Shown here piece after piece: positions 1 through 64,000 of a DNA stretch of 64,000 nt (within the stretch, counting starts at the first letter, position 1; each line of letters opens with the position of its first letter). The translations under genes were made by a program, and so were the position numbers. Origin of the DNA: Aidingimonas halophila (GTDB lineage Bacteria > Pseudomonadota > Gammaproteobacteria > Pseudomonadales > Halomonadaceae); NCBI RefSeq assembly GCF_900106955.1, contig NZ_FNNI01000001.1:186001-250000 (forward strand), written 5' to 3'. The notes beneath the pieces were generated by a model. It did not search any database, was not told the origin of the DNA, and saw only the letters and a program-made list of their open reading frames with translations.

Positions 1-779
1 TAGTAATTATCCGCCGGATAATGAAATGGCACTGGCCCATCAGGCTCGCCATGTACGAACTGTCGTACTCGAGGGTCTTCCTCGACATCCAGAGTCTCCG
101 GCGTACCATGCGCCATGACCTGCCCATCAGCAATCACATAGACATAGTCGGCAATGGATAATGTCTCTTTGATGTCGTGAGAGACGACGATAGCCGTCAA
201 CCCTAACGCCTCATGAATGCGCTTGATCAACTGTACCAATACGCCCATGGATATAGGATCCTGTCCCACGAATGGCTCGTCATACATGATCAACTCAGGG
301 TCGAGAACCATAGCCCTTGCTAGAGCGACCCGCCGTGACATTCCTCCCGACAGTTCCGAGGGCATGAGATAACGCGCTCCTCGCAGCCCCACGGCTTCCA
401 GCTTCATCAGCACGACATCGCGAACCATCGAATCCGGCAGGTCCGTGTGGACCCTTAACGGAAACGCCACATTCTCATAAACGTTGAGATCAGAGAACAG
501 GGCACCGCTCTGGAACAGCATCCCCATCCGCCGACGCAGCCGGAACAAAGCGCGACGAGACAAGGCATGCACATCATGACCATCCACCGTTACACGGCCG
601 GAATCGGGCACCAATTGCCCACCAATCAGCTTGAGCAGCGTGGTCTTGCCGGTGCCGCTCGGCCCCATGATGGCCGTCACCTTGCCTCGCGGTATCGACA
701 GGCTCACCCCCCGAAAGATATCCATCTCTCCGCGAGCAAAATATAAATTGTCAACGACTACCCAGGGCGAATCAGCCAT
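1..779 (-). CDS. mlaF: MlaF, phospholipid-transport ABC ATPase (partial, runs off left edge)
   Basis: ATP-binding subunit of the Mla complex, which moves phospholipids between outer and inner membrane; cytoplasmic, bound to the MlaE permease. Translating the minus strand from the ATG at 779 shows a Walker A motif (GPSGTGKTT), the MlaF-type signature LSGGMSRR and the Walker B/D-loop stretch YDEPFVGQDPI. LSGGM and FVGQDP separate MlaF from ordinary importer ATPases. About 259 codons are visible and the C-terminal end lies outside the window. The gene is divergent from the yrbG homolog, the same arrangement as in E. coli, so mlaE and mlaD are expected beyond the left edge. Confidence 0.93.
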   Translation of the reverse strand, partial: MADSPWVVVDNLYFARGEMDIFRGVSLSIPRGKVTAIMGPSGTGKTTLLKLIGGQLVPDSGRVTVDGHDVHALSRRALFRLRRRMGMLFQSGALFSDLNVYENVAFPLRVHTDLPDSMVRDVVLMKLEAVGLRGARYLMPSELSGGMSRRVALARAMVLDPELIMYDEPFVGQDPISMGVLVQLIKRIHEALGLTAIVVSHDIKETLSIADYVYVIADGQVMAHGTPETLDVEEDPRVRQFVHGEPDGPVPFHYPADNY

Positions 780-951
780 GGATTCACCTCCCCAGCCAAA
801 TTATCGAACATTGTATCTTAACCTTTCCCGCCCTCGCCAGCACCCAAGAGGCGGCCAAAGTCCATATACCGGCTTGCGCCTTGCGTTGGAGGCCCCGGAC
901 GCGTTTAATGTGGTCCCCTTTCCAGTCACCGAAACCGATAGACGTTTTTCA

Positions 952-1905
952 ATGTTGCTTGCGCTTTTCAGCATGCTGGCGGGGCTGATCGCCCTGCTAT
1001 GGAGTGCCGACCGGTTCGTCGGATCCGCTGCGGCAACCGCTCAGCGCGCCGGCATGAGCCCAATGCTCATCGGCATGACACTGGTTGCACTGGGAACATC
1101 GGCACCGGAAATCGTCGTGTCCATCATGGCGGCACTGGACGATTCCCCCGGGCTAGCTGTCGGCAACGCTCTCGGCTCGAATATAGCCAATATCGGCCTG
1201 GTGCTGGGTGTCACCGCCCTGGTGGCACCGATCCCCATTCGTTTCTCCATCGTTCGCAAGGAGTTGCCCCTGTTGCTGGGAGCAACCGGCCTGGCCGGAT
1301 ACACTCTCGCCAACGGATACCTCGGACGTGTCGATGGATTGCTGTTACTCACCCTGCTGGTTTTTAGCTTATGGTGGCTGGTTCGTGCTGACACGCTTGA
1401 CGACGTTTCTGATAGCGACATTCCTGACATGCGATTGGGAACGGCACTCTTCTGGTCGGCGACCTCGTTGATCGTTCTGGTACTGGGTTCCCGGGCCTTG
1501 GTCTGGGGGGCCATTGACGTCGCGACCCGCTTCGGTGTCAGCGACCTTGTGATAGGATTGACGATCGTTGCCATCGGCACCAGCTTGCCGGAGGTGGCCG
1601 CCTGCATCGCCAGTGCACTGAAACGTCACCATGACATCGCCATCGGAAATGTGATCGGCTCCAACCTCTTCAATATGTTAGCGGTTATGCCGATCCCCGG
1701 CTTACTGGCACCGGGCGCCACGGACTCAGCGGCAGCCAGCCGGGATTTTCCGGTCATGCTTGCCTTGACGCTCGTGCTTGGTGCCATGTTGCTGTGGCAA
1801 CGCCATAATAACCTGGGCAGAGGAGCAGGCACGCTGCTGACATTGGCCTATATCGCTTATCTGGGGCTGTTGATCAAGACAGGCACGCCCATCATACCCT
1901 CTTGA
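952..1905 (+). CDS. yrbG: Calcium/sodium antiporter, YrbG family
   Basis: Inner-membrane cation exchanger of the CaCA superfamily. The 317-residue protein carries the two inverted alpha-repeats: GTSAPEIVVS near residues 48-57 with GNALGSNIANIG after it, and GTSLPEVAAC near 208-217 with GNVIGSNLFNML after it. The acidic residues in these repeats bind the cation in the family. About ten hydrophobic segments are visible. The frame is open upstream to 631, but that part overlaps the start of mlaF and is not membrane-like, so the ATG at 952 is chosen. The gene heads the run leading to kdsD; the transported ion is inferred from the family. Confidence 0.9.
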   Translation: MLLALFSMLAGLIALLWSADRFVGSAAATAQRAGMSPMLIGMTLVALGTSAPEIVVSIMAALDDSPGLAVGNALGSNIANIGLVLGVTALVAPIPIRFSIVRKELPLLLGATGLAGYTLANGYLGRVDGLLLLTLLVFSLWWLVRADTLDDVSDSDIPDMRLGTALFWSATSLIVLVLGSRALVWGAIDVATRFGVSDLVIGLTIVAIGTSLPEVAACIASALKRHHDIAIGNVIGSNLFNMLAVMPIPGLLAPGATDSAAASRDFPVMLALTLVLGAMLLWQRHNNLGRGAGTLLTLAYIAYLGLLIKTGTPIIPS

Positions 1906-1944
1906 ACCTTGAGCCACATCACGGGACAGCCAACAATTGACGTC

Positions 1945-2925
1945 ATGACATCCGACTCCGAATCTCCGTTTTTACAAAGCGCCCGTCGCACCTTGCAACT
2001 CGAGCAAGAAGCCGTCGGCGCCTTGATTTCACGCCTGGATGGCGATTTTGACCGCGCGTGCCAATTGATCCTGAAATGCACCGGACGCGTGATCGTGACC
2101 GGAATGGGCAAGTCAGGCCATATTGGCGGCAAGATCGCTGCAACCCTGGCCAGCACAGGAACTCCCGCGTTTTTCGTGCATCCCGGTGAAGCCAGTCACG
2201 GCGATCTGGGCATGATCACACCAGGTGATATCGTGCTGGCACTATCCAACTCCGGCGAAACCAGTGAGGTGACCGCCCTGCTGCCTTTGCTGAAGCGCAT
2301 GGGTATCCCCCTGATCAGCATGACCGGCCGAAACGGGTCTACGCTCGCCACACATGCGGACGCCCACCTTGATGCCAGCGTTGTGCGTGAAGCGTGCCCC
2401 CTGGATCTGGCACCAACATCATCAACCACGGCATCGCTGGCGCTGGGAGATGCATTAGCGGTAGCCCTGCTGGAAGCTCGAGGATTCACGGCCGAACAAT
2501 TTGCGTTGTCGCATCCGGGAGGTAGCCTGGGACGCCGGCTATTGCTGCGGGTTTCCGACCTCATGCATCAAGGAGACCGCCTTCCCCAGGTCGCGTTAGG
2601 CAGCCCGCTGCGCGATGCGTTACTCGAGATCACGCACAAGGGGCTGGGATTCACCTGCGTTGTCGATGGCCAAGGGCGACTTGAAGGCGTCTACACTGAC
2701 GGTGACCTGAGACGCACGCTCGATCAATACTCGGATTTACATGCCTTGTCGGTCGACGACGTCATGACTCGGCCGGGAAAACGAATAGCACCCGACATAC
2801 TGGCGGCTGAAGCGGTTCGCATCATGGAGGATAACCGTATCACGGCACTCGCCGTGGTCGATGACACTGGCCACCCCGTCGGCGCCCTTCACATGCACGA
2901 CCTGCTGAGTAGTGGCGTCGTCTGA
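1945..2925 (+). CDS. kdsD: D-arabinose 5-phosphate isomerase
   Basis: Interconverts ribulose 5-phosphate and arabinose 5-phosphate, the first step of Kdo synthesis for LPS. An N-terminal SIS sugar-isomerase domain (about residues 35-170) contains GMGKSGHIGGKIA, HPGEASHGDLGM and APTSSTTASLALGDALAVALL. Two CBS domains follow to the C-terminus, ending in GALHMHDLLSSGVV. From the ATG at 1945 the protein is 326 residues, close to the 328 of E. coli KdsD. A TTG at 1909 would add 12 residues and cannot be excluded, since neither start has a strong ribosome binding site. The gene lies directly after the exchanger gene. Confidence 0.93.
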   Translation: MTSDSESPFLQSARRTLQLEQEAVGALISRLDGDFDRACQLILKCTGRVIVTGMGKSGHIGGKIAATLASTGTPAFFVHPGEASHGDLGMITPGDIVLALSNSGETSEVTALLPLLKRMGIPLISMTGRNGSTLATHADAHLDASVVREACPLDLAPTSSTTASLALGDALAVALLEARGFTAEQFALSHPGGSLGRRLLLRVSDLMHQGDRLPQVALGSPLRDALLEITHKGLGFTCVVDGQGRLEGVYTDGDLRRTLDQYSDLHALSVDDVMTRPGKRIAPDILAAEAVRIMEDNRITALAVVDDTGHPVGALHMHDLLSSGVV

Positions 2926-2938
2926 GGAGTCTTCACTC

Positions 2939-3490
2939 ATGTCCTTTTCCCTGCGCAGTGATTCGACACTGACCAACCGAGCGCGCCGAATTCGTTTGCT
3001 GGCACTGGATGTCGATGGCGTCTTGACCGATGGTCGGCTTTATTTTCAGGCCGATGGCATCGAGAGCAAGGCCTTCCACACTCAGGATGGCCTCGGCATC
3101 AAACTGCTACAACGAACAGGCGTCGACGTCGCACTGATCACCGGCCGCGACTCCCCTATGGTCAGCCAACGCGCTGCTGCTCTCGGAATCGCTCATGTCC
3201 ATCAAGACCGCGATGATAAGTTGGCCGCATTACAGGAATTGTGTCGACAACTGAACTTGACGACCGATCAAGCCGCCTATGCCGGCGATGACTTGCCTGA
3301 CCTGGCCGCCATCAAACAGGCAGGCCTCGGTATGACGGTACCCAATGCCCCGATGTACATTCAGGAGCATGCCGACTGGGTCACCGAGCATCCGGGAGGG
3401 CAAGCTGCCGTTCGAGACATCTGTGATATGCTGCTGAAAGCGCAGGACAATTGGCAGGCTATTCTCGACAGCTATCTCAGCGACTCATGA
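2939..3490 (+). CDS. kdsC: 3-deoxy-manno-octulosonate-8-phosphatase
   Basis: Removes the phosphate from Kdo 8-phosphate to give Kdo for the LPS inner core. This is a HAD-superfamily phosphatase without a cap domain, 183 residues. The catalytic DxD motif is in LALDVDGVLTDG near residue 26, the motif II region is LITGRDS, and the Mg-binding motif is YAGDDLPDL. The ATG at 2939 is preceded by GAGGAG at a good distance and follows the kdsD stop by 13 bases. The gene overlaps lptC by four bases (ATGA), pointing to coupled translation. Confidence 0.94.
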   Translation: MSFSLRSDSTLTNRARRIRLLALDVDGVLTDGRLYFQADGIESKAFHTQDGLGIKLLQRTGVDVALITGRDSPMVSQRAAALGIAHVHQDRDDKLAALQELCRQLNLTTDQAAYAGDDLPDLAAIKQAGLGMTVPNAPMYIQEHADWVTEHPGGQAAVRDICDMLLKAQDNWQAILDSYLSDS

Positions 3491-4116
3491 CGGAACGACA
3501 GACGCCTCATCGACTCAAACGCGTCATCCAAGCGTCCACAAAATGGTGGATAGCGCTTCTGATCGTCGCGCTTGGCGTGCTGCTTGCCGTCATCGAGCAG
3601 CGCGATGATCGCTCACCCGGCCCGGTACCTACGGATGATGCCGGCGAGCCAGACTATTATCTTGAAGGGGTGACCATGACCCGCTTCGATGCCGAAGGCT
3701 CTCCTCATCAACGGCTGGAAACCCCCCGCCTTGTTCATACCCCGGATGACGATACCACTCGCAGCGAAACTCCCCGAGCCACGTTCCTGGATAGCGAAGG
3801 CCGAACCTGGCACGGTAGCGGCGAGACCGGCAGACTGGGCCCCGGGAACGAACTATTGACCCTCCGGGGCAATGCACGGCTCACTGCTCCTGAGGAAGGG
3901 TGGCAGCTAGATACCGACACCCTGTACATCGATATTGACGACAGTTACGCCTGGAGCGAAACCTCTGCCCTGCTCCAACAGCCTCCACAACGAATGCGTG
4001 GTGATCGATTCGAAGCCTGGTTCGATGATAACCGTATGCGCCTGACCGATGACGTTCGCGGACATCATCCGCGTCAAGACCGAGACGCATCAGAACGAGA
4101 GGAACAAGATTCATGA
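3487..4116 (+). CDS. lptC: LPS export protein LptC
   Basis: Bitopic inner-membrane protein of the Lpt bridge, passing LPS from LptB2FG to LptA. The 209-residue sequence has a single transmembrane segment near residues 20-38 (WWIALLIVALGVLLAVI) and then a periplasmic beta-rich OstA-like domain, with YYLEGVTMTRFDAEG and WHGSGETGRLGPG visible. It starts inside the kdsC stop and its own stop overlaps the lptA start (ATGA). The C-terminus is rich in Asp, Glu and Arg. Identity rests on topology, length and operon position as much as on sequence, since LptC is poorly conserved. Confidence 0.9.
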   Translation: MTERQTPHRLKRVIQASTKWWIALLIVALGVLLAVIEQRDDRSPGPVPTDDAGEPDYYLEGVTMTRFDAEGSPHQRLETPRLVHTPDDDTTRSETPRATFLDSEGRTWHGSGETGRLGPGNELLTLRGNARLTAPEEGWQLDTDTLYIDIDDSYAWSETSALLQQPPQRMRGDRFEAWFDDNRMRLTDDVRGHHPRQDRDASEREEQDS

Positions 4117-4643
4117 TACGACGGCCCGCTTCTCCCGTGACCACACTGATCGTCAGCGCGGTGCTGATGATGACGCCATTGACGCCATATGCACTCGAAG
4201 GTGATGCCGAGGCTCCCATCGAAGTGACGGCAAACCAGCTCGACCTCGACGACAACAAAGGTACTGCCATCTATACCGGTGACGTGGAGATGGAACAGGG
4301 CAGCATGAAGTTGACCGGCGATCGCGTCGAGATCCTTCGCAACGACGCAGGCGAAGTGACGAGGGTGACTGCTACCGGAAACGATGGCAGAGCCTATATA
4401 GAACAACAGCCTGCAGAAGATGAGCCTATCGTCAAAGGATGGGGCCATACCGTCATCTATCATGCCGCGGAACGCCGGGTAGAATTGTACGACGATGCTG
4501 AACTTCACCAGGCTCGTGACCGTTTCAACGGCGCTTTCGTCGAATACTTCCTCGACCGACGCCAGGTTCAGGCCCGCTCAGAGCGCGAGGGTAGTGATGA
4601 ACGCGAACGCGTCCGCATGACGCTGAATCCCGAGCAACAATAG
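4113..4643 (+). CDS. lptA: LPS export periplasmic protein LptA
   Basis: Periplasmic beta-jellyroll protein that links LptC to LptD and shields LPS in transit. The 176-residue product has a signal peptide (about 27 residues, ending near TPYA-LEG). The OstA domain follows with [26 protein letters not shown] and [23 protein letters not shown], patterns typical of LptA. The C-terminal tail is unusually rich in charged residues ([15 protein letters not shown]). The start overlaps the lptC stop and lptB begins seven bases after the lptA stop, so lptCAB is one translational unit. Confidence 0.93.
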
Positions 4644-4650
4644 GTCGTTC

Positions 4651-5376
4651 ATGAAGATACTCAGCGCCACCCATCTCGCCAAAAGCTACAAACGCCGCCG
4701 TGTCGTGCAGGACATCAGCTTGACCATCGAGCAGGGCCACATCGTCGGCTTGCTGGGTCCTAATGGTGCGGGCAAGACGACATCATTCTATATGATCGTC
4801 GGCCTCGTACGCGCCGATGCCGGCAGCGTCTCCATCGATGACCGCGACTTATCCAAGGCGGCCATGCACGAGCGAGCCCGTGCCGGTATCGGTTACCTTC
4901 CCCAGGAGGCCTCGATCTTTCGCAAGCTGTCCGTCGCCGATAACATCATGGCCATCCTGGAAACTCGCAAGGACCTGAATGCGGCGGCACGACGCGAACG
5001 GCTCGACCAGCTCCTTGAAGACTTCCATGTCACTCACATACGCCGCAATCCAGGCATGAGCCTGTCGGGAGGCGAACGCCGACGTGTAGAGATCGCTCGT
5101 GCTCTTGCCACCGAGCCGGACTTCATTCTTCTCGACGAGCCATTCGCTGGTGTCGACCCCATCTCTGTCGGAGAAATCAAAGGTATCATCCGTGAGCTGC
5201 GCCGGCGCCAGATCGGCGTTCTCATCACTGACCACAATGTACGTGAGACATTGGATATCTGTGATCGTGCTTACATTGTCGGAGATGGGCAGATCATCGC
5301 ACATGGTGATGCCGAATCAATTCTCGCCAATCAACAAGTGCGCGATGTTTACCTCGGCGAAGACTTCCGCCTATAG
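4651..5376 (+). CDS. lptB: LPS export ABC transporter ATPase LptB
   Basis: Cytoplasmic ATPase driving LPS extraction by LptFG. The 241-residue protein has all ABC motifs: Walker [10 protein letters not shown] near residues 37-45, Q-loop region [15 protein letters not shown], signature [15 protein letters not shown], Walker [15 protein letters not shown], and switch histidine in [10 protein letters not shown]. The length equals E. coli LptB (241). It closes the lptCAB run. A gap of 178 bases without a clear terminator separates it from rpoN. lptFG are not in this window. Confidence 0.97.
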
Positions 5377-5512
5377 TCTGCGGTCGAACCAATGCCAAGA
5401 CAATGATTTTATTTCATTAAATCAGGAAATGGCATGAGAATTGCGCACGGCATGCTTATTGCTTGATTTTCTTTTCCTTTGGGCTTGCAAGCTCACGAAC
5501 AGCGGGCTAACG

Positions 5513-5529
5513 TGACGTTTTCCACGTCA
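5513..5529. promoter_or_regulatory. Dyad TGACGT-N5-ACGTCA ahead of rpoN
   Basis: Perfect six-base inverted repeat with a five-base spacer, ending 25 bases before the rpoN start. It could be a protein operator or a short hairpin in the leader of the mRNA. The same gap (5377-5554) also holds the palindrome GCTTGCAAGC at 5483-5492. I recognise no confident promoter boxes here. The function is unproven. Confidence 0.4.
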
Positions 5530-5554
5530 GCGATGTACGCCTTCAATTATGGCC

Positions 5555-6967
5555 ATGAAACCTTCGTTGCAACTCCGTGTCGGCACTCAGCTGACCATGA
5601 CTCCCCAATTGCAGCAAGCGATCGCGCTGCTGCAATTATCGACATTGGATCTCCGGCAAGAAATTCAGCAGGCCCTGGAATCCAACCCCATGCTCGAGCT
5701 CGACGAGGCCTATGGTGAGCAGGATGTAGCCGATGCCCCGGAAGACCAATGGGCAAGCGAAATACCGGACGAACTCACCGTCGACAGTGAATGGTCGGAT
5801 ACCTACCAGGACTTCGCCTCCTCTCCCGGCACCGGTAGCGCCGAAGGCCCTGATTTCGATCGCAATGCCTCTGGCCAAAGCTTACATGACCATCTTCGTT
5901 GGCAATTGGCAATGACCGATCTCGATGAACGCGAACGCCTGATTGCCGAGAGCTTGATCGATGCCGTGGATGGCAACGGTTATCTGAATGGCGGGCTTGA
6001 CGATATCGGTGAAGGACTTCGTGAGGCAGGTCTCAACGGACTCAAGCAAACGGACATCGAGCAGGTCCTGCTTCGTCTACAGCAGTTTGAACCCACAGGC
6101 GTATTCGCTCGGGACCTACGCGAATGCCTCATGCTGCAATTGGGCACATTCTCGGATGATACGCCCTTGTTACCCCAGGCCAAGCGGTTGGTGAGACAGT
6201 TTCTCGAAGCACTTGGCGCCAATGACCGCAAGCTGCTCAAGCGCCGCCTGAGGCTCGACGATATACAGCTTGACACGGTCATTGAGCTGGTGAGAAATCT
6301 CGATCCACGCCCCGGACAGGCATTCGATGACAGCCGTAGCGATTATGTCATTCCTGACCTGATCGCCTACCACCGAGAGGATGGATGGCACATTGAGCTC
6401 AATCCCGATGCTCTACCCAAGATGCGCATTCAGCCCGACTATGCAGCCATGATCAAGCGTGCCGATAAAAGTGAAGACAATACCTTCATGAAGCAGCACC
6501 TTCAGGAAGCTCGCTGGCTTCTCAAGAGCCTTTCCAGTCGCAATGACACCTTGCTTCGCGTTGGCAGCGAGATCATGGCCAGGCAAATGGAGTTTCTCGA
6601 GCATGGCGAAGAGGCAATGAAGCCGCTCGTCCTTGCCGACATCGCTCAGAAAGTCGACATGCACGAGTCCACCATCTCACGAGTGACGACCCAGAAATTC
6701 ATTCACACGCCCCGCGGAGTATTCGAGCTCAAGTACTTCTTTTCCAGTCACGTGGGCAATGATGGGGGTGACTTGCACTCCAGCACAGCGATACGCGCCC
6801 GCATCAAGAAACTGATCAGCGACGAACCGCCACGCAAACCGCTATCCGACAACAAACTGGTACAAGCACTGGCCGATGACGGCATACAGGTCGCAAGACG
6901 TACAGTCGCCAAGTACCGTGAAGCCATGGGCATCCCCCCGTCGAGCGAGCGTAAGCGCTTGTCGTAG
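5555..6967 (+). CDS. rpoN: RNA polymerase sigma-54 factor
   Basis: Alternative sigma factor for -24/-12 promoters, needed with enhancer-binding activators for nitrogen and other regulons. The 470-residue protein shows region I (MTPQLQQAIALLQLSTLDL) and an acidic region II near residues 50-110. The core-binding and HTH domains follow (ESTISRVTTQKFIHTPRGVFELKYFF), and the RpoN box ARRTVAKYRE lies near the C-terminus. The start at 5555 (MKPSLQLRVG) matches Pseudomonas RpoN; an ATG two codons upstream (5549) is possible. It heads the conserved rpoN-hpf-ptsN-rapZ-ptsO block. Confidence 0.96.
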   Translation: MKPSLQLRVGTQLTMTPQLQQAIALLQLSTLDLRQEIQQALESNPMLELDEAYGEQDVADAPEDQWASEIPDELTVDSEWSDTYQDFASSPGTGSAEGPDFDRNASGQSLHDHLRWQLAMTDLDERERLIAESLIDAVDGNGYLNGGLDDIGEGLREAGLNGLKQTDIEQVLLRLQQFEPTGVFARDLRECLMLQLGTFSDDTPLLPQAKRLVRQFLEALGANDRKLLKRRLRLDDIQLDTVIELVRNLDPRPGQAFDDSRSDYVIPDLIAYHREDGWHIELNPDALPKMRIQPDYAAMIKRADKSEDNTFMKQHLQEARWLLKSLSSRNDTLLRVGSEIMARQMEFLEHGEEAMKPLVLADIAQKVDMHESTISRVTTQKFIHTPRGVFELKYFFSSHVGNDGGDLHSSTAIRARIKKLISDEPPRKPLSDNKLVQALADDGIQVARRTVAKYREAMGIPPSSERKRLS

Positions 6968-7021
6968 CAAGCGAATCTGCTACTGACCATGCAATTTTAT
7001 CGATAGCATGTGTCAGGGGGT

Positions 7022-7048
7022 TTGCAGGACGGCAAAAAGGGTTACAAT
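7022..7048 (+). promoter_or_regulatory. Possible sigma-70 promoter for hpf
   Basis: TTGCAG at 7022-7027 and TACAAT at 7043-7048, 15 bases apart, lie 37 bases before the hpf start. The -10 box is good, but the spacing is shorter than the usual 17. It sits in the 117-base gap after rpoN and would let hpf be expressed separately. Confidence 0.35.
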
Positions 7049-7084
7049 CGAAACGACATTCGCTGGCAGGAACAGGAGCGTGCT

Positions 7085-7393
7085 ATGCAAGTCAATCTCA
7101 CCGGCCATCACATCGAACTGACCGATGCCCTGCGTGACTATGTTAACGAGAAGCTTGCCCGCCTTGAGCGCCATTATGACAATATCACCACGGTGCAAGT
7201 GACTCTGTCAGTTGAAAAGGAACGTCAGCAAGCAGCTTGCACACTACACGCAGCCGGCGCTGACTTGCATGCCGATGCCCAGGACAGCGATATGTATGCC
7301 GCCATTGATGCACTGGCAGATAAACTCGATCGCCAGCTTGTCAAACACAAGGAAAAAGCCCAGGCCCGAGCCCAGGGCGCGGGTGTCCGCTAA
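7085..7393 (+). CDS. hpf: Ribosome hibernation promoting factor (short HPF)
   Basis: Binds the small-subunit decoding channel and promotes 100S ribosome dimers in stationary phase. The 102-residue product starts MQVNLTGHHIELTDALRDYV and has the HPF/YfiA fold pattern, with KLARLERHYDNITTVQVTL in the first half and DADAQDSDMYAAIDALADKL-type segments in the second. It lacks the long C-terminal domain of long HPFs. The frame is open upstream to 7010, but the ATG at 7085 follows a GGAACAGGAG ribosome site and matches family starts. It lies between rpoN and ptsN, as in many gammaproteobacteria. Confidence 0.94.
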   Translation: MQVNLTGHHIELTDALRDYVNEKLARLERHYDNITTVQVTLSVEKERQQAACTLHAAGADLHADAQDSDMYAAIDALADKLDRQLVKHKEKAQARAQGAGVR

Positions 7394-7396
7394 ACA

Positions 7397-7885
7397 ATGA
7401 CTTTGTCATCCATCCTCCCCCCGGAACGCACGCTGTTCGACGTTACCGGGGGCAGCAAGAAACGTGTACTGGAATTCTTCAGTACATTCATTGCCCAGAA
7501 TACCCCTAGCCTGGACAGTCAGGAGGTATTCAGCCGTCTGATTTCCCGCGAGCGCCTGGGGAGCACCGGCATTGGAAATGGTGTCGCCATACCTCATGCC
7601 CGAAGCCCCCATTGCAAAGCACCTATTGCCGGCTTTCTCAAGCTTGATGATCCCATCGATTTCGACGCAGTCGATGGTGATCCTGTGGATCTGCTGTTTG
7701 TGTTACTGGTACCAGAGGAAGCTGATGATACGCATCTCGCATTACTCGGCCAGGTAGCTTCAGTCATGAATGATGCCGATACTCGGCACCAGTTGCGACA
7801 CAGCGAAAGCCAGCAGCAACTCCACGAAGTCCTGATAGAGGCCATACACCGGCATGCTGACGGCGAGTCATCTCGTCCTGAGTAA
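7397..7885 (+). CDS. ptsN: Nitrogen-PTS enzyme IIA (PtsN)
   Basis: Final phosphoacceptor of the regulatory PTS-Ntr, influencing potassium transport, sigma-54-linked functions and stress responses. The 162-residue protein has a PTS EIIA type-2 domain. The phosphorylated His lies in GVAIPHARSPHC near residue 70, preceded by SRERLGSTGIGNG. Its start is three bases from the hpf stop, indicating tight co-translation. It sits with NPr (ptsO) and rapZ, its usual partners. The EI-Ntr gene (ptsP) is not in the window. Confidence 0.95.
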   Translation: MTLSSILPPERTLFDVTGGSKKRVLEFFSTFIAQNTPSLDSQEVFSRLISRERLGSTGIGNGVAIPHARSPHCKAPIAGFLKLDDPIDFDAVDGDPVDLLFVLLVPEEADDTHLALLGQVASVMNDADTRHQLRHSESQQQLHEVLIEAIHRHADGESSRPE

Positions 7886-7941
7886 CTCGATTCGTTCACC
7901 AGGATTACACTATCGTCAGGGACGATGAGGAGAGAGTCGTC

Positions 7942-8862
7942 ATGCAGATCGTGATTATCAGCGGCCGCTCCGGCTCGGGAAAGTCGATCGCCCTCCAGGC
8001 GCTCGAAGATATGGGGTTTTATGCCATAGACAATCTGCCTGCCATGCTGCTGGGATACTTGGTCGACGAACTCCAATCCGGTGAGAACAAACAGACCTCG
8101 GTGGCGGTCAGCATTGACGCACGCAACTTGCCCGAGGCCCTCAAGCGCTTCCCAGACATGCTTGACACCCTGAATAAACGTGGCATCAGCTGTCAGATCG
8201 TCTACCTGACCGCCGAATCCAAGACGCTTCTCGAACGATTCTCGGAAACCCGCCGCCGCCACCCTCTGACACGTGAAAGCAATATGACGCTAGCGGAAGC
8301 CGTCGATTCCGAAGAGAAAGCATTAGGGGAAATCCGCGATCTCGCCGACCTGATCATCGATACTTCACGTTTGTCAGTACACGACCTACGAGGACGGATC
8401 ACCGAGCAGGTTGCCAGACACTCGGCAAGCAAGTTGACCTTGACCTTCGTATCATTCGGCTTCAAACGTGGCGTACCGCTGGATGCCGACAACGTATTCG
8501 ATGCCCGTTGCCTTCCCAATCCCTACTGGGAGCCACAATTGAGGGAATCCACTGGCCGAGACGCAGACACGATCGTTTTCCTTGAAAGTTACCCCGATGT
8601 CCTCGCCATGGTCGAGGATATTCGCCAGTGGCTCGAGCGTTGGCTTCCAGCGTACCAAGCCAGCCATCGTAGCTACATGACGGTTGCTATCGGCTGTACG
8701 GGAGGCCAGCATCGTTCCGTGTATATCGCTGAACGCCTGGCCCAGGCCTTCGCCCAACATTATCCCGATGTTCGCCTGCGACATCGAGAACTCGGCATTC
8801 ATACTGCTATCAGTCAAACAACGCCGCTAGCCAGGGAAACACCCACTCGTCAAGGAACTTAG
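7942..8862 (+). CDS. rapZ: RNase adapter protein RapZ
   Basis: P-loop protein that in enterics binds the GlmZ/GlmY sRNAs and adjusts GlmS (glucosamine-6-phosphate synthase) levels. The 306-residue sequence has Walker A GRSGSGKS at residues 8-15, then MGFYAIDNLPAMLL. The conserved C-terminal RNA-binding half includes FVSFGFKRGVP, DARCLPNPYWEPQLR and IGCTGGQHRSVYIAE. The start is supported by an AGGAGAG site. ptsO follows after two bases. Whether GlmZ-type sRNAs exist here cannot be judged from the window. Confidence 0.95.
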   Translation: MQIVIISGRSGSGKSIALQALEDMGFYAIDNLPAMLLGYLVDELQSGENKQTSVAVSIDARNLPEALKRFPDMLDTLNKRGISCQIVYLTAESKTLLERFSETRRRHPLTRESNMTLAEAVDSEEKALGEIRDLADLIIDTSRLSVHDLRGRITEQVARHSASKLTLTFVSFGFKRGVPLDADNVFDARCLPNPYWEPQLRESTGRDADTIVFLESYPDVLAMVEDIRQWLERWLPAYQASHRSYMTVAIGCTGGQHRSVYIAERLAQAFAQHYPDVRLRHRELGIHTAISQTTPLARETPTRQGT

Positions 8863-8864
8863 GC

Positions 8865-9134
8865 ATGCCGACTCGTCAGTTGACCCTGAGCAACAAGCGC
8901 GGTCTACATGCACGAGCCGCAACAAAACTGGTTCAATGTTGCCAAACCTACAACGCAAAAGTCGTTGTTTCCCATCAAGGCAAGGAAGCGGATGCCGCCA
9001 ACATCATGTCATTGATGATACTAGCGGCCCCCTGCGGTACCGTACTCGACATTCATGCGGAAGGAGACGATGCCGAGCAGGTATTGGATGCTCTGGAAGC
9101 CCTCTTCGAAGCCAAGTTCGAAGAGGAGGTATAA
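8865..9134 (+). CDS. ptsO: Phosphocarrier NPr of the nitrogen PTS
   Basis: HPr-like protein passing phosphate from EI-Ntr to PtsN. The 89-residue product has the phosphorylated His in NKRGLHARAATKLVQ near residue 16. It also has the conserved MSLMILAAPCGTVLDI segment and the usual acidic C-terminus (DALEALFEAKFEEEV). It follows rapZ by two bases and is the last gene of this plus-strand run. It converges on pmbA with only 18 bases between them and no visible hairpin terminator. Confidence 0.95.
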   Translation: MPTRQLTLSNKRGLHARAATKLVQCCQTYNAKVVVSHQGKEADAANIMSLMILAAPCGTVLDIHAEGDDAEQVLDALEALFEAKFEEEV

Positions 9135-9152
9135 AAACCCGCAACGCGATTC

Positions 9153-10493
9153 TCACGAGCCCGCAACTGTCATGGCATCGATCAACCAACTCCCCGAATG
9201 AATACTTCCACGCGTATCCGTATCATCGCCGACACCGCTCAATCCAGCGAACATGTCGCGCAGGTTGCCGGCGATGGTGAATTCCTCGACGGGGTATTGA
9301 ATCTTGCCGTTTTCCACCCAGAATCCTGCTGCACCTCGTGAGTAGTCACCCGTCACGTTATTGACGCCTTGTCCCATCAATTCGGTCACCATGACGCCGC
9401 GATCCATTCTGGCGAGCAGCGTCTCTGGTGACTCCAGGGGAGCGCTTAGGCGAATATTGCGTGCTCCACCTGCATTACCGGTGGTATCCATCCCCAACCG
9501 ACGGGCACTATATACAGATAGCATATAGCTGGCCAATCTGCCCTGGTCGATGAACAGATTATCCCGTGTATAGACCCCGTCATTATCGAAGGCGCTGCTG
9601 GCTATCGCACCTTGCTCTCGTGGTTTTTCCTGCAGGCTAAACCACTCGGGAAACAAGGACTGACCCAATCCATCGCACAAGAAAGATGCCTGACGATATA
9701 GCGAGCCTCCGGCGATGGCACTCATCAAATGTCCTATCAAGCCACTTGCCATGCGCGGGTCGAACAACACCGGCATCCGCCCCGTCACGGGACGAACCGC
9801 GCCCAGGCGACTCAATGCCCGCTCGGCAGCAGAGAGGCCGACATCCGCCGGGGAACGCAACTTGGCGGGATCTCTCTCGCTGGAATAGTCATAGTCACGC
9901 TGCATGCCATGGTGATCTTCAGCTATCAACACACATGACAATGAGTGGTGGCTACCACGCTGACTTCCCAGAAAACCATGGCTGTTGGCATAGACGCGGA
10001 CTCCCTCTCCGCTGGACAAGCTTGCCCCTTCGGAATTGCTGATGCCGTCAACATCCCGTCCAGCGATTTCACACGCCAGTGCCTGTGAAACCGCTTCGTC
10101 GGTCGTGAGTGCCCAGGGGTGATGGACACCGAGATCCGGGATCTCTCTCGCCATCAGCTCGGCATCGGCCAAGCCCGCAGCCGGATCTTCCCCGGTATAG
10201 CGGGCAATGGCCATTGCCTGTTCAACAGCAGAGCGGATCGAGGCTTCCCCCGCATCGGATGATGACGCCGTGCCTTTGCGCTGACCGACATAAACGGTTA
10301 CCGCGATCCCCTGGTCGCGCGACAACTCGACACTTTCCACTTCACCCAAACGCACACTGACCTCGATCCCCTGATCGACGCTGGCGCCCACCTCGCATGC
10401 ATCGGCACCCAAGCGTCGAGCCTGGTCCAAAGCAGCCTCGGCACGAGATTCCAGCAGTGCTTGCTGGGCAGTGGCATCGAATGCCTGAGTCAT
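9153..10493 (-). CDS. pmbA: Metalloprotease subunit PmbA/TldE
   Basis: Partner of TldD in the heterodimeric TldD/TldE protease, which matures microcin B17 and degrades CcdA in E. coli. In the pair TldD carries the metal site and TldE is the non-catalytic subunit. The 446-residue protein (E. coli 450) contains VNNVTGDYSRGAAGFWVENGK and the family end AGNLRDMF. The start at 10493 (MTQAFDATAQQ) is chosen because AAGGAG lies just upstream; a longer in-frame start at 10556 has no support. tldD lies close by on the same strand, with darP on the opposite strand between them, the usual arrangement. Confidence 0.94.
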   Translation of the reverse strand: MTQAFDATAQQALLESRAEAALDQARRLGADACEVGASVDQGIEVSVRLGEVESVELSRDQGIAVTVYVGQRKGTASSSDAGEASIRSAVEQAMAIARYTGEDPAAGLADAELMAREIPDLGVHHPWALTTDEAVSQALACEIAGRDVDGISNSEGASLSSGEGVRVYANSHGFLGSQRGSHHSLSCVLIAEDHHGMQRDYDYSSERDPAKLRSPADVGLSAAERALSRLGAVRPVTGRMPVLFDPRMASGLIGHLMSAIAGGSLYRQASFLCDGLGQSLFPEWFSLQEKPREQGAIASSAFDNDGVYTRDNLFIDQGRLASYMLSVYSARRLGMDTTGNAGGARNIRLSAPLESPETLLARMDRGVMVTELMGQGVNNVTGDYSRGAAGFWVENGKIQYPVEEFTIAGNLRDMFAGLSGVGDDTDTRGSIHSGSWLIDAMTVAGS

Positions 10494-10581
10494 TGACAAT
10501 CTCCTTGCCTCAATCAAGATATCTCGACATGGCGAGTCAACTGATATACTCGCCACTCATTTCGTTACGGACATTGACGCC

Positions 10582-11091
10582 ATGTCACTCAACTCTCCAG
10601 CGGATGAGCCCAAGAGCAAGTCACAGCGCAAACGGGAAATGCAGGCGCTACAGAATCTCGGCGAAAAGATCATTGCACTTCCCGGAAGCCAGCGTCGCCA
10701 GTTGCCATTATCCGAGGACATGCGAATGGCAATCGAGGAGGCGGATCGCATCAGTTCGCACGAAGCACGGCGCCGCCATATGCAATACATCGGAAAACTG
10801 ATGCGCCGCGAGGATACTGAAGCCATACACACGACCTTCGAGCAGTTCGAGCAGTTCGAGCAGGAGAAACGGCAACGCGACCACGCCCTGCATCAGCTGG
10901 AGATGTGGCGAGACCGGCTGATTGACGACGGGGATGCTGCGGTGGAATCCGTCATCCATGAGCTTCCCCATATCGATCGACAATCCTTGCGCCAGTTCAT
11001 TCGTAATGCGCGACGCGAACGGGAAAGACAGAAGCCACCAATCAACGCCCGCAAGCTTTTCAAACTCCTCCGGGATACTGCCGGACTTTGA
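10582..11091 (+). CDS. yjgA: Ribosome-associated protein DarP (YjgA, DUF615)
   Basis: Late 50S-subunit assembly factor in E. coli. The 169-residue product has KSKSQRKREMQALQNLGEKI, then LPLSEDMRMAIEEADRI, then a helical part ending in the conserved FIRNARRERERQKPPINARKLFKLLRD. All are hallmarks of YjgA. It is transcribed divergently from pmbA and converges on tldD. Residues around 86-94 are a triple Phe-Glu-Gln repeat from a perfect nine-base tandem repeat, which I do not recall in E. coli YjgA. Confidence 0.93.
   Translation: MSLNSPADEPKSKSQRKREMQALQNLGEKIIALPGSQRRQLPLSEDMRMAIEEADRISSHEARRRHMQYIGKLMRREDTEAIHTTFEQFEQFEQEKRQRDHALHQLEMWRDRLIDDGDAAVESVIHELPHIDRQSLRQFIRNARRERERQKPPINARKLFKLLRDTAGL
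10837..10863 (+). repeat. Three tandem copies of TTCGAGCAG within yjgA
   Basis: Three perfect in-frame copies of a nine-base unit encode FEQFEQFEQ. In-frame copy-number change would alter a helical linker without breaking the gene. Confidence 0.9.
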
Positions 11092-11124
11092 GCGACCGGT
11101 AGTCGATATATTACGGGAGGAGGC

Positions 11125-12594
11125 TCAGGACTGCGTGCCTCCCACCGTCAGTTCATCCAGCTTCACGGTCGGCTGGCCGACCCCGACAGGGACTCCCTGC
11201 CCTTCCTTGCCACAAACGCCGATACCGGTGTCCAGTGCCATATCGTGGCCGATCATCGATACACGCCCCATCGCTTCGGGCCCGTTTCCGATCAAGGTCG
11301 CTCCCTTGACTGGAGAGGTAATACGACCATCCTCGATCAAATAGGCTTCATTGGCGGAAAAGACAAATTTACCCGAGGTAATATCCACCTGGCCGCCGCC
11401 GAAGCTGACCGCATACAGGCCATACTTGACACTCTTGATGATATCTTCGGGATCATCCTGCCCCGGCAACATATAGGTGTTGGTCATGCGTGGCATCGGC
11501 ATATGGGCATAGGATTCTCGACGGGCATTGCCTGTCGGCGCCATCCCCATCAAACGCGCATTCAACTTGTCCTGCATGTAACCCGTCAGAATGCCGTCCT
11601 CGATCAGGGTCGTGTACTCTCCCGGAGTACCTTCATCGTCCACGCTCATCGATCCGCGCCGGTCCGACAGGGTCGCATCATCCACGACGGTCACGCCCGG
11701 CGCCGCCACACGCTCCCCCATTCGACCGGCGAAAGCAGAACTCCCCTTACGGTTGAAGTCGCCCTCAAGACCATGTCCGACGGCTTCATGCAGCAATATC
11801 CCGGGCCAACCGGGACCCAGCACGACGGGCAATTGGCCCGCTGGAGCATCAACGGCATCGAGATTCACCAATGCCTGGCGCACCGCCTCACGCGCATACT
11901 GTTCAGCGACACCCTCATCCCGCAGCCGGGACATCGCAAAGCGTCCGCCACCACCGGCACTGCCACGTTCACGGCGACCATCACGAGCCGCGATGACACT
12001 GACATTGAAGCGCACCAACGGACGAATGTCCGCTGCTAACGTACCATCACTCGCACGTACCAGGACGACCTCATGCACGCCAGTCAACGAGGCACTCACT
12101 TGGCTGACGGAGGGATCGGCAGAACGTGCCGCTCTATCCGCCTCTTTCAGCATGGCAATCTTGTCGGCAGAGGATAGACCGCTGAGCGGATCGATACCGG
12201 CATAGCGCTCTATGGCTGGCTTGATATTACGTGGCTCGACCCCCAGGCGAGTACCGCTACGCACGATCCCCGCAGCCGTCTGACCACTATCGGCGAGGGC
12301 ATCCAGACTGATCTGATTGGAATAGGCAAACCCCGTCTTTTCTCCTGCCATGGCTCGCACACCGACGCCTCCGTCGATGTTATAGCTCCCTTCTTTGACC
12401 TCGCCATCCTCCAGCACCCAGCTTTCATGCCAACTCCGCTGCAGGTAAAGATCGGCAAAATCCACTCCCGATCCCATGGCGTAGGCTAGCCCCGTATCCA
12501 GTGAATCCAGGTTCAACTCTCCCGGAGCAAGCAACGTCGCCACGGCTTCATCGAGCACTGACTGATGACGTGATTCTGGAATGGGTTGGTTCAT
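11125..12594 (-). CDS. tldD: Metalloprotease TldD
   Basis: Catalytic subunit of the TldD/TldE zinc protease. The 489-residue protein (E. coli 481) carries the HExxxH zinc site in [13 protein letters not shown] near residue 266. The C-terminal part has [28 protein letters not shown], typical of TldD. The gene starts inside the stop of yhdP (ATGA at 12591-12594), so the two are translationally coupled, and it converges on darP. Confidence 0.95.
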
Positions 12595-15500
12595 TCGGCT
12601 CGTTCCAATGAAATCTGCGGCGCCGTCAAGGGACCGCGCACGCGATAATGAATTTGAGTCGCCCGGTCGATGGCTCCCCCGAATAACTGGTGAGCAACGA
12701 ACAAGGCTCCCCCGAGTACTGGTGAGCCCACGGCGACTGCCGCCAGAGGCAAATTCTGACTTACAGGTACCGAGACACCAAGACGCTGATCGAGTTCACG
12801 GCGCACCAGATCCACGGTTCCATCGAGACGGAAGTCAGTGGCCGGTCCATCGATCACGACCGGGCCTTGAGTTTCCAGTTTCCCACCATACAACGTTGCG
12901 GCACCTTTGACACTGTCGAACGATGTTCCCTGCTCTGCCACATCCGAGAAATCCAACCTCAGCCGGCGCAGTAGGTTGTCCACATTGAGCAAGCCGATCA
13001 GTTTGGCCGACGGTGCATCGATATTGAGGAAATGGCCATCCGTCAACTCGATGTCGAGGTTACCACGCGACCGCTCCAGCCCAAATTGCCAGGGCGCTCC
13101 GGGCCACGCCAATTGGGATTTCACGGCAGTACGTTCGTTTCGAATGGTGACGGGCTGAGCCAAGCGCTCGAGCGCGGTTCCCAGATCGCCGCCATCAAGG
13201 GACAGACGGGAGCGCGTCAGACTCGAGTCATCACCCGAGGCCTCCCATATCAACTCCCCCCGAGCTGACACCTTACCGAGAGTCAACCCCAATGGCTCGA
13301 TTCTCAAGTCATCGGGAGACGCTCGCCAGCGAGCCATCAATGGGCCGAACCGGCGCCCTTGATGTTCGATGTCGGCTACCCGTAGACGCCCATCCGGCAA
13401 ATCCCCAATCCATTTGGGGAAAGGCGTCGGTGTCGGAGCGGTCGCGACCTCTCCAAGAAAGGCATCCCCGCTCTCCTCTGCCGAGGGCAACAAGGCACCG
13501 AGGTCCAGTCGTGATAAAGCGATATCCACGGCATCGCTGGCCCATGGACGATAGTGCAAATCGCCATTGGCCAGACTACCGCTAAGCGTCGCTTGCCAGG
13601 CATCCGGCGACTGTGACGGAGAGCCTTCGACTTCTACGGACCCCAGACACCGGGAATCGTAAGACAGGCAATCCGTTTGCAGCACGATACGACGGAGTGC
13701 ATCCAGGCTCGTCCCCTCGCCTTCCGGTGCCTGGACATCCATGGTGGACAGGGCCTCGGTCCAGGCATCGACATCCAGTTGTGGCGTTGCCCAGAACATC
13801 TCCCATCCTTCGGCGTTGTGCCAATCCGGCGAGGCTGGCCAGCGCTCAAGCCAGGCTTGGCCTTGTGCGCCCTCGCTCGCCTGACGCCAACGGATACGCA
13901 GGCGCTGCTCGAGTTCGGCGCTCCATTCATGGTTCTGAAGATCTGCCAGGAAACGCAAGGGCACCCTGTCGCTGGCCTGCTTGCCGAATGGCGCCGGCAG
14001 GTCGATCGTCGTGCCTTCCAAGTCACTTTCCAGTTGAACGCGAGGTCCAGCATCGTCCAATGTCACGGTCGCCATATAAGGGAATTCACCGCTGGCCAGC
14101 GTTGACATGCTACCACCGCCGACCCGATCCAGGATGCTGTGGATTCGGGCACGCCCTTCGATTCGCGTGTTCTCGTCAGCGGTATCGATACTGGCTTGAA
14201 TCGGGCCGTCAAACACACGCCCCTCCAGGCTACCGACCAGATCACCGCTCCCCGCCTGATGGTGATAGACCAGTTCCCCATCGACCGCTTCAGCCAGCAA
14301 CTCGACAGGTCGGTAGCGCAATTCAGGAATATCGATATCAGCCAGGACCTCGAGATCGAGAGCGTCGGGATCATCAATCGGCAGGGTCAGGTCTATTTCA
14401 CCGTTCAAGTCCCCCTGGCTACTCCAGTCCTCCGCATCGAGCCCCAGTTCGGGAACATCGGCCAGGTACGTCAACCATTGTGTGGTCGTTCCCTGCAAGG
14501 CGCCGGTGACACTCAAGGTGTCATCTTCCAACTCAATGCGCCCTTCACTGGCCGTCACTCCATGACTTTCAGCATGCTCGACTCGAGCATGCAGACGCTG
14601 ATCCGCATAGGACAAATGGCCTTCCACATTTTCCAGCATCGGCCAAGCAGCGGCGAACGGCAACCGGCCCTGGGTCACATCCAATGCCAGTTGCAAATCG
14701 ATCTCCTCGTCATCCAGATCCTCTTTCAGCGGTTGCTGCAGTCTCAAACGGCCCTGTTCAACCCGACCCGCAGCGCCCAACGACAACCATTCCTGAAGCC
14801 CTTCATCCATGACTTGCACAGGCAGCCACTCAACGACAGGCGTATTGAGGGCATCGACCTCCGCAAAATCCAACGCAAGCAGCAGATCGCCTGGACGACT
14901 CCCCCCCAATGCCAGCTGGAAACTGCCATTCACTGGCGCATCCCGCCATCGAGCCTTCAAGTCATCACCCTGTACAAGGACACGATCATCATCGCGCTGC
15001 CAAGCGACATTGCCGGCGGCGACTTGCAAGGCGAGCGGAGTCCGAAATATTTGCGGAAAGGCCAGGTTCATGCCTTCGCCTCCCACGAACTCGACATTCC
15101 CTCCGTTGCGCCGCATCTCAAGCCAGCCATCTATCGGGCCACCGCCGGGAACAGACTGCCATGGATCCACGGCGACCTGACTCAGTGCCGCCTGCAGGCG
15201 CCACTCTTCGCCATCATGCTCGACCCTCGCCCCGGTCACCTCACCACGTGGCGACAGCCCCGTTAGCCAGCGATCCAGTTCCTCGGGTAACGCCAGTCGA
15301 TCACGCCACCTCAAGAGAGAGGCAATATCAAAGGCATCTGCCTTGACTTGCCACCTTCCGCCATTTCCGGAAGCCTGCCAGTGCCGGGGCAGAGCCGGCC
15401 CACTTGCGCCCCGGCCATCGTTGGCGACCGGCTCGCCATCGTCATTCTCGACGCCGGTATTCAGCCAGGCCTCCCAGCCTGACTCGACTCGCTGCCACTG

Positions 15501-16421
15501 CCCCCGACTCTGCAAACCGTTCGTGGTGAACCCAACCTCACTTCCCGCCTGCCGCAATGACATGCGAGGTATATCCACCTGCCATCGCACATCATCCAGC
15601 TTGCCTGCATGCCAACGCCCCCAAAGCGTGGTTTCCCCTTCTGCAGCATCCAGTCTCATGCCATGATCGAAGGGTAATAGGTTGGTCAAGCCCACAAGGC
15701 TGGAAACATCCATGGTCGCTTTCATGGCGGCATTGAAATCGGCAAGCCCCTGCCGCCCCGGCATGAGTTCGAGAGAGGCCTGCAACGCAGCGCCTTCCTT
15801 GCCTTCGACATTGATCCAGCCGGAAATGCGGGTATGTCGGCGATCACCATCTATCAACAATTGCGGGGCTTCCAGCACGACCTGCGACTCGCGGCCATGT
15901 AATACCAGGCGGACTTCCTCGGCGTCTACACGCTGGCGCAACAACGTTTCCAGAGCAGCATCCAAGCGGTCGAGATCGAAACGGCGATCCGGCTGCAGCC
16001 AGGATGGGAGCGTCGCTGGCTCCGGCCAATGCCAGCTGCCATCCTCGCGCTGATAGAGATGCAGGGTGACATCGTGCAGTCGGGCATCATCGGACACAGG
16101 CAGCCATGCCTTGAATGACTGCCAGGTATCCATTCGTAAATCGGCCTGCCCCACTTCCAGCAGAGGATCGTCATTGCGGCGACCGGTAAAGCGGAGCCCT
16201 TCCAATGCCAGCGATAGCTGGTTCCCGCGCCACAGGCCGGATAACTCGTCGACCTCGACATCAGCATTGAAAGAGGACGAGAGAAAGGAGACAAGCTCGG
16301 GACGCACCGAATCCACCTGGTCGACTGCGAGCCTCAACAGGAGTACCAGCACTGCCAGCAATCCCAATCCGAGCGCCAACAGTGTCAGGGCCCAGCGCAG
16401 TAACAGGCGGAACATACTCAT
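12591..16421 (-). CDS. yhdP: YhdP, large AsmA-like lipid-transport protein
   Basis: Very long envelope protein (1276 residues; E. coli YhdP is 1266). The family forms bridge-like hydrophobic grooves for phospholipid transport to the outer membrane, in parallel with TamB and YdbH. One N-terminal transmembrane segment (about residues 8-32) anchors it. The rest is beta-rich periplasmic sequence, and the C-terminal AsmA-like domain ([36 protein letters not shown]) is well preserved. Gene order rng-yhdP-tldD matches other gammaproteobacteria. With mlaF and lptCAB it makes three envelope lipid-traffic systems in this window. Confidence 0.92.
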
Positions 16422-16425
16422 CGGC

Positions 16426-17889
16426 TCACATCAGTACGATATCGTACTGCTCCTGAGAGTAATGAACCTCGACCTGGAAGCTGATGGTCTTGTTGATGAA
16501 TATTTCAAGATCGGACACCGCCGTCGACTCTTCATCCAGCAAACGGTCCACGACTGCCTGAGACGCCAATACCATATATGCCTCGGGACTATAGGCACGC
16601 TCTTCACGCAGGATTTCGCGGAAGATCTCGTAACATACGGTTTCCGGCGTCTTCAGCGTACCGCGTCCAGCACAGGTAGGGCATGGCTCGCAAAGCGTCT
16701 GCTCCAGACTCTCGCGGGTGCGCTTTCGTGTCAGTTGTACCAGGCCCAGCTCGGTCACACCGGTACACTTGGTTTTGGCATGATCGCGCTCCAGCGACTT
16801 TTCCAGCACACGCAACACCTGTCGTTGGTGTTCGGTATCTTCCATGTCGATAAAATCAATAATGATGATGCCGCCAAGATTGCGTAAGCGCAACTGACGT
16901 GCAATCGCCGTGGCTGCCTCCAGGTTGGTCTTGAAAATCGTTTCCTCGAGATTGCGGTGGCCGACATACCCGCCGGTATTGACATCGATAGTCGTCATCG
17001 CCTCGGTGGGATCGATCACGAGGTAGCCACCGGATTTGAGCTGGACCTTGCGTGCCAATGCTTTTTGAATCTCATCTTCGACACTGAAAAGGTCGAATAT
17101 CGGTCGCTCACCGGGATAGTACTCGATTTGCGCTTCAACGTCGGGCATGAATTCACGGGCGAAGGCAAGCAGATTATCGAAATTTTCCCGCGAATCGATG
17201 CGGATCTTTTCAAGCTCATCATTCATGAGGTCGCGCAAGGTACGAATATACAAAGGCAGGTCATCGTAGATCACGCTGGGTGTCGGAGCCGTAACTCGAC
17301 GCTCGCTGACCTTACGCCACAGGCGCAACAGGAAATGCATGTCGGCATAGAGCTCATTTTTACCGACCCCTTCGGCAGCCGTACGGACGATAAAACCGCC
17401 AGTCACTTCCAACTCCTGCTCGGCCTGACACTCATCGGTCAATGCCCGCAAGCGATCTCGTTCCGTATCCTCTTCAATCCGTTGAGACACCCCATTGTGG
17501 GGCGACTCAGGCATGTAGACCAGGTACCGGGATGGCACCGACAGATGGGTGGTCAGGCGGGCCCCCTTGGAACCGATAGGGTCCTTGGTCACTTGAACCA
17601 CCAGCGTTTGCCCCTCGGCCAGCAAATGGCCGATGGCGACCTTCTCGTTTGTGGCACCATTGGAGCCGACGACATCATGCGCGTGGATGAAGGCCGCTCG
17701 CTCGAGGCCAATATCGATGAACGCGGCCTGCATCCCCGGCAACACTCTAGCAACCCGGCCCTTGTAAATATTACCGACGATACCCCGTCGTCGAGTCCGC
17801 TCGATGAAGGCTTCCTGCAAGACGCCGTTCTCGACGACGGCCACTCGCGTCTCCATGGGCGTCAGATTGATCAAGACTTCACCGCTCAT
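16426..17889 (-). CDS. rng: Ribonuclease G
   Basis: Endoribonuclease of the RNase E/G family; matures the 5' end of 16S rRNA and cleaves some mRNAs. The 487-residue protein (E. coli 489) has an S1 domain near residues 35-120 (NIYKGRVARVLPGMQAAFIDI), the catalytic Asp region VIDPTEAMTTIDVNTGGYVG, GGIIIIDFIDM, and the zinc-link CEPCPTCAGRG. It lacks the C-terminal scaffold of RNase E, so RNase G is the right call. It lies between maf and yhdP, four bases upstream of yhdP. Confidence 0.95.
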   Translation of the reverse strand: MSGEVLINLTPMETRVAVVENGVLQEAFIERTRRRGIVGNIYKGRVARVLPGMQAAFIDIGLERAAFIHAHDVVGSNGATNEKVAIGHLLAEGQTLVVQVTKDPIGSKGARLTTHLSVPSRYLVYMPESPHNGVSQRIEEDTERDRLRALTDECQAEQELEVTGGFIVRTAAEGVGKNELYADMHFLLRLWRKVSERRVTAPTPSVIYDDLPLYIRTLRDLMNDELEKIRIDSRENFDNLLAFAREFMPDVEAQIEYYPGERPIFDLFSVEDEIQKALARKVQLKSGGYLVIDPTEAMTTIDVNTGGYVGHRNLEETIFKTNLEAATAIARQLRLRNLGGIIIIDFIDMEDTEHQRQVLRVLEKSLERDHAKTKCTGVTELGLVQLTRKRTRESLEQTLCEPCPTCAGRGTLKTPETVCYEIFREILREERAYSPEAYMVLASQAVVDRLLDEESTAVSDLEIFINKTISFQVEVHYSQEQYDIVLM

Positions 17890-17919
17890 GAGGAATTCCT
17901 TATCGAGTGAATGGCGGCA

Positions 17920-18513
17920 TTATGACATATCCTCCTGCAGGTCAAACCAAAGCGGTATGCCTTGACGAACCAATAGTGCCGAAGTTTCGCAAAGCGGTAG
18001 CCCGACGACTGCCGAGTAGCTGCCTTCAATATGTGTAACGAATACGGCACCCCGCGCTTGAATGGCATACCCTCCTGCCTTGTCCCGGGGCTCGCCCGTC
18101 AACCAATATGCTGCAATCTCCGTCGGTGAAATCTCACGCATGGTGACTCGGGTCACCACACAGGCTTCCAGCACACCGGCAGGACCATCAACGGCCACCG
18201 CCGTCATGACATCATGCGTAGCCCCTGCCAGCCGTGACAGCATCTGTGCTGCATGATCACGATCTCTGGGCTTGCCGAGAATCCGCCCCTCATACACGAC
18301 TGCGGTATCCGCACCGAGCACTGGCAAGGAGGACAGACGCGAGCCGGCCAATGCTTTTTCACGCGCCAAGCGACTAACGTAATCCACCGGAGGCTCATCG
18401 GCCCGCGGTGTTTCATCGATATCCACCGGACGTACCTCTGTCTCCAGACCAATGGACATCAGTAGTTCACGTCGACGGGGAGAGGCAGAGGCAAGACATA
18501 ATGGCACCGTCAT
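17920..18513 (-). CDS. maf: Maf-family nucleotide pyrophosphatase (YhdE type)
   Basis: Hydrolyses non-canonical or pyrimidine nucleoside triphosphates (dTTP/UTP in the YhdE group); a house-cleaning enzyme sometimes linked to septum formation. The 197-residue protein starts with [18 protein letters not shown] and has the conserved [23 protein letters not shown] and [25 protein letters not shown]. The mreD-maf-rng position is the YhdE position; YceF, the other Maf type, lies elsewhere. Substrate choice within the family is inferred from this context. Confidence 0.93.
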
Positions 18514-18543
18514 GATACCCCCTGTTCGAACGGCAAGATCCTG

Positions 18544-19032
18544 TCACGCTATGGCGAAGCGACGGCGCAACGATTGCAGCATGGTGAATAACCATGGCCA
18601 TAGTACCGCACCGATCAATGATGGCAGCAAGAATGCCAAATGGATCGAAAAAGGGCCGAACAGCGTCAACAACCACTGTTCCATTAGCTGCACGATACCC
18701 AGCAGAATGAAAACCAGTACGGCCTGCTGAAATAGCGAGTAAGCTCTGAAACGCTGATATACGAGGGCACAAAGAAACGCCAATAACGAGAGTGTCAAGG
18801 CGTTCTGACCCAGTGGGGTTCCCTCGATCAAATCCAGCAGAATCCCCATGACGAAGCCATGCATGACTCCGACCCGCAACGGGGCGGCGACACACCAGTA
18901 GATCAGGATCAGGCCCAGCCAGTCAGGACGCCACATCAACCAGCGGTCCGACATCGGCATCACCTGAAGGCACAACGCCAAGAACAAGCTGATCCATATC
19001 AGTATCCAGCCGCGCAACGCAGGAGACAGCAT
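18544..19032 (-). CDS. mreD: Rod shape-determining protein MreD
   Basis: Polytopic inner-membrane protein of the elongasome, 162 residues with about five hydrophobic segments. Conserved features are RPDWLGLILIYWCVAAPLRVGV near the N-terminus and GFVMGILLDLIEGTPLGQNALTLSLLAF. The start overlaps the mreC stop by one base (TGATG type), so it is coupled to mreC. It is the third gene of mreBCD. Confidence 0.94.
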   Translation of the reverse strand: MLSPALRGWILIWISLFLALCLQVMPMSDRWLMWRPDWLGLILIYWCVAAPLRVGVMHGFVMGILLDLIEGTPLGQNALTLSLLAFLCALVYQRFRAYSLFQQAVLVFILLGIVQLMEQWLLTLFGPFSIHLAFLLPSLIGAVLWPWLFTMLQSLRRRFAIA

Positions 19033-19904
19033 CAGCGAATCAACTCCTCTGGCGGTTCGGTAATCGAGAAGGTCTCATCCCATAGCCGATCTCCCGCTTC
19101 AGGCTGGACTGACGGAGGCGGGAACAGCAGCAGGAAATGTCTCGAGCGCTGGAGTTGCGCTACCGGTTCCGCCGTGACACTCGCGAACGGCTGACCGGGA
19201 TCATGCTCCACACCCGTCACCTTGGCGACGGGATACCCCGCAGGAAAGCGACCCGCAAGCCCGGAACTGACCAACAGATCCCCTTCCCGAATATCCGCAG
19301 TGTTAGGTACATGACGCACATCGAGAGAATTGTAACGGCCGGTACCCTGAACGATGAAACGCAGGCCGTTTCGGTTGACCTGTACCGGGAGTGCATGGCT
19401 GGCATCGGCAAGTGTCAATACCCGGCTGGAATACGCCGACACCGCCGTGACTTGCCCCACCACGCCGGACGCATCCATGACGGGCTGCCCGACATAAGCC
19501 CCATCACGTCGGCCACGGTCAATCACCATCTGGTGTGTAAAAGGATCGGAGTCCAGCGACAACAACTCCGCAGTGATGTAGTGCATTTCATCCTGCGGCG
19601 CCGCATTGAGCAATTCCCTGAGCCGGACATTGTCAGCTGTCAAACTTGCCATGCGCTGCACACGATGGGAAAGCGTAAGCAACTGTTCGCGCAGACGTCG
19701 ATTTTCTTCGACCAGTTCTCGCTGCTCGGAAAGGGCCAGTGCCCCCCAGGTCAACACATCGCTGGGTACGCTGACCAGCCACTGAATCGGTGCCACCACC
19801 GTCGTTAACTGGGCACGGACCTCTTCCATACGGGAAAAGCGGTGCTCGGCGAACATCAGCACAAAGGCCAGGATCGCACACAGCAGCATGCGATATCCTG
19901 GCAC
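19032..19904 (-). CDS. mreC: Cell shape protein MreC (true start probably further upstream)
   Basis: Bitopic elongasome scaffold that links MreB filaments to PBP2. An N-terminal transmembrane segment is followed by a coiled coil near residues 55-90 (SEQRELVEENRRLREQLLTL). The periplasmic beta domain has DRGRRDGAYVGQPVMDASGVVGQV and GDLLVSSGLAGRFPAGYPVA. The end given here is a GTG at 19904 (290 residues). The frame continues upstream nine codons as IKPLFSHGP, which matches the usual MreC start MKPLF. The expected start codon at 19931-19929 reads ATC, with GGGAGGA five bases before it, so the real protein is probably 299 residues. Confidence 0.93.
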   Translation of the reverse strand: MPGYRMLLCAILAFVLMFAEHRFSRMEEVRAQLTTVVAPIQWLVSVPSDVLTWGALALSEQRELVEENRRLREQLLTLSHRVQRMASLTADNVRLRELLNAAPQDEMHYITAELLSLDSDPFTHQMVIDRGRRDGAYVGQPVMDASGVVGQVTAVSAYSSRVLTLADASHALPVQVNRNGLRFIVQGTGRYNSLDVRHVPNTADIREGDLLVSSGLAGRFPAGYPVAKVTGVEHDPGQPFASVTAEPVAQLQRSRHFLLLFPPPSVQPEAGDRLWDETFSITEPPEELIR

Positions 19905-19964
19905 CGGTCCATGTGAGAACAGCGGTTTGATAGGCGTCCTCCCAGCAGCCCCCCTGGCAGGGCG

Positions 19965-21011
<1,047 letters not shown>

Positions 21012-21086
21012 TCACCTAGTGCAGACCGGAACCCTGTGCGGATGCAAACGGTATCACTGCCACCGAAAAGCAGCAAGCAAGAGTGC

Positions 21087-21115
21087 CTGCCAGATGCCAC
21101 AGGATATGGTATATT
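21087..21115 (+). promoter_or_regulatory. Possible sigma-70 promoter for gatCAB
   Basis: CTGCCA at 21087-21092 and TATATT at 21110-21115, separated by 17 bases, lie 107 bases before gatC in the mreB/gatC divergent region. A short hairpin (GCGG-TTATTT-CCGC) follows at about 21118-21131 and would lie in the 5' leader. Boxes were read by eye. Confidence 0.4.
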
Positions 21116-21221
21116 TTGCGGTTATTTCCGCGGGGAATCGTCAATGACAGTGCTGTTGCAGTCATGATACCGAAGACATTTCAGCCGACTCCCCGTCTGT
21201 CAATACAAGGACCATACCACC

Positions 21222-21509
21222 ATGGCGATTGAACACGAAGATGTCCGTCGCGCGGCACATCTTGCCCGTCTGGGGCTCGATGATGCCGACGCCGCCCATT
21301 ATGTCGACGATCTGGGACGCATTCTCGAGATGGTGGACCAACTGCAAACCGTCGATACCGATCAGGTGACGCCCATGGCTCACCCTCTGGATGCCACACA
21401 GCGGTTACGTGCCGACGAGGTGACCGAGCCCGATCAACGCGATCATTTTCAGCGTTGTGCGCCTCTGGTCGAGAATGGCCTCTACCTGGTTCCCCGTGTC
21501 GTCGAATAA
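21222..21509 (+). CDS. gatC: Asp/Glu-tRNA amidotransferase subunit C
   Basis: Small subunit that stabilises the GatA-GatB complex. The 95-residue product has the GatC pattern [33 protein letters not shown] and [18 protein letters not shown]. It ends in [14 protein letters not shown], the conserved C-terminal strand. AAGGA precedes the ATG at a slightly long distance. First gene of the gatCAB operon. Confidence 0.96.
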
Positions 21510-21534
21510 TCGCTTTCAGGAGTTCGTCTCTTCC

Positions 21535-23007
21535 ATGCATGACAAGACGCTCATCGAACTCTCCCGTGCACTGAACGCCGGTGAGTTTTCAAGCCGAGAA
21601 CTGATCGAAGCCTTTCTCGCCCGTATCGACCGCCTCGATGGCCGGCTCAACAGCTTCATTACTGTCACTGCCGAACAAGCACTCGCGGCCGCAGAGGTTG
21701 CCGACGCCAAGCGTGACGGGAACGAGCATCCCCTGCTGGCCGGCATCCCCATTGCACTCAAGGACATCATCTGTACGCAAGGCGTGAAGACCAGTTGCGG
21801 TTCGAAAATGCTGGACAACTTCGTGTCCCCCTACGATGCCACCATCGTGGAGAAACTGGCGGGTAGCGGCACGATAAGCCTTGGCAAGACCAATATGGAT
21901 GAATTCGCCATGGGTTCATCCAATGAAACCAGCTTTTACGGTCCGACACATAACCCGTGGGACCTCACCGCCGTCCCTGGCGGCAGTTCGGGCGGAAGCG
22001 CTGCTGCTGTCGCTGCTGGATTGGTACCGGCGGCAATAGGCACCGATACGGGAGGATCGATACGACAGCCCGCGGCGTTCTGTGGCATTACGGGCCTCAA
22101 GCCGACTTACGGACGCGTATCACGCTATGGAATCATCGCTTACGCCTCCAGCCTGGACCAGGCAGGCCCCATGGCTCGTACTGCCGAAGATTGTGCCCTG
22201 CTGCTGGAAACTATCGCCGGTCATGACCTGCGAGACTCGACCAGCGTTGCCCGTAGCGTACCGGATTACCGCGCCGAACTCGGCCAATCCCTGTCCGGCC
22301 TGAAAATCGGCCTACCCCGCGAATACTTCGGCGAGGGGCTCGACCCCGCTGTCGACGCGGCGGTCCGCGACGCCGTCAAAACCTACGAATCGCTCGGTGC
22401 TACGGTTCGCGAGATCAGCTTGCCCCATACGCACCTTGCCATCCCTGCCTACTACGTCATCGCACCGGCAGAGGCATCCTCCAACCTGTCGCGCTATGAC
22501 GGTGTACGTTTCGGTCATCGCTGTGACAATCCCAGCAACCTGATCGACCTGTACAAACGCTCACGTGCTGAAGGGTTCGGAGAAGAGGTGAAACGTCGAA
22601 TACTGATCGGAACACACACACTGTCCGAAGGCTTTTTTGATGCCTACTACAAGAAGGCACAACAAGTTCGTCGCCTGATCCGCCAGGATTTCGTCGATGC
22701 CTTCGAAGAAGTCGATGTATTGATGGGCCCCACAACGCCCACGCCCGCATTCGATCTCAACGCCAAGAAAGACCCTGTATCGATGTATCTGCAGGACATC
22801 TACACCATTGCCATCAACCTTGCCGGCATTCCCGGTATCACAGTTCCAGCTGGCTTTGCAGAAGGCACCGAAGGTGAGCGCCCCATAGGACTGCAGATTC
22901 TGGGTCCGCATTTTGCGGAATCACAATTGCTTAACGTTGCTCATCAGTTTCAGCAAAACACCGACTGGCACCTTCGCCGTCCGGCTATCGCCGAGGAGAC
23001 CGCCTGA
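21535..23007 (+). CDS. gatA: Asp/Glu-tRNA amidotransferase subunit A
   Basis: Glutaminase subunit that releases ammonia for transamidation of Glu-tRNA(Gln) and/or Asp-tRNA(Asn). It belongs to the amidase-signature family, with a Ser-Ser-Lys triad: Lys76 in [12 protein letters not shown], and the serines in [14 protein letters not shown] and [10 protein letters not shown]. The length is 490 residues. The frame is open back to 21457 inside gatC, but the ATG at 21535 ([13 protein letters not shown]) has AGGAG upstream and fits family starts. The gatB start overlaps its stop. Confidence 0.96.
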
Positions 23008-24458
23008 TGCAATGGGAAACCGTGATCGGCCTGGAAGTCCACGTCCAGCTCGCGACTCGTTCAAAGATATTTTCCGGCGCTTCCACTGCCTTCGGAGCCG
23101 AACCCAACTCCCAAGCCTGTGCCGTGGATCTTGGCCTGCCCGGCGTGCTACCGGTACTCAACGAAGCCGCGGTCGCCATGGCCGTGAAGTTCGGGCTGGC
23201 AATCAATGCCGAAATCCCGGAAATCTCGGTATTCGATCGCAAGAACTATTTTTATCCGGATCTTCCCAAGGGATATCAGACCAGCCAGATGTATTCCCCC
23301 ATCGTCGGACCCGGCGAGGTGGAGATTACGCTCGATGATGGTGCGACCAAGCAAATCGGGGTCCATCATGCCCATCTGGAGGAAGATGCCGGCAAGTCGC
23401 TGCATGAGGATTTCCACGGCATGACCGGCATCGACCTCAACCGTGCCGGTACCCCCCTGATGGAAATCGTTTCCCAGCCAGACATGCGGTCGGCCAAGGA
23501 AGCTGCCGCCTATCTCAAGGCCATCCATGCCATCGTCACTTATCTCGGCATATCCGATGGCAACATGGCCGAAGGGTCCATGCGTTGCGACGTCAACGTC
23601 TCGGTGCGTCCCGAAGGGCAGGAGCGCTTCGGCACCCGTGCGGAAATCAAGAACGTCAACTCCTTCCGATTCGTCGAACGGGCCATCAACTTTGAAAAGG
23701 AACGGCAGATAGAATTGCTGGAGGACGGGGGCGTAGTTGAACAGGAAACCCGCCTGTTTGACCCTGAACTCGATGAAACTCGCAGCATGCGCACCAAAGA
23801 GGAAGCCAACGACTATCGTTACTTTCCCTGTCCCGACCTGCTTCCCGTGGTGCTCGATCAGGCCTACATCGACCATCAGCGGCGATCGCTTCCCGAGCTA
23901 CCGGCCGAGAAACGCGCCCGCTTCCAGGATGAACTCGGCTTGTCCGCCTACGATGCCGGTATCCTGTCATCGAGTCGCGCCATGGCAGACTACTTCGAGG
24001 TGGTCAAGGACGTCTGCGGCGATGCCAAGCAAGCTGCCAATTGGGTTCAAGGCGAGCTTTCCGGTGCACTTAACCGCGAGAACCTGAGCATCGAACAAAG
24101 CCCAGTGGCGGCCCGGCAACTCGGCGGGCTCGTGTCCCGTGTGGTGGATGACACGATCAACGGCAAGGCGGCCAAGGAAGTCTTCCAGGCCCTGTGGAAT
24201 GGGGAAGGCGATAGCGCCGATGACATCATCGACGCCAAGGGCCTTGAGCAGGTGACGGATACCGGCGCCATCGAAGCCATGATTGATCAAGTGATCGCCG
24301 ATAACCCGGCACAGGTCACTCAGTATCAAGAAGCCGATGACGCCAAGCGCGGCAAGATGATCGGTTACTTCGTCGGCCAGGTAATGAAGGCCTCACGCGG
24401 CACGGCGAATCCACAGCAGGTCAATGCGCTGCTGAAAGAGAAACTAGACCAGGCTTGA
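23007..24458 (+). CDS. gatB: Asp/Glu-tRNA amidotransferase subunit B
   Basis: Kinase/transamidase subunit that activates the misacylated tRNA and amidates it with ammonia from GatA. The 483-residue protein begins [21 protein letters not shown]. It contains [12 protein letters not shown], the metal-binding HLEEDAGK and [13 protein letters not shown], and ends in the YqeY-like tRNA-binding tail ([23 protein letters not shown]). The start overlaps the gatA stop by one base (TGATG type). This is the last gene before the accessory polyamine region. Confidence 0.96.
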
Positions 24459-24469
24459 AGGAGACAGGG

Positions 24470-25021
24470 ATGTCCGATGACGTCGGCGGGCGGCTACGCG
24501 CTCTGCGAACGATGCGAGGCATATCACAACGAGAGCTGGCCAAGCGCTGCGGAGTAACCCACTCGAGCCTGTCACTGATCGAACAGGGCAAGGTCAGCCC
24601 CTCGGTGAGTTCCCTGAAGAAAATCCTCGATGCGATTCCCATCAGTGTCGGTGATTTCTTCACCATGGATATGGAAAGCCGTGACCAGGTCTTTTATTCC
24701 GCCGACGATCTCGCCGACATGGGAAGTGGTGATGTCATCTACAAGCTGGTCGGTGCCAATCGCGAGTCACGGGCACTCTCATTCATGATCGAGACCTATC
24801 CGGCCGGTACCGACACCGGCCGCGAAATGATCGCCCACCAGGGTGAGGAAGCCGGTGTCATCCTGGAAGGCGAGATCGAGATCACCGTAGGGGCCGACAC
24901 GCGCATCCTTGGTCCCGGTGAAGCCTATTACTTTGACACCAATGTACCGCACCGCTTTCGCAACCCGGGCAAGACCGCCTGCCGACTGGTCAGTTGCTGC
25001 ACGCCGGCCAAGACGTTCTGA
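24470..25021 (+). CDS. puuR: PuuR-type HTH-cupin regulator of putrescine catabolism
   Basis: Probable repressor of the puu genes that is released by putrescine, as known for E. coli PuuR. The 183-residue protein has an N-terminal XRE helix-turn-helix (about residues 8-62: LRTMRGISQRELAKRCGVTH, SLIEQGKVSPSVSSLKKIL). A C-terminal cupin domain contains HQGEEAGVILEGEIEITVG and GEAYYFDTNVPHRFRNPG. The layout and many residues parallel E. coli PuuR. The ATG at 24470 has GAAGGAGA upstream; an in-frame ATG at 24455 lies inside the gatB tail. It is 11 bases after gatB and may be partly co-transcribed with it. Confidence 0.88.
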   Translation: MSDDVGGRLRALRTMRGISQRELAKRCGVTHSSLSLIEQGKVSPSVSSLKKILDAIPISVGDFFTMDMESRDQVFYSADDLADMGSGDVIYKLVGANRESRALSFMIETYPAGTDTGREMIAHQGEEAGVILEGEIEITVGADTRILGPGEAYYFDTNVPHRFRNPGKTACRLVSCCTPAKTF

Positions 25022-25120
25022 TCGCATCGTTTTCGGTGGCCTGAGGGTGGGTGTTACATTTAAAGGCATTGAAGTAGTGAACAGATATCATCACTCAACT
25101 CACTGAAGCGAGAATATGCC

Positions 25121-25564
25121 ATGACACCCAAGACAAGAACGCTTATTGGACTTGCACTGATTCTGGTTACATGTGTCGCCTACGCGCAATCGACCGATGA
25201 TGACAGCATCACGGCAGATGACAAGTCGACGTTACAGCAAGAGATTGATTCCGAACGCGATACCGAACAAGCGCTGAGCTCGCTGGAAAGCGCTCAGGCA
25301 GACGCCTCTGACGATGCCGACTTCGGGCTGGACACCGCACAAGACGCCGTCGAGAACGGAGGTGTCGACGGTGAAGCGATCAGCGCCGAGGCGAGTGATG
25401 GAATGAATAGCCAAGCGTCCGACAGTAACGCAGCAGCCTCTGGCCCTGGCAACGCTAGTAGCAATGCCGGTGGTGGCAGTGGTTCTGGCGGAGCCGGCGG
25501 CGGTGCTGGTGGAGCCGGCGGCGGTGCTGGTGGAGCCGGCGGAGCCGGTGGTGGCAGAAACTAG
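25121..25564 (+). CDS. Secreted Gly/Ala-rich low-complexity protein, function unknown
   Basis: No family recognised. The 147-residue product has a clear signal peptide (MTPKTRTLIGLALILVTCVAYA, then QST). An acidic middle part rich in Asp, Ser and Ala follows (about residues 24-110). The final 30-odd residues are almost only Gly and Ala (GGAGGGAGG units) ending in GGRN. The Gly tract is encoded by a 21-base tandem repeat. The mature part has little hydrophobic content and looks disordered. The ribosome site is weak. It lies between puuR and the puuC-spuC-puuD run and converges on puuC. A link to polyamines is only positional. Confidence 0.65.
   Translation: MTPKTRTLIGLALILVTCVAYAQSTDDDSITADDKSTLQQEIDSERDTEQALSSLESAQADASDDADFGLDTAQDAVENGGVDGEAISAEASDGMNSQASDSNAAASGPGNASSNAGGGSGSGGAGGGAGGAGGGAGGAGGAGGGRN
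25490..25546 (+). repeat. 21-base tandem repeat encoding GAGGGAG units
   Basis: Two exact copies of a 21-base unit (25490-25510 and 25511-25531) are followed by a partial third copy. This makes the Gly/Ala tail of the secreted protein and is a likely site of copy-number variation. Confidence 0.85.
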
Positions 25565-25571
25565 TGACACA

Positions 25572-25590
25572 GGCCGGCCTATGGCCGGCC
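25572..25590. terminator. Hairpin GGCCGGCC-TAT-GGCCGGCC between convergent genes
   Basis: Perfect eight-base stem with a three-base loop, eight bases after the Gly-rich gene and 14 bases beyond the puuC stop on the other strand. There is no T-run on either side, so it may be a bidirectional mRNA end-stabiliser rather than a classic intrinsic terminator. Confidence 0.55.
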
Positions 25591-25604
25591 AAATCAACGG
25601 ACGC

Positions 25605-27113
25605 TTATGTCAACGCCATCCACACACTCTTGAGTTCCGAATACTCCTCCAGGCTGTGGTGTGATTTGTCACGACCATTGCCGGACTGCTTGACGCCACC
25701 GAAAGGCATCGTCATATCACCACCTGCCCAGTTATTGACGTAGACTTGACCCGAGTGCAAACGGCGCGTCACGCGCATGATGCGGTCGATATCCTGACTC
25801 CAGAGCCCAGCAGCCAGGCCATACTGGCTGTCATTGGCCATGGTGATGGCTTCTTCCTCGGTATCGAAACCGAAGACCGACAGCACCGGACCGAACACTT
25901 CCTCACGCCCAATCGCCATTTGTGGCGTCACACCATCAAACACCGTTGGCGGAATGAACAGCCCCCCACTCTCTTCATTGGTGGCCTCACCCCCGACTCG
26001 CAAATGAGCCCCTTCTTCAACACCGCGCCGGATATAGTCGAGAATGCTCTGATACTGGGTCCGATCGACGATGGCTCCCATGAAGCTGGCCGGATCCAGG
26101 GGATCGCCAGGCTGCATCGTTTCAGCCGCCTCGAGAACCTTTTCAATGAAGGTTTCACGTACCGAGTTCTCGACCAGAAGACGCGAACCAGCGATACAGA
26201 CTTCGCCCTGATTATGAAAGATGGCCGCTGCCGCATTCGTTGCCACGGCATCGAGATCCTTGCAATCGGCAAACACCAGATTGGGGCTCTTGCCCCCACA
26301 CTCCAGATAGACACGTTTTAGATTGGATTGACCCGCGAACTGCATCAGCAGTTTGCCGACCTGGGTCGAACCGGTAAAGGACAAGCAATCGACGTCCATC
26401 GACAGCGCCAACGCCTGTCCAACCGTATGCCCATAGCCAGGCAGCACCTGGAAGACCCCGGTTGGCAACCCGGCTTCCAAGGCCAATTGGGCCAGCCGCA
26501 GTGCCGACAGCGGCGACTTTTCCGAGGGTTTCAGAATGACACTATTGCCCGCCGCCAGTGCCGGGCCGATTTTCCAGGCCGTCATCATCAACGGAAAGTT
26601 CCAGGGCACGATCGACGCCACCACGCCAAGCGGTTCACGCAGAATCATACCCAGGCTATCTTCACCGGTCGGCGCGACTTCACCATAGAGCTTGTCGATG
26701 GTTTCGGCGTTATACCGTATGCAACTGATAGCACCCGCCATATCGCCCATCGAGCTGGTCACCGGCTTGCCCATGTCGAGCGTGTCGAGCAATGCCAGTT
26801 CATGCTTATGGCACTCCATGAGATCGGCCAAGCGTAACAGGGCTCGTTTTCGCTCTGACGGAGCGATACGAGACCAGTTGCCGGTATTGAATGCCTGTCG
26901 AGCATGACGGATTGCCGCTTCTGCTTCGGGCGCATCACAGCTAGCAACGCGCGCCAGCACGTCTCCAGTAGCGGGATTGACTGTCTCGAACGTCACTCCA
27001 CTCGACGCATCGACGAATGCATCATTGATGAAAGCGCGCGTCTCGAATCGAAGTGCCCCGGCCATTGCTTGCCAGTCAGCATGCGACTCCGGAACCTTGT
27101 GCATTGCGCTCAT
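25605..27113 (-). CDS. puuC: Gamma-glutamyl-gamma-aminobutyraldehyde dehydrogenase
   Basis: NAD(P)-dependent aldehyde dehydrogenase oxidising gamma-Glu-aminobutyraldehyde (and probably free aminobutyraldehyde) in putrescine breakdown. The 502-residue protein matches E. coli PuuC across its length: PWNFPLMMTAWKIGPALAAGN, the catalytic Glu in LECGGKSPNLVFADC, the catalytic Cys in HNQGEVCIAGSRLL, and DMTMPFGGVKQSGNGRDKSHHSLEEYSELKSVW at the end, cited by landmarks. The start overlaps the stop of the aminotransferase gene (ATGA), so the two are coupled. This fits one enzyme serving both routes. Confidence 0.92.
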   Translation of the reverse strand: MSAMHKVPESHADWQAMAGALRFETRAFINDAFVDASSGVTFETVNPATGDVLARVASCDAPEAEAAIRHARQAFNTGNWSRIAPSERKRALLRLADLMECHKHELALLDTLDMGKPVTSSMGDMAGAISCIRYNAETIDKLYGEVAPTGEDSLGMILREPLGVVASIVPWNFPLMMTAWKIGPALAAGNSVILKPSEKSPLSALRLAQLALEAGLPTGVFQVLPGYGHTVGQALALSMDVDCLSFTGSTQVGKLLMQFAGQSNLKRVYLECGGKSPNLVFADCKDLDAVATNAAAAIFHNQGEVCIAGSRLLVENSVRETFIEKVLEAAETMQPGDPLDPASFMGAIVDRTQYQSILDYIRRGVEEGAHLRVGGEATNEESGGLFIPPTVFDGVTPQMAIGREEVFGPVLSVFGFDTEEEAITMANDSQYGLAAGLWSQDIDRIMRVTRRLHSGQVYVNNWAGGDMTMPFGGVKQSGNGRDKSHHSLEEYSELKSVWMALT

Positions 27114-28492
27114 GCCGTTTGCTCCTTATGAATGGCTACATTCAGGTGCCTGGCCGTCTCATCAAGCGCCTGACGGGCCAGGCTCACTAATTCATCGATC
27201 TGGTCACGGGTCATGGTCAAGGGCGGCGATATGATCATGCTATCGCCAACGGACCGCATGACCAGCCCATTGGCGAAACTGATATCACGACATAAATTGC
27301 CGACCCCTAATGACTTGTCGAACCGTGCACCAGTGGCCTTGTCGGCAACGAGCTCCAATGCGCCTATCAATCCCAGCGACCGAGCTTCGCCAACAAGCGG
27401 ATGATCAGCCAGCGCACTCCACCGCTGCGCAAGGTAGGGGCCCACATCGTCACGTACGCGCTGAACGACGCCTGCCGCCTGCATGATCTCAAGATTCTTG
27501 AGCGCTACGGCAGCACAGGCGGGATGACCGGAATACGTGAATCCATGGAAGAATTCGCCCCCCGTGTCGATCAGGGTGTCGGCGACCCGATCGCCGACCA
27601 TGACACCGCCGATAGGGAGATAACCGGACGACATGCCCTTGGCAATCGGCATCAGGTCAGGCTCGAGGCCATAATGTTGACTGCCAAACCATTCGCCCAG
27701 ACGGCCGAAGCCACAAATCACCTCATCAACGACCAGCAGGATGTCGTATCTGGCAAGGATCTCCTTGACCGCCGGCCAGTAACTGTCAGGGGGAATGATG
27801 GCGCCACCTGCGCCCTGCACCGGCTCGGCAATGAACGCCGCAACATTCTCCTCACCGAGCTCGAGGATCCTCTCTTCCAACGCCGCCGCACAGGCTCGAC
27901 CGAAGTCCTCCGGTGATTGATCTCGACCTTCACCGAACCAATAGGGCTGGGCGATATGCGTGATTCCCGGTACGAGCGGACCACCCTGGGCATGCATCGG
28001 TGCCATGCCGCCCAGACTCATGCCGGCAACCGTGGAACCGTGATAGGCATTTTCCCGGGCAATGATCCACTGCTTGTCGGGTTGGCCCTCCAATGCCCAA
28101 TAACGTCGAACCATTCGCAGAACGGTATCATTGGCCTCCGAGCCTGAACCGGTAAAGAACACATGATTGACCGATGCCGGCGCCAGGCGACACAGCGTAT
28201 CGGCCAACGTGACGGCCGGTACATGCGTCGTCTTGAAGAAATTATTGTAGTAAGGCAATTGCTGTAACTGCCGGGTTGCCGCGTCGACCAGTGCCTGACG
28301 GCCATATCCCAGATTGACGCACCACAACCCCGCCATGCCATCCAGAATACGATGCCCTTCACTGTCAAAGATATAGATCCCATCGGCATGCGTTACGATG
28401 CGGCTCCCCTCTTCTCCCAACGCCTTGAAATCGGTGAAAGGGTGAAGGTGATGCGCCCTGTCGAGCGCTTGCATGTCTTTCGTCCAATTCAT
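27110..28492 (-). CDS. spuC: Putrescine-type omega-aminotransferase (SpuC-like)
   Basis: PLP-dependent class-III aminotransferase. It closely resembles Pseudomonas SpuC, which transfers an amino group from putrescine to pyruvate, giving aminobutyraldehyde directly. Landmarks over 460 residues are DGMAGLWCVNLGYGR, HVFFTGSGSEANDTVLRMVR, YHGSTVAGMSLGG, IAEPVQGAGGAIIPP, the cofactor Asp in VVDEVICGFGR and the PLP lysine in LMPIAKGMSSGYLPIGG. The start at 28492 (MNWTKDMQALDRAHH) is preceded by a GGTGGGGA site; an upstream start at 28513 adds seven unlikely residues. It gives the cell a transaminase route beside the glutamylated one. Confidence 0.88.
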   Translation of the reverse strand: MNWTKDMQALDRAHHLHPFTDFKALGEEGSRIVTHADGIYIFDSEGHRILDGMAGLWCVNLGYGRQALVDAATRQLQQLPYYNNFFKTTHVPAVTLADTLCRLAPASVNHVFFTGSGSEANDTVLRMVRRYWALEGQPDKQWIIARENAYHGSTVAGMSLGGMAPMHAQGGPLVPGITHIAQPYWFGEGRDQSPEDFGRACAAALEERILELGEENVAAFIAEPVQGAGGAIIPPDSYWPAVKEILARYDILLVVDEVICGFGRLGEWFGSQHYGLEPDLMPIAKGMSSGYLPIGGVMVGDRVADTLIDTGGEFFHGFTYSGHPACAAVALKNLEIMQAAGVVQRVRDDVGPYLAQRWSALADHPLVGEARSLGLIGALELVADKATGARFDKSLGVGNLCRDISFANGLVMRSVGDSMIISPPLTMTRDQIDELVSLARQALDETARHLNVAIHKEQTA

Positions 28493-28534
28493 GATGGCGG
28501 TCCCCACCGGCAAAACAGAGAAAGTCAGGAAGGA

Positions 28535-29320
28535 TCATGCACTAACACATGCCTCGGTATCCGCCATACGTACCCGTTTGCGGTGGATACACGCCCTGGC
28601 ATACGCGGCAAACAAGGCATCATAGAGAGGATGTTCACGAGGCTGCCACTCAGGATGCCACTGGACAGCCAGCGCAAATTGCTCGGCGGCCTCGACGGAC
28701 ACGGCCTCGACCAGTCCATCAGGAGCAACCGCCTCAGCACGCAACCCGGGTGCCAGTTCGGCGACCCCCTGCTGATGAAGTGAATTGACCCGGCTATAAG
28801 GTTGGGCATGAAGCGATGCCAGAATTCCTCCCGGCAGGATCTCGAGATCATGGCTTGGCGCATAGCGAACGTCTTTAGGACCCACGGGCTCACGATGATC
28901 CATAAGGCCTTCCACACGTTCGACCGCCTGGTACAACGTCCCGCCAAATGCCACGTTGATTTCCTGAAACCCCCGACAAATACCGAACAAGGGGAGCCCC
29001 AGATCGAGTGCTGCAGGTACCCACGCCATCGCGGCAGCATCACGATCACTATCTCCCTGAGTATTTTCAGGTGCGCATGCAGCCTCATAGCGGGACGGTT
29101 CGACATTGCTGTAACTACCGGTCAGCAGCAGACCATCCAATTGTGCCAGCAAGGCTGTCTCTGAGGCGTGCGCATGTACATCATTCCACACTGGCAGTAA
29201 TACCGGCGCCATACCGTACTCACGGAGGGCCTGCAGATATTTATCCGTCACGACATGCGCAGGATGACCTTCCACCTCCCGGCGACATGCAATCACGCCA
29301 ACTACGGGTGTCGCTTGCAT
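28535..29320 (-). CDS. puuD: Gamma-glutamyl-GABA hydrolase
   Basis: Class-I glutamine-amidotransferase-fold hydrolase that splits gamma-glutamyl-GABA into glutamate and GABA, the last step of the Puu route. The 261-residue protein (E. coli 254) has the nucleophile Cys in GLPLFGICRGFQEINVAFGG and the His/Glu pair in ALAVQWHPEWQPREHP. It also shares LLTGSYSNVEPSRYE, APSHDLEI and SPDGLVEAVSVE-like stretches with PuuD. It is the first gene of the minus-strand puuD-spuC-puuC unit and is divergent from puuA. Confidence 0.92.
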   Translation of the reverse strand: MQATPVVGVIACRREVEGHPAHVVTDKYLQALREYGMAPVLLPVWNDVHAHASETALLAQLDGLLLTGSYSNVEPSRYEAACAPENTQGDSDRDAAAMAWVPAALDLGLPLFGICRGFQEINVAFGGTLYQAVERVEGLMDHREPVGPKDVRYAPSHDLEILPGGILASLHAQPYSRVNSLHQQGVAELAPGLRAEAVAPDGLVEAVSVEAAEQFALAVQWHPEWQPREHPLYDALFAAYARACIHRKRVRMADTEACVSA

Positions 29321-29579
29321 TACCTGTCCCTCACCACACTGTTATATGGACTGGATTGTTGCTCCAAACATACCAGCCGTTGATTTAAGTTTCCAACCTC
29401 ATCATAAAACAAGTCCAACAAAAACATATAAAATATTGATATATATGAAACCATTCTGAAATCAGGCGTCACCCCTCTTAGCAGGAAGCCGCTTTTTTCG
29501 TAAATAATTTGACAACAGAAAGCAGGAACGGAAAGATACCGGACAATACAAACGACGATTTAGGCAACAGGTGACCTTC
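29321..29579. promoter_or_regulatory. Divergent regulatory region puuD/puuA, AT-rich core
   Basis: 259 bases without a gene. A strongly AT-rich core at about 29405-29455 contains runs such as ACATATAAAATATTG and ATATATATG, which stands out against the GC-rich surroundings. This is a natural place for PuuR-type operators and the two divergent promoters. On the plus strand TTGACA at 29509-29514 and AAAGAT at 29532-29537, 17 bases apart, are a candidate puuA promoter. No operator was demonstrated. Confidence 0.5.
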
Positions 29580-30959
29580 ATGCCGACGACCAGATCCATT
29601 GACGAGGCCGAGGCGTTTCTCGAACGACACCCGGATATCGATAGCGTCGACCTGCTGATCAGCGACCTGAATGGCGTACCACGCGGTAAACGCATACCAC
29701 GTAACAACCTGACCAAGGCATATCGCGACGGTATCAACCTGCCTGCCTCGGTATTTGCCCTTGATATCAATGGCAATACCATCGAGGAAACCGGCCTCGG
29801 CTTGACCATTGGAGACAGTGATCGTGTGTGCCGTCCCATTGCCGGCACGCTGATGCCTACGCCATGGATCAGACGCGGCAGGCAGGCGCAATTATTGATG
29901 ACGATGGAAGAAGCGAACGGTGCGCCTTTCTTTGCCGACCCACGCTGCGTTCTCGAGGGGATCCTGGAGCGTCTGGGCGAGGCAGGCCTTACCCCTGTCG
30001 TGGCATTGGAACTGGAATTCTATCTCATAGACCGTGAGCGCGATCCGCTCGGTTCCGTTCAGCCCCCTTGTTCTCCCGCCACCGGCGAGCGTGCGACCCA
30101 AAGTCAGCTATATTCCATCGGGGAGCTCGACGAATACGCCGATTTCCTGGAAGACATCCAACAGGCCGCCCGAATTCAACAGCTTCCACTGGATACGGCC
30201 CTCAAGGAGTGCGCGCCAGGCCAGTTCGAAATCAATCTGATCCACTGTGACGATGCCTTGAAAGCCTGCGATAGCGCCATTCTCCTCAAGCGTCTGATCA
30301 AGGGTGTGGCCGTTCAGCACGGTTTCGAAGCCACTTTCATGGCCAAGCCTTATGGTCAGGAAGCGGGGAACGGGACCCATGTGCATATCAGCCTGCTGGA
30401 TGAGACAGGCCAGAATATTTTCGCCGACCCCGAGGAGAGTCCTCATGGCACGCCCGCCCTGCGCCAGGCCATCGCCGGTCTGATCGAACAGATGCCGGCT
30501 TCCATGGCCATATTCGCGCCGAATATCAACTCATTCCGTCGGTTCCAGCCGGGGCTTTATGTACCCATGACACCGACATGGGGATATGACAATCGGTCAG
30601 TGGCATTGCGGATTCCTTCAGGCCCGAATGCCGCACGGCGCATCGAACACCGCGTTGCGGGGGCCGACGTCAACCCCTATCTACTGTTGGCCACGCTCCT
30701 TGCGTCCATTGACTACGGTATGCAGCAGCAGCTGACTCCCCCGCCGGCGACAACCGGCAATGCCTATGAGCAATACGACAGCAGCCTGACCAATAGCTGG
30801 CAACAAGCGCTAGACTTACTGGAAGGCAACGAGATCCTCAACAAGGCTCTGGGCGCTGAATTCGTGAATGTCTATATTGCCAACCGACGCGCCGAGCGGG
30901 CTCAGGCGATGCAGGCCGTCAGTCAACTCGAATACGACTGGTATCTTCGCCAGGTCTGA
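29580..30959 (+). CDS. puuA: Gamma-glutamylputrescine synthetase (PuuA ortholog)
   Basis: ATP-dependent ligation of glutamate to putrescine, the first Puu step. This is a glutamine-synthetase-fold enzyme of 459 residues. It aligns well with E. coli PuuA: LISDLNGVPRGKRIP, PASVFALDINGNTIEETGLG, VVALELEFYLIDRERDP, CAPGQFEINLIHCDDAL, ATFMAKPYGQEAGNGTHVHIS and FRRFQPGLYVPM. The metal-binding Glu and His positions of the GS fold look intact. The ATG at 29580 has AGGTG nine bases upstream; a GTG at 29571 is less likely. It is transcribed alone, divergent from puuD, and converges on puuB. Confidence 0.92.
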   Translation: MPTTRSIDEAEAFLERHPDIDSVDLLISDLNGVPRGKRIPRNNLTKAYRDGINLPASVFALDINGNTIEETGLGLTIGDSDRVCRPIAGTLMPTPWIRRGRQAQLLMTMEEANGAPFFADPRCVLEGILERLGEAGLTPVVALELEFYLIDRERDPLGSVQPPCSPATGERATQSQLYSIGELDEYADFLEDIQQAARIQQLPLDTALKECAPGQFEINLIHCDDALKACDSAILLKRLIKGVAVQHGFEATFMAKPYGQEAGNGTHVHISLLDETGQNIFADPEESPHGTPALRQAIAGLIEQMPASMAIFAPNINSFRRFQPGLYVPMTPTWGYDNRSVALRIPSGPNAARRIEHRVAGADVNPYLLLATLLASIDYGMQQQLTPPPATTGNAYEQYDSSLTNSWQQALDLLEGNEILNKALGAEFVNVYIANRRAERAQAMQAVSQLEYDWYLRQV

Positions 30960-30983
30960 TACCGCACCCTGACATCACGTTTT

Positions 30984-31011
30984 ATCCCCATGCCCATAGG
31001 GACATGGGGAT
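30984..31011. terminator. Hairpin between convergent puuA and puuB
   Basis: ATCCCCATG at 30984-30992 pairs perfectly with CATGGGGAT at 31003-31011, with an inner CCC/GGG pair in the loop. It lies 24 bases after the puuA stop and six bases beyond the puuB stop on the other strand, so it probably ends both transcripts. The T-run is weak. Confidence 0.65.
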
Positions 31012-31017
31012 GGGCCA

Positions 31018-32310
31018 TCAGACACCAAGCGCATCCCGAGTCCGGTAATACCAGGCCCCCAACGCAGATAACGGAACACGCAGCAAACGCCCCCCAGGAA
31101 ACGGCAGATGCGGTAGATCCGCAAAGGCATCGAAGCGCTCGTTTCTGCCTTCCATCACCTCAGCAATCAGGCGTCCTGCCAGGTGGGTGCAGGTCACCCC
31201 ATGGCCGGAATAACCCTGTGCATAATAGATGTTGTCGTTGATGACACCGAACTGAGGAAGTCGATTGAGCGTCATCAAGAACGTTCCGCTCCACGCGTAA
31301 TCGACCTTCACATTGGCCAGCTGCGGGAAGGTCCTGAGCATTTTGGGGCGAATGACCGCCTCGATATTATCGGGGTCCTGTCCTCCATAATTGACACCTC
31401 CACCATAAATCAGACGGTTGTCGGCACTAAGACGGAAATAGTCCAGGAGATAATTACAGTCCTCTACGGCCATGTCGTTTGGCAGCAGCGTGCCGGCCAG
31501 ATCGGCACCGAGTGGCTCGGTGGTGATGATCTGCGTGCCACAAGGCATCGATCGACTCTCGAGCTCCGGCAACACTCCATTGAGATACGCATTGCCAGCC
31601 ATCACGACTTGATCCGCCACAACGCTCCCCCGCGGCGTGCGCAAGCGTACGGGATCGCCTTGCTCCACCGCGACGACAGGGCTCTGTTCGTGGATACGCC
31701 CTCCCAGGGTTTCGACAGCCGCCGCCTCCCCCAATACCAGATTCAGAGGATGCAAGTGTCCACCGGAATGATCGACGAGCGCACCCACGAACCGCTCGCT
31801 CACGACTTCTCGCGCCAGCTCACTACCTTCCAGCAGTTCCAGTTCATGGTTACCATAACGCTCCCATAACGTCTTGTGCTCCTTGAGCTCACTCCATTGC
31901 TTGGCGTTACAGGCAGCGAACAGGTTACCGTTCTTGAGATCACAGCGAATATCGTAGGTGTCGATACGCTCGCGGATGATGCGGTTGCCTTCGAACGCCA
32001 TATCCCCCAGTGAGCGAGCGGTTTCGGCACCATACTTGGCCTCGATGACATCCATATCGCGACTATAGCTGTTGACGATCTGTCCGCCATTGCGTCCGGA
32101 GGCACCATACCCCACTCGCGCCGACTCCAGAACCACAACGCTAAAGCCACGTTCGGCAAGGTGTAGTGCCGAAGACATTCCAGTGAATCCGGCACCAACC
32201 ACACAGACATCACATGTTACCTCCCCGATCAGCTCTGGACGCTGAGGGGTCGGGTTGGCAGTCGCTGCATAATAGGATCGCGCATGCTCAGTCGATGACG
32301 CAGCAGTCAT
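31018..32310 (-). CDS. puuB: Gamma-glutamylputrescine oxidoreductase
   Basis: FAD enzyme oxidising gamma-glutamylputrescine to the aldehyde. The 430-residue protein follows E. coli PuuB closely: SYYAATANPTPQRP, the Rossmann motif CDVCVVGAGFTGMSSALHLAE, VGYGASGRNGGQIVNSYSRD, DHSGGHLHPLNLVLGEA, GNAYLNGVLPELESRSMPCG, YAQGYSGHGVTCTHLAGRLIAE and PFPGGRLLRVPLSALGAWYY. It is the last gene of the minus-strand potABCD-containing run, 63 bases after the SpuB-like gene. The downstream hairpin marks the transcript end. Confidence 0.92.
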   Translation of the reverse strand: MTAASSTEHARSYYAATANPTPQRPELIGEVTCDVCVVGAGFTGMSSALHLAERGFSVVVLESARVGYGASGRNGGQIVNSYSRDMDVIEAKYGAETARSLGDMAFEGNRIIRERIDTYDIRCDLKNGNLFAACNAKQWSELKEHKTLWERYGNHELELLEGSELAREVVSERFVGALVDHSGGHLHPLNLVLGEAAAVETLGGRIHEQSPVVAVEQGDPVRLRTPRGSVVADQVVMAGNAYLNGVLPELESRSMPCGTQIITTEPLGADLAGTLLPNDMAVEDCNYLLDYFRLSADNRLIYGGGVNYGGQDPDNIEAVIRPKMLRTFPQLANVKVDYAWSGTFLMTLNRLPQFGVINDNIYYAQGYSGHGVTCTHLAGRLIAEVMEGRNERFDAFADLPHLPFPGGRLLRVPLSALGAWYYRTRDALGV

Positions 32311-32373
32311 GAGGACCTCTCAAAGATGATTGATAGCACCGGGATAGCAAACAGTGACACTCGATCGGTCACA

Positions 32374-33741
32374 TCAGACCCGTAACAACAGGTGTTCGCG
32401 CTCCCAAGAACTGATGACCTGGAAATAGGCGCGGTGTTCAGCGCGCTTGACCGCGAGGTAACTGTTGGCAAAACGTTCTCCCAACAGATCACAAAGCGGC
32501 TTGCAATCGTGCAGGGCATCCAGCGCCGGCCCGATATCATCGGGCAGCTTGTTGCCGCCCGACCAAGCGGATCCCACTACCGGTGGACGGGCGTCGACCT
32601 GCCCCAACATACCCAGATAACCGCATGCCAGAGATGCTGCCATGACCAGATAAGGGTTGGCATCGGCGCCAGCCAGGCGATTTTCCACGCGGGTGGCTTC
32701 GGGCTCTGCTACGGGCACACGCAACCCCACCGTACGATTGTCGAGTCCCCACTCCACGTTCACAGGTGCCGAACCGCTGTGTTCGCTACGAATCAATCGG
32801 CGATAGGAGTTGACGTTTGGTGCCAGCATGGGCATGGCCGCCGGTAAATACTGCTGCAGCCCCCCAATGAAGTGATGAAACAGGCGGCTCGGTTGGCCAT
32901 CGTCACCAGCAAACAGGTTACGCCGGCTCTCCTTGTCCACCACGCTCTGATGGATATGCATGGAACTACCCGGTTCGTTGGCCATGGGTTTGGCCATGAA
33001 GGTGGCATACATGCCATGCCGCAGAGCGGTTTCGCGCAACGTACGCTTGAAGATCACGACCTGATCGGCCAATGTGAGCGGATCGCCATGCTGAAAATTG
33101 ACCTCCATCTGCCCGGCACCCTCTTCATGAATCAGGGTATCCAGGTCCAGATTCATGGCATCGCAGTAGTCATACATCTCTTCAAACAGGGGGTCGAACT
33201 CATTGACAGCATCGATCGAGAATGACTGCCGACTGCTTTCCTGGCGCCCTGATCGGCCAATGGGAGGTTCCAGCGGATAATCCGAGTCGGTATTGGTCTT
33301 GACCAAGTAAAACTCGACTTCCGGGGCCACCACCGGAATCCAGCCTCGGGACTCATAGAGCTCCAGAACCCGTTTAAGAACGTGCCTGGGCGATAACTCA
33401 ACGGGCTCCCCCGTCAGGTAATGGCAATCATGGATGATCTGTGCCGTGGCATCTTCCGCCCAAGGGACCAGATAGATGGCATCGGGATCCGGCACCAACT
33501 CCATGTCGCGCTCTGCGGGATTCCAGAAACGGATATCCTCATCATCGGGATAGCCACCAGTCACCGTTTGAATGAAGATCGAATCTGGCAGCCTGGGGCG
33601 TCCACCGTTGAGATATTTCTTGGCCGGGATGATCTTGCCCTTGAGTATGCCCGTCTGATCCGAGACGAGACACTCCACTTCCGTAATTCCATGGGCATCG
33701 AACCAGTCTTTCAACACCGGTTCTACGTGGCTGTTACTCAT
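32374..33741 (-). CDS. Second gamma-glutamylpolyamine synthetase (SpuB/GlnA-like)
   Basis: A glutamine-synthetase-fold ligase distinct from the puuA gene at 29580; it resembles Pseudomonas SpuB-type enzymes. Of 455 residues, landmarks are ECLVSDQTGILKGKIIPAKKYL, VVAPEVEFYLVKTNTDSDYPL, EEGAGQMEVNFQHGDPL, ATFMAKPMANEPGSSMHIHQS, NSYRRLIRSEHSGSAP and GADANPYLVMAASLACGYLG. The GS-fold metal and ATP residues appear intact. It sits between potD and puuB. The amine substrate (putrescine, spermidine, cadaverine or diaminopropane) cannot be read from the sequence. True glutamine synthetase is excluded by the GKIIPAKK-type N-terminus and context. Confidence 0.85.
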   Translation of the reverse strand: MSNSHVEPVLKDWFDAHGITEVECLVSDQTGILKGKIIPAKKYLNGGRPRLPDSIFIQTVTGGYPDDEDIRFWNPAERDMELVPDPDAIYLVPWAEDATAQIIHDCHYLTGEPVELSPRHVLKRVLELYESRGWIPVVAPEVEFYLVKTNTDSDYPLEPPIGRSGRQESSRQSFSIDAVNEFDPLFEEMYDYCDAMNLDLDTLIHEEGAGQMEVNFQHGDPLTLADQVVIFKRTLRETALRHGMYATFMAKPMANEPGSSMHIHQSVVDKESRRNLFAGDDGQPSRLFHHFIGGLQQYLPAAMPMLAPNVNSYRRLIRSEHSGSAPVNVEWGLDNRTVGLRVPVAEPEATRVENRLAGADANPYLVMAASLACGYLGMLGQVDARPPVVGSAWSGGNKLPDDIGPALDALHDCKPLCDLLGERFANSYLAVKRAEHRAYFQVISSWEREHLLLRV

Positions 33742-33765
33742 AAAGAATTCCTTGGTGAAGAAGCG

Positions 33766-33819
33766 GGGCCCGGCACTTTCGTGCCCGCCGGGTCCCGGCC
33801 TCGTGCATCAAGCACCGAG
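33766..33819. other. Two tandem hairpins between potD and the SpuB-like gene
   Basis: A strong GC hairpin at about 33766-33796 has core GGCAC-TTTC-GTGCC with outer GGGCCCGG/CCGGGTCC arms and small bulges. A second stem lies at about 33798-33819 (CCTCG-TGC/GCA-CGAGG type, one bulge). Both are in the 81-base gap after potD, with no T-run. Such elements commonly protect the upstream binding-protein mRNA and reduce read-through. Confidence 0.55.
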
Positions 33820-33822
33820 GGC

Positions 33823-34890
33823 TTAGCGCGATTTCACTTCAGACCACAACTGCTGGAAGGTATCCAGCTCGTCCCCTTGCAGGCTGGGAGTGAACCGCAG
33901 ATTTTCCATGTCCTCTTCGCTCGGCTGTACCGGCGGCTCGTTCAGGACATCGTCAAGATGCGGCTTGGCGGCCTCATTGGGGCTCGCGTAATAGTTGTAG
34001 TTGGACAACTGGGCGCCAACCTCGGCATCAAGAATGAAGTCAATGAACTTGTGGGCCAAGTCCGGATTGGGTGCCTCGCTAGGGATCATCATGGCATCGA
34101 CCCACATTTCGGCACCCTCTTCGGGCAGCATGAAATCGATGGTCTCGAAGGTCTCGGGATCCTCATCCTTGAAGTAGAGGTAGTCACCGTTGTAGCTCAA
34201 GCCAACATGCGTGACGCCACGTGCCAACTCCTGCAGGGCGGGTGTGCCGTCGACGAATCCACTGAAGGTATCGCGCTCCTTGGTATCCAGCAGCAATTGG
34301 GCCGCCTCTTTCCAGGCCTCCATATTCGTACAGTCATAGCCATGCCCGAGATAGGCACAGGCCGCTCCCATACTGACCTGACCATCTCCCATCAACGCGA
34401 AGGGATGCTCAGGGTTCGTCGACTCGTCAAAGAGCAGCGACCAGCTCTTGGGGGCGTCGGGGAAGGTTTCCGTGTTGTAGACGATACCCGTCGTTCCCCA
34501 TTGATAGGGCGCACTATACTGGTTTCCCGGATCGTACTCCGGATCCTGGAACTCCCCCATCAGATTATCGAGGTTTTCCAGCTTGTCGTGGTCGAGCTCC
34601 TGTACCAGGCCCGTCTCGATCAAGCGCGGAATGTAGTAATTGGATGGAACGATGATGTCGTATTGGGAGGTGCCTCCGGCATTGAGCTTGGAGAACATCT
34701 CCGGCAACGAGTTGAAATAGTTCTGGACCACCTCGACATCGTACTTCTCCTCGAAGGCCTCGATGATGTCGGGGTCCATGTATTCTGTCCAGTTGAAGAG
34801 GTACAGGGTGTCCTCATCTGCCTGGGCCGTTGAGGCCAGCATCAGACCACCCAGGCCGATAGCGACGTTGCGGGTCATTGTTTTCATCAT
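33823..34890 (-). CDS. potD: Spermidine/putrescine-binding periplasmic protein
   Basis: Solute-binding protein of a polyamine ABC importer. The 355-residue product starts MMKTMTRNVAIGLGGLMLAS, with cleavage expected after AQA. The mature part has LYLFNWTEYMDPDIIEAFEEKY, YDIIVPSNYYIPRLIETGLVQ, YSAPYQWGTTGIVYN and VDAMMIPSEAPNPDLAHKFIDFIL, patterns shared by PotD and PotF. An in-frame extension to 35202 is rejected because GAAGGAGAG stands before 34890. Order on the strand is potA-potB-potC-potD. Spermidine versus putrescine preference is undecided. Confidence 0.92.
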   Translation of the reverse strand: MMKTMTRNVAIGLGGLMLASTAQADEDTLYLFNWTEYMDPDIIEAFEEKYDVEVVQNYFNSLPEMFSKLNAGGTSQYDIIVPSNYYIPRLIETGLVQELDHDKLENLDNLMGEFQDPEYDPGNQYSAPYQWGTTGIVYNTETFPDAPKSWSLLFDESTNPEHPFALMGDGQVSMGAACAYLGHGYDCTNMEAWKEAAQLLLDTKERDTFSGFVDGTPALQELARGVTHVGLSYNGDYLYFKDEDPETFETIDFMLPEEGAEMWVDAMMIPSEAPNPDLAHKFIDFILDAEVGAQLSNYNYYASPNEAAKPHLDDVLNEPPVQPSEEDMENLRFTPSLQGDELDTFQQLWSEVKSR

Positions 34891-34931
34891 TTCGCTCTCC
34901 TTCGGATCCCTCGTTGGGGGTAATGGGCGCC

Positions 34932-35732
34932 TTATTGCTGACGCCCCTGACGGTTGAACATCAGACTCAGCACAGCAGCAACAGCGACGGCACCGATCAT
35001 GACGGTCGCCATCGCATTGATTTCCGGAGACACCCCTTTCTTGATGGCCCCCCAGATATAGATCGGCAATGTGGCGCTTTCCGGACCGGCCGTGAAGAAG
35101 CTGATCACGAAGTCGTCGATGGATAGTGTGAACGACAGGAAGAATGCCGAAATCAACGCTGGCTTGATGGTTGGCAACATGAAGAACCGGGCACGCTGCC
35201 AAGGCGTGGCGTAAAGATCCTTCGCCGCCTCGAACAATGTCGGGTCAAGACCGACGAACCGCGAATAGACAATCAGCGCCACGAAGGGAATCTGGAATGT
35301 CACATGCGAGATGATCATGGTCAAAAGCCCCGGTCCCAGCAAACCGGTCAACCGATTGATCTGCACGAAGAACGCCATCTCCGAGATCCCGAAAACAATA
35401 TCCGGCAGCACGATCGGCAAGTAAATCAGGATGATCAACCAACCGAGCTTACGGTGACGGTGCCGATACATGCCATAACCAATCAAACAGCCTAGAGTCA
35501 GCGCCACTGCAGAGGAGGCAATGGCCAACACCATGCTATTGGCAAAGGCCGACAGGATTTCCTCGTTCCCCAGTAACTGCTGGTACCAGCGTAACGAAAA
35601 GCCGGTAAAATTCGCTGCGCTATTGGCCGCGTTGAAAGAAAAGAGGACCACGACCAGTAGAGGCACATAGAGAAAGAACAGGGTCAGCCACCAGAAACCG
35701 GTCAGCGACCGTTGCAAGGTCTGCTTTTTCAT
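34932..35732 (-). CDS. potC: Polyamine ABC transporter permease PotC
   Basis: Inner-membrane permease, 266 residues with about six transmembrane segments. The EAA loop that contacts the ATPase is DPTLFEAAKDLYATPWQRARFFMLP near residue 175. SFTLSIDDFVISFFTAGP near residue 210 is a typical PotC segment. The start overlaps the potB stop (ATGA), showing coupled translation. It pairs with PotB to form the channel. Confidence 0.94.
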   Translation of the reverse strand: MKKQTLQRSLTGFWWLTLFFLYVPLLVVVLFSFNAANSAANFTGFSLRWYQQLLGNEEILSAFANSMVLAIASSAVALTLGCLIGYGMYRHRHRKLGWLIILIYLPIVLPDIVFGISEMAFFVQINRLTGLLGPGLLTMIISHVTFQIPFVALIVYSRFVGLDPTLFEAAKDLYATPWQRARFFMLPTIKPALISAFFLSFTLSIDDFVISFFTAGPESATLPIYIWGAIKKGVSPEINAMATVMIGAVAVAAVLSLMFNRQGRQQ

Positions 35733-36652
35733 ATGACGACCTCCTCGCCGCCACCCAGTCGCTTACCGATACGACGCATGGCATAGAGTCCAATGAAAGT
35801 GGCAATCAGCATCAGGATGGCGCCGGCGGCACCCAGCGGCCAGTTCGAACCGCCCGAGAACTGATTGGCAACCAGATTGCCCAGCATCATTCCTTTACCG
35901 CCACCCAGCAGTTCAGGGATGACGTACATGCCAAAGGCGGGAATGGCCACCAGCACGATACCGGCCAGCAAACCTGGCAACGTCTGAGGGAAGACAGCGT
36001 GCCAGAATGCTCGCACCGGAGAAGCATAGAGGTCCTGTGCCGCCTGCACCTGAGCGTGGTCCAGCTTTTCAAAAGCCGCATACAAAGGCAGCACCATGAA
36101 GGGCAGGAAGTTATAAACCAACCCCAGGGTCACGGCAAAATTCGAAGGATAGAGCCCCATATTGGCCGGGACCAGACCCAGCATCTGGGCAAACTCAGCC
36201 AATGGCGTCCCGGGCGCCAGCAGGTTCATCCAGCCGAACGTCCGGATCACCTGATTGGTCCAGGAGGGGACGACTACCAGCAACAGCATGATGGGACGCC
36301 ACTTCTCCCGGCAGGTGGTGATGTAATAGGCAATCGGGTAAGCAATAATGATCACCAGTCCAGTGGAGACCACTGTCTGCCACAATGAACGCAACAGGGT
36401 GAAGAGATTCCCGGCACTCCAGCCCAGAAAGCCGAATCCCGCCAGGCGCTTGAACGATTCCAGGCTCAACGGCATTTCTGGCAGGCCATACGTGCCGTTG
36501 GTCATGAACGCAACGCTCATCAGGTAGAAGCTGGGTAGAACCAGGAAGATAAAAATCCAGACAGCCCCCGGGGCAACCGTCATCAGCAGGTGTCGGGATT
36601 CACTGACCATCGCTCGACTGCGTGCGCTTGGGAGAACTCCAGAATAAGCCAT
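35729..36652 (-). CDS. potB: Polyamine ABC transporter permease PotB
   Basis: Second permease, 307 residues with about six membrane segments. The family stretch FIFLVLPSFYLMSVAF lies in the first segment and the EAA loop (KLDHAQVQAAQDLYASPVRAFWHAVFPQTLPG) lies near residue 200. The ATG at 36652 is chosen because GAGGTG stands five bases upstream; a GTG at 36664 touches the potA stop. It is immediately downstream of potA and coupled to potC. Confidence 0.93.
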   Translation of the reverse strand: MAYSGVLPSARSRAMVSESRHLLMTVAPGAVWIFIFLVLPSFYLMSVAFMTNGTYGLPEMPLSLESFKRLAGFGFLGWSAGNLFTLLRSLWQTVVSTGLVIIIAYPIAYYITTCREKWRPIMLLLVVVPSWTNQVIRTFGWMNLLAPGTPLAEFAQMLGLVPANMGLYPSNFAVTLGLVYNFLPFMVLPLYAAFEKLDHAQVQAAQDLYASPVRAFWHAVFPQTLPGLLAGIVLVAIPAFGMYVIPELLGGGKGMMLGNLVANQFSGGSNWPLGAAGAILMLIATFIGLYAMRRIGKRLGGGEEVVI

Positions 36653-36660
36653 GGCACACC

Positions 36661-37794
36661 TCACGCGTTCAGGGTGACGAGGTCATCGGTGGAGACAACC
36701 ACCGTGACACGATCGCCGACAGCCGGCAGGTTTCCGCCGCAATTCCTGACGGTAGCCTGCATGGTCGTGGAACCGACCTCCAGGCGATATTCGGCATGGC
36801 TGCCACGATAGAGACACTCCGTTACGGTGCCGAACAAGCGATTGTCCCCTGCCTGCTCGCCAGGCAACAGGTCCAGTGTCTCGGGACGTATCAATAGAAG
36901 ATCGCCATCGGGCGGTGTCGTCAGGTGCAGTGTGCCCAGATCCGTCATCAAGGCACTCCCGTCGCGGTTGGTGACCGGATACAGGTTGTCATGCCCCATG
37001 AACCGAGCCACGAACGCATTGACCGGCCGCTCGTATACGTCGCGAGGAGGGCCGACCTGCTGGATGATACCGCCATCGAGTACAGCGATGCGGTCCGACA
37101 TCACCATCGCTTCCTGCTGATCGTGCGTCACGAAGACGAACGTCATGCCCAACCGTTTCTGCACTCTCAACAACTCGACCTGAAGCTGACTTCTCAAACC
37201 CGCGTCCAGTGCCGACAACGGCTCATCGAGCAGCAATACTTCCGGCTCGCATACCAGCGCTCTGGCCAGTGCAATACGCTGGCGCTGACCTCCGGACAAC
37301 TGATCAACCCGCCGATCGATCAGTGGCCCCAACTGAATGAAATCCGCTATGTCGTCGACACGACGGTTTCTCTCGGCTTCCGAGATTCCCTGCATACGTA
37401 GGCCGAATGCCAGGTTTTCCCGAACCGAGAGATGAGGAAACAATGCGTAGGACTGGAAGACGGTATTAACACTCCGCCGGTGAGGCGGAATCTCGGTGAT
37501 GTCTTTGTCACCCAACAGCAATCGTCCACCGTCGGGAGTTTCAAGCCCAGCCAAGATACGCAGCAACGTCGTCTTGCCACATCCCGAGGGACCTAGCAGT
37601 GTAAAGAACTCACCGGAATCGATGGTCAAATCCACACCATCAAGGGCGATGGTGTCTGCTCCAAAACGCTTTTCCAGGCCTTGCAACACTATCGTTGACG
37701 CCTTGTGGCGGGAGGCGGAGTCCTCAGGGTAATCGGCGTGGACAGTTTCCGACGCCGGAGTGGCGTTATCAGGGGCCGTCAAGGAAGAAGTCAT
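36661..37794 (-). CDS. potA: Polyamine ABC transporter ATPase PotA
   Basis: Importer ATPase of 377 residues with a 35-residue N-terminal extension before the ABC domain. Motifs are Walker A LLGPSGCGKTTLL near residue 69, Q-loop TVFQSYALFPHLSV, signature LSGGQRQRIALARAL and Walker B EVLLLDEPLSALD, with switch region FVTHDQQEAMVMSD. A C-terminal TOBE domain (residues about 285-375) follows. It is the first of potABCD and starts 45 bases after the upstream oxidase gene. Confidence 0.94.
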   Translation of the reverse strand: MTSSLTAPDNATPASETVHADYPEDSASRHKASTIVLQGLEKRFGADTIALDGVDLTIDSGEFFTLLGPSGCGKTTLLRILAGLETPDGGRLLLGDKDITEIPPHRRSVNTVFQSYALFPHLSVRENLAFGLRMQGISEAERNRRVDDIADFIQLGPLIDRRVDQLSGGQRQRIALARALVCEPEVLLLDEPLSALDAGLRSQLQVELLRVQKRLGMTFVFVTHDQQEAMVMSDRIAVLDGGIIQQVGPPRDVYERPVNAFVARFMGHDNLYPVTNRDGSALMTDLGTLHLTTPPDGDLLLIRPETLDLLPGEQAGDNRLFGTVTECLYRGSHAEYRLEVGSTTMQATVRNCGGNLPAVGDRVTVVVSTDDLVTLNA

Positions 37795-37839
37795 TATTCC
37801 ACTCTCCTGTTATGGGCTCTCGATCCCTACTTGTCCTTG

Positions 37840-39129
37840 TTATAGGCGATCGCGCAGTTTGTAAAAATTGGTAGCCAGTACCAACAAGGGAGTGCGTAAC
37901 CAGCGTCCGCCGGGGAACCGACGATGCGGCATGGCAGCAAATACATCGAATCTCTCAGCCTGTCCAGCGATGGTTTCGGCGAGCAACTGACCCGCCAGAC
38001 CTGCCAAGGCCATCCCATGGCCCGAATATCCTTGAGCGTAATACAGATTGCCTTCCAGACGTCCGAAGTCAGGGGCACGATTGAGCGTGATAGCCACATC
38101 CCCACCCCAGCGATAATCGATCCTGGCACCGCCCAATACGGGGAAAAGATGAGCGATCTTCGTCTCCATGCGTTCTTGCAAATGTTTCGGTTCACGCCCG
38201 TTGTAGCTCACTTCTCCACCATAAATCAGGCGGCGGTCACCAGAGAGTCGATAATAATCGAGTACGAAATTAGCATCGGACAAGGCATCGTTCTGGGGCA
38301 GGACCTTCGCAGCACGTGCTTCACCTAGCGGTTCGGTCGCAATCATGTAGTTGGCAGCCCGCATGATGCGCCCATCCAGTTCAGGCACCAGGCCTCCGAG
38401 ATACGCGTTTCCAGCCACCACGACGAAATCGGCTGTCACACTCCCCTGTTCAGTCACGACGCGTGCTGGAGAGCCGCGCTGGACATGCAGAGCGGCACTA
38501 TGCTCATACAGATGCGCTCCAGCACGCTGAGCGGCTTTCGCCAGTCCCAACGTATAATTGAGGGGATGCAGATGCCCGCCCTCGCTGTCATACAGCGCAC
38601 CGGGATAGACACCGGTGCAGACATGTTCTCGCAGCGCATCACCCTCGAGCCAATGCAGGCCGGAGTAACCGTAACGACGCTCCATCTCATCCCGAAAGGA
38701 CTGCAGCTCGCGAATCTGGCGTGTCTTGACGGCAGCGTGAAGATATCCCCACTGAAGATCGCAAGGTATCGAATGGCGCTCGATCAAGGAGGCGGTCAGG
38801 CGCACCGCTTCACGGCTCATTTCCCAGATATCCCGTGCTCGCTCCAGGCCAAGCGCCTTTTCGATCGTTGAGATGTCGGTACCCAGACCAGGCAGGATCT
38901 GGCCGCCACTTCGGCCCGAAGCGCCAAAGCCAACCTCTCCCGCTTCGAGCAACACCACCGAATATCCTTGTTCGGCCAGATGCAAGGCCGTCGAACATCC
39001 GGTGACACCGCCACCAATAATGCAGACGTCCGCTCTCGCTTCACCCTCCAGCGTGGAGGTCGGCGCCAGCGTTACCTGGATGCTGTCACGGTAGTAGGAT
39101 GCGGGACTCTCGCTGGCATCGGATGCCAT
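37840..39129 (-). CDS. Second PuuB-like FAD-dependent amine oxidoreductase
   Basis: DAO-family flavoenzyme of 429 residues, a paralog of the PuuB at 31018. It has DVCIIGGGVTGCSTALHLAEQG, the GFGASGRSGGQILPGLGTD loop, SEGGHLHPLNYTLGLAKAAQ, GNAYLGGLVPELDGRIMRAAN, YAQGYSGHGMALAGLAGQLLAE and FPGGRWLRTPLLVLATNFY. It differs from PuuB in the substrate-side loop (ILPGLGTD rather than IVNSYSRD). It may therefore act on another gamma-glutamylated polyamine or on a free amine. It is the first gene of the run leading through potABCD to puuB. The substrate is inferred from context only. Confidence 0.83.
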   Translation of the reverse strand: MASDASESPASYYRDSIQVTLAPTSTLEGEARADVCIIGGGVTGCSTALHLAEQGYSVVLLEAGEVGFGASGRSGGQILPGLGTDISTIEKALGLERARDIWEMSREAVRLTASLIERHSIPCDLQWGYLHAAVKTRQIRELQSFRDEMERRYGYSGLHWLEGDALREHVCTGVYPGALYDSEGGHLHPLNYTLGLAKAAQRAGAHLYEHSAALHVQRGSPARVVTEQGSVTADFVVVAGNAYLGGLVPELDGRIMRAANYMIATEPLGEARAAKVLPQNDALSDANFVLDYYRLSGDRRLIYGGEVSYNGREPKHLQERMETKIAHLFPVLGGARIDYRWGGDVAITLNRAPDFGRLEGNLYYAQGYSGHGMALAGLAGQLLAETIAGQAERFDVFAAMPHRRFPGGRWLRTPLLVLATNFYKLRDRL

Positions 39130-39322
39130 GAAACCTTCCTTATCAAGACAGAGAGGATCTCTGCTGACTATTGTTGTTGAATTCTTTGACCACCCTGGGA
39201 AGCATATGGATCATTTTGCTGATCCAAGGTGTGATTACAGTCTGCCACCAAGCCACTACCACATGTCAAGTATTCAATAACGAAAACAACAAGCGGAGAA
39301 GGGAAACGAACGCGATACGACG

Positions 39323-40246
39323 TCAAGGGTTTTTCTCAAGAACCTCGAAAAAGGCCTCCAGGACGCGATTGGGTCGACGATCACGACGAGTAATGACGAC
39401 AAATGGCGTCAAATAATAACCACCATCGATGGGCAATTCTCTCAACCGCCCCATCGCTTTCCAGGGGGCCGCCAGGTGATCCGGCAGATAACCGATATAG
39501 CTCCCGGTGAGAATCAGGAAAGCCGCCCCCTCTCGATCGGACGCGGTTGCCGTTCCTCTGAGCCGCGCATGGGGTGCACGGGCCGTATCGGGCAGCGGAT
39601 AACCGGGCACCACGGCTTCATAATCATGGAGATCGGTTGTCTCCAATGCCTCCGCCGGAATATCGAACAATGGATGACGATTCGCGCAATACAGGCGGGA
39701 GCATTCACTGTACAGAAACCGAGTCTCCAGGCTCGCCAGCAGATTGACCTGCGGGACAACGCCCAGATGCAGCCGGGAGTCCAGGACTCCCTGGGCAATG
39801 GCATCCGGCGGATCCATGTGGATGTTAATGGCCACATCCGGCGCCTGGGCCTTGAGGTCGGCCAGAGTATGCGTGATTCGCATCTGAGGCAGACTGACAA
39901 GATTGTCTGTGATGCCAATATTCAGTTCACCGCGCAAGGTATGATGCAGTTCATTGACCTCGCTGCGGAACATTTCCAGGGAAGCAAACAGACGCAAGGA
40001 CGCTTCATAGACATGGCGCCCCTCTTCCGTCAACGCAAATCCCCCCCGTCCGCGCTGACAAAGACGCAATCCCAGTCGCTTTTCGAGATCGTTCATGTGC
40101 AGACTGATAGCCGGCCGGCCGATACCGAGGACGACTTCCGCTGCCGTAAAGCCACCACATTCGGCCACAGCCCTGAACACTCGCAACAAACGGATATCAA
40201 AATCGCTGACCTGGCCAGGCAGTGGCGACTTGTGCTCTCCCGTCAT
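39323..40246 (-). CDS. LysR-family transcriptional regulator
   Basis: The 307-residue protein has an N-terminal winged HTH (RLLRVFRAVAECGGFTAAEVVLGIGRPAISLHMNDLEKRLGL read in parts). A periplasmic-binding-like effector domain follows (GELNIGITDNL, PLFDIPAEALETTDLHDYEAVVPG). The start at 40246 (MTGEHKSPL) is chosen because AAGGAG lies just upstream. It begins 14 bases after the moeB stop and 193 bases before the oxidase-potABCD run on the same strand. It is probably co-transcribed with lrp-moeB and may control the polyamine transport run. The effector is unknown. Confidence 0.88.
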   Translation of the reverse strand: MTGEHKSPLPGQVSDFDIRLLRVFRAVAECGGFTAAEVVLGIGRPAISLHMNDLEKRLGLRLCQRGRGGFALTEEGRHVYEASLRLFASLEMFRSEVNELHHTLRGELNIGITDNLVSLPQMRITHTLADLKAQAPDVAINIHMDPPDAIAQGVLDSRLHLGVVPQVNLLASLETRFLYSECSRLYCANRHPLFDIPAEALETTDLHDYEAVVPGYPLPDTARAPHARLRGTATASDREGAAFLILTGSYIGYLPDHLAAPWKAMGRLRELPIDGGYYLTPFVVITRRDRRPNRVLEAFFEVLEKNP

Positions 40247-40260
40247 GCGGTCTCCTTGCA

Positions 40261-41013
40261 TCACCGATCGGCGCAGACCGCACAGTGAGGATCACGAGGC
40301 ACCTGAAAATGACGCCAGGTCCCTTGCATGCCGTCGAAGGTGGATAATCCGCGATGCCATGTCCCGGCACCACTAAGCACCTTGATCGCTTCCAGTGCCT
40401 GGAAACTACCGATCACCCCAACGAGCGGCGCAACTACGCCATTTTCCGAACAGCGCAATTCATCATCCGACATCCCCTCCTGCGGCGGATACAGACAGGC
40501 ATAGCACGGGCTTTCACTATCACGGGGATCGAACACCGCCAACTGTCCGGAGAAACGAATCGCCGCCCCGGAGACCAGAGGACGACCGGTCGTCACACAG
40601 GCATGATTGATGGCATAACGGCTCGAAAAGCGGTCGGTACAATCGACGACCAGGTCAACACTCGACACGGCCTCGCGCATCGCCTCACCCTCGAGATGGG
40701 ACGTAAGCGTATCGATGCGGCATTGGGGATTGAGCGCCAACGCCGCCGCTCGCGCGGAGTCAGCCTTGTTGCTGCCCAGATCCACCTGGGTATGTGCGAT
40801 CTGACGCTGCAGGTTGGATAATTCGACACGATCAGCGTCGGCAATCGTCAATCGGCCGACACCGGCTGCGGCCAGGTAAAGCGCTACCGGCGACCCAAGT
40901 CCACCGGCACCCACAATCAGAACCCGGCTATTCAGCAAACGCTCCTGTCCATCGATATCGATGGCATCGAGCATGATTTGCCGGCTGTAGCGCAGCAGGG
41001 CCTGATCATCCAT
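40261..41013 (-). CDS. moeB: Molybdopterin-synthase adenylyltransferase MoeB
   Basis: Adenylates the MoaD C-terminus in molybdopterin synthesis; an E1-like ThiF/MoeB fold. The 250-residue protein (E. coli 249) has YSRQIMLDAIDIDGQERLLNS, the nucleotide loop LIVGAGGLGSPVALYLAAAGVG and DADRVELSNLQRQIAH. Two zinc CxxC pairs are visible, in CYACLYPP and at the C-terminus in HCAVCADR. There is no rhodanese domain, so it is MoeB rather than MoeZ. Elsewhere it usually follows prmC; here lrp lies between them. Confidence 0.92.
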   Translation of the reverse strand: MDDQALLRYSRQIMLDAIDIDGQERLLNSRVLIVGAGGLGSPVALYLAAAGVGRLTIADADRVELSNLQRQIAHTQVDLGSNKADSARAAALALNPQCRIDTLTSHLEGEAMREAVSSVDLVVDCTDRFSSRYAINHACVTTGRPLVSGAAIRFSGQLAVFDPRDSESPCYACLYPPQEGMSDDELRCSENGVVAPLVGVIGSFQALEAIKVLSGAGTWHRGLSTFDGMQGTWRHFQVPRDPHCAVCADR

Positions 41014-41030
41014 CGGGTAGCCACTCCAGG

Positions 41031-41531
41031 TTAGTTGTCTTCCAATTCATCCAGGTCCGGCACGTGCAGTGCAAACTCCTCCTTGACCTCCTCCATCACC
41101 ACATAGCTCTTGGACTCCTTGACCCCGGGAAGGGTCAAGACGACATCACCCAACAGCTGGCGATATGCCGACATTTCAGGGATACGACATTTCAGGATGT
41201 AATCGAACTGCCCGGATACCAGGTGGCACTCCTGGATTTGCGGTAACTTGGCAACGGCACGGCGAAACTCGTCGAACACTGCCGGCGACTGTGTTTCCAG
41301 ACTGATCTCTACAAACACCAACAGGTTAGCCTTCAGTGCCTTGGGATCGAGCAAGGCTTTATAGCCACGAATAATGCCGGCACGCTCGAGACGTTTGACA
41401 CGCTCGAGACATGGAGTCGTGGATAACCCCACTTGCGAGGCCAGATCGACATAGGAAACACGTGCATTTTCCTGCAGGCAGCGCAGGATCTTGATATCAA
41501 TACGGTCGAGCGAACGGGTCTTGGCTTTCAT
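41031..41531 (-). CDS. lrp: Leucine-responsive regulator, Lrp/AsnC family
   Basis: Global-type feast/famine regulator of 166 residues. The HTH region (LDRIDIKILRCLQENARVSY, ASQVGLSTTPCLERVKRLERAGIIRGY) and the RAM domain (LLVFVEISLETQSP, IQECHLVSGQFDYILKCRIPEMSAYR, LPGVKESKSYVVMEEVKEE) follow E. coli Lrp closely, although a local paralog is possible. It starts after a 185-base gap from prmC and ends 17 bases before moeB. A GATAT-GGC-ATATC palindrome at 41612-41624 lies 80 bases upstream. It could respond to amino acids produced by the nearby catabolic genes, but this is inference. Confidence 0.9.
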   Translation of the reverse strand: MKAKTRSLDRIDIKILRCLQENARVSYVDLASQVGLSTTPCLERVKRLERAGIIRGYKALLDPKALKANLLVFVEISLETQSPAVFDEFRRAVAKLPQIQECHLVSGQFDYILKCRIPEMSAYRQLLGDVVLTLPGVKESKSYVVMEEVKEEFALHVPDLDELEDN

Positions 41532-41716
41532 CGTGAATCACCACCCGAGCCATTTCAGACGCGCAAACATGGTAGATGATTCGCCCAACATTGGCGGTTT
41601 TTCTAGTTCTCGATATGGCATATCAGCTAGGATCTGAAAAAAACAACGAAGGAAAACACTCTTACCATTAATACCATACCGCAGAACTGGTCTCCAGCCG
41701 CTTGTGCCAGCGCCGC

Positions 41717-42565
41717 TCAACATCGCCCACCGCTGACACGCTCACGCCCGCCCAGATCAGTCCGCGTCACGACATCACCATAACCGGCTTCCAACAACAT
41801 GCCGCGTACCACTTCTCCCTGCTCCGCACCATGCTCCAGAAACAGCCATCCCTTTCGTTTCAGATGATGTCCCGCCCTTGCGATCAGGGATCTAAGATCC
41901 CCCAGCCCATGGGCCGATGCCACCAGTGCAGAACGAGGCTCGAAACGCACATCACCATGATCCAGGTGAGGATCGTCATCGGACAGATACGGTGGGTTGG
42001 CGGCAATGACATCGAACTCCCGCTCCTCGATACTGGCAAACCAGTCACTGACACGGAAATCGGCATTGTCTATCCCCAAACGAACCGCATTGCGTTGGGC
42101 CAGCATCACGGCATCATGAACGACATCGACTCCCAGAACATGCCATTGGGGGCGCTCGCTGGCAAATGCCAGAGCAACGGCACCAGTACCGCACCCCAGG
42201 TCCAGGAACCGTCCCCGAGATCGAACGCCATGTTCCAGTGATACAGTAACAAGCGTTTCCGTATCCGGACGGGGAATCAACGTGGTTGGCGAGGTTTCCA
42301 GCGCCAACCCCCAGAATTCACGATACCCCAACAAATAAGCGACCGGACGACCTTGAGCACGCGCTGCGACAAGGATCTCGAAACGCGCCCGGACCTCGAC
42401 GTCTGACGCCCTATCCCCCCAGGTATACAGCCAACTGCGCTCTACACCCAGCACATGACACAACAGCATCTCGGCATCGCGCCGTGGACTCGGCGAGCCA
42501 GCCGCATCAAGGCGCCTCCCCGCCATTACCAACAATTCATCCAGCGACACGGACAAGATCCTCAC
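41717..42565 (-). CDS. prmC: Release factor glutamine methyltransferase PrmC
   Basis: Methylates the Gln of the GGQ motif in release factors. It is a class-I SAM methyltransferase of 282 residues. The N-terminal helical domain contains [27 protein letters not shown], the SAM-binding motif is [16 protein letters not shown] and the catalytic NPPY is in [13 protein letters not shown]. The start overlaps the prfA stop (ATGA), coupling it to its substrate gene. Confidence 0.95.
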
Positions 42566-43647
42566 CCCCCTTGAAGGGCCGCCAACTGTTCTGCTTGGTG
42601 CTCATGCAACAATGGCTCGATCACGTCATCCAGCTCACCCCCCAGGACCTCTCCCAATTTATACAAGGTCAAGTTGATACGATGATCGGTAATGCGCCCC
42701 TGGGGGAAATTATAGGTCCGAATACGCTCACTTCGGTCCCCGGAGCCGACCAATGAGCGCCGGGTATCCGCCTGTTCCTGTCGCTGGCTGTCCACGGCCT
42801 CCTGTTTAAGGCGCGCGGCAAGAAACGCAATGGCTCTGGCACGATTCTTGTGCTGGCTGCGCTCCTCCTGACACTCGACCACCACGCCGGTCGGCAAGTG
42901 AGTGATTCGTACGGCCGAATCCGTGGTATTGACGTGCTGCCCTCCAGCACCGCTCGAGCGAAACGTATCCACACGCAAGTCATTGGGATCGATATCGACC
43001 TCACCAACTTCACGGGCTTCCGGCATGACAGCGACAGTACAGGCGGAGGTATGGATACGTCCCTGGGATTCTGTCGCCGGCACACGTTGCACACGGTGTG
43101 CACCCGATTCGAACTTCAAGCGGGCGTAGACGCCCTCGCCCTTGACCCGTGAAATCAGCTCCTTGTAACCCCCCTGTTCACCGTGGCTGGCACTGACGAT
43201 CTCCACTTGCCAGCCTTGTTTCTCGGCATAACGGGAGTACATACGGAACAGGTCCCCGGCAAACAGGGCCGCCTCATCACCACCAGTACCGGCACGGATC
43301 TCCAGATAGACGTTACGGTCATCATCGGGATCCTTGGGTATCAGCAAACGCAACAGTGTGTCTTCAAGCTCGGCGAGACGTGCATGCCCCTCGGCCAGCT
43401 CCTCTTCCGCCAGCTCACGCATCTCGACGTCACTGTCTCCTGCCAACTGCTGCGCTGCCGCTATATCGTCTTCCACGGCCCGGTAATCCTGCCATGCCGC
43501 TACCAGCTCCTCCAGCTCGGCGTACTCCCGGGAATAACCACGGAATCCCGTCTGATCGGCGATGACGTCCGGGTCGGACAGTAACGCGGCAAGTTCCTCG
43601 AAGCGCTCGTGAAAAGACTCCAGGCGCTGTCGCAACGTCTCTTTCAT
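42562..43647 (-). CDS. prfA: Peptide chain release factor 1
   Basis: Terminates translation at UAA and UAG. The 361-residue protein (E. coli 360) has [30 protein letters not shown] and the hydrolytic GGQ motif in [20 protein letters not shown] near residue 235. RF1-type conservation runs through the C-terminal half. The frame is open upstream to 43782, but the ATG at 43647 ([16 protein letters not shown]) matches family starts. It lies 28 bases after hemA and overlaps prmC. Confidence 0.96.
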
Positions 43648-43675
43648 GCAGGATCCTGTAACGGTGAAACAGTCG

Positions 43676-44947
43676 TCATGAATCGCCGGACCGTGACGAA
43701 TCAAACAATAACGCCTCGGCAGCGGCGATGATGTCATGCCGCTCGGCTCCCGAGGCTTCGCGAAGGCCCAGGGTCGGCCCATGCATCAATTTGTTGGCCA
43801 GTTGGCGGGTCAGGCGCGAAACCACCTTTTCCGGATCTTCGCCACGCGCAAGTTGTGCCAGCGCCTGAGATTCCACCTCGGCTCTCACGGCCTCGCCCTG
43901 TTCGCGATAGCGGCGGATCAAGTCCCCAGCACTCCTGATGCGACGCTCATGCTGCCAACTCCCCACCCCTTGTTCGATCAACGATTCTGCCTGTTCGGCT
44001 GCCAATTGCCGATGTCGGCGATTCTCTTCGATAACCTCATGGAGATCATCGACGGTATATAGAAACACGTCCCCCAACTCGCCGACCTCGGGTTCGATAT
44101 CACGTGGCACGGCAATATCGACCATGAATACCGGTCGGTGTCGGCGCCGTTTCAGCGCCCGCTCGACCATTCCTTTACCCAAAATGGGTAAAGGCGATGC
44201 GGTGGATGAAATCACGATATCGGCATGGACCAACACCTCGGGAATTTCGTCTAGCGTGACGGCCCGTCCATCGAACTGCCGTGTCAACACCTCGGCACGC
44301 TCGCGAGTGCGGTTGGCCACGACGAGATTTCTCACTCCCGCCTCACGCAGGTGGCGCGCCACCAGCTCGATCGTTTCCCCCGCACCGATCAACAATGCCG
44401 AGGAACGGGAAAAATCATCGAAGATGTGGCTGGCCATGCTCACCGCCGCATAGGCGACCGACACGGGATTTTCACCAATTCCGGTTTCGGTTCTGACCTG
44501 TTTGGCAATCGCGAAGGTATGCTGGAACAAGCGCTCCAGCTCTCCACCCAGACCACTATGCTCCCGAGCGAGTTGGTAAGCCTCCTTGAGCTGCCCCAGA
44601 ATCTGCGGCTCGCCCAACACCATGGAGTCGAGTCCTACAGCAACACGCATCAGGTGCCTGGCAGCTTCGACATCCAGATAATGGTAGGCACAACCCGCGA
44701 GGTCCTCTATCGGCAATCCATGAAAGCGGCCCAGCCAATCCAGGATAGGCCGCTCACCCTGAGTATCATGCGTCACGCAATACAGTTCTGTTCGATTGCA
44801 CGTCGACAATACCGCCGCTTCACTGACTTCAGGCAGCGCGCGTAATTCCGCCAAGGCCGATTCCAGTTGAACCGGCGTAAAGGCAACCTGCTCCCGCATG
44901 TCCACGGCAGCGGTATTATGATTGATTCCGAGGGCCAACAGCGTCAT
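43676..44947 (-). CDS. hemA: Glutamyl-tRNA reductase
   Basis: Reduces Glu-tRNA(Glu) to glutamate-1-semialdehyde, the first step of C5 haem synthesis. The 423-residue protein has the catalytic Cys50 in [11 protein letters not shown], the NADPH-binding [32 protein letters not shown] and [16 protein letters not shown]. It is the first gene of hemA-prfA-prmC. It is transcribed divergently from the TPR lipoprotein gene, with 166 bases between them. Confidence 0.95.
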
Positions 44948-45113
44948 TCGTCAGGGTCTTTGCTTATGCTCATCAAGGCGTTCACGGCGAAGGTATCTTG
45001 ACCGAATGCCGTTATTCTACCACAGCCCACATCACTGACACGCCCCAACCGATGCTTTGCCCGTGGCAATCGAGCCGTTATGCTGAGCGCTCGGCACATT
45101 GAACGAGGCCTCC

Positions 45114-46853
45114 ATGCGCGTAAGCTTGTCACTTTTCGCACTGGGATTTACCAGTCTGGTCACACTGACCGGTTGCGAGGGGCTGGTTACCAAACCGGCG
45201 AATGTCAACTCGTCAGACGATCCCATGGCTGGCGCGCCTCCCATTGAAAAAGGGTTGGATGCCGACGGCCTGTCGACACTCCTGACGGCCGAATTCGCCG
45301 GGCAGCGCGGCGACTACCGGCGTGCCAGCCGGGATTATCTCGAAGTCGCTGGACGTTACGATTCCATTCCTCTCATTGAACGGGCGGCTCTGGCAGCGCG
45401 TTTCGCCGACGACCGGGAGTTACTGGAAACGATCACGGAACGCTGGCAACAACTGGCCCCGGAGGCCGAGGCCCCTATTCGCCTCCTGGGCAGCCTGGCG
45501 CTACAACGTGGTGACTGGGAAGCCGCCCTGGCACAACGGCTGGCATTGGTAGAGCGCGGCGGTCAAGGGGAGTTGACCGATTTTGCCGATATGGCGATCG
45601 ACCGTGGAGCGCCGCTGGAGCCGTTGCTGACCCAACTGCACCGCTATCTCGATGAAAGGGACCAGAGTCAACGCGCGCAATATCCGGATATCGTGCTGGC
45701 TACCGCCCAGCTTGAAGCAGCCAATGGCGATCACGAATCGGCACGGACACGATTGGAGGCACTGGCCGACGACTCACCCGAAATGCCTGAATTATGGCTG
45801 GCTCGAAGTAATATTGCGCTGGAAACCGAGCGCCCGGCCGAAGCAAAAGAGGCCGCTCAGCAGGGGTTGGACCTGGCACCGGATGATGACCGCTTCATTC
45901 TTCTCCTGGCTCAGAGTGAGCTGATGCTGGGCAATCCGGACCGGGCTGAGGTGCAGACCAGCACGCTACTGGAGCGTCATCCCGACAATGACGACCTACG
46001 ACTGGCCGTGGCGCAGCTGTATCTCGATGAAAATCTCACGGAACCGGCTCGTCGGCTACTATTGCCAATGACCGATCGAGACACTCCGCCGCCACGCGCC
46101 TTCATGCTGTTGGGGAGGATCGCTGCCGAGACCGGCGAGACCGACAATGCCCTGCTTTACTTTCGTCAGGTTCCACCGGGAGAGCATTTCCTGCAGTCAC
46201 GGCAGCTGGCCGCGCAAACGCTCATCGACCATGATCGTCTTGAACAGGCGCGCGAGTTCCTGCATATCGAGCGGCTTCGCCACGAGGAACAGGCCGCGGA
46301 CCTGATCGCTCTAGAGGTGGAACTGCTGGATCAGGAGGGACTGGAGGAGGACGCCGATCAATTGCTGAACCAAGCCGTCGAGGCCGATCCCGACTCTGCG
46401 GATTTGCGTTATGTGCGCGCCATGCGGTCCTTCAATAACGATGACCTTGATGCCATGGAGCGGGACCTCAAGCAGGTTATCGATAATGACCCTGACAACG
46501 CGACAGCCCTCAATGCGCTCGGTTACACCCTGACCGACATGACCGAGCGTCATGAAGAAGCCAGAGAACTGATCGAACGCGCCCATGAGCTGGAACCGGA
46601 CAACCCCGCCATTCTCGACAGCATGGGATGGGTCTATTACAAGCTGGGACAACATGAGCGCGCACTGCCGTATCTCCGGCGTGCCTATGCCGCCATGCCG
46701 GATCAGGAAGTGGCGGCCCACCTGATTGAAGTTCTGTGGGTACTGGACAAACGCGATGAGGCGCGGGAACTACTGCAAGAAAGTCAGGAACGCTTTGATT
46801 CGCGCCCCTTGATCGAGGACCTGCTCGAACGGCGACCCGACCTGATACAGTAA
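45114..46853 (+). CDS. TPR-repeat lipoprotein (PA4667-like)
   Basis: Predicted outer-membrane lipoprotein of unknown mechanism. The 579-residue sequence starts MRVSLSLFALGFTSLVTLTGC, a lipoprotein signal with the lipobox Cys at about residue 21. At least eight helical TPR-like repeats follow, clearest in the C-terminal half (NALGYTLTDMTERHEEARELIERAHELEPDNPAILDSMGWVYYKLGQ, quoted as a landmark). Start 45114 is preferred over an in-frame ATG at 45099. The position between hemA (divergent) and lolB is conserved in Pseudomonas. Confidence 0.82.
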   Translation: MRVSLSLFALGFTSLVTLTGCEGLVTKPANVNSSDDPMAGAPPIEKGLDADGLSTLLTAEFAGQRGDYRRASRDYLEVAGRYDSIPLIERAALAARFADDRELLETITERWQQLAPEAEAPIRLLGSLALQRGDWEAALAQRLALVERGGQGELTDFADMAIDRGAPLEPLLTQLHRYLDERDQSQRAQYPDIVLATAQLEAANGDHESARTRLEALADDSPEMPELWLARSNIALETERPAEAKEAAQQGLDLAPDDDRFILLLAQSELMLGNPDRAEVQTSTLLERHPDNDDLRLAVAQLYLDENLTEPARRLLLPMTDRDTPPPRAFMLLGRIAAETGETDNALLYFRQVPPGEHFLQSRQLAAQTLIDHDRLEQAREFLHIERLRHEEQAADLIALEVELLDQEGLEEDADQLLNQAVEADPDSADLRYVRAMRSFNNDDLDAMERDLKQVIDNDPDNATALNALGYTLTDMTERHEEARELIERAHELEPDNPAILDSMGWVYYKLGQHERALPYLRRAYAAMPDQEVAAHLIEVLWVLDKRDEARELLQESQERFDSRPLIEDLLERRPDLIQ

Positions 46854-46880
46854 CCGATCATCGATCGTAACGAGAACGCC

Positions 46881-47486
46881 ATGACCCGATTATTCACAGT
46901 ATTTCTGTTCACCGTATTGATGGTCGGCTGCGCCAGTCGTCCGCCCTCTCACGAAGACGGCCCTCAACCGGGCCAATGGGATGCGCAAGAGTCAACACTC
47001 GAAGCGCTCGAGCGCTGGCAATTGGTTGGCAAGGTCGGGCTACGCCTTCCCAACGATTCCACCAGCGCCAACCTGGACTGGCATCAGGGCGCAGCCTACT
47101 ACCGCATGATGCTGACTGGCCCCTTCGGGTCCGGCCGAAGCGTCCTTGAAGGCCGTTCTGATGAAGTGACGTTAACGACTGGTGAAGGTCGCTTTGAAGC
47201 CGAGACACCAGAAGCGCTGATGCAGGAGCAACTCGGTTGGTCCCTGCCCGTCTCGTCGCTTCATTATTGGGTGCGCGGCCTGCCTGCACCCGACAGGGCA
47301 AGCCAGCGTGAAATGGATGACCGAGGCTTCCCCGCTGAACTCGATCAGGATGGCTGGACGATCGAATATCGTGACTGGACTCTCGTGGAAGACTTATGGC
47401 TGCCACGCCGGATGGTCATGACGCAAGATGATGTCCGTGCCACTCTGGTGGTCAACGAATGGGAACCGCAGGTAGACAATGATTGA
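46881..47486 (+). CDS. lolB: Outer-membrane lipoprotein receptor LolB
   Basis: Accepts lipoproteins from LolA and inserts them into the outer membrane. The 201-residue protein has a lipoprotein signal with lipobox LMVGC (Cys at residue 17). Next come ERWQLVGKVGLRLPNDSTSANLDWHQ, typical of LolB, and the unclosed beta-barrel region ending WLPRRMVMTQDDVRATLVVNEW. It overlaps ispE by eight bases, the conserved lolB-ispE-tRNA-prs arrangement. Confidence 0.93.
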   Translation: MTRLFTVFLFTVLMVGCASRPPSHEDGPQPGQWDAQESTLEALERWQLVGKVGLRLPNDSTSANLDWHQGAAYYRMMLTGPFGSGRSVLEGRSDEVTLTTGEGRFEAETPEALMQEQLGWSLPVSSLHYWVRGLPAPDRASQREMDDRGFPAELDQDGWTIEYRDWTLVEDLWLPRRMVMTQDDVRATLVVNEWEPQVDND

Positions 47487-48354
47487 TGTGGAGAGCACCG
47501 AACTACGTCTCCCTGCACCGGCGAAGCTCAATCGTCTACTGCATATCACTGGCCGGCGCAACGATGGTTACCATGAGCTGCAGACGCTGTTCCAGTTTCT
47601 CGACATCAGCGATACGCTGGATTTCCGCCGTCGCGACGATGGGCATATTCGTCTTGAACCGCCTTTGCCGACGATCGCCGAGGCAGACAATCTCATCGTG
47701 CGGGCGGCTCGTCTGCTTCAACAGCAGAGTGGCACCCGCTACGGTATCGATATTCGCCTACACAAGCGCTTGCCCATCGGCGGCGGACTTGGCGGCGGAA
47801 GCTCCAATGCCGCCACGACATTGCTGGCCCTCGACCGACTCTGGTGCCTGGGCCTGGATGCCGACCGCCTTGCAGAACTCGGTCTGACCCTGGGCGCTGA
47901 TGTCCCGGTCTTCGTGAGAGGCAGGGCGGCCTGGGCCGAAGGCGTCGGCGAACGGCTTCAGCCGGTTGATGATCGCCTCGACCAGCCCTGGTTCCTGGTC
48001 ATTCATCCAAACGTATCCATTGCCACGGCAGACGTCTTCAACTCGCCGGAATTGACACGAGACACCCCCCCGATTAGTATGGCGCGCGCACTGCAGGGGG
48101 GTGTCTCGACTTGGCGAAACGACTGTGAAAGCGTCGTCAGAACCATGTATCCGTCAGTCGATGCCGCCATGAACTGGTTGTCAACACAAGCGCCCAGCAT
48201 GCTCACAGGCACTGGTGCATGCGTGTTCGCTCAATTGACCAGTGAACGGCAAGCCGATAGCCTGCTGGCCCGAGCGGCTGAGCACTGGCAGGCCTTCAAG
48301 GCACGCGGCTGCAATTTATCCCCCCTTCATGCAGCTCTGGGATGTCGCAACTGA
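47479..48354 (+). CDS. ispE: 4-diphosphocytidyl-2-C-methyl-D-erythritol kinase
   Basis: GHMP kinase of the MEP isoprenoid pathway. The 291-residue protein has the N-terminal motif PAPAKLNRLLHITGRRNDGYHELQT, the ATP loop LPIGGGLGGGSSNAATTLL near residue 100 and GADVPVFVRGRAAWAEGVGE. The C-terminal GHMP motif lies in SMLTGTGACVFAQ. It starts within the lolB coding end. The 80 bases after it lead to the tRNA-Gln gene. Confidence 0.95.
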   Translation: MIDVESTELRLPAPAKLNRLLHITGRRNDGYHELQTLFQFLDISDTLDFRRRDDGHIRLEPPLPTIAEADNLIVRAARLLQQQSGTRYGIDIRLHKRLPIGGGLGGGSSNAATTLLALDRLWCLGLDADRLAELGLTLGADVPVFVRGRAAWAEGVGERLQPVDDRLDQPWFLVIHPNVSIATADVFNSPELTRDTPPISMARALQGGVSTWRNDCESVVRTMYPSVDAAMNWLSTQAPSMLTGTGACVFAQLTSERQADSLLARAAEHWQAFKARGCNLSPLHAALGCRN

Positions 48355-48434
48355 TCACGACAGGACTCGAATCCAGTTGTTCCCATGCGGTAGCAACACG
48401 CATCGAGACTGTCGATCCGCCAAGCAGGTGTTAC

Positions 48435-48509
<75 letters not shown>

Positions 48510-48578
48510 TTTCTCTTTGGACTCATGGCTTGTCGGCATCCCTGCAAGAGATTCCCAAGACTGCAAAGGTGGCTGCGC

Positions 48579-49520
48579 GTGTCTAAATTGATGGTTTTCA
48601 CCGGGAACGCCAATCCCGAACTCGCCCGAAAGATTGCCGAGGGACTCGACAATCGGCTTGGCCATGCCACGGTCGGACAATTCAGTGACGGCGAGATCGC
48701 GGTCGAGATCAATGAGAATGTCCGTGGCAAAGATATTTTCATCCTGCAGTCTACCTGCGCACCGACCAACGACAACCTGATGGAGCTGATCCTGATGGTG
48801 GACGCGTTGCGTCGGGCTTCAGCCACTCGAATCACGGCCGTCATTCCGTACTTCGGTTACGCTCGCCAGGATCGTCGCGTACGCTCTTCTCGCGTGCCCA
48901 TTTCGGCCAAGGTGGTCGCCGATATGATGGTCAAGGCCGGAGTCGATCGGGTCATGACCATGGACCTGCATGCCGATCAGATCCAAGGCTTCTTCGACGT
49001 TCCGGTCGACAATGTTTATGGCTCTCCGATCCTGCTAGACGATATCGAACGCCAGAATTATGATGACCTGGTCGTGGTTTCCCCCGACGTCGGCGGCGTG
49101 GTAAGGGCGCGAGCCATCGCGAAGCAACTCAATGCCGATCTCGCTATCATCGACAAGCGCCGCCCCCAGGCCAACCAGGCCCAGGTCATGCATATCATCG
49201 GCGATATCGATGATCGGACCTGTGTTGTCGTCGATGACATGGTCGACACCGCCGGCACGCTCTGCAAGGCTGCCGAAGCGCTGAAGAGCCATGGTGCACG
49301 TCGTGCCGTGGCCTACGCCACGCACCCGATTCTTTCGGGCCCGGCGATCGACAACATCAGCGGGTCGGTACTCGACGAACTGGTCGTTGCCGACACGATA
49401 CCACTGTCCGAAGCGGCACGTCGCAGTGGGAAGATACGCCAACTGTCGGTCGCGGGATTGATTGCCGAGGCCATTCGCCGAGTCAGCAACGAAGAATCCG
49501 TCAGCGCCATGTTCCACTGA
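48579..49520 (+). CDS. prs: Ribose-phosphate pyrophosphokinase
   Basis: Makes PRPP from ribose 5-phosphate and ATP for nucleotide, His and Trp synthesis. The 313-residue protein has [21 protein letters not shown], the catalytic-flap segment [27 protein letters not shown] and the PRPP loop [14 protein letters not shown] near residue 215. It ends [14 protein letters not shown]. The GTG at 48579 ([15 protein letters not shown]) matches Pseudomonas Prs ([13 protein letters not shown]) and has AAAGGTGG upstream; the frame to 48525 crosses the area just after the tRNA. Confidence 0.95.
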
Positions 49521-49543
49521 AGACGACATGGCGTCGGATACGC

Positions 49544-49557
49544 GCGCCTTCGGGCGC
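49544..49557 (+). terminator. GCGCC-TTCG-GGCGC hairpin after prs
   Basis: Five-base GC stem with a stable TTCG tetraloop, 23 bases after the prs stop. There is no immediate T-run; a T-rich stretch comes only near 49598-49606. It may attenuate read-through into rplY. Confidence 0.4.
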
Positions 49558-49626
49558 TGATGAAAGCGCCGGAGCCTGGTCGCGGGCCCGAGCGTTTTCC
49601 TTTTTTAACTATGAGGTTATTAACCA

Positions 49627-50322
49627 ATGTCAGATTACACACTTACCGGTAACGTTCGCCACGACCTGGGGAAAGGTGCGAGCCGCCGCCTGCGTCGTGC
49701 GAACCTTCAAGTGCCCGCCATCATTTACGGTGGCACCAAGGCACCGCAGGCCATCGCCATCGACAAGACGATCTTTTACAAGTCGATCGACGAAGAAGCC
49801 TTCTTCTCCTCGCTGATCACACTCGATATCGATGGTCAAAAAGAGCAGGTCGTCGTTCGTGACCTGCAACGGCATCCCCACAAACCACTGGTTACCCATG
49901 CCGACTTCCTGCGCGTCGACGCGGCCCAGGAATTGACGATGAACGTCCCCTTGCACGTCATCGGTGAAGAAGACTGCCGTGGCATCAAGGAACAGGACGG
50001 TGTCCTGCATATCCTGGCGACCGACATCGAAGTCAGCTGCTTGCCGAAGCACCTTCCCGAATACCTTGAAGTCGACATCAGCGACCTCGAGCTCGGCGAC
50101 ACACTGCATATTTCGGACCTCAAGCTGCCCGAGGGTGTCACGTCTGTCGCACTGTCACACGGTGAAGACCACGACGCCGGCGTCGTCAGCATCACGCATC
50201 CGACGCGCGGTACCACCGAGGGCGACGAGGAAGAAGAGCAAGCCGCAGAAGCTGGCGAATCTGCCTCGGAAGAGCCTGAATCAGACAGCAGCGAAGGTGA
50301 CGAAGAGAACAAGGGCGAATAA
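49627..50322 (+). CDS. rplY: 50S ribosomal protein L25 (long CTC form)
   Basis: Binds 5S rRNA. The 231-residue protein has the L25 domain ([52 protein letters not shown]) and the C-terminal CTC/TL5 beta domain ([21 protein letters not shown]). A highly acidic tail of about 35 residues (Glu, Asp, Ser) ends NKGE. The tail suits a salt-tolerant proteome. It follows prs by 106 bases and precedes pth. Confidence 0.95.
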
Positions 50323-50364
50323 TCCACGTCTGATCGTTTCGCCATCAACCTGAAGGGCATCGGC

Positions 50365-50955
50365 ATGAGCCAAGTGAAAGCGATCATCGGTCTGGGCAAC
50401 CCCGGACCGAAATACGACAACACGCGGCACAATGCCGGTGCCTGGGTCATCGAGGCCGTAGCGAAGCATCATAATGTGCCGTTGCGTCTCGAAAAGAAAT
50501 TCCAGGCTCTGTATGCCCGATTATCGTTGGCAGGCGAAGATCGATACCTGTTATTTCCCCAAACCTACATGAATCGCAGCGGCGCTTCCGTCGCTGCCTT
50601 TTGTCAGTTTTTCAAGCTGTCGCCTCCGGAACTGCTGGTCGCTCATGACGAGCTGGACCTCCTGCCCGGCACCGCCCGCTACAAGCATGGCGGAGGTCAT
50701 GGCGGGCACAATGGCCTTCGAGACATTGCCAGTGCGCTCGGTAATGATAAATCCTTTTCTCGCATTCGCGTCGGGATCGGACACCCAGGCGATTCAAGCC
50801 AAGTGACCCAATACGTGCTGGGAAACCCTGGCAAGGCAGAGCGGGCGGCGATTGACGCCGTGCTGGAGGAAATTCTGGCGACGCTCCCCCTGACCTTAGA
50901 GGGAGAATGGTCCAAAGCCATGAATCGGCTGCATAGTTTTTCAGCCTCCAAATGA
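50365..50955 (+). CDS. pth: Peptidyl-tRNA hydrolase
   Basis: Recycles peptidyl-tRNA dropped from ribosomes. The 196-residue protein (E. coli 194) has AIIGLGNPGPKYDNTRHNAG with catalytic His22, PQTYMNRSGASVAAF, the Asp in LLVAHDELDLLPGTARYK and the GGGHGGHNGLRDI loop. It also has RIRVGIGHPG and VTQYVLGNP. Gene order prs-rplY-pth-ychF is standard. Confidence 0.96.
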   Translation: MSQVKAIIGLGNPGPKYDNTRHNAGAWVIEAVAKHHNVPLRLEKKFQALYARLSLAGEDRYLLFPQTYMNRSGASVAAFCQFFKLSPPELLVAHDELDLLPGTARYKHGGGHGGHNGLRDIASALGNDKSFSRIRVGIGHPGDSSQVTQYVLGNPGKAERAAIDAVLEEILATLPLTLEGEWSKAMNRLHSFSASK

Positions 50956-50969
50956 GCAGTCAGTCATAA

Positions 50970-51049
50970 GCTTGAAGCTATAAGCTGTAAGTCACAGCCT
51001 GCTGCGCACCAGGACCGGGGGTATTGGCTTACCGCTTATGGCTTAAAGC
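50970..51049. repeat. Imperfect 22-base inverted repeat between pth and ychF
   Basis: The arm at 50970-50991 and the reverse complement of 51028-51049 agree at 19 of 22 bases, with a 36-base middle. The arms are built of AAGCT-like short units. This resembles dispersed intergenic palindromes (REP-like) of pseudomonads and halomonads. No transposase gene is present. Only one copy is in this window. Confidence 0.65.
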
Positions 51050-51107
51050 CGAGTTGAGTAGACTCCCTGCAACTCTTCACTCATGAAAACGCTTCCAGGA
51101 ACATCCC

Positions 51108-52199
51108 ATGGGTTTCAACTGCGGTATCGTCGGCCTGCCCAATGTCGGCAAGTCCACACTGTTCAATGCATTGACCAAATCCGGTATTGATGCCGAAAAC
51201 TTCCCATTCTGTACGATCGAACCCAATGTCGGCATCGTGGCCATGCCGGACCCACGCCTCGACAAACTGGCCGAGATCGCCAAACCCCAGAAAGTCATTC
51301 CCACCACCATGGAATTCGTGGATATCGCCGGCCTGGTTGCAGGCGCTTCCAAGGGCGAAGGACTTGGCAACCAGTTTCTTGCCAACATCCGCGAGACGGA
51401 TGCCATAGCTCATGTCGTACGCTGCTTCGACAATGACAATGTCATCCACGTCAGTAACCAGGTGGACCCCCGCGTCGATATCGAGACCATCAATCTCGAG
51501 CTGGCCCTTGCGGACCTCGATAGCGTCGAAAAGGCGCTGCAACGACTAGCCCGGGTCGTCAAAAGCGGCGACAAGGAAGCCATTGCCACCAAGGCAATAT
51601 TAGACCGCATCCATCCGCATTTGGCGGAAGGGCAACCGCTACGAAGCTTCGGGCTCGATGACGATGAAAAACGTCAACTCAAGAGCTTCAACTTCCTGAC
51701 CCTGAAGCCCACCATGTACATTGCCAATGTCAATGACGATGGTTTCGAGAACAACCCCTATCTCGATACCGTCAAGGAAATAGCGACTCAGGAAGGTGCG
51801 GTCGTCGTCCCCGTTTGCAACCAGATCGAGGCCGAAATCGCGGAGCTCGACGAGGAAGAACGTGACATGTTCCTCGACGAACTGGGAATGGAAGAGCCCG
51901 GCCTCGACCGTGTCATTCGTGCCGGCTATCAATTGCTCGGCTTGCAAACCTACTTCACCGCCGGTGAAAAGGAAGTGCGTGCCTGGACAGTACCGATCGG
52001 CGCCACGGCTCCGGAAGCTGCCGGTGTCATCCACACCGACTTTCAGAAAGGCTTTATCCGGGCCGAGGTGGTCAGTTACGCGGACTATGTGTCCCTCGGC
52101 GGAGAACAGGCTGCCAAGGATGCCGGCAAATGGCGTCTAGAAGGAAAGGATTACATCGTTGCCGATGGCGACGTCATCCATTTCCGTTTCAATGTCTAG
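51108..52199 (+). CDS. ychF: Redox-regulated ATPase/GTPase YchF
   Basis: OLA1/YchF-family P-loop protein that binds ribosomes and prefers ATP; linked to oxidative stress. The 363-residue product (E. coli 363) has G1 [15 protein letters not shown] at residues 8-22 and G3 [20 protein letters not shown]. It ends in the TGS-like C-terminal domain with [37 protein letters not shown] and [18 protein letters not shown]. Last gene of the conserved block. Confidence 0.96.
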
Positions 52200-52212
52200 A
52201 TGACATACCACC

Positions 52213-52246
52213 CGGGATCGGGACTCCATTCGAGTTCCGACTCCCG
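52213..52246 (+). terminator. Probable terminator after ychF
   Basis: Imperfect GC hairpin (CGGGA.TCGG.GACTC arm with its complement, CATTC loop) starting 13 bases after the ychF stop, followed by TTTC. A plausible, weak intrinsic terminator. Confidence 0.5.
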
Positions 52247-52341
52247 TTTCCCGGCCGACACTGGCGTATTCCTTCTTTCTCCATCCGTTCGCAACGGCAG
52301 ATTACCGGTTGCCATCAGCCCTGTCATGGCCGACACTCTGG

Positions 52342-52417
52342 TTAGACTAAGGTCTAAATTCTGTCACACCTACATCATATTCCCCGGTTTTTGACAAATC
52401 CTGCCAAGAAATTGGCA
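52342..52417. promoter_or_regulatory. Two dyads in the putA upstream region
   Basis: The gap 52200-52577 (378 bases) has no gene. It holds TTAGAC-TAAG-GTCTAA at 52342-52357 and TGCCAA-GAAA-TTGGCA at 52402-52417. Both are perfect six-base inverted repeats with four-base spacers, in a locally AT-rich stretch. Each has the size of a dimer operator. A TTGACA at 52391 may be part of a promoter, but I see no matching -10. They suggest regulation of putA by a separate DNA-binding protein. Confidence 0.5.
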
Positions 52418-52577
52418 AGACACCCTGCCGTCACCCACTCTACATTCTAGGCACGAAACCGTTGGGCCGGAAACCACATCAACCGCGCCTTGGGACATCG
52501 CCATGCATCACCATGCACGCGATCTGACGGTGCCTTGGTTTCCTTTCGCCCAACCATGACACGCTAGGGGTAATCAG

Positions 52578-55500
52578 ATGCTGAATGCCAATGACATGCT
52601 CGTTAGCGCTACCTGGACGCAGGAGCTCGATACGCTCTTCAACCGGATCAGCGAGCATTACATCGTCGATGAAAATGCTTTCGTGGCTGAACTTGTCGAT
52701 GTCCTATCCGCCGACAAGGACGATTACAAGCGCATCGCCGACAAGACGGCTGAACTGGTTCGTGACGTGCGCGACATGGACACGGCTGTCGACACGATCG
52801 ATGAACTATTGCAGCAATACAGCCTGGATACCCACGAGGGTCTGATGCTGATGTGCCTGGCCGAAGCGATGTTACGCATCCCGGACAAGGCAACGGCAGA
52901 CGCCCTGATCGAGGACAAGCTGGGACCGGCGGACTGGAAATCGCATCTGGGTCAGAGCGAGTCCTGGTTCGTCAATGCATCGACATGGGGGTTGCTGATG
53001 ACGGGCCGCGTCATCAACCTCGATCAGCCCAAGGAAGGCAAACCTGCCAGCTTCATCAACAAACTCGTCAATCGGATGGGAGAACCCGTCATCCGTCGAG
53101 CCATGTACGAAGCCATGAAGATCATGGGCCGGCAGTTCGTTCTGGGACGCGATATCGACGAAGCGCTGAAACGCTCACGAGCACTCTTCGATAAAGGGTA
53201 TACCTACTCGTACGACATGCTGGGCGAAGCCGCACGGACACGCAGTGATGCCGGTCGTTATTTCGATGATTACGCCAACGCCATCAAACAAGTCGGACAT
53301 ACCAGCCAGACACTGGCAAGCACGACACCGGCCCCGTCGATATCCATCAAACTCTCGGCACTGCATCCACGTTATGAGTTCGGACGTCGCGCGCAGATCC
53401 TCGATGAACTGGTTGCCACCGTGAAGCAACTTGCCCAAATGGCGAGGGAACGGGACGTCGCGATTACCATCGATGCCGAGGAAGTCGACCGACTGGAACT
53501 GTCACTAGAAGTGTTTCGGGCGGTGTATGAAAGCGATGTCTGCCGTGGCTGGGGGCATTTCGGCCTTGTGGTCCAGACCTATTCCAAGCGTGCACTACCG
53601 ACGCTTCACTATCTTAACCGCCTTGCCGACACGCAGGGTGACGTCATTCCCGTCCGTCTGGTCAAAGGGGCCTACTGGGATAGTGAAATCAAGGAAGCCC
53701 AACAGCTCGGTGTCGACGGCTACCCTGTCTATACTCGCAAGGCCAATACCGACGTCGCCTATCTGGTCTGTAGTCATTTTCTGCTGTCCGACGACACTCG
53801 AGATCATCTGTTTCCTCAGTTTGCCACGCACAACGCCCATACCATCAGCACCATCCTGGAGCTCGCCAACGAGACCGATCGTGCCTTCGAATTCCAGCGT
53901 CTTCATGGCATGGGGGAAGCCCTCTATGACGCGGCACTCTCCCGTGCTCCCGAGGGAACCTATTGCCGTATCTATGCACCGGTAGGTGCCCACAAGGATC
54001 TACTGCCCTACCTGGTTCGACGGCTACTGGAAAATGGCGCCAACTCTTCCTTCGTACACCAACTGGTCGACCCCCGGGTGCCGGTCGAATCGTTGTGCGT
54101 TCACCCGGTAGAAACGCTTCAGCAATACGAAAGCTACGCCAACGACAAGATTCCACTACCGCCTTATATCTATGGTCCGAAACGCAAGAATTCGCAGGGA
54201 GTGAACTTGAACATTCACAGTCAGTACCAGCCACTCATCGACGAGATGGCGACCTTCATGGACAAGGAGCACCACGCCAAACCACTGCTGGCCTTCAACG
54301 TCGACGACGATACCGATGCACGCCATACCGTGCTTTGTCCGTTCGACCGACGCGTTCAGGTCGGCAGTGTGCAGTGGACCTCCGCTGACCAGGCAGCCAA
54401 GGCGGTCGATGCAGCCTGGTCGGCATTTCCCCGCTGGGAAGCGACTCCGGTCGGCGAGCGGGCCGAGATTATCCGCCGCCTGGCGGACTTGATGGAAACC
54501 CACATGGCGGAATTGATGACACTCTGTTCTCGCGAAGGTGGGAAATTGCTGACGGATGGCGTGGCTGAAATTCGCGAAGCCGTGGACTTCTGCCGCTACT
54601 ACGCCGTGCGTGCAGAAGAATTGTTCGGCGAGTCAACGCCGCTGCCAGGCCCCACAGGCGAGACCAATGAGCTGATACTCGGCGGTAAGGGTGTCTTCGC
54701 TGCGATCAGTCCATGGAACTTCCCCGTGGCAATTTTCTGTGGCCAGATGGTTGCGGCCGCCGTTTCCGGCAACACCGTCCTGGCGAAACCGGCTGAACAG
54801 ACGTCGCTGGTTGCCCATCGTGTCGTCGAACTGCTCTACGAAGCCGGCATGCCACGGGATGTCGTGCAGTTGTTACCCGGCGATGGTCCCACCGTAGGCA
54901 GCATTCTAACTTCCGATCCCCGTATCACGGGCGTTGTCTTCACTGGCGGCACCGATACCGCGCAAATCATCAACCGAAGCCTGGCAGCTCGCGAAGGGGC
55001 GGCACTTCCGACCCTGATCGCCGAAACCGGCGGACTGAATGCCATGATCGTCGACTCGACAGCCCTGCCTGAGCAAGTGGTCGAGGATGTCATCCAGTCC
55101 TCGTTCCAGAGCGCGGGCCAACGTTGCAGTGCATTACGCGTGCTCTATTTGCAGGAGGATGTCGCCGAGCGTGTCATCGAGATTCTCAAGGGAGCCATGG
55201 ACGAATTGCGTGTCGGCGATCCCAGAGACCTGGGGACCGATGTCGGTCCAGTGATCGATGATGATGCAAGGCGAGGCCTCATGGCTCATATCGATGGACT
55301 CAAACAGGAAGGCCGACTGGTCGCCGAAGCCCAACTCGATCCGACACAGACGGGCAATGGTACCTTCATTGCGCCCACCGCCTTCGAAATCGATGGCATC
55401 AACGATCTCGAGCGTGAACAGTTCGGCCCCATCCTGCACATCGTGCGTTACCGTGCCGCCGATATCGATGATGTCATCGAGTCAATCAACAAACGGGGTT

Positions 55501-55769
55501 ACGGGCTGACCTTCGGCGTGCACAGTCGCAACGAGTCCTTCGCTGAGTATATTGCCGAAAAGGTTCGTGTCGGTAACGTCTATGTGAATCGCAATATCAT
55601 TGGCGCCGTTGTCGGTGTGCAGCCTTTCGGTGGACAAGGGCTGTCAGGAACGGGACCCAAGGCAGGAGGCCCACATTACCTGTTGCGCTTTGCGACCGAA
55701 AAATCACTGACCATCAACACCGCAGCTCTGGGCGGCAATGCCTCCCTATTGGCACTGGAGGATGACTAA
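52578..55769 (+). CDS. putA: Bifunctional proline dehydrogenase / P5C dehydrogenase PutA
   Basis: Oxidises proline to glutamate via P5C at the inner membrane face. The 1063-residue protein has a proline dehydrogenase barrel at about residues 130-480 (SIKLSALHPRYEF, VRLVKGAYWDSEIKEAQ, ATHNAHTI). The aldehyde dehydrogenase is at about 560-1040: ISPWNFPVAIFCGQM, ETGGLNAMIVDS, and the catalytic Cys near 850 in AGQRCSALRVLYL. It starts directly with the alpha domain and lacks the N-terminal ribbon-helix-helix of the 1320-residue E. coli PutA, so it should not repress its own gene. putP follows. Confidence 0.95.
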   Translation: MLNANDMLVSATWTQELDTLFNRISEHYIVDENAFVAELVDVLSADKDDYKRIADKTAELVRDVRDMDTAVDTIDELLQQYSLDTHEGLMLMCLAEAMLRIPDKATADALIEDKLGPADWKSHLGQSESWFVNASTWGLLMTGRVINLDQPKEGKPASFINKLVNRMGEPVIRRAMYEAMKIMGRQFVLGRDIDEALKRSRALFDKGYTYSYDMLGEAARTRSDAGRYFDDYANAIKQVGHTSQTLASTTPAPSISIKLSALHPRYEFGRRAQILDELVATVKQLAQMARERDVAITIDAEEVDRLELSLEVFRAVYESDVCRGWGHFGLVVQTYSKRALPTLHYLNRLADTQGDVIPVRLVKGAYWDSEIKEAQQLGVDGYPVYTRKANTDVAYLVCSHFLLSDDTRDHLFPQFATHNAHTISTILELANETDRAFEFQRLHGMGEALYDAALSRAPEGTYCRIYAPVGAHKDLLPYLVRRLLENGANSSFVHQLVDPRVPVESLCVHPVETLQQYESYANDKIPLPPYIYGPKRKNSQGVNLNIHSQYQPLIDEMATFMDKEHHAKPLLAFNVDDDTDARHTVLCPFDRRVQVGSVQWTSADQAAKAVDAAWSAFPRWEATPVGERAEIIRRLADLMETHMAELMTLCSREGGKLLTDGVAEIREAVDFCRYYAVRAEELFGESTPLPGPTGETNELILGGKGVFAAISPWNFPVAIFCGQMVAAAVSGNTVLAKPAEQTSLVAHRVVELLYEAGMPRDVVQLLPGDGPTVGSILTSDPRITGVVFTGGTDTAQIINRSLAAREGAALPTLIAETGGLNAMIVDSTALPEQVVEDVIQSSFQSAGQRCSALRVLYLQEDVAERVIEILKGAMDELRVGDPRDLGTDVGPVIDDDARRGLMAHIDGLKQEGRLVAEAQLDPTQTGNGTFIAPTAFEIDGINDLEREQFGPILHIVRYRAADIDDVIESINKRGYGLTFGVHSRNESFAEYIAEKVRVGNVYVNRNIIGAVVGVQPFGGQGLSGTGPKAGGPHYLLRFATEKSLTINTAALGGNASLLALEDD

Positions 55770-55882
55770 CAAACTGACTGATTCGCCGCATCGTCGATGG
55801 AGCATGCAAGCTTGTGCATCACGAGCGCGTGAAATGTCACGGCGTTTCAGCTAATACTCATAAAAGATGGAAAGTGTCCGAT

Positions 55883-55903
55883 AGCCCGTCCATAGAACGG
55901 GCT
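55883..55903. other. Hairpin AGCCCGT-N7-ACGGGCT between putA and putP
   Basis: Perfect seven-base stem in the 194-base putA-putP gap, without a T-run. It could tune putP relative to putA. The same gap contains the palindrome CAAGCTTG near 55806. Confidence 0.45.
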
Positions 55904-55963
55904 GCAAACACAACACATGGCGCAATCAGCGCATGTCAAACAGCCCCTGGAGAGGACAACCCC

Positions 55964-57442
55964 ATGGTTCAAAACGACTTCACCATCGGTTTGACCTTTG
56001 CCGTCTACCTGGCCGTCATGCTCGGTATCGGTATCGTCGCCTACCAACGTACCACCAACTTGTCCGACTACATACTAGGGGGACGTTCCCTGGGTCCGTG
56101 GACGTCGGCGATTTCCGCCGGCGCCTCGGATATGTCCGGCTGGTTGTTGCTCGGTTTACCGGGAGCCGCCTATGTCAGCGGAATTTCCGCCAGTTGGATC
56201 GGTATCGGCCTGCTTATCGGCACCTGGTTGAACTGGTTGATCGTCGCTCGGCGTCTGCGCATCTACAGCTTCAAGGCCAATGATTCACTGACCCTGCCGG
56301 ATTTCTTCGCCAACCGGTTCCGCGACAAGACACAGCTTTTGCGCGTCGTATCAGCCGTTTTCATCCTCCTGTTCTTCCTGTTCTACACCAGTTCCGGACT
56401 GGTGGCTGGCGGCAAATTGTTCGAAACGGTCTTTGGCCTCGATTACACAATTGCCGTATCGGTAGGCACGTTGGCGATCGTCGCCTATACCTTCTTTGGC
56501 GGCTTCCTTGCCGTCTCCTGGACCGACTTGATCCAAGGACTGATGATGGCCGCCGCCCTGGTGATCGTCCCCGTTATCGCCTTGGTGTCTCTGGGTGGAT
56601 TCAGCGGCGCCGGTGAGCAGATTCTGGCCGAGAATCCCGACATGTTGAGTTGGTTCGTGGATGCCAACAACGGGGAAGCGCTCACGGTCATCGGCATCAT
56701 CAGCTCATTGGCCTGGGGACTTGGCTACTTTGGGCAGCCCCATATTCTGGCGCGCTTTGCAGCCATTCGCAGTGAAGACGATATCCCCACGGCCCGACGT
56801 ATTGCCGTAAGCTGGTCGGGTCTGTGCCTGATCTGCGCCGTTGCCGTCGGCGTGCTGGGACTGGTCTACATGTCCCGCGATCTAGGAGATGGTGAAACAG
56901 TCTTCATGGTCATGGTCAACGCCATCTTCCACCCGGCAGTGGCCGGCATCCTGCTGGCAGCCATCCTGGCCGCGGTGATGTCCACCGCTGACTCGCAACT
57001 CCTGGTATCATCCTCCGCCTTGACCGACGATTTCTACAAGGCCATGTTCCGCAAGGATGCCTCACAAAGCGAATTGGTCTGGGTGGGACGCCTGGCTGTC
57101 GTTGGCATTGCGATCATCGCCTACCTGTTGGCCATGAACCCCGACTCCACCGTGCTCGGACTCGTCTCCTACGCCTGGGCCGGATTTGGAGCCGCCTTTG
57201 GTCCAGCACTCGTCATGTCCTTGTTCTGGCGCCGCATGAATCAGTGGGGCGCACTGGCAGGCATCATCGTAGGAGGTGTCACGGTAGTCCTCTGGGCCGA
57301 ACTGACTGGCGGGATATTCGATCTGTATGAGATCGTGCCCGGCGTCGTCCTTGCCTATATCGCTATCGTCATCGTCAGCCTGGTCACCGCGGAACCCAGC
57401 CAAGACATCACCGACGAGTTCGATGAGCTCAAGCAATCTTGA
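55964..57442 (+). CDS. putP: Sodium/proline symporter PutP
   Basis: SSS-family inner-membrane importer. The 492-residue protein (E. coli 502) has about 13 hydrophobic segments and the sodium/proline site stretch LGPWTSAISAGASDMSGWLLLGLPGA in the second helix. Further landmarks are GLGYFGQPHILARFAAIRSEDD and AAILAAVMSTADSQLLVSSSALTDDFYK. Start 55964 has GGAGAGG upstream; the open frame to 55814 is not membrane-like. Together with putA it supports use of proline as carbon, nitrogen or osmolyte source. Confidence 0.95.
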   Translation: MVQNDFTIGLTFAVYLAVMLGIGIVAYQRTTNLSDYILGGRSLGPWTSAISAGASDMSGWLLLGLPGAAYVSGISASWIGIGLLIGTWLNWLIVARRLRIYSFKANDSLTLPDFFANRFRDKTQLLRVVSAVFILLFFLFYTSSGLVAGGKLFETVFGLDYTIAVSVGTLAIVAYTFFGGFLAVSWTDLIQGLMMAAALVIVPVIALVSLGGFSGAGEQILAENPDMLSWFVDANNGEALTVIGIISSLAWGLGYFGQPHILARFAAIRSEDDIPTARRIAVSWSGLCLICAVAVGVLGLVYMSRDLGDGETVFMVMVNAIFHPAVAGILLAAILAAVMSTADSQLLVSSSALTDDFYKAMFRKDASQSELVWVGRLAVVGIAIIAYLLAMNPDSTVLGLVSYAWAGFGAAFGPALVMSLFWRRMNQWGALAGIIVGGVTVVLWAELTGGIFDLYEIVPGVVLAYIAIVIVSLVTAEPSQDITDEFDELKQS

Positions 57443-57450
57443 TCTCGATG

Positions 57451-57480
57451 GCCGGAGCCTTCCACAGAGAAGGCTCCGGC
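57451..57480. terminator. Hairpin after putP (GCCGGAGCCTTC stem)
   Basis: Perfect 12-base stem with a six-base loop, nine bases after the putP stop and 12 bases beyond the convergent small membrane gene. Very stable and probably bidirectional, although T-runs are missing. Confidence 0.75.
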
Positions 57481-57491
57481 ATGCCCGAGTG

Positions 57492-57776
57492 TCAAGCCCG
57501 CCAGATCAACAGCAGGGTAAACACGCCCAATACCCACCAACAGGTGGGGGCTCCCAATAGACGCTGGCGCCAGTGGCTCTGATCATACAGGCCCATTCCA
57601 TACACGAAGCCTGCTCCCAGCGCCCAGACTCCGAGCGCAATGGCAGGCAAGCGTAGTGGCATGGCCAGAGAGGACAATAATTCCGGCCGCCACAGCAACC
57701 ACAGAGCCAATCCAGCCGTGACGCCCATCGTCATCAGCGGCGACCAAGGATGGCGGTAAAGACGGTCATGCCCCAT
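57492..57776 (-). CDS. Small three-helix membrane protein, unknown (YbgE-like shape)
   Basis: 94 residues with three predicted transmembrane segments (near 14-31, 42-60 and 78-92) and short charged loops (GLYDQSHWRQRLLG). The ATG at 57776 has a GGAGAGAAG site, so translation is credible. Its length and pattern (ALGVWALGAGFVYGMGL) weakly recall YbgE of cyd operons, but no cydAB lie nearby and the resemblance is by eye. It converges on putP and is divergent from ompW. Function unknown. Confidence 0.68.
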   Translation of the reverse strand: MGHDRLYRHPWSPLMTMGVTAGLALWLLWRPELLSSLAMPLRLPAIALGVWALGAGFVYGMGLYDQSHWRQRLLGAPTCWWVLGVFTLLLIWRA

Positions 57777-57928
57777 CGCTTCTCTCCATGTCGACTTTTA
57801 CTCTCACGCTCCCAGTAAAGACGATTTTCGGTATTGAGGCGACTCGGTGTCATCCAGCCTGTGTACCTACGATACCGGGATAATTCGCTGACATTATTAC
57901 GACTATTGTCGTGATAGTTTTTTTAAAC

Positions 57929-57957
57929 ATGACTTAGGAAACACTGTTTCCTATACT
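57929..57957 (+). promoter_or_regulatory. ompW promoter with a palindromic operator filling the spacer
   Basis: ATGACT at 57929-57934 and TATACT at 57952-57957 are 17 bases apart, a reasonable sigma-70 pair. A perfect dyad TAGGAAAC-ACT-GTTTCCTA at 57935-57953 fills the spacer and touches both boxes, the geometry of a repressor or MerR-like site. Further upstream ACGAC-TATT-GTCGT (57898-57911) is followed by a T-run. The rest of the 263-base gap shows nothing else. Confidence 0.55.
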
Positions 57958-58039
57958 CCAGTTGTTCAAGATGACGCTTCATGCCTATCGGTAATGACAC
58001 TTTGATAGCATGAAGTTGTTACACAAGGGAGGGTGACTG

Positions 58040-58648
58040 ATGAACAAACTCAAACTCATGACTGCCGCAATCATCGCCGGAGGCTGCCTGTTTACTGTCC
58101 AATCGGCGTTGGCTTACAGTGCCGGTGACATTTTCGTTCGCGGCGGTGTCGCCAAGTCCGAACCCGACGGTTCCGATAACGGCGACATCCAGGGCAGTGA
58201 TCTGACCATCAAGGATGAGACAGGCTTTACTTATGGCCTAGGCTACCTGTTCACCGACAAGGTCGGTGTCGAGCTCGGTGGCAGCGAAAAATTCGAACAC
58301 GACCTACGTCTGAACGGCGCCGATGCGGAAAGTGTCGATCGCATGCCGGTCAATCTGATGGTCAACTATTACCCGCTAGGCGGCATGGACTCCCGCGTAC
58401 AACCCTATGTGGGTGCGGGCGTCAATTATACGCGCTTCTCCGGCGAACCAGGCGATCTTGACGTGGATAGCTCCTATGGCGCCGTCGGCCAACTGGGTGT
58501 CGATCTCGCGGTTACCGACAACGTCATGCTCAACGGTTTCGCCAACTATGCCGATGTCGACGGCGATATCGAACAGAACGGTACCAAAGTCGGTAACGCC
58601 GATGTCGATCCCGTTACCATCGGAGGCGGCGTAACCCTGCGCTTCTGA
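58040..58648 (+). CDS. ompW: OmpW-family outer membrane protein
   Basis: Eight-stranded beta-barrel porin for small hydrophobic molecules. The 202-residue product has a signal peptide ending ALA (residues about 1-25), then AYSAGDIFVRGGVAKSEPDGS. Alternating strand patterns include YGLGYLFTDKVGVELGGSEKFEHDL, PVNLMVNYYPLGG and VQPYVGAGVNYTRF. It ends in a barrel-type terminal Phe (GGGVTLRF). GGGAGGG precedes the start. Monocistronic, with a strong downstream hairpin. Regulation by a dyad-binding protein is suggested by its promoter. Confidence 0.9.
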   Translation: MNKLKLMTAAIIAGGCLFTVQSALAYSAGDIFVRGGVAKSEPDGSDNGDIQGSDLTIKDETGFTYGLGYLFTDKVGVELGGSEKFEHDLRLNGADAESVDRMPVNLMVNYYPLGGMDSRVQPYVGAGVNYTRFSGEPGDLDVDSSYGAVGQLGVDLAVTDNVMLNGFANYADVDGDIEQNGTKVGNADVDPVTIGGGVTLRF

Positions 58649-58686
58649 ATATGGCACTCGAATGACGTCAATGTCGAGGTCCAGTA

Positions 58687-58722
58687 AACGACGACGCCGT
58701 CCCAAGGAGCGGCGTCGTCGTT
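58687..58722. terminator. Strong bidirectional terminator after ompW
   Basis: AACGACGACGCCG pairs perfectly with CGGCGTCGTCGTT (13-base stem, ten-base loop) and lies between convergent ompW and the GGCT-fold gene. There are only short T pairs at the base, but the stem is very stable. Confidence 0.8.
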
Positions 58723-58738
58723 ATCTGTGTCCTGCAGC

Positions 58739-59239
58739 TTATCGTGGCGAGTGACGTGAAAGCCCCAGCATGGTCAATACAGCATCATCCAGCCCCTCGA
58801 CGACGTCCACTTGGGAGAGTTGGCGGTGGTATGAATCACTCAGGAAGGGCCGCCCGGCCAACAGATGATCAAGATACTCCCGAGCCGGCTTGAGCCCGGG
58901 ACGAATGCGCTCAGGGACGGCAATATAGACCCAGGCATCAATCGTGCCCAGCGAGGTCAGGATCGCTTTCCGTTGCCGCTGATAATCATGCGGGACCCCT
59001 TCGAAAGGGTCCATCAACTCGACCTGGGCGGCATCTGCCAATTGAAACAGCGCCCCTTCCACCTGGGAGCCAGGCTGGTGAACAACATTGGCATGGGCGA
59101 TACCGGGAATGCGAGATGCCTTGTTGAAGGACAAGGCGTGATCGGGAAGCACACCGGCAAGGACCCGTTTTGTCGAACCGATACGGGCTTGCACCCGATC
59201 GGGATTCATATTACTGCCATAAGCAAAGTAGTAGGTCAT
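58739..59239 (-). CDS. GGCT-fold (gamma-glutamylcyclotransferase-like) protein
   Basis: The 166-residue protein begins YYFAYGSNMNPDRVQARIG, the substrate loop of the GGCT/AIG2 fold. A conserved acidic residue follows in the middle part (MDPFEGVPHDYQRQ), with ALFQLADAAQVELMD before it. The fold cyclises gamma-glutamyl groups to 5-oxoproline in characterised members; the substrate here is unknown. A link to the gamma-glutamylated amines of the polyamine block is conceivable but the genes lie 18 kb apart. It is three bases after yqcC and likely co-transcribed with it. Confidence 0.8.
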   Translation of the reverse strand: MTYYFAYGSNMNPDRVQARIGSTKRVLAGVLPDHALSFNKASRIPGIAHANVVHQPGSQVEGALFQLADAAQVELMDPFEGVPHDYQRQRKAILTSLGTIDAWVYIAVPERIRPGLKPAREYLDHLLAGRPFLSDSYHRQLSQVDVVEGLDDAVLTMLGLSRHSPR

Positions 59240-59242
59240 ACC

Positions 59243-59578
59243 TCAACCGTTCTCCGTTATGACACGATCCACTTCCTCAATAGCCCTGACCACCAGCAAC
59301 AACTTACTGGCTTTTACCTGCTGCTCCTTCAGATAGTATTCCACCATCGGTGCCACCTCGCTTTTGTCAGGTAACGCCGATTCTTGCTCGATGATGATAT
59401 CCAGTTTCGATATGAAAACGAACCGCAGCCACTGCGGCAGTTCCATGGTATCGATACAAAAGGGTTGCTGACTTTGATAAGCCTGTGGCGGCGGTTCCGG
59501 CACGCGCCACATATCGCTCGCTTTCAACGTCGCTTCCAGGCGGCGCAACGACTCATCAAGCTCATGGTATACATTCAT
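59243..59578 (-). CDS. yqcC: YqcC family protein (DUF446)
   Basis: Small helical protein of 111 residues. It matches E. coli YqcC in WRVPEPPPQAYQSQQPFCIDTMELPQWLRFVFI (read as landmarks) and in the later VAPMVEYYLKE. In enterics yqcC is next to truC (tRNA-pseudouridine synthase), which is not here; instead a GGCT-fold gene follows. The function is not established. The ATG at 59578 has a GGGGGCG stretch upstream as a weak ribosome site. Confidence 0.82.
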   Translation of the reverse strand: MNVYHELDESLRRLEATLKASDMWRVPEPPPQAYQSQQPFCIDTMELPQWLRFVFISKLDIIIEQESALPDKSEVAPMVEYYLKEQQVKASKLLLVVRAIEEVDRVITENG

Positions 59579-59849
59579 ATCGCCCCCATACGGTCTTTGC
59601 CACCATTATCCCGACCATTGATGCCTCTGGCCAGAATCTATCGACCAACAATGTCTGTGACTTCATTCACAATTGGCGTGAAAGATCCTGTGGACAAACA
59701 TGGGAAAACGCTTCACAGCCAAAGCGACATGCCGCTCTCAAGACATTGATCAAAAATTGTCCACCCCTGCTGGCAATCACTCCCGCAAGTGGCTGACAAG
59801 ATCCCAGTCGGCAGGGTACAGTGCCACCGTCCGGGACGGGATACGATCT

Positions 59850-60872
59850 ATGCAACCGATTCATACGCTTCACGACTTCTTCATGCGCAGCGGCGCGTCC
59901 TTGCACCTTTACCATTTGGGCCGACGCCTGGCGTCTTGCCCCACGCAGGTACTCGCCGACTTCGAGGCCAACCAGACCCCTTGGCCATATCCATGGCAGG
60001 GAGAAGCCCGAATGGCCTGTGTTTTCCGCTTGGGGGAACGTCAGGATCCGATCATCTGGTTTCTCGCCCTGCCTGTGGATGAGCAAGGTATGTTACAGCC
60101 GGGTCCTCGTGATGCGTTCATCCATCGATTGCTCGAAACGCTTGGTCGTAGCATGGAGGGGGCGTCCAGTGACGTGGATAACCTGATGTCGGATAACCCG
60201 CTGGCATTTACTCCCAGTCTCCCCATGCAAGCCATGTTGCATGCACGCGCAACACTGGAGTTGGACCAGCCTGCCAGTCAACACCATGAACTGGCTGAAG
60301 CCTATCTGACAGGCGAATTGAGTGACCAGCCCTGGCAGGCGCTGGGTCTACAGGGTCTGGCTGATGTCATCACGCGCATGGATGACAGTGAGAGCCAGGC
60401 ACTGGCGGGACGACTTCACATGCTCCCCGTCGAAGTATTACGGCCACTCGGTGACTGCCTGGCGCACATCCCGATAGAGAGAGCACTGGCGCAGGCGCTC
60501 CGTACTCGCGGTGACAAGGCGGCGCAAGAGGGCGACATCGAAACATTCTGCGCTTGCGTGCGCGCTATCGCGCAGGGACCGACCGACATCACAGGACAAT
60601 GGTACGACGCCCTTTTGCAGGATCCGGCCGCGTGCGGTCCTGATCTGTTCGCGGCAATGGCCGCCAGAGGTTGGGAGCAGCTAGAGGATGGAGACAGACT
60701 CCCTCTGTTCCTGACACGTCTCGCGGAACACCCCAAGGCGGACTTTTCTGCATTGGCCAAGGACCTCGCCATGATCCCTCGACTTCGCTTACCGGTACTC
60801 ATGTGTCTCCGCCATGCCGACCCCGATTCACCAATCGGCAAGCGTCTTGCCCAACTTCATCGGCCAGCTTGA
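59850..60872 (+). CDS. DUF3549 family protein
   Basis: Function unknown. The 340-residue product resembles the Pseudomonas/Halomonas DUF3549 family: MQPIHTLHDFFMRSGASLHLYHLGRR at the start, PWPYPWQGEARMACVFRLGE and PIIWFLALPVDEQGMLQPGPRDAF, then an all-helical C-terminal half. No membrane segment or signal is seen. The frame is open to 59700, but the start at 59850 fits the family start. The gap 59579-59849 upstream contains no gene. It lies 12 bases ahead of the RimB-like gene, so it is probably in one operon with rimK. Confidence 0.75.
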   Translation: MQPIHTLHDFFMRSGASLHLYHLGRRLASCPTQVLADFEANQTPWPYPWQGEARMACVFRLGERQDPIIWFLALPVDEQGMLQPGPRDAFIHRLLETLGRSMEGASSDVDNLMSDNPLAFTPSLPMQAMLHARATLELDQPASQHHELAEAYLTGELSDQPWQALGLQGLADVITRMDDSESQALAGRLHMLPVEVLRPLGDCLAHIPIERALAQALRTRGDKAAQEGDIETFCACVRAIAQGPTDITGQWYDALLQDPAACGPDLFAAMAARGWEQLEDGDRLPLFLTRLAEHPKADFSALAKDLAMIPRLRLPVLMCLRHADPDSPIGKRLAQLHRPA

Positions 60873-60884
60873 GAGCACGTCACC

Positions 60885-61322
60885 ATGAAAGAGCTACCCT
60901 ATCAGCCCAAGGCGATCATCGGCCGTCGCGAAATGGTCACGTTGCCCGCACTCCAGCTCAGCCTCTGTTGCAAGGCCGATACAGGGGCACGGACCTCCTC
61001 CCTGCACGCTGAAGAGATCGAAACGTTCGAGGAAGACGGCCACATGTGGGTGAGTTTCGTCACTCGCAGCGGTGGTGCCAACAGTCCCGCACATCGTTAC
61101 CAACTCCATCTCCATGATCGTCGGCGTGTTACCAGTTCCAATGGTATGGCAGAATGGCGCTACATTATCCGCACCCGGATCCTGCTAGGCGAACTGGATC
61201 TACCCATTGAACTGTCACTTGCGGATCGCAGCGACATGCGCCACCCCATGTTACTGGGACGGCGCGCTATGCGCAGACTGCTGATCGCCCCCGGGGCCGC
61301 CTTTCTTCATGGCGAACCCTGA
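60885..61322 (+). CDS. rimB: RimB-like retropepsin-type protease (RimK partner)
   Basis: 145-residue protein of the family annotated as ATP-dependent zinc protease (DUF785). It is probably a retropepsin-like aspartic peptidase: the motif [18 protein letters not shown] holds the DTG, and [14 protein letters not shown] matches the second conserved part. In Pseudomonas, RimB acts with RimK in controlling glutamate tails on ribosomal protein S6. It lies 41 bases before rimK and 12 bases after the DUF3549 gene. Confidence 0.85.
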
Positions 61323-61363
61323 TCGATTTTTACACGCCGCTATGTCCCGAGACGGAGAGAGCC

Positions 61364-62272
61364 ATGCATATCGCCCTGCTATCCCGCAATCGTACGCTAT
61401 ACTCGACCCGCCGGTTGATAGAGGCTGCCGAAGCGCGTGGGCATAGTGTACGCGTGGTCGATACGCTGCGTTGCTACATGAATATCGCGTCTCATCGGCC
61501 ATCGATCCATTACAAGGGCGAAGAAATCGAGTCATTCGATGCCATCATTCCCCGTATCGGTGCATCAATCACGTTTTATGGCTGTGCCGTACTGCGTCAG
61601 TTCGAAATGATGGGGACCTATGTACTCAACGACAATGTGTCCATTACACGCTCTCGGGACAAGCTGCGTTCACTCCAGTTGTTATCGCGCAAGGGGATCG
61701 GCCTGCCGGTGACGGGGTTCGCCCACTCACCGGATGACATCCCCGATCTGATCAAGATGGTCAGGGGCGCACCGTTGGTCATCAAATTGCTTGAAGGCAC
61801 CCAGGGCATTGGCGTCGTCCTGGCCGAAACCAATCAGGCGGCAGAGAGTGTCATCCAGGCATTCATGGGAATGAAAGCCAATATCATGGTCCAGGAGTAC
61901 ATCAAGGAAGCCAGGGGAGCCGATATTCGCTGTCTCGTCATCGGGGATAAAGTTGTCGCCTCGATGAAACGACAGGCCATTGAAGGTGAGTTTCGTTCCA
62001 ACCTGCATCGAGGCGGTAGTGCCAGCGTCATTCGTATTACTCCGGAAGAGCGATCAACGGCCATTCGTGCCGCCAAGGCGATGGGACTGCGTGTCGCCGG
62101 GGTCGATCTACTGCGCTCCAATCACGGTCCGGTTATCATGGAAGTCAACTCTTCGCCGGGACTACACGGCATCGAAACAGCGACGGGCAAGGACATTGCC
62201 GGTCTGATCATCGACCATCTGCAAAAGAATGCGGTCCGTTCCCGCAAGACACCGCCAAAACCCAAAGGATGA
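61364..62272 (+). CDS. rimK: Ribosomal protein S6--L-glutamate ligase RimK
   Basis: ATP-grasp ligase adding glutamates to the C-terminus of S6 and able to make poly-glutamate. The 302-residue protein (E. coli 300) has [21 protein letters not shown] and [15 protein letters not shown]. The ATP-binding stretch [18 protein letters not shown] and the metal-binding [15 protein letters not shown] near the end follow. Its N- and C-terminal parts match RimK rather than other ATP-grasp ligases. GGAGAGAGCC precedes the ATG. Confidence 0.94.
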
Positions 62273-62373
62273 CATGTTCAGCTGTAATCAAAAGCGCAAA
62301 ATTCTTCCAAAAAGGGCTAGCAAAACACTGTTTCCACCCGCACAATCAGCGTCACCGGAGGAGGTGATCGCTC

Positions 62374-62814
62374 ATGTTTCTCGATAATCGCCAAGTGGCG
62401 ATGGATAGCGTTCTGGAAGCGCTTGCGGACAGTCTCGATTATTTTCAAGACAATCTGGAGCGCTTGCGACCATCGCTACGCGAAACGCTGAAGCCGCATT
62501 ATGAGGCCCGTAGCAAGGACCTGGAGGAATTGCAGGAACTCGCTAAAAAGCACCTGCACATGCTGCCGCGCGATGCTGACGTCGAGCGTGACGATTACCT
62601 CTGGCTCTGGAGCAGACTCAAGAGCTTCGTCGGTAATGACAGTCAAGTCCTGCTCGGAGAACTGCTCGAGCAGGAACGGGTACTGATGCAAGCACTGGCG
62701 ACCCTGCATACCCACCCTCTTCCCGATCCCATTGAACCGGTGACAGAGCGTTGCTGGAAAGGTTGCCGGGAATTGATACGCGTGCTCTACCAGCTACAAA
62801 AGAAAACGACATAG
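62374..62814 (+). CDS. Helical cytosolic protein, unknown function, very strong ribosome site
   Basis: No family recognised. The 146-residue sequence is nearly all helical and charged (LEALADSLDYFQDNLERLRPSLRETLKPHY, EDLEELQELAKKHL-type heptads), with no signal or membrane part. It may form a helix bundle. The start is marked by AGGAGGTGATC at 62359-62369, an 11-base match to the 16S anti-Shine-Dalgarno end, suggesting high translation. It is 101 bases after rimK and converges on sanA with six bases between the stops. An AAACACTGTTTCC motif at 62323-62335 lies upstream. Confidence 0.72.
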   Translation: MFLDNRQVAMDSVLEALADSLDYFQDNLERLRPSLRETLKPHYEARSKDLEELQELAKKHLHMLPRDADVERDDYLWLWSRLKSFVGNDSQVLLGELLEQERVLMQALATLHTHPLPDPIEPVTERCWKGCRELIRVLYQLQKKTT

Positions 62815-62820
62815 CTCGAT

Positions 62821-63546
62821 TCAGTCGCTCGTTGATTCTCCTCGATCGGCAGGTACCGCTGGGGGTAGCAATTGATCGGGGGGTACGATCCGAAGTGGCT
62901 CACGAGGCCCCAGGAAGTAAGGCTGACGTCCCCACAAGTAGATATCGCCTAGCATGGAGACCCGTGCAATCCATTCACGTGCTTCCAGCCGCCAGCTTTC
63001 CGACGCATGATCCGGTGACACAGCGCAACCAGTGGCGTCGAGTCCCAGCGCATCGGCAATATACAGTGCACGAGGCAAATGCCAGGGTTGCGTCACCAGC
63101 ATGGCGCGTTCGACACCGAAAACTTCCCGTGCCCTTGCCAACGTGTCAAATGTGCTGAAGCCGGCATAATCCAGTGTCATGTCAGCCTCGGCCACATCTC
63201 GACCACGAAGGTCTCGCCACATCGTTATCGGTTCATTATAGAACTGCGTACGATTATCGCCGGATAACAGCAGATGACTGACTTGTCGCTGACTTATCAG
63301 ATCGGCCGCCCCCCGCATACGTGCCTCGAAATAGGGGTTGCGTCCGCCGGCACGAGTCCAATGGGAGGTACCGAACACGATACCAACCGGCTGCTTGGTG
63401 CACTGTGCCACCCGATGCTCAATGCGCCCCTGAGTTCGCGTCAGTACCCAGAGATTGGCTGCCACGAAAAACAGGCCGACGATTACCACGCCGGCCCCGA
63501 GTATCATCAGTAGTGTTTTCAGCCATTTCCATCGTAGCGGCTGCAT
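62821..63546 (-). CDS. sanA: SanA-type envelope protein (DUF218/ElyC fold)
   Basis: Inner-membrane-anchored periplasmic protein affecting envelope permeability (vancomycin sensitivity in E. coli sanA mutants). The 241-residue product has one N-terminal transmembrane segment (about residues 10-32). The DUF218 domain has PVGIVFGTSHWTRAGGRNPYFEARMRGA, LLLSGDNRTQFYNEP, LDYAGFSTFDTLARAREVFG and VTQPWHLPRALYIA, close to E. coli SanA, with GRQPYFLGPREPL near the end. The biochemical activity is unresolved. Confidence 0.9.
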   Translation of the reverse strand: MQPLRWKWLKTLLMILGAGVVIVGLFFVAANLWVLTRTQGRIEHRVAQCTKQPVGIVFGTSHWTRAGGRNPYFEARMRGAADLISQRQVSHLLLSGDNRTQFYNEPITMWRDLRGRDVAEADMTLDYAGFSTFDTLARAREVFGVERAMLVTQPWHLPRALYIADALGLDATGCAVSPDHASESWRLEAREWIARVSMLGDIYLWGRQPYFLGPREPLRIVPPDQLLPPAVPADRGESTSD

Positions 63547-63592
63547 TCGCTCTCCCCAACGTCGGCCGCCGCATGGCTACCGGCCAACCAAG

Positions 63593-64000
63593 CTAGAACA
63601 TACCCAGCTCCAGCTTTGCCTCGTCACTCATCATCTCTCGACTCCAGGGAGGATCGAAGACGGTTTCGACGTGAACCTGGGAAATCTGAGGAGCTCCCAG
63701 AATCTTGTTTCGCGCATCGGCCGCGATCACGTCTCCCATTCCACATCCCGGCGCCGTCAGCGTCATGCGAATGGTGACAATACGTTCGCCGGATAACAAG
63801 CGTTCGATCCGACATCCATAGACCAGTCCCAGCTCGACGATATCGACCGGAATCTCCGGATCATAGCAAGTGCGCAGTTGGTCCCAGACGAACTGCTCGA
63901 GCTCCTCATCACTGGCCTCCTCCGACAAAGTGGGTCTCGGCAACGGGTCCAGTCCCAATGCATCGAGATCGGCTCCCTGAATCAGATAGAGCCGCCCTTC
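63593..64000 (-). CDS. sufT: SufT/MIP18-type Fe-S assembly protein (partial, runs off right edge)
   Basis: The C-terminal 135 codons are visible. The MIP18 (DUF59) domain is clear: WDQLRTCYDPEIPVDIVELGLVYG, the Cys in MTLTAPGCGMGDVIA and VETVFDPPWSREMMSDEAKLELGMF. Upstream, the frame stays open to the window edge (GRLYLIQGADLDALGL), matching the extra N-terminal part of SufT rather than PaaD. It is probably the last gene of a suf operon lying to the right. It ends 46 bases from the sanA start. Confidence 0.88.
   Translation of the reverse strand, partial: EGRLYLIQGADLDALGLDPLPRPTLSEEASDEELEQFVWDQLRTCYDPEIPVDIVELGLVYGCRIERLLSGERIVTIRMTLTAPGCGMGDVIAADARNKILGAPQISQVHVETVFDPPWSREMMSDEAKLELGMF

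Follow-up and report, generated by a model that had tools for sequence, protein, structure and literature searches.

mreC of Aidingimonas halophila and of most related bacteria examined very probably starts at an AUC, AUU or AUA codon

To our knowledge, few bacterial genes have been documented with a conserved start codon other than AUG, GUG or UUG. One of the known non-canonical starts is the AUU of pcnB in Escherichia coli. The infC gene, which encodes initiation factor IF3, starts at AUU or AUC and in E. coli regulates itself via IF3, as stated in the available text of the source (PMC5559785). The available part of a study of Streptomyces sigR describes a gene that starts at GTC behind a very strong ribosome site and is repressed by IF3 (PMC5472188). 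According to the same text, replacing this codon disturbed the balance between two products of the operon, and the start had been misannotated to a nearby canonical codon. The GTC start of sigR is described there as conserved in Streptomyces and not in other actinobacterial genera (PMC5472188).

The window analyzed here, a stretch of 64,000 nucleotides from the genome of Aidingimonas halophila, carries mreB, mreC and mreD on its minus strand (Table 1). Below, AUH (ATH in DNA) stands for AUA, AUC or AUU, and ATG, GTG and TTG are called canonical. Comparison with related genomes indicates that an AUH codon, ATC in the window, is very probably the start of mreC. Of the features of genes such as infC and sigR, mreC has a conserved non-NUG start and a strong ribosome site, and in the window no canonical start lies in frame ahead of its conserved N-terminus. 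Like pcnB of E. coli, it would be a gene other than infC with an AUH start. The codon class is that of infC; unlike infC, which controls itself and encodes a translation factor, mreC is an elongasome gene in the mreBCD operon. With sigR it has in common a non-canonical codon and a very strong ribosome site and, probably, an operon whose two products must be kept in proportion and an annotation misplaced to a canonical codon close by. The two differ in that sigR has GTC rather than AUH and, according to the available text, a demonstrated role of IF3.

Table 1. Positions of the mreBCD features in the window
Feature	Positions	Strand	Remarks
mreB	19965..21002	-	ATG start; TGA stop 19967-19965
Shine-Dalgarno site GGGAGGA	19937..19943	-	5 nt (CGCCT) ahead of ATC; duplex energy -10.2 kcal/mol
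mreC start codon ATC	19929..19931	-	probably read as fMet
mreC	19032..19931	-	MreC family; 299 codons counted from the ATC, then the stop
GTG, mreC codon 10	19902..19904	-	first conventional start codon downstream of the mreB stop; taken as an internal Val
ATG downstream, in mreC frame	19889-19887	-	
mreD	18544..19032	-	ATG start; 1-base overlap with mreC stop (TGATG)

The product of mreC matches the family PF04085 above the cut-off (E 6.0e-42), and a search of the own genome with mreC gave one match. In an alignment its first residue falls on the first residue of chain 7eft_A, an MreC of 367 residues. The gene lies between mreB and mreD, in the same order as in E. coli, and the mreB product is an approximately 72% match to E. 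coli mreB. From stop to stop the mreC frame spans 310 codons and includes the ATC, the GTG at 19904 and the ATG at 19889. Its upstream in-frame stop is the TGA of mreB, 11 codons (33 nt) ahead of the ATC, and none of these 11 codons is ATG, GTG or TTG. From the start the gene reads ATC AAA CCG CTG TTC TCA CAT GGA CCG GTG. The TGATG overlap at 19032 probably reflects translational coupling of mreC and mreD. No stable RNA structure was predicted around the mreC start, where the fold was no better than that of shuffles (z +1.0). Rfam gave no meaningful match at the start, only one sub-threshold hit, to a microRNA family, which scored 16.9 bits where the cut-off is 80.5. An alignment of 23 Vreelandella-like loci contains a short conserved element, GCGGU-NNNN-YGC, directly 5' of the Shine-Dalgarno run. 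It may be a small hairpin, weak and clade-specific.

The search for relatives, with one genome per species, found 216, and the best 80 of the 216 were kept. Among these 80 the highest identity was 92%, to Aidingimonas lacisalsi. The start column of the 80 named loci was located by a pattern, namely ATA, ATC, ATG or ATT followed by a Lys codon. At each of the 65 named Halomonadaceae loci (L004-L068) this column opens an I-K-P-L-F stretch, whose Ile codon is ATC at 35 loci and ATT at 30. Together with the window they form a set of 66 sequences, of which 36 have ATC as the start codon, 30 have ATT and none has ATG. The 15 more distant named loci have ATC, ATT or ATA in 14 cases and ATG in one, Gynuella (L075). 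The annotated ATG of E. coli mreC (NZ_CP047658.1) occupies the same column as the ATH of the Halomonadaceae.

Two wider samples were tallied, and all samples were drawn from within the class. A match to PF04085 is present in 341 of 370 class genomes and in 115 of 116 order genomes. The start region was read in 125 of the 341 (30 loci plus 95), drawn from the higher-scoring matches, and in 89 of the 115. The tally was made with a search model lacking the first column, and only rows with the N-terminus aligned within 3 positions were kept. This removed 24 of 125 class rows and 8 of 89 order rows, misaligned by more than 3 positions, and left 101 and 81. One genome (G001) was not counted beside locus L005. 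ATH stands in the start column of 72 class rows (ATG 14, GTG or TTG 1, other 14) and of 64 order rows (ATG 7, GTG or TTG 2, other 8). The combined 182 rows thus have ATH 136 times, ATG 21 times, GTG or TTG 3 times and another codon 22 times. When counted by family code, ATH is found in 74 of 100, ATG in 20 and both in five; the breadth differs from that of the sigR GTC, for which the available text describes conservation no wider than Streptomyces among actinobacterial genera. The rows with ATG (21/182) and with GTG or TTG (3/182) show that MreC can function without an AUH start. Part of the "other" rows seem to have a start displaced by 1-3 codons: with such a shift L173, L191, L206 and L265 read ATC or ATT, and L088, L254 and L276 read ATG. 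Row L165 has GTT in the first column of mreC and a strong site upstream; this may be a further non-NUG start, or else a fault of the assembly.

An earlier note on this DNA, made from the letters of the window, had placed the apparent start of mreC at the ATC, called such a start rare and proposed to compare the codon in other Halomonadaceae. This comparison, with ATC or ATT at all 65 loci, strongly supports the start. The note had also equated the I-K-P-L-F stretch with a usual MKPLF N-terminus. In the rows read, MKPLF is the minority form and an Ile codon the majority one (136/182). Among bacterial genes in general such a start is unusual; for the mreC genes of this class it is not.

The region around the start was then scored for canonical codons, a locus being counted as lacking a canonical start if no ATG, GTG or TTG occurred from the in-frame upstream stop through codon 5. 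By this test mreC lacks a canonical start in 33 of 65 Halomonadaceae; in 32 a canonical codon occurs somewhere in this stretch. The same test on the neighboring genes of the Halomonadaceae gave 0/62 for mreB, 0/65 for mreD, 0/61 for maf and 0/63 for rng (usable loci). For mreD and maf only this count was used, because their start calls are unreliable and their N-termini align poorly. The start of mreB is ATG in all 62 loci where it was callable, 3 of the 65 being left without a call. Among the other ATH rows a canonical start is lacking in 14/14 named, 58/72 class and 53/65 order rows; the class and order counts were obtained with a model that has Ile in the first column and with rows aligned from position 1, which favors ATH.

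Within codons 2-40 of the 66 Halomonadaceae sequences, G occupies 50% of the third positions at fourfold sites. The third base of the start codon varies between C and T in the same sequences and is never G. That all 65 named loci have ATC or ATT at this place, despite such an abundance of G, is not due to chance. If fMet is inserted, G would keep the protein the same, so that ATG seems to be counter-selected at the mreC start in Halomonadaceae.

Strength of the Shine-Dalgarno site was assessed as duplex energy with the 16S tail. The earlier note had reported GGGAGGA five bases before the ATC and no such site for the GTG at 19904; the energies agree with this (-10.2 vs -3.0 kcal/mol), and the ATG at 19889 has -5.3 kcal/mol. 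In the wider samples the median is -7.4 kcal/mol for the 136 ATH starts and -3.8 kcal/mol for 28 ATG starts (for this comparison only, the 21 ATG rows were joined by the 7 "other" rows re-read as ATG 1-3 codons upstream). The background medians 60 nt upstream are -3.1 and -3.2 kcal/mol in the ATH and the ATG group, respectively. An energy of -6 kcal/mol or stronger was found for 111 of 136 ATH starts and 9 of 28 ATG starts, which leaves 25 of 136 ATH starts with a weak site. The difference between the two groups has p 7e-9 in a rank test that ignores kinship; an independent-pairs test of site strength against start codon found 4 supported pairs only and was not significant. The core of the site lies 6-8 nt from the ATH in 102 of 136 rows, and no core was seen in 8. 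The ATH has a stronger site than the first downstream canonical codon in 65/65 Halomonadaceae and in 133/136 class and order rows. The mreC of E. coli, similar to that of the window in alignment column and in gene order, differs from it in having ATG and a duplex energy of background level (-3.0 kcal/mol). The pattern, in which the site is strong where the codon is weak and slight where the codon is strong, is consistent with a constraint on output.

The likeness to infC, suggested in the earlier note, extends to the same genome. Its infC (L216) reads GGA GAT GTA ACG ATC AAG CGG and begins with ATC, and no ATG, GTG or TTG occurs in it from the upstream stop to the conserved core. In 13 genomes of the same family, the own one included, the I-K-R start of infC is ATC in 12 and ATT in one, and in 11 of them the stretch ahead of the core is free of canonical codons. 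Six genomes of other families of the order have ATT at the matching place in five cases, the sixth being missed by the script; two of these five have GTG or ATG two codons ahead.

We consider it probable that the AUC start and its strong site are selected to hold MreC and MreD below MreB under a check by IF3. mreC would be translated from the AUC with the initiator fMet-tRNA, giving fMet-K-P-L-F-S-H-G. The fMet-tRNA would pair with two of the three bases of AUH, and the weakness caused by the mismatch at the third position would be compensated by the strong, well-spaced Shine-Dalgarno site. Purifying selection would maintain the combination of a strong site and a non-NUG codon. As a result MreC would be held low relative to MreB from the same operon, and MreD would be lowered too through the TGATG coupling. 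No measured MreB:MreC ratio was found in the literature searched. IF3 would discriminate against AUH, as the available text describes for the GTC of sigR, and thereby put MreC synthesis under a start-codon check. A broader version, in which the output of MreC and MreD follows the amount of free IF3 per ribosome in most Gammaproteobacteria, in parallel to infC, is possible but rather doubtful. If true, side-wall growth would track the state of the translation machinery via the AUH start of mreC.

The same codon could be the start and yet carry no regulation: a strong site with a weak codon may equal AUG with a weak site, so that lineages drift between the two states without any control by IF3. 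We regard this as unlikely. It accords with the mostly weak sites of the ATG rows, E. coli included (-3.0 kcal/mol), and the mostly strong sites of the ATH rows, as well as with a quick tree of 165 rows, on which the codon must have switched between ATG and ATH at least 17 times. However, free exchange is at odds with the spread of ATH over 74 of 100 family codes and with the absence of ATG from all 66 Halomonadaceae sequences, where C and T do vary at the start and half of the fourfold sites have G. An accident is a still weaker candidate. The earlier note had left room for a point mutation or a sequencing error, for which nothing speaks besides the oddness of the codon. The same codon class in 65/65 named Halomonadaceae loci and in 136/182 wider rows excludes an error or recent mutation on comparative grounds and makes its probability practically negligible. 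The retention of AUC, AUU or AUA in most of the related bacteria examined argues for a selected brake instead.

The two remaining readings deny that the Ile codon is the start, and both appear very improbable. Translation from the GTG at 19904 or the ATG at 19889 would leave the I-K-P-L-F stretch untranslated. Such a choice is what one would expect of gene finders limited to ATG, GTG and TTG, and the published numbering of P. aeruginosa MreC, as far as the available text goes, appears to begin at a GTG of this sort. Nevertheless, in the 66 Halomonadaceae sequences the silent positions of codons 2-9 vary while K-P-L-F is maintained, and the column of the GTG holds GTG in 21 and TTG in 7, i.e., a canonical codon in only 28 of 66. 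Both candidates were rejected as mreC starts, their sites being weaker and downstream starts not being conserved. The first downstream canonical codon changes its position from species to species, costs a median of 14 residues in 65 Halomonadaceae and 16 in the 136 class and order rows, and has the weaker site nearly throughout; moreover, E. coli MreC is annotated from the very column of the ATH. The opposite reading makes the Ile internal to a protein started upstream at a non-conserved codon, for example at a TTG two codons ahead, which is present in 25 of 65 Halomonadaceae. No conserved upstream start was found, since the window and many relatives have no canonical codon upstream, the TTG occurs in 25 of the 65 loci, and the upstream stop is no more than one codon away from the ATH in 13 ATH rows. 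Besides, the Shine-Dalgarno run touches the TTG or is one base off, and it stands at a normal distance from the ATH.

Among the matches listed in the literature searched, with most subscription journals outside its coverage, none describes a non-AUG start of mreC. The kind of feature is known, and mreC as its gene and the breadth of its conservation appear to be new. If the AUH start is true, non-NUG control, documented for translation and stress factors, would with mreC include a core cell-shape gene and hence cell-wall growth in most of the families sampled from this large class. Also, MreC would be annotated too short wherever gene finders permit only NUG starts; the available text on sigR makes a similar point about annotation (PMC5472188).

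A possible example of such shortening is the MreC of P. aeruginosa. Two rows of the order sample, L231 and L233, have nearly identical MreC, and both read TAG GAG CCG GTC ATC AAA. The L231 protein closely resembles chain 6zlv_A, with about 11 differences in 176 residues by alignment count. We take 6zlv and 6zm0 to be the structures of the published work on P. aeruginosa MreC. The available part of that paper names Pro114, Phe115, Arg175, Glu188 and Arg190 and a construct of residues 97-258, and describes the studied forms as lacking the first 14 residues, i.e., the cytoplasmic part and the membrane region (PMC8137920). Fourteen residues is short for a helix. All five named residues fit L231 at an offset of 16, codon 17 of L231 is GTG, and chain 6zm0 (164 residues) ends at L231 position 274, which equals 258 + 16. 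From these three points, and assuming no change of length in residues 17-94 between L231 and P. aeruginosa, the published MreC probably starts 16 codons late, at a GTG that lies within the membrane helix. Lost with these 16 residues would be a portion of this helix and the conserved motif K-P-[LI]-F.
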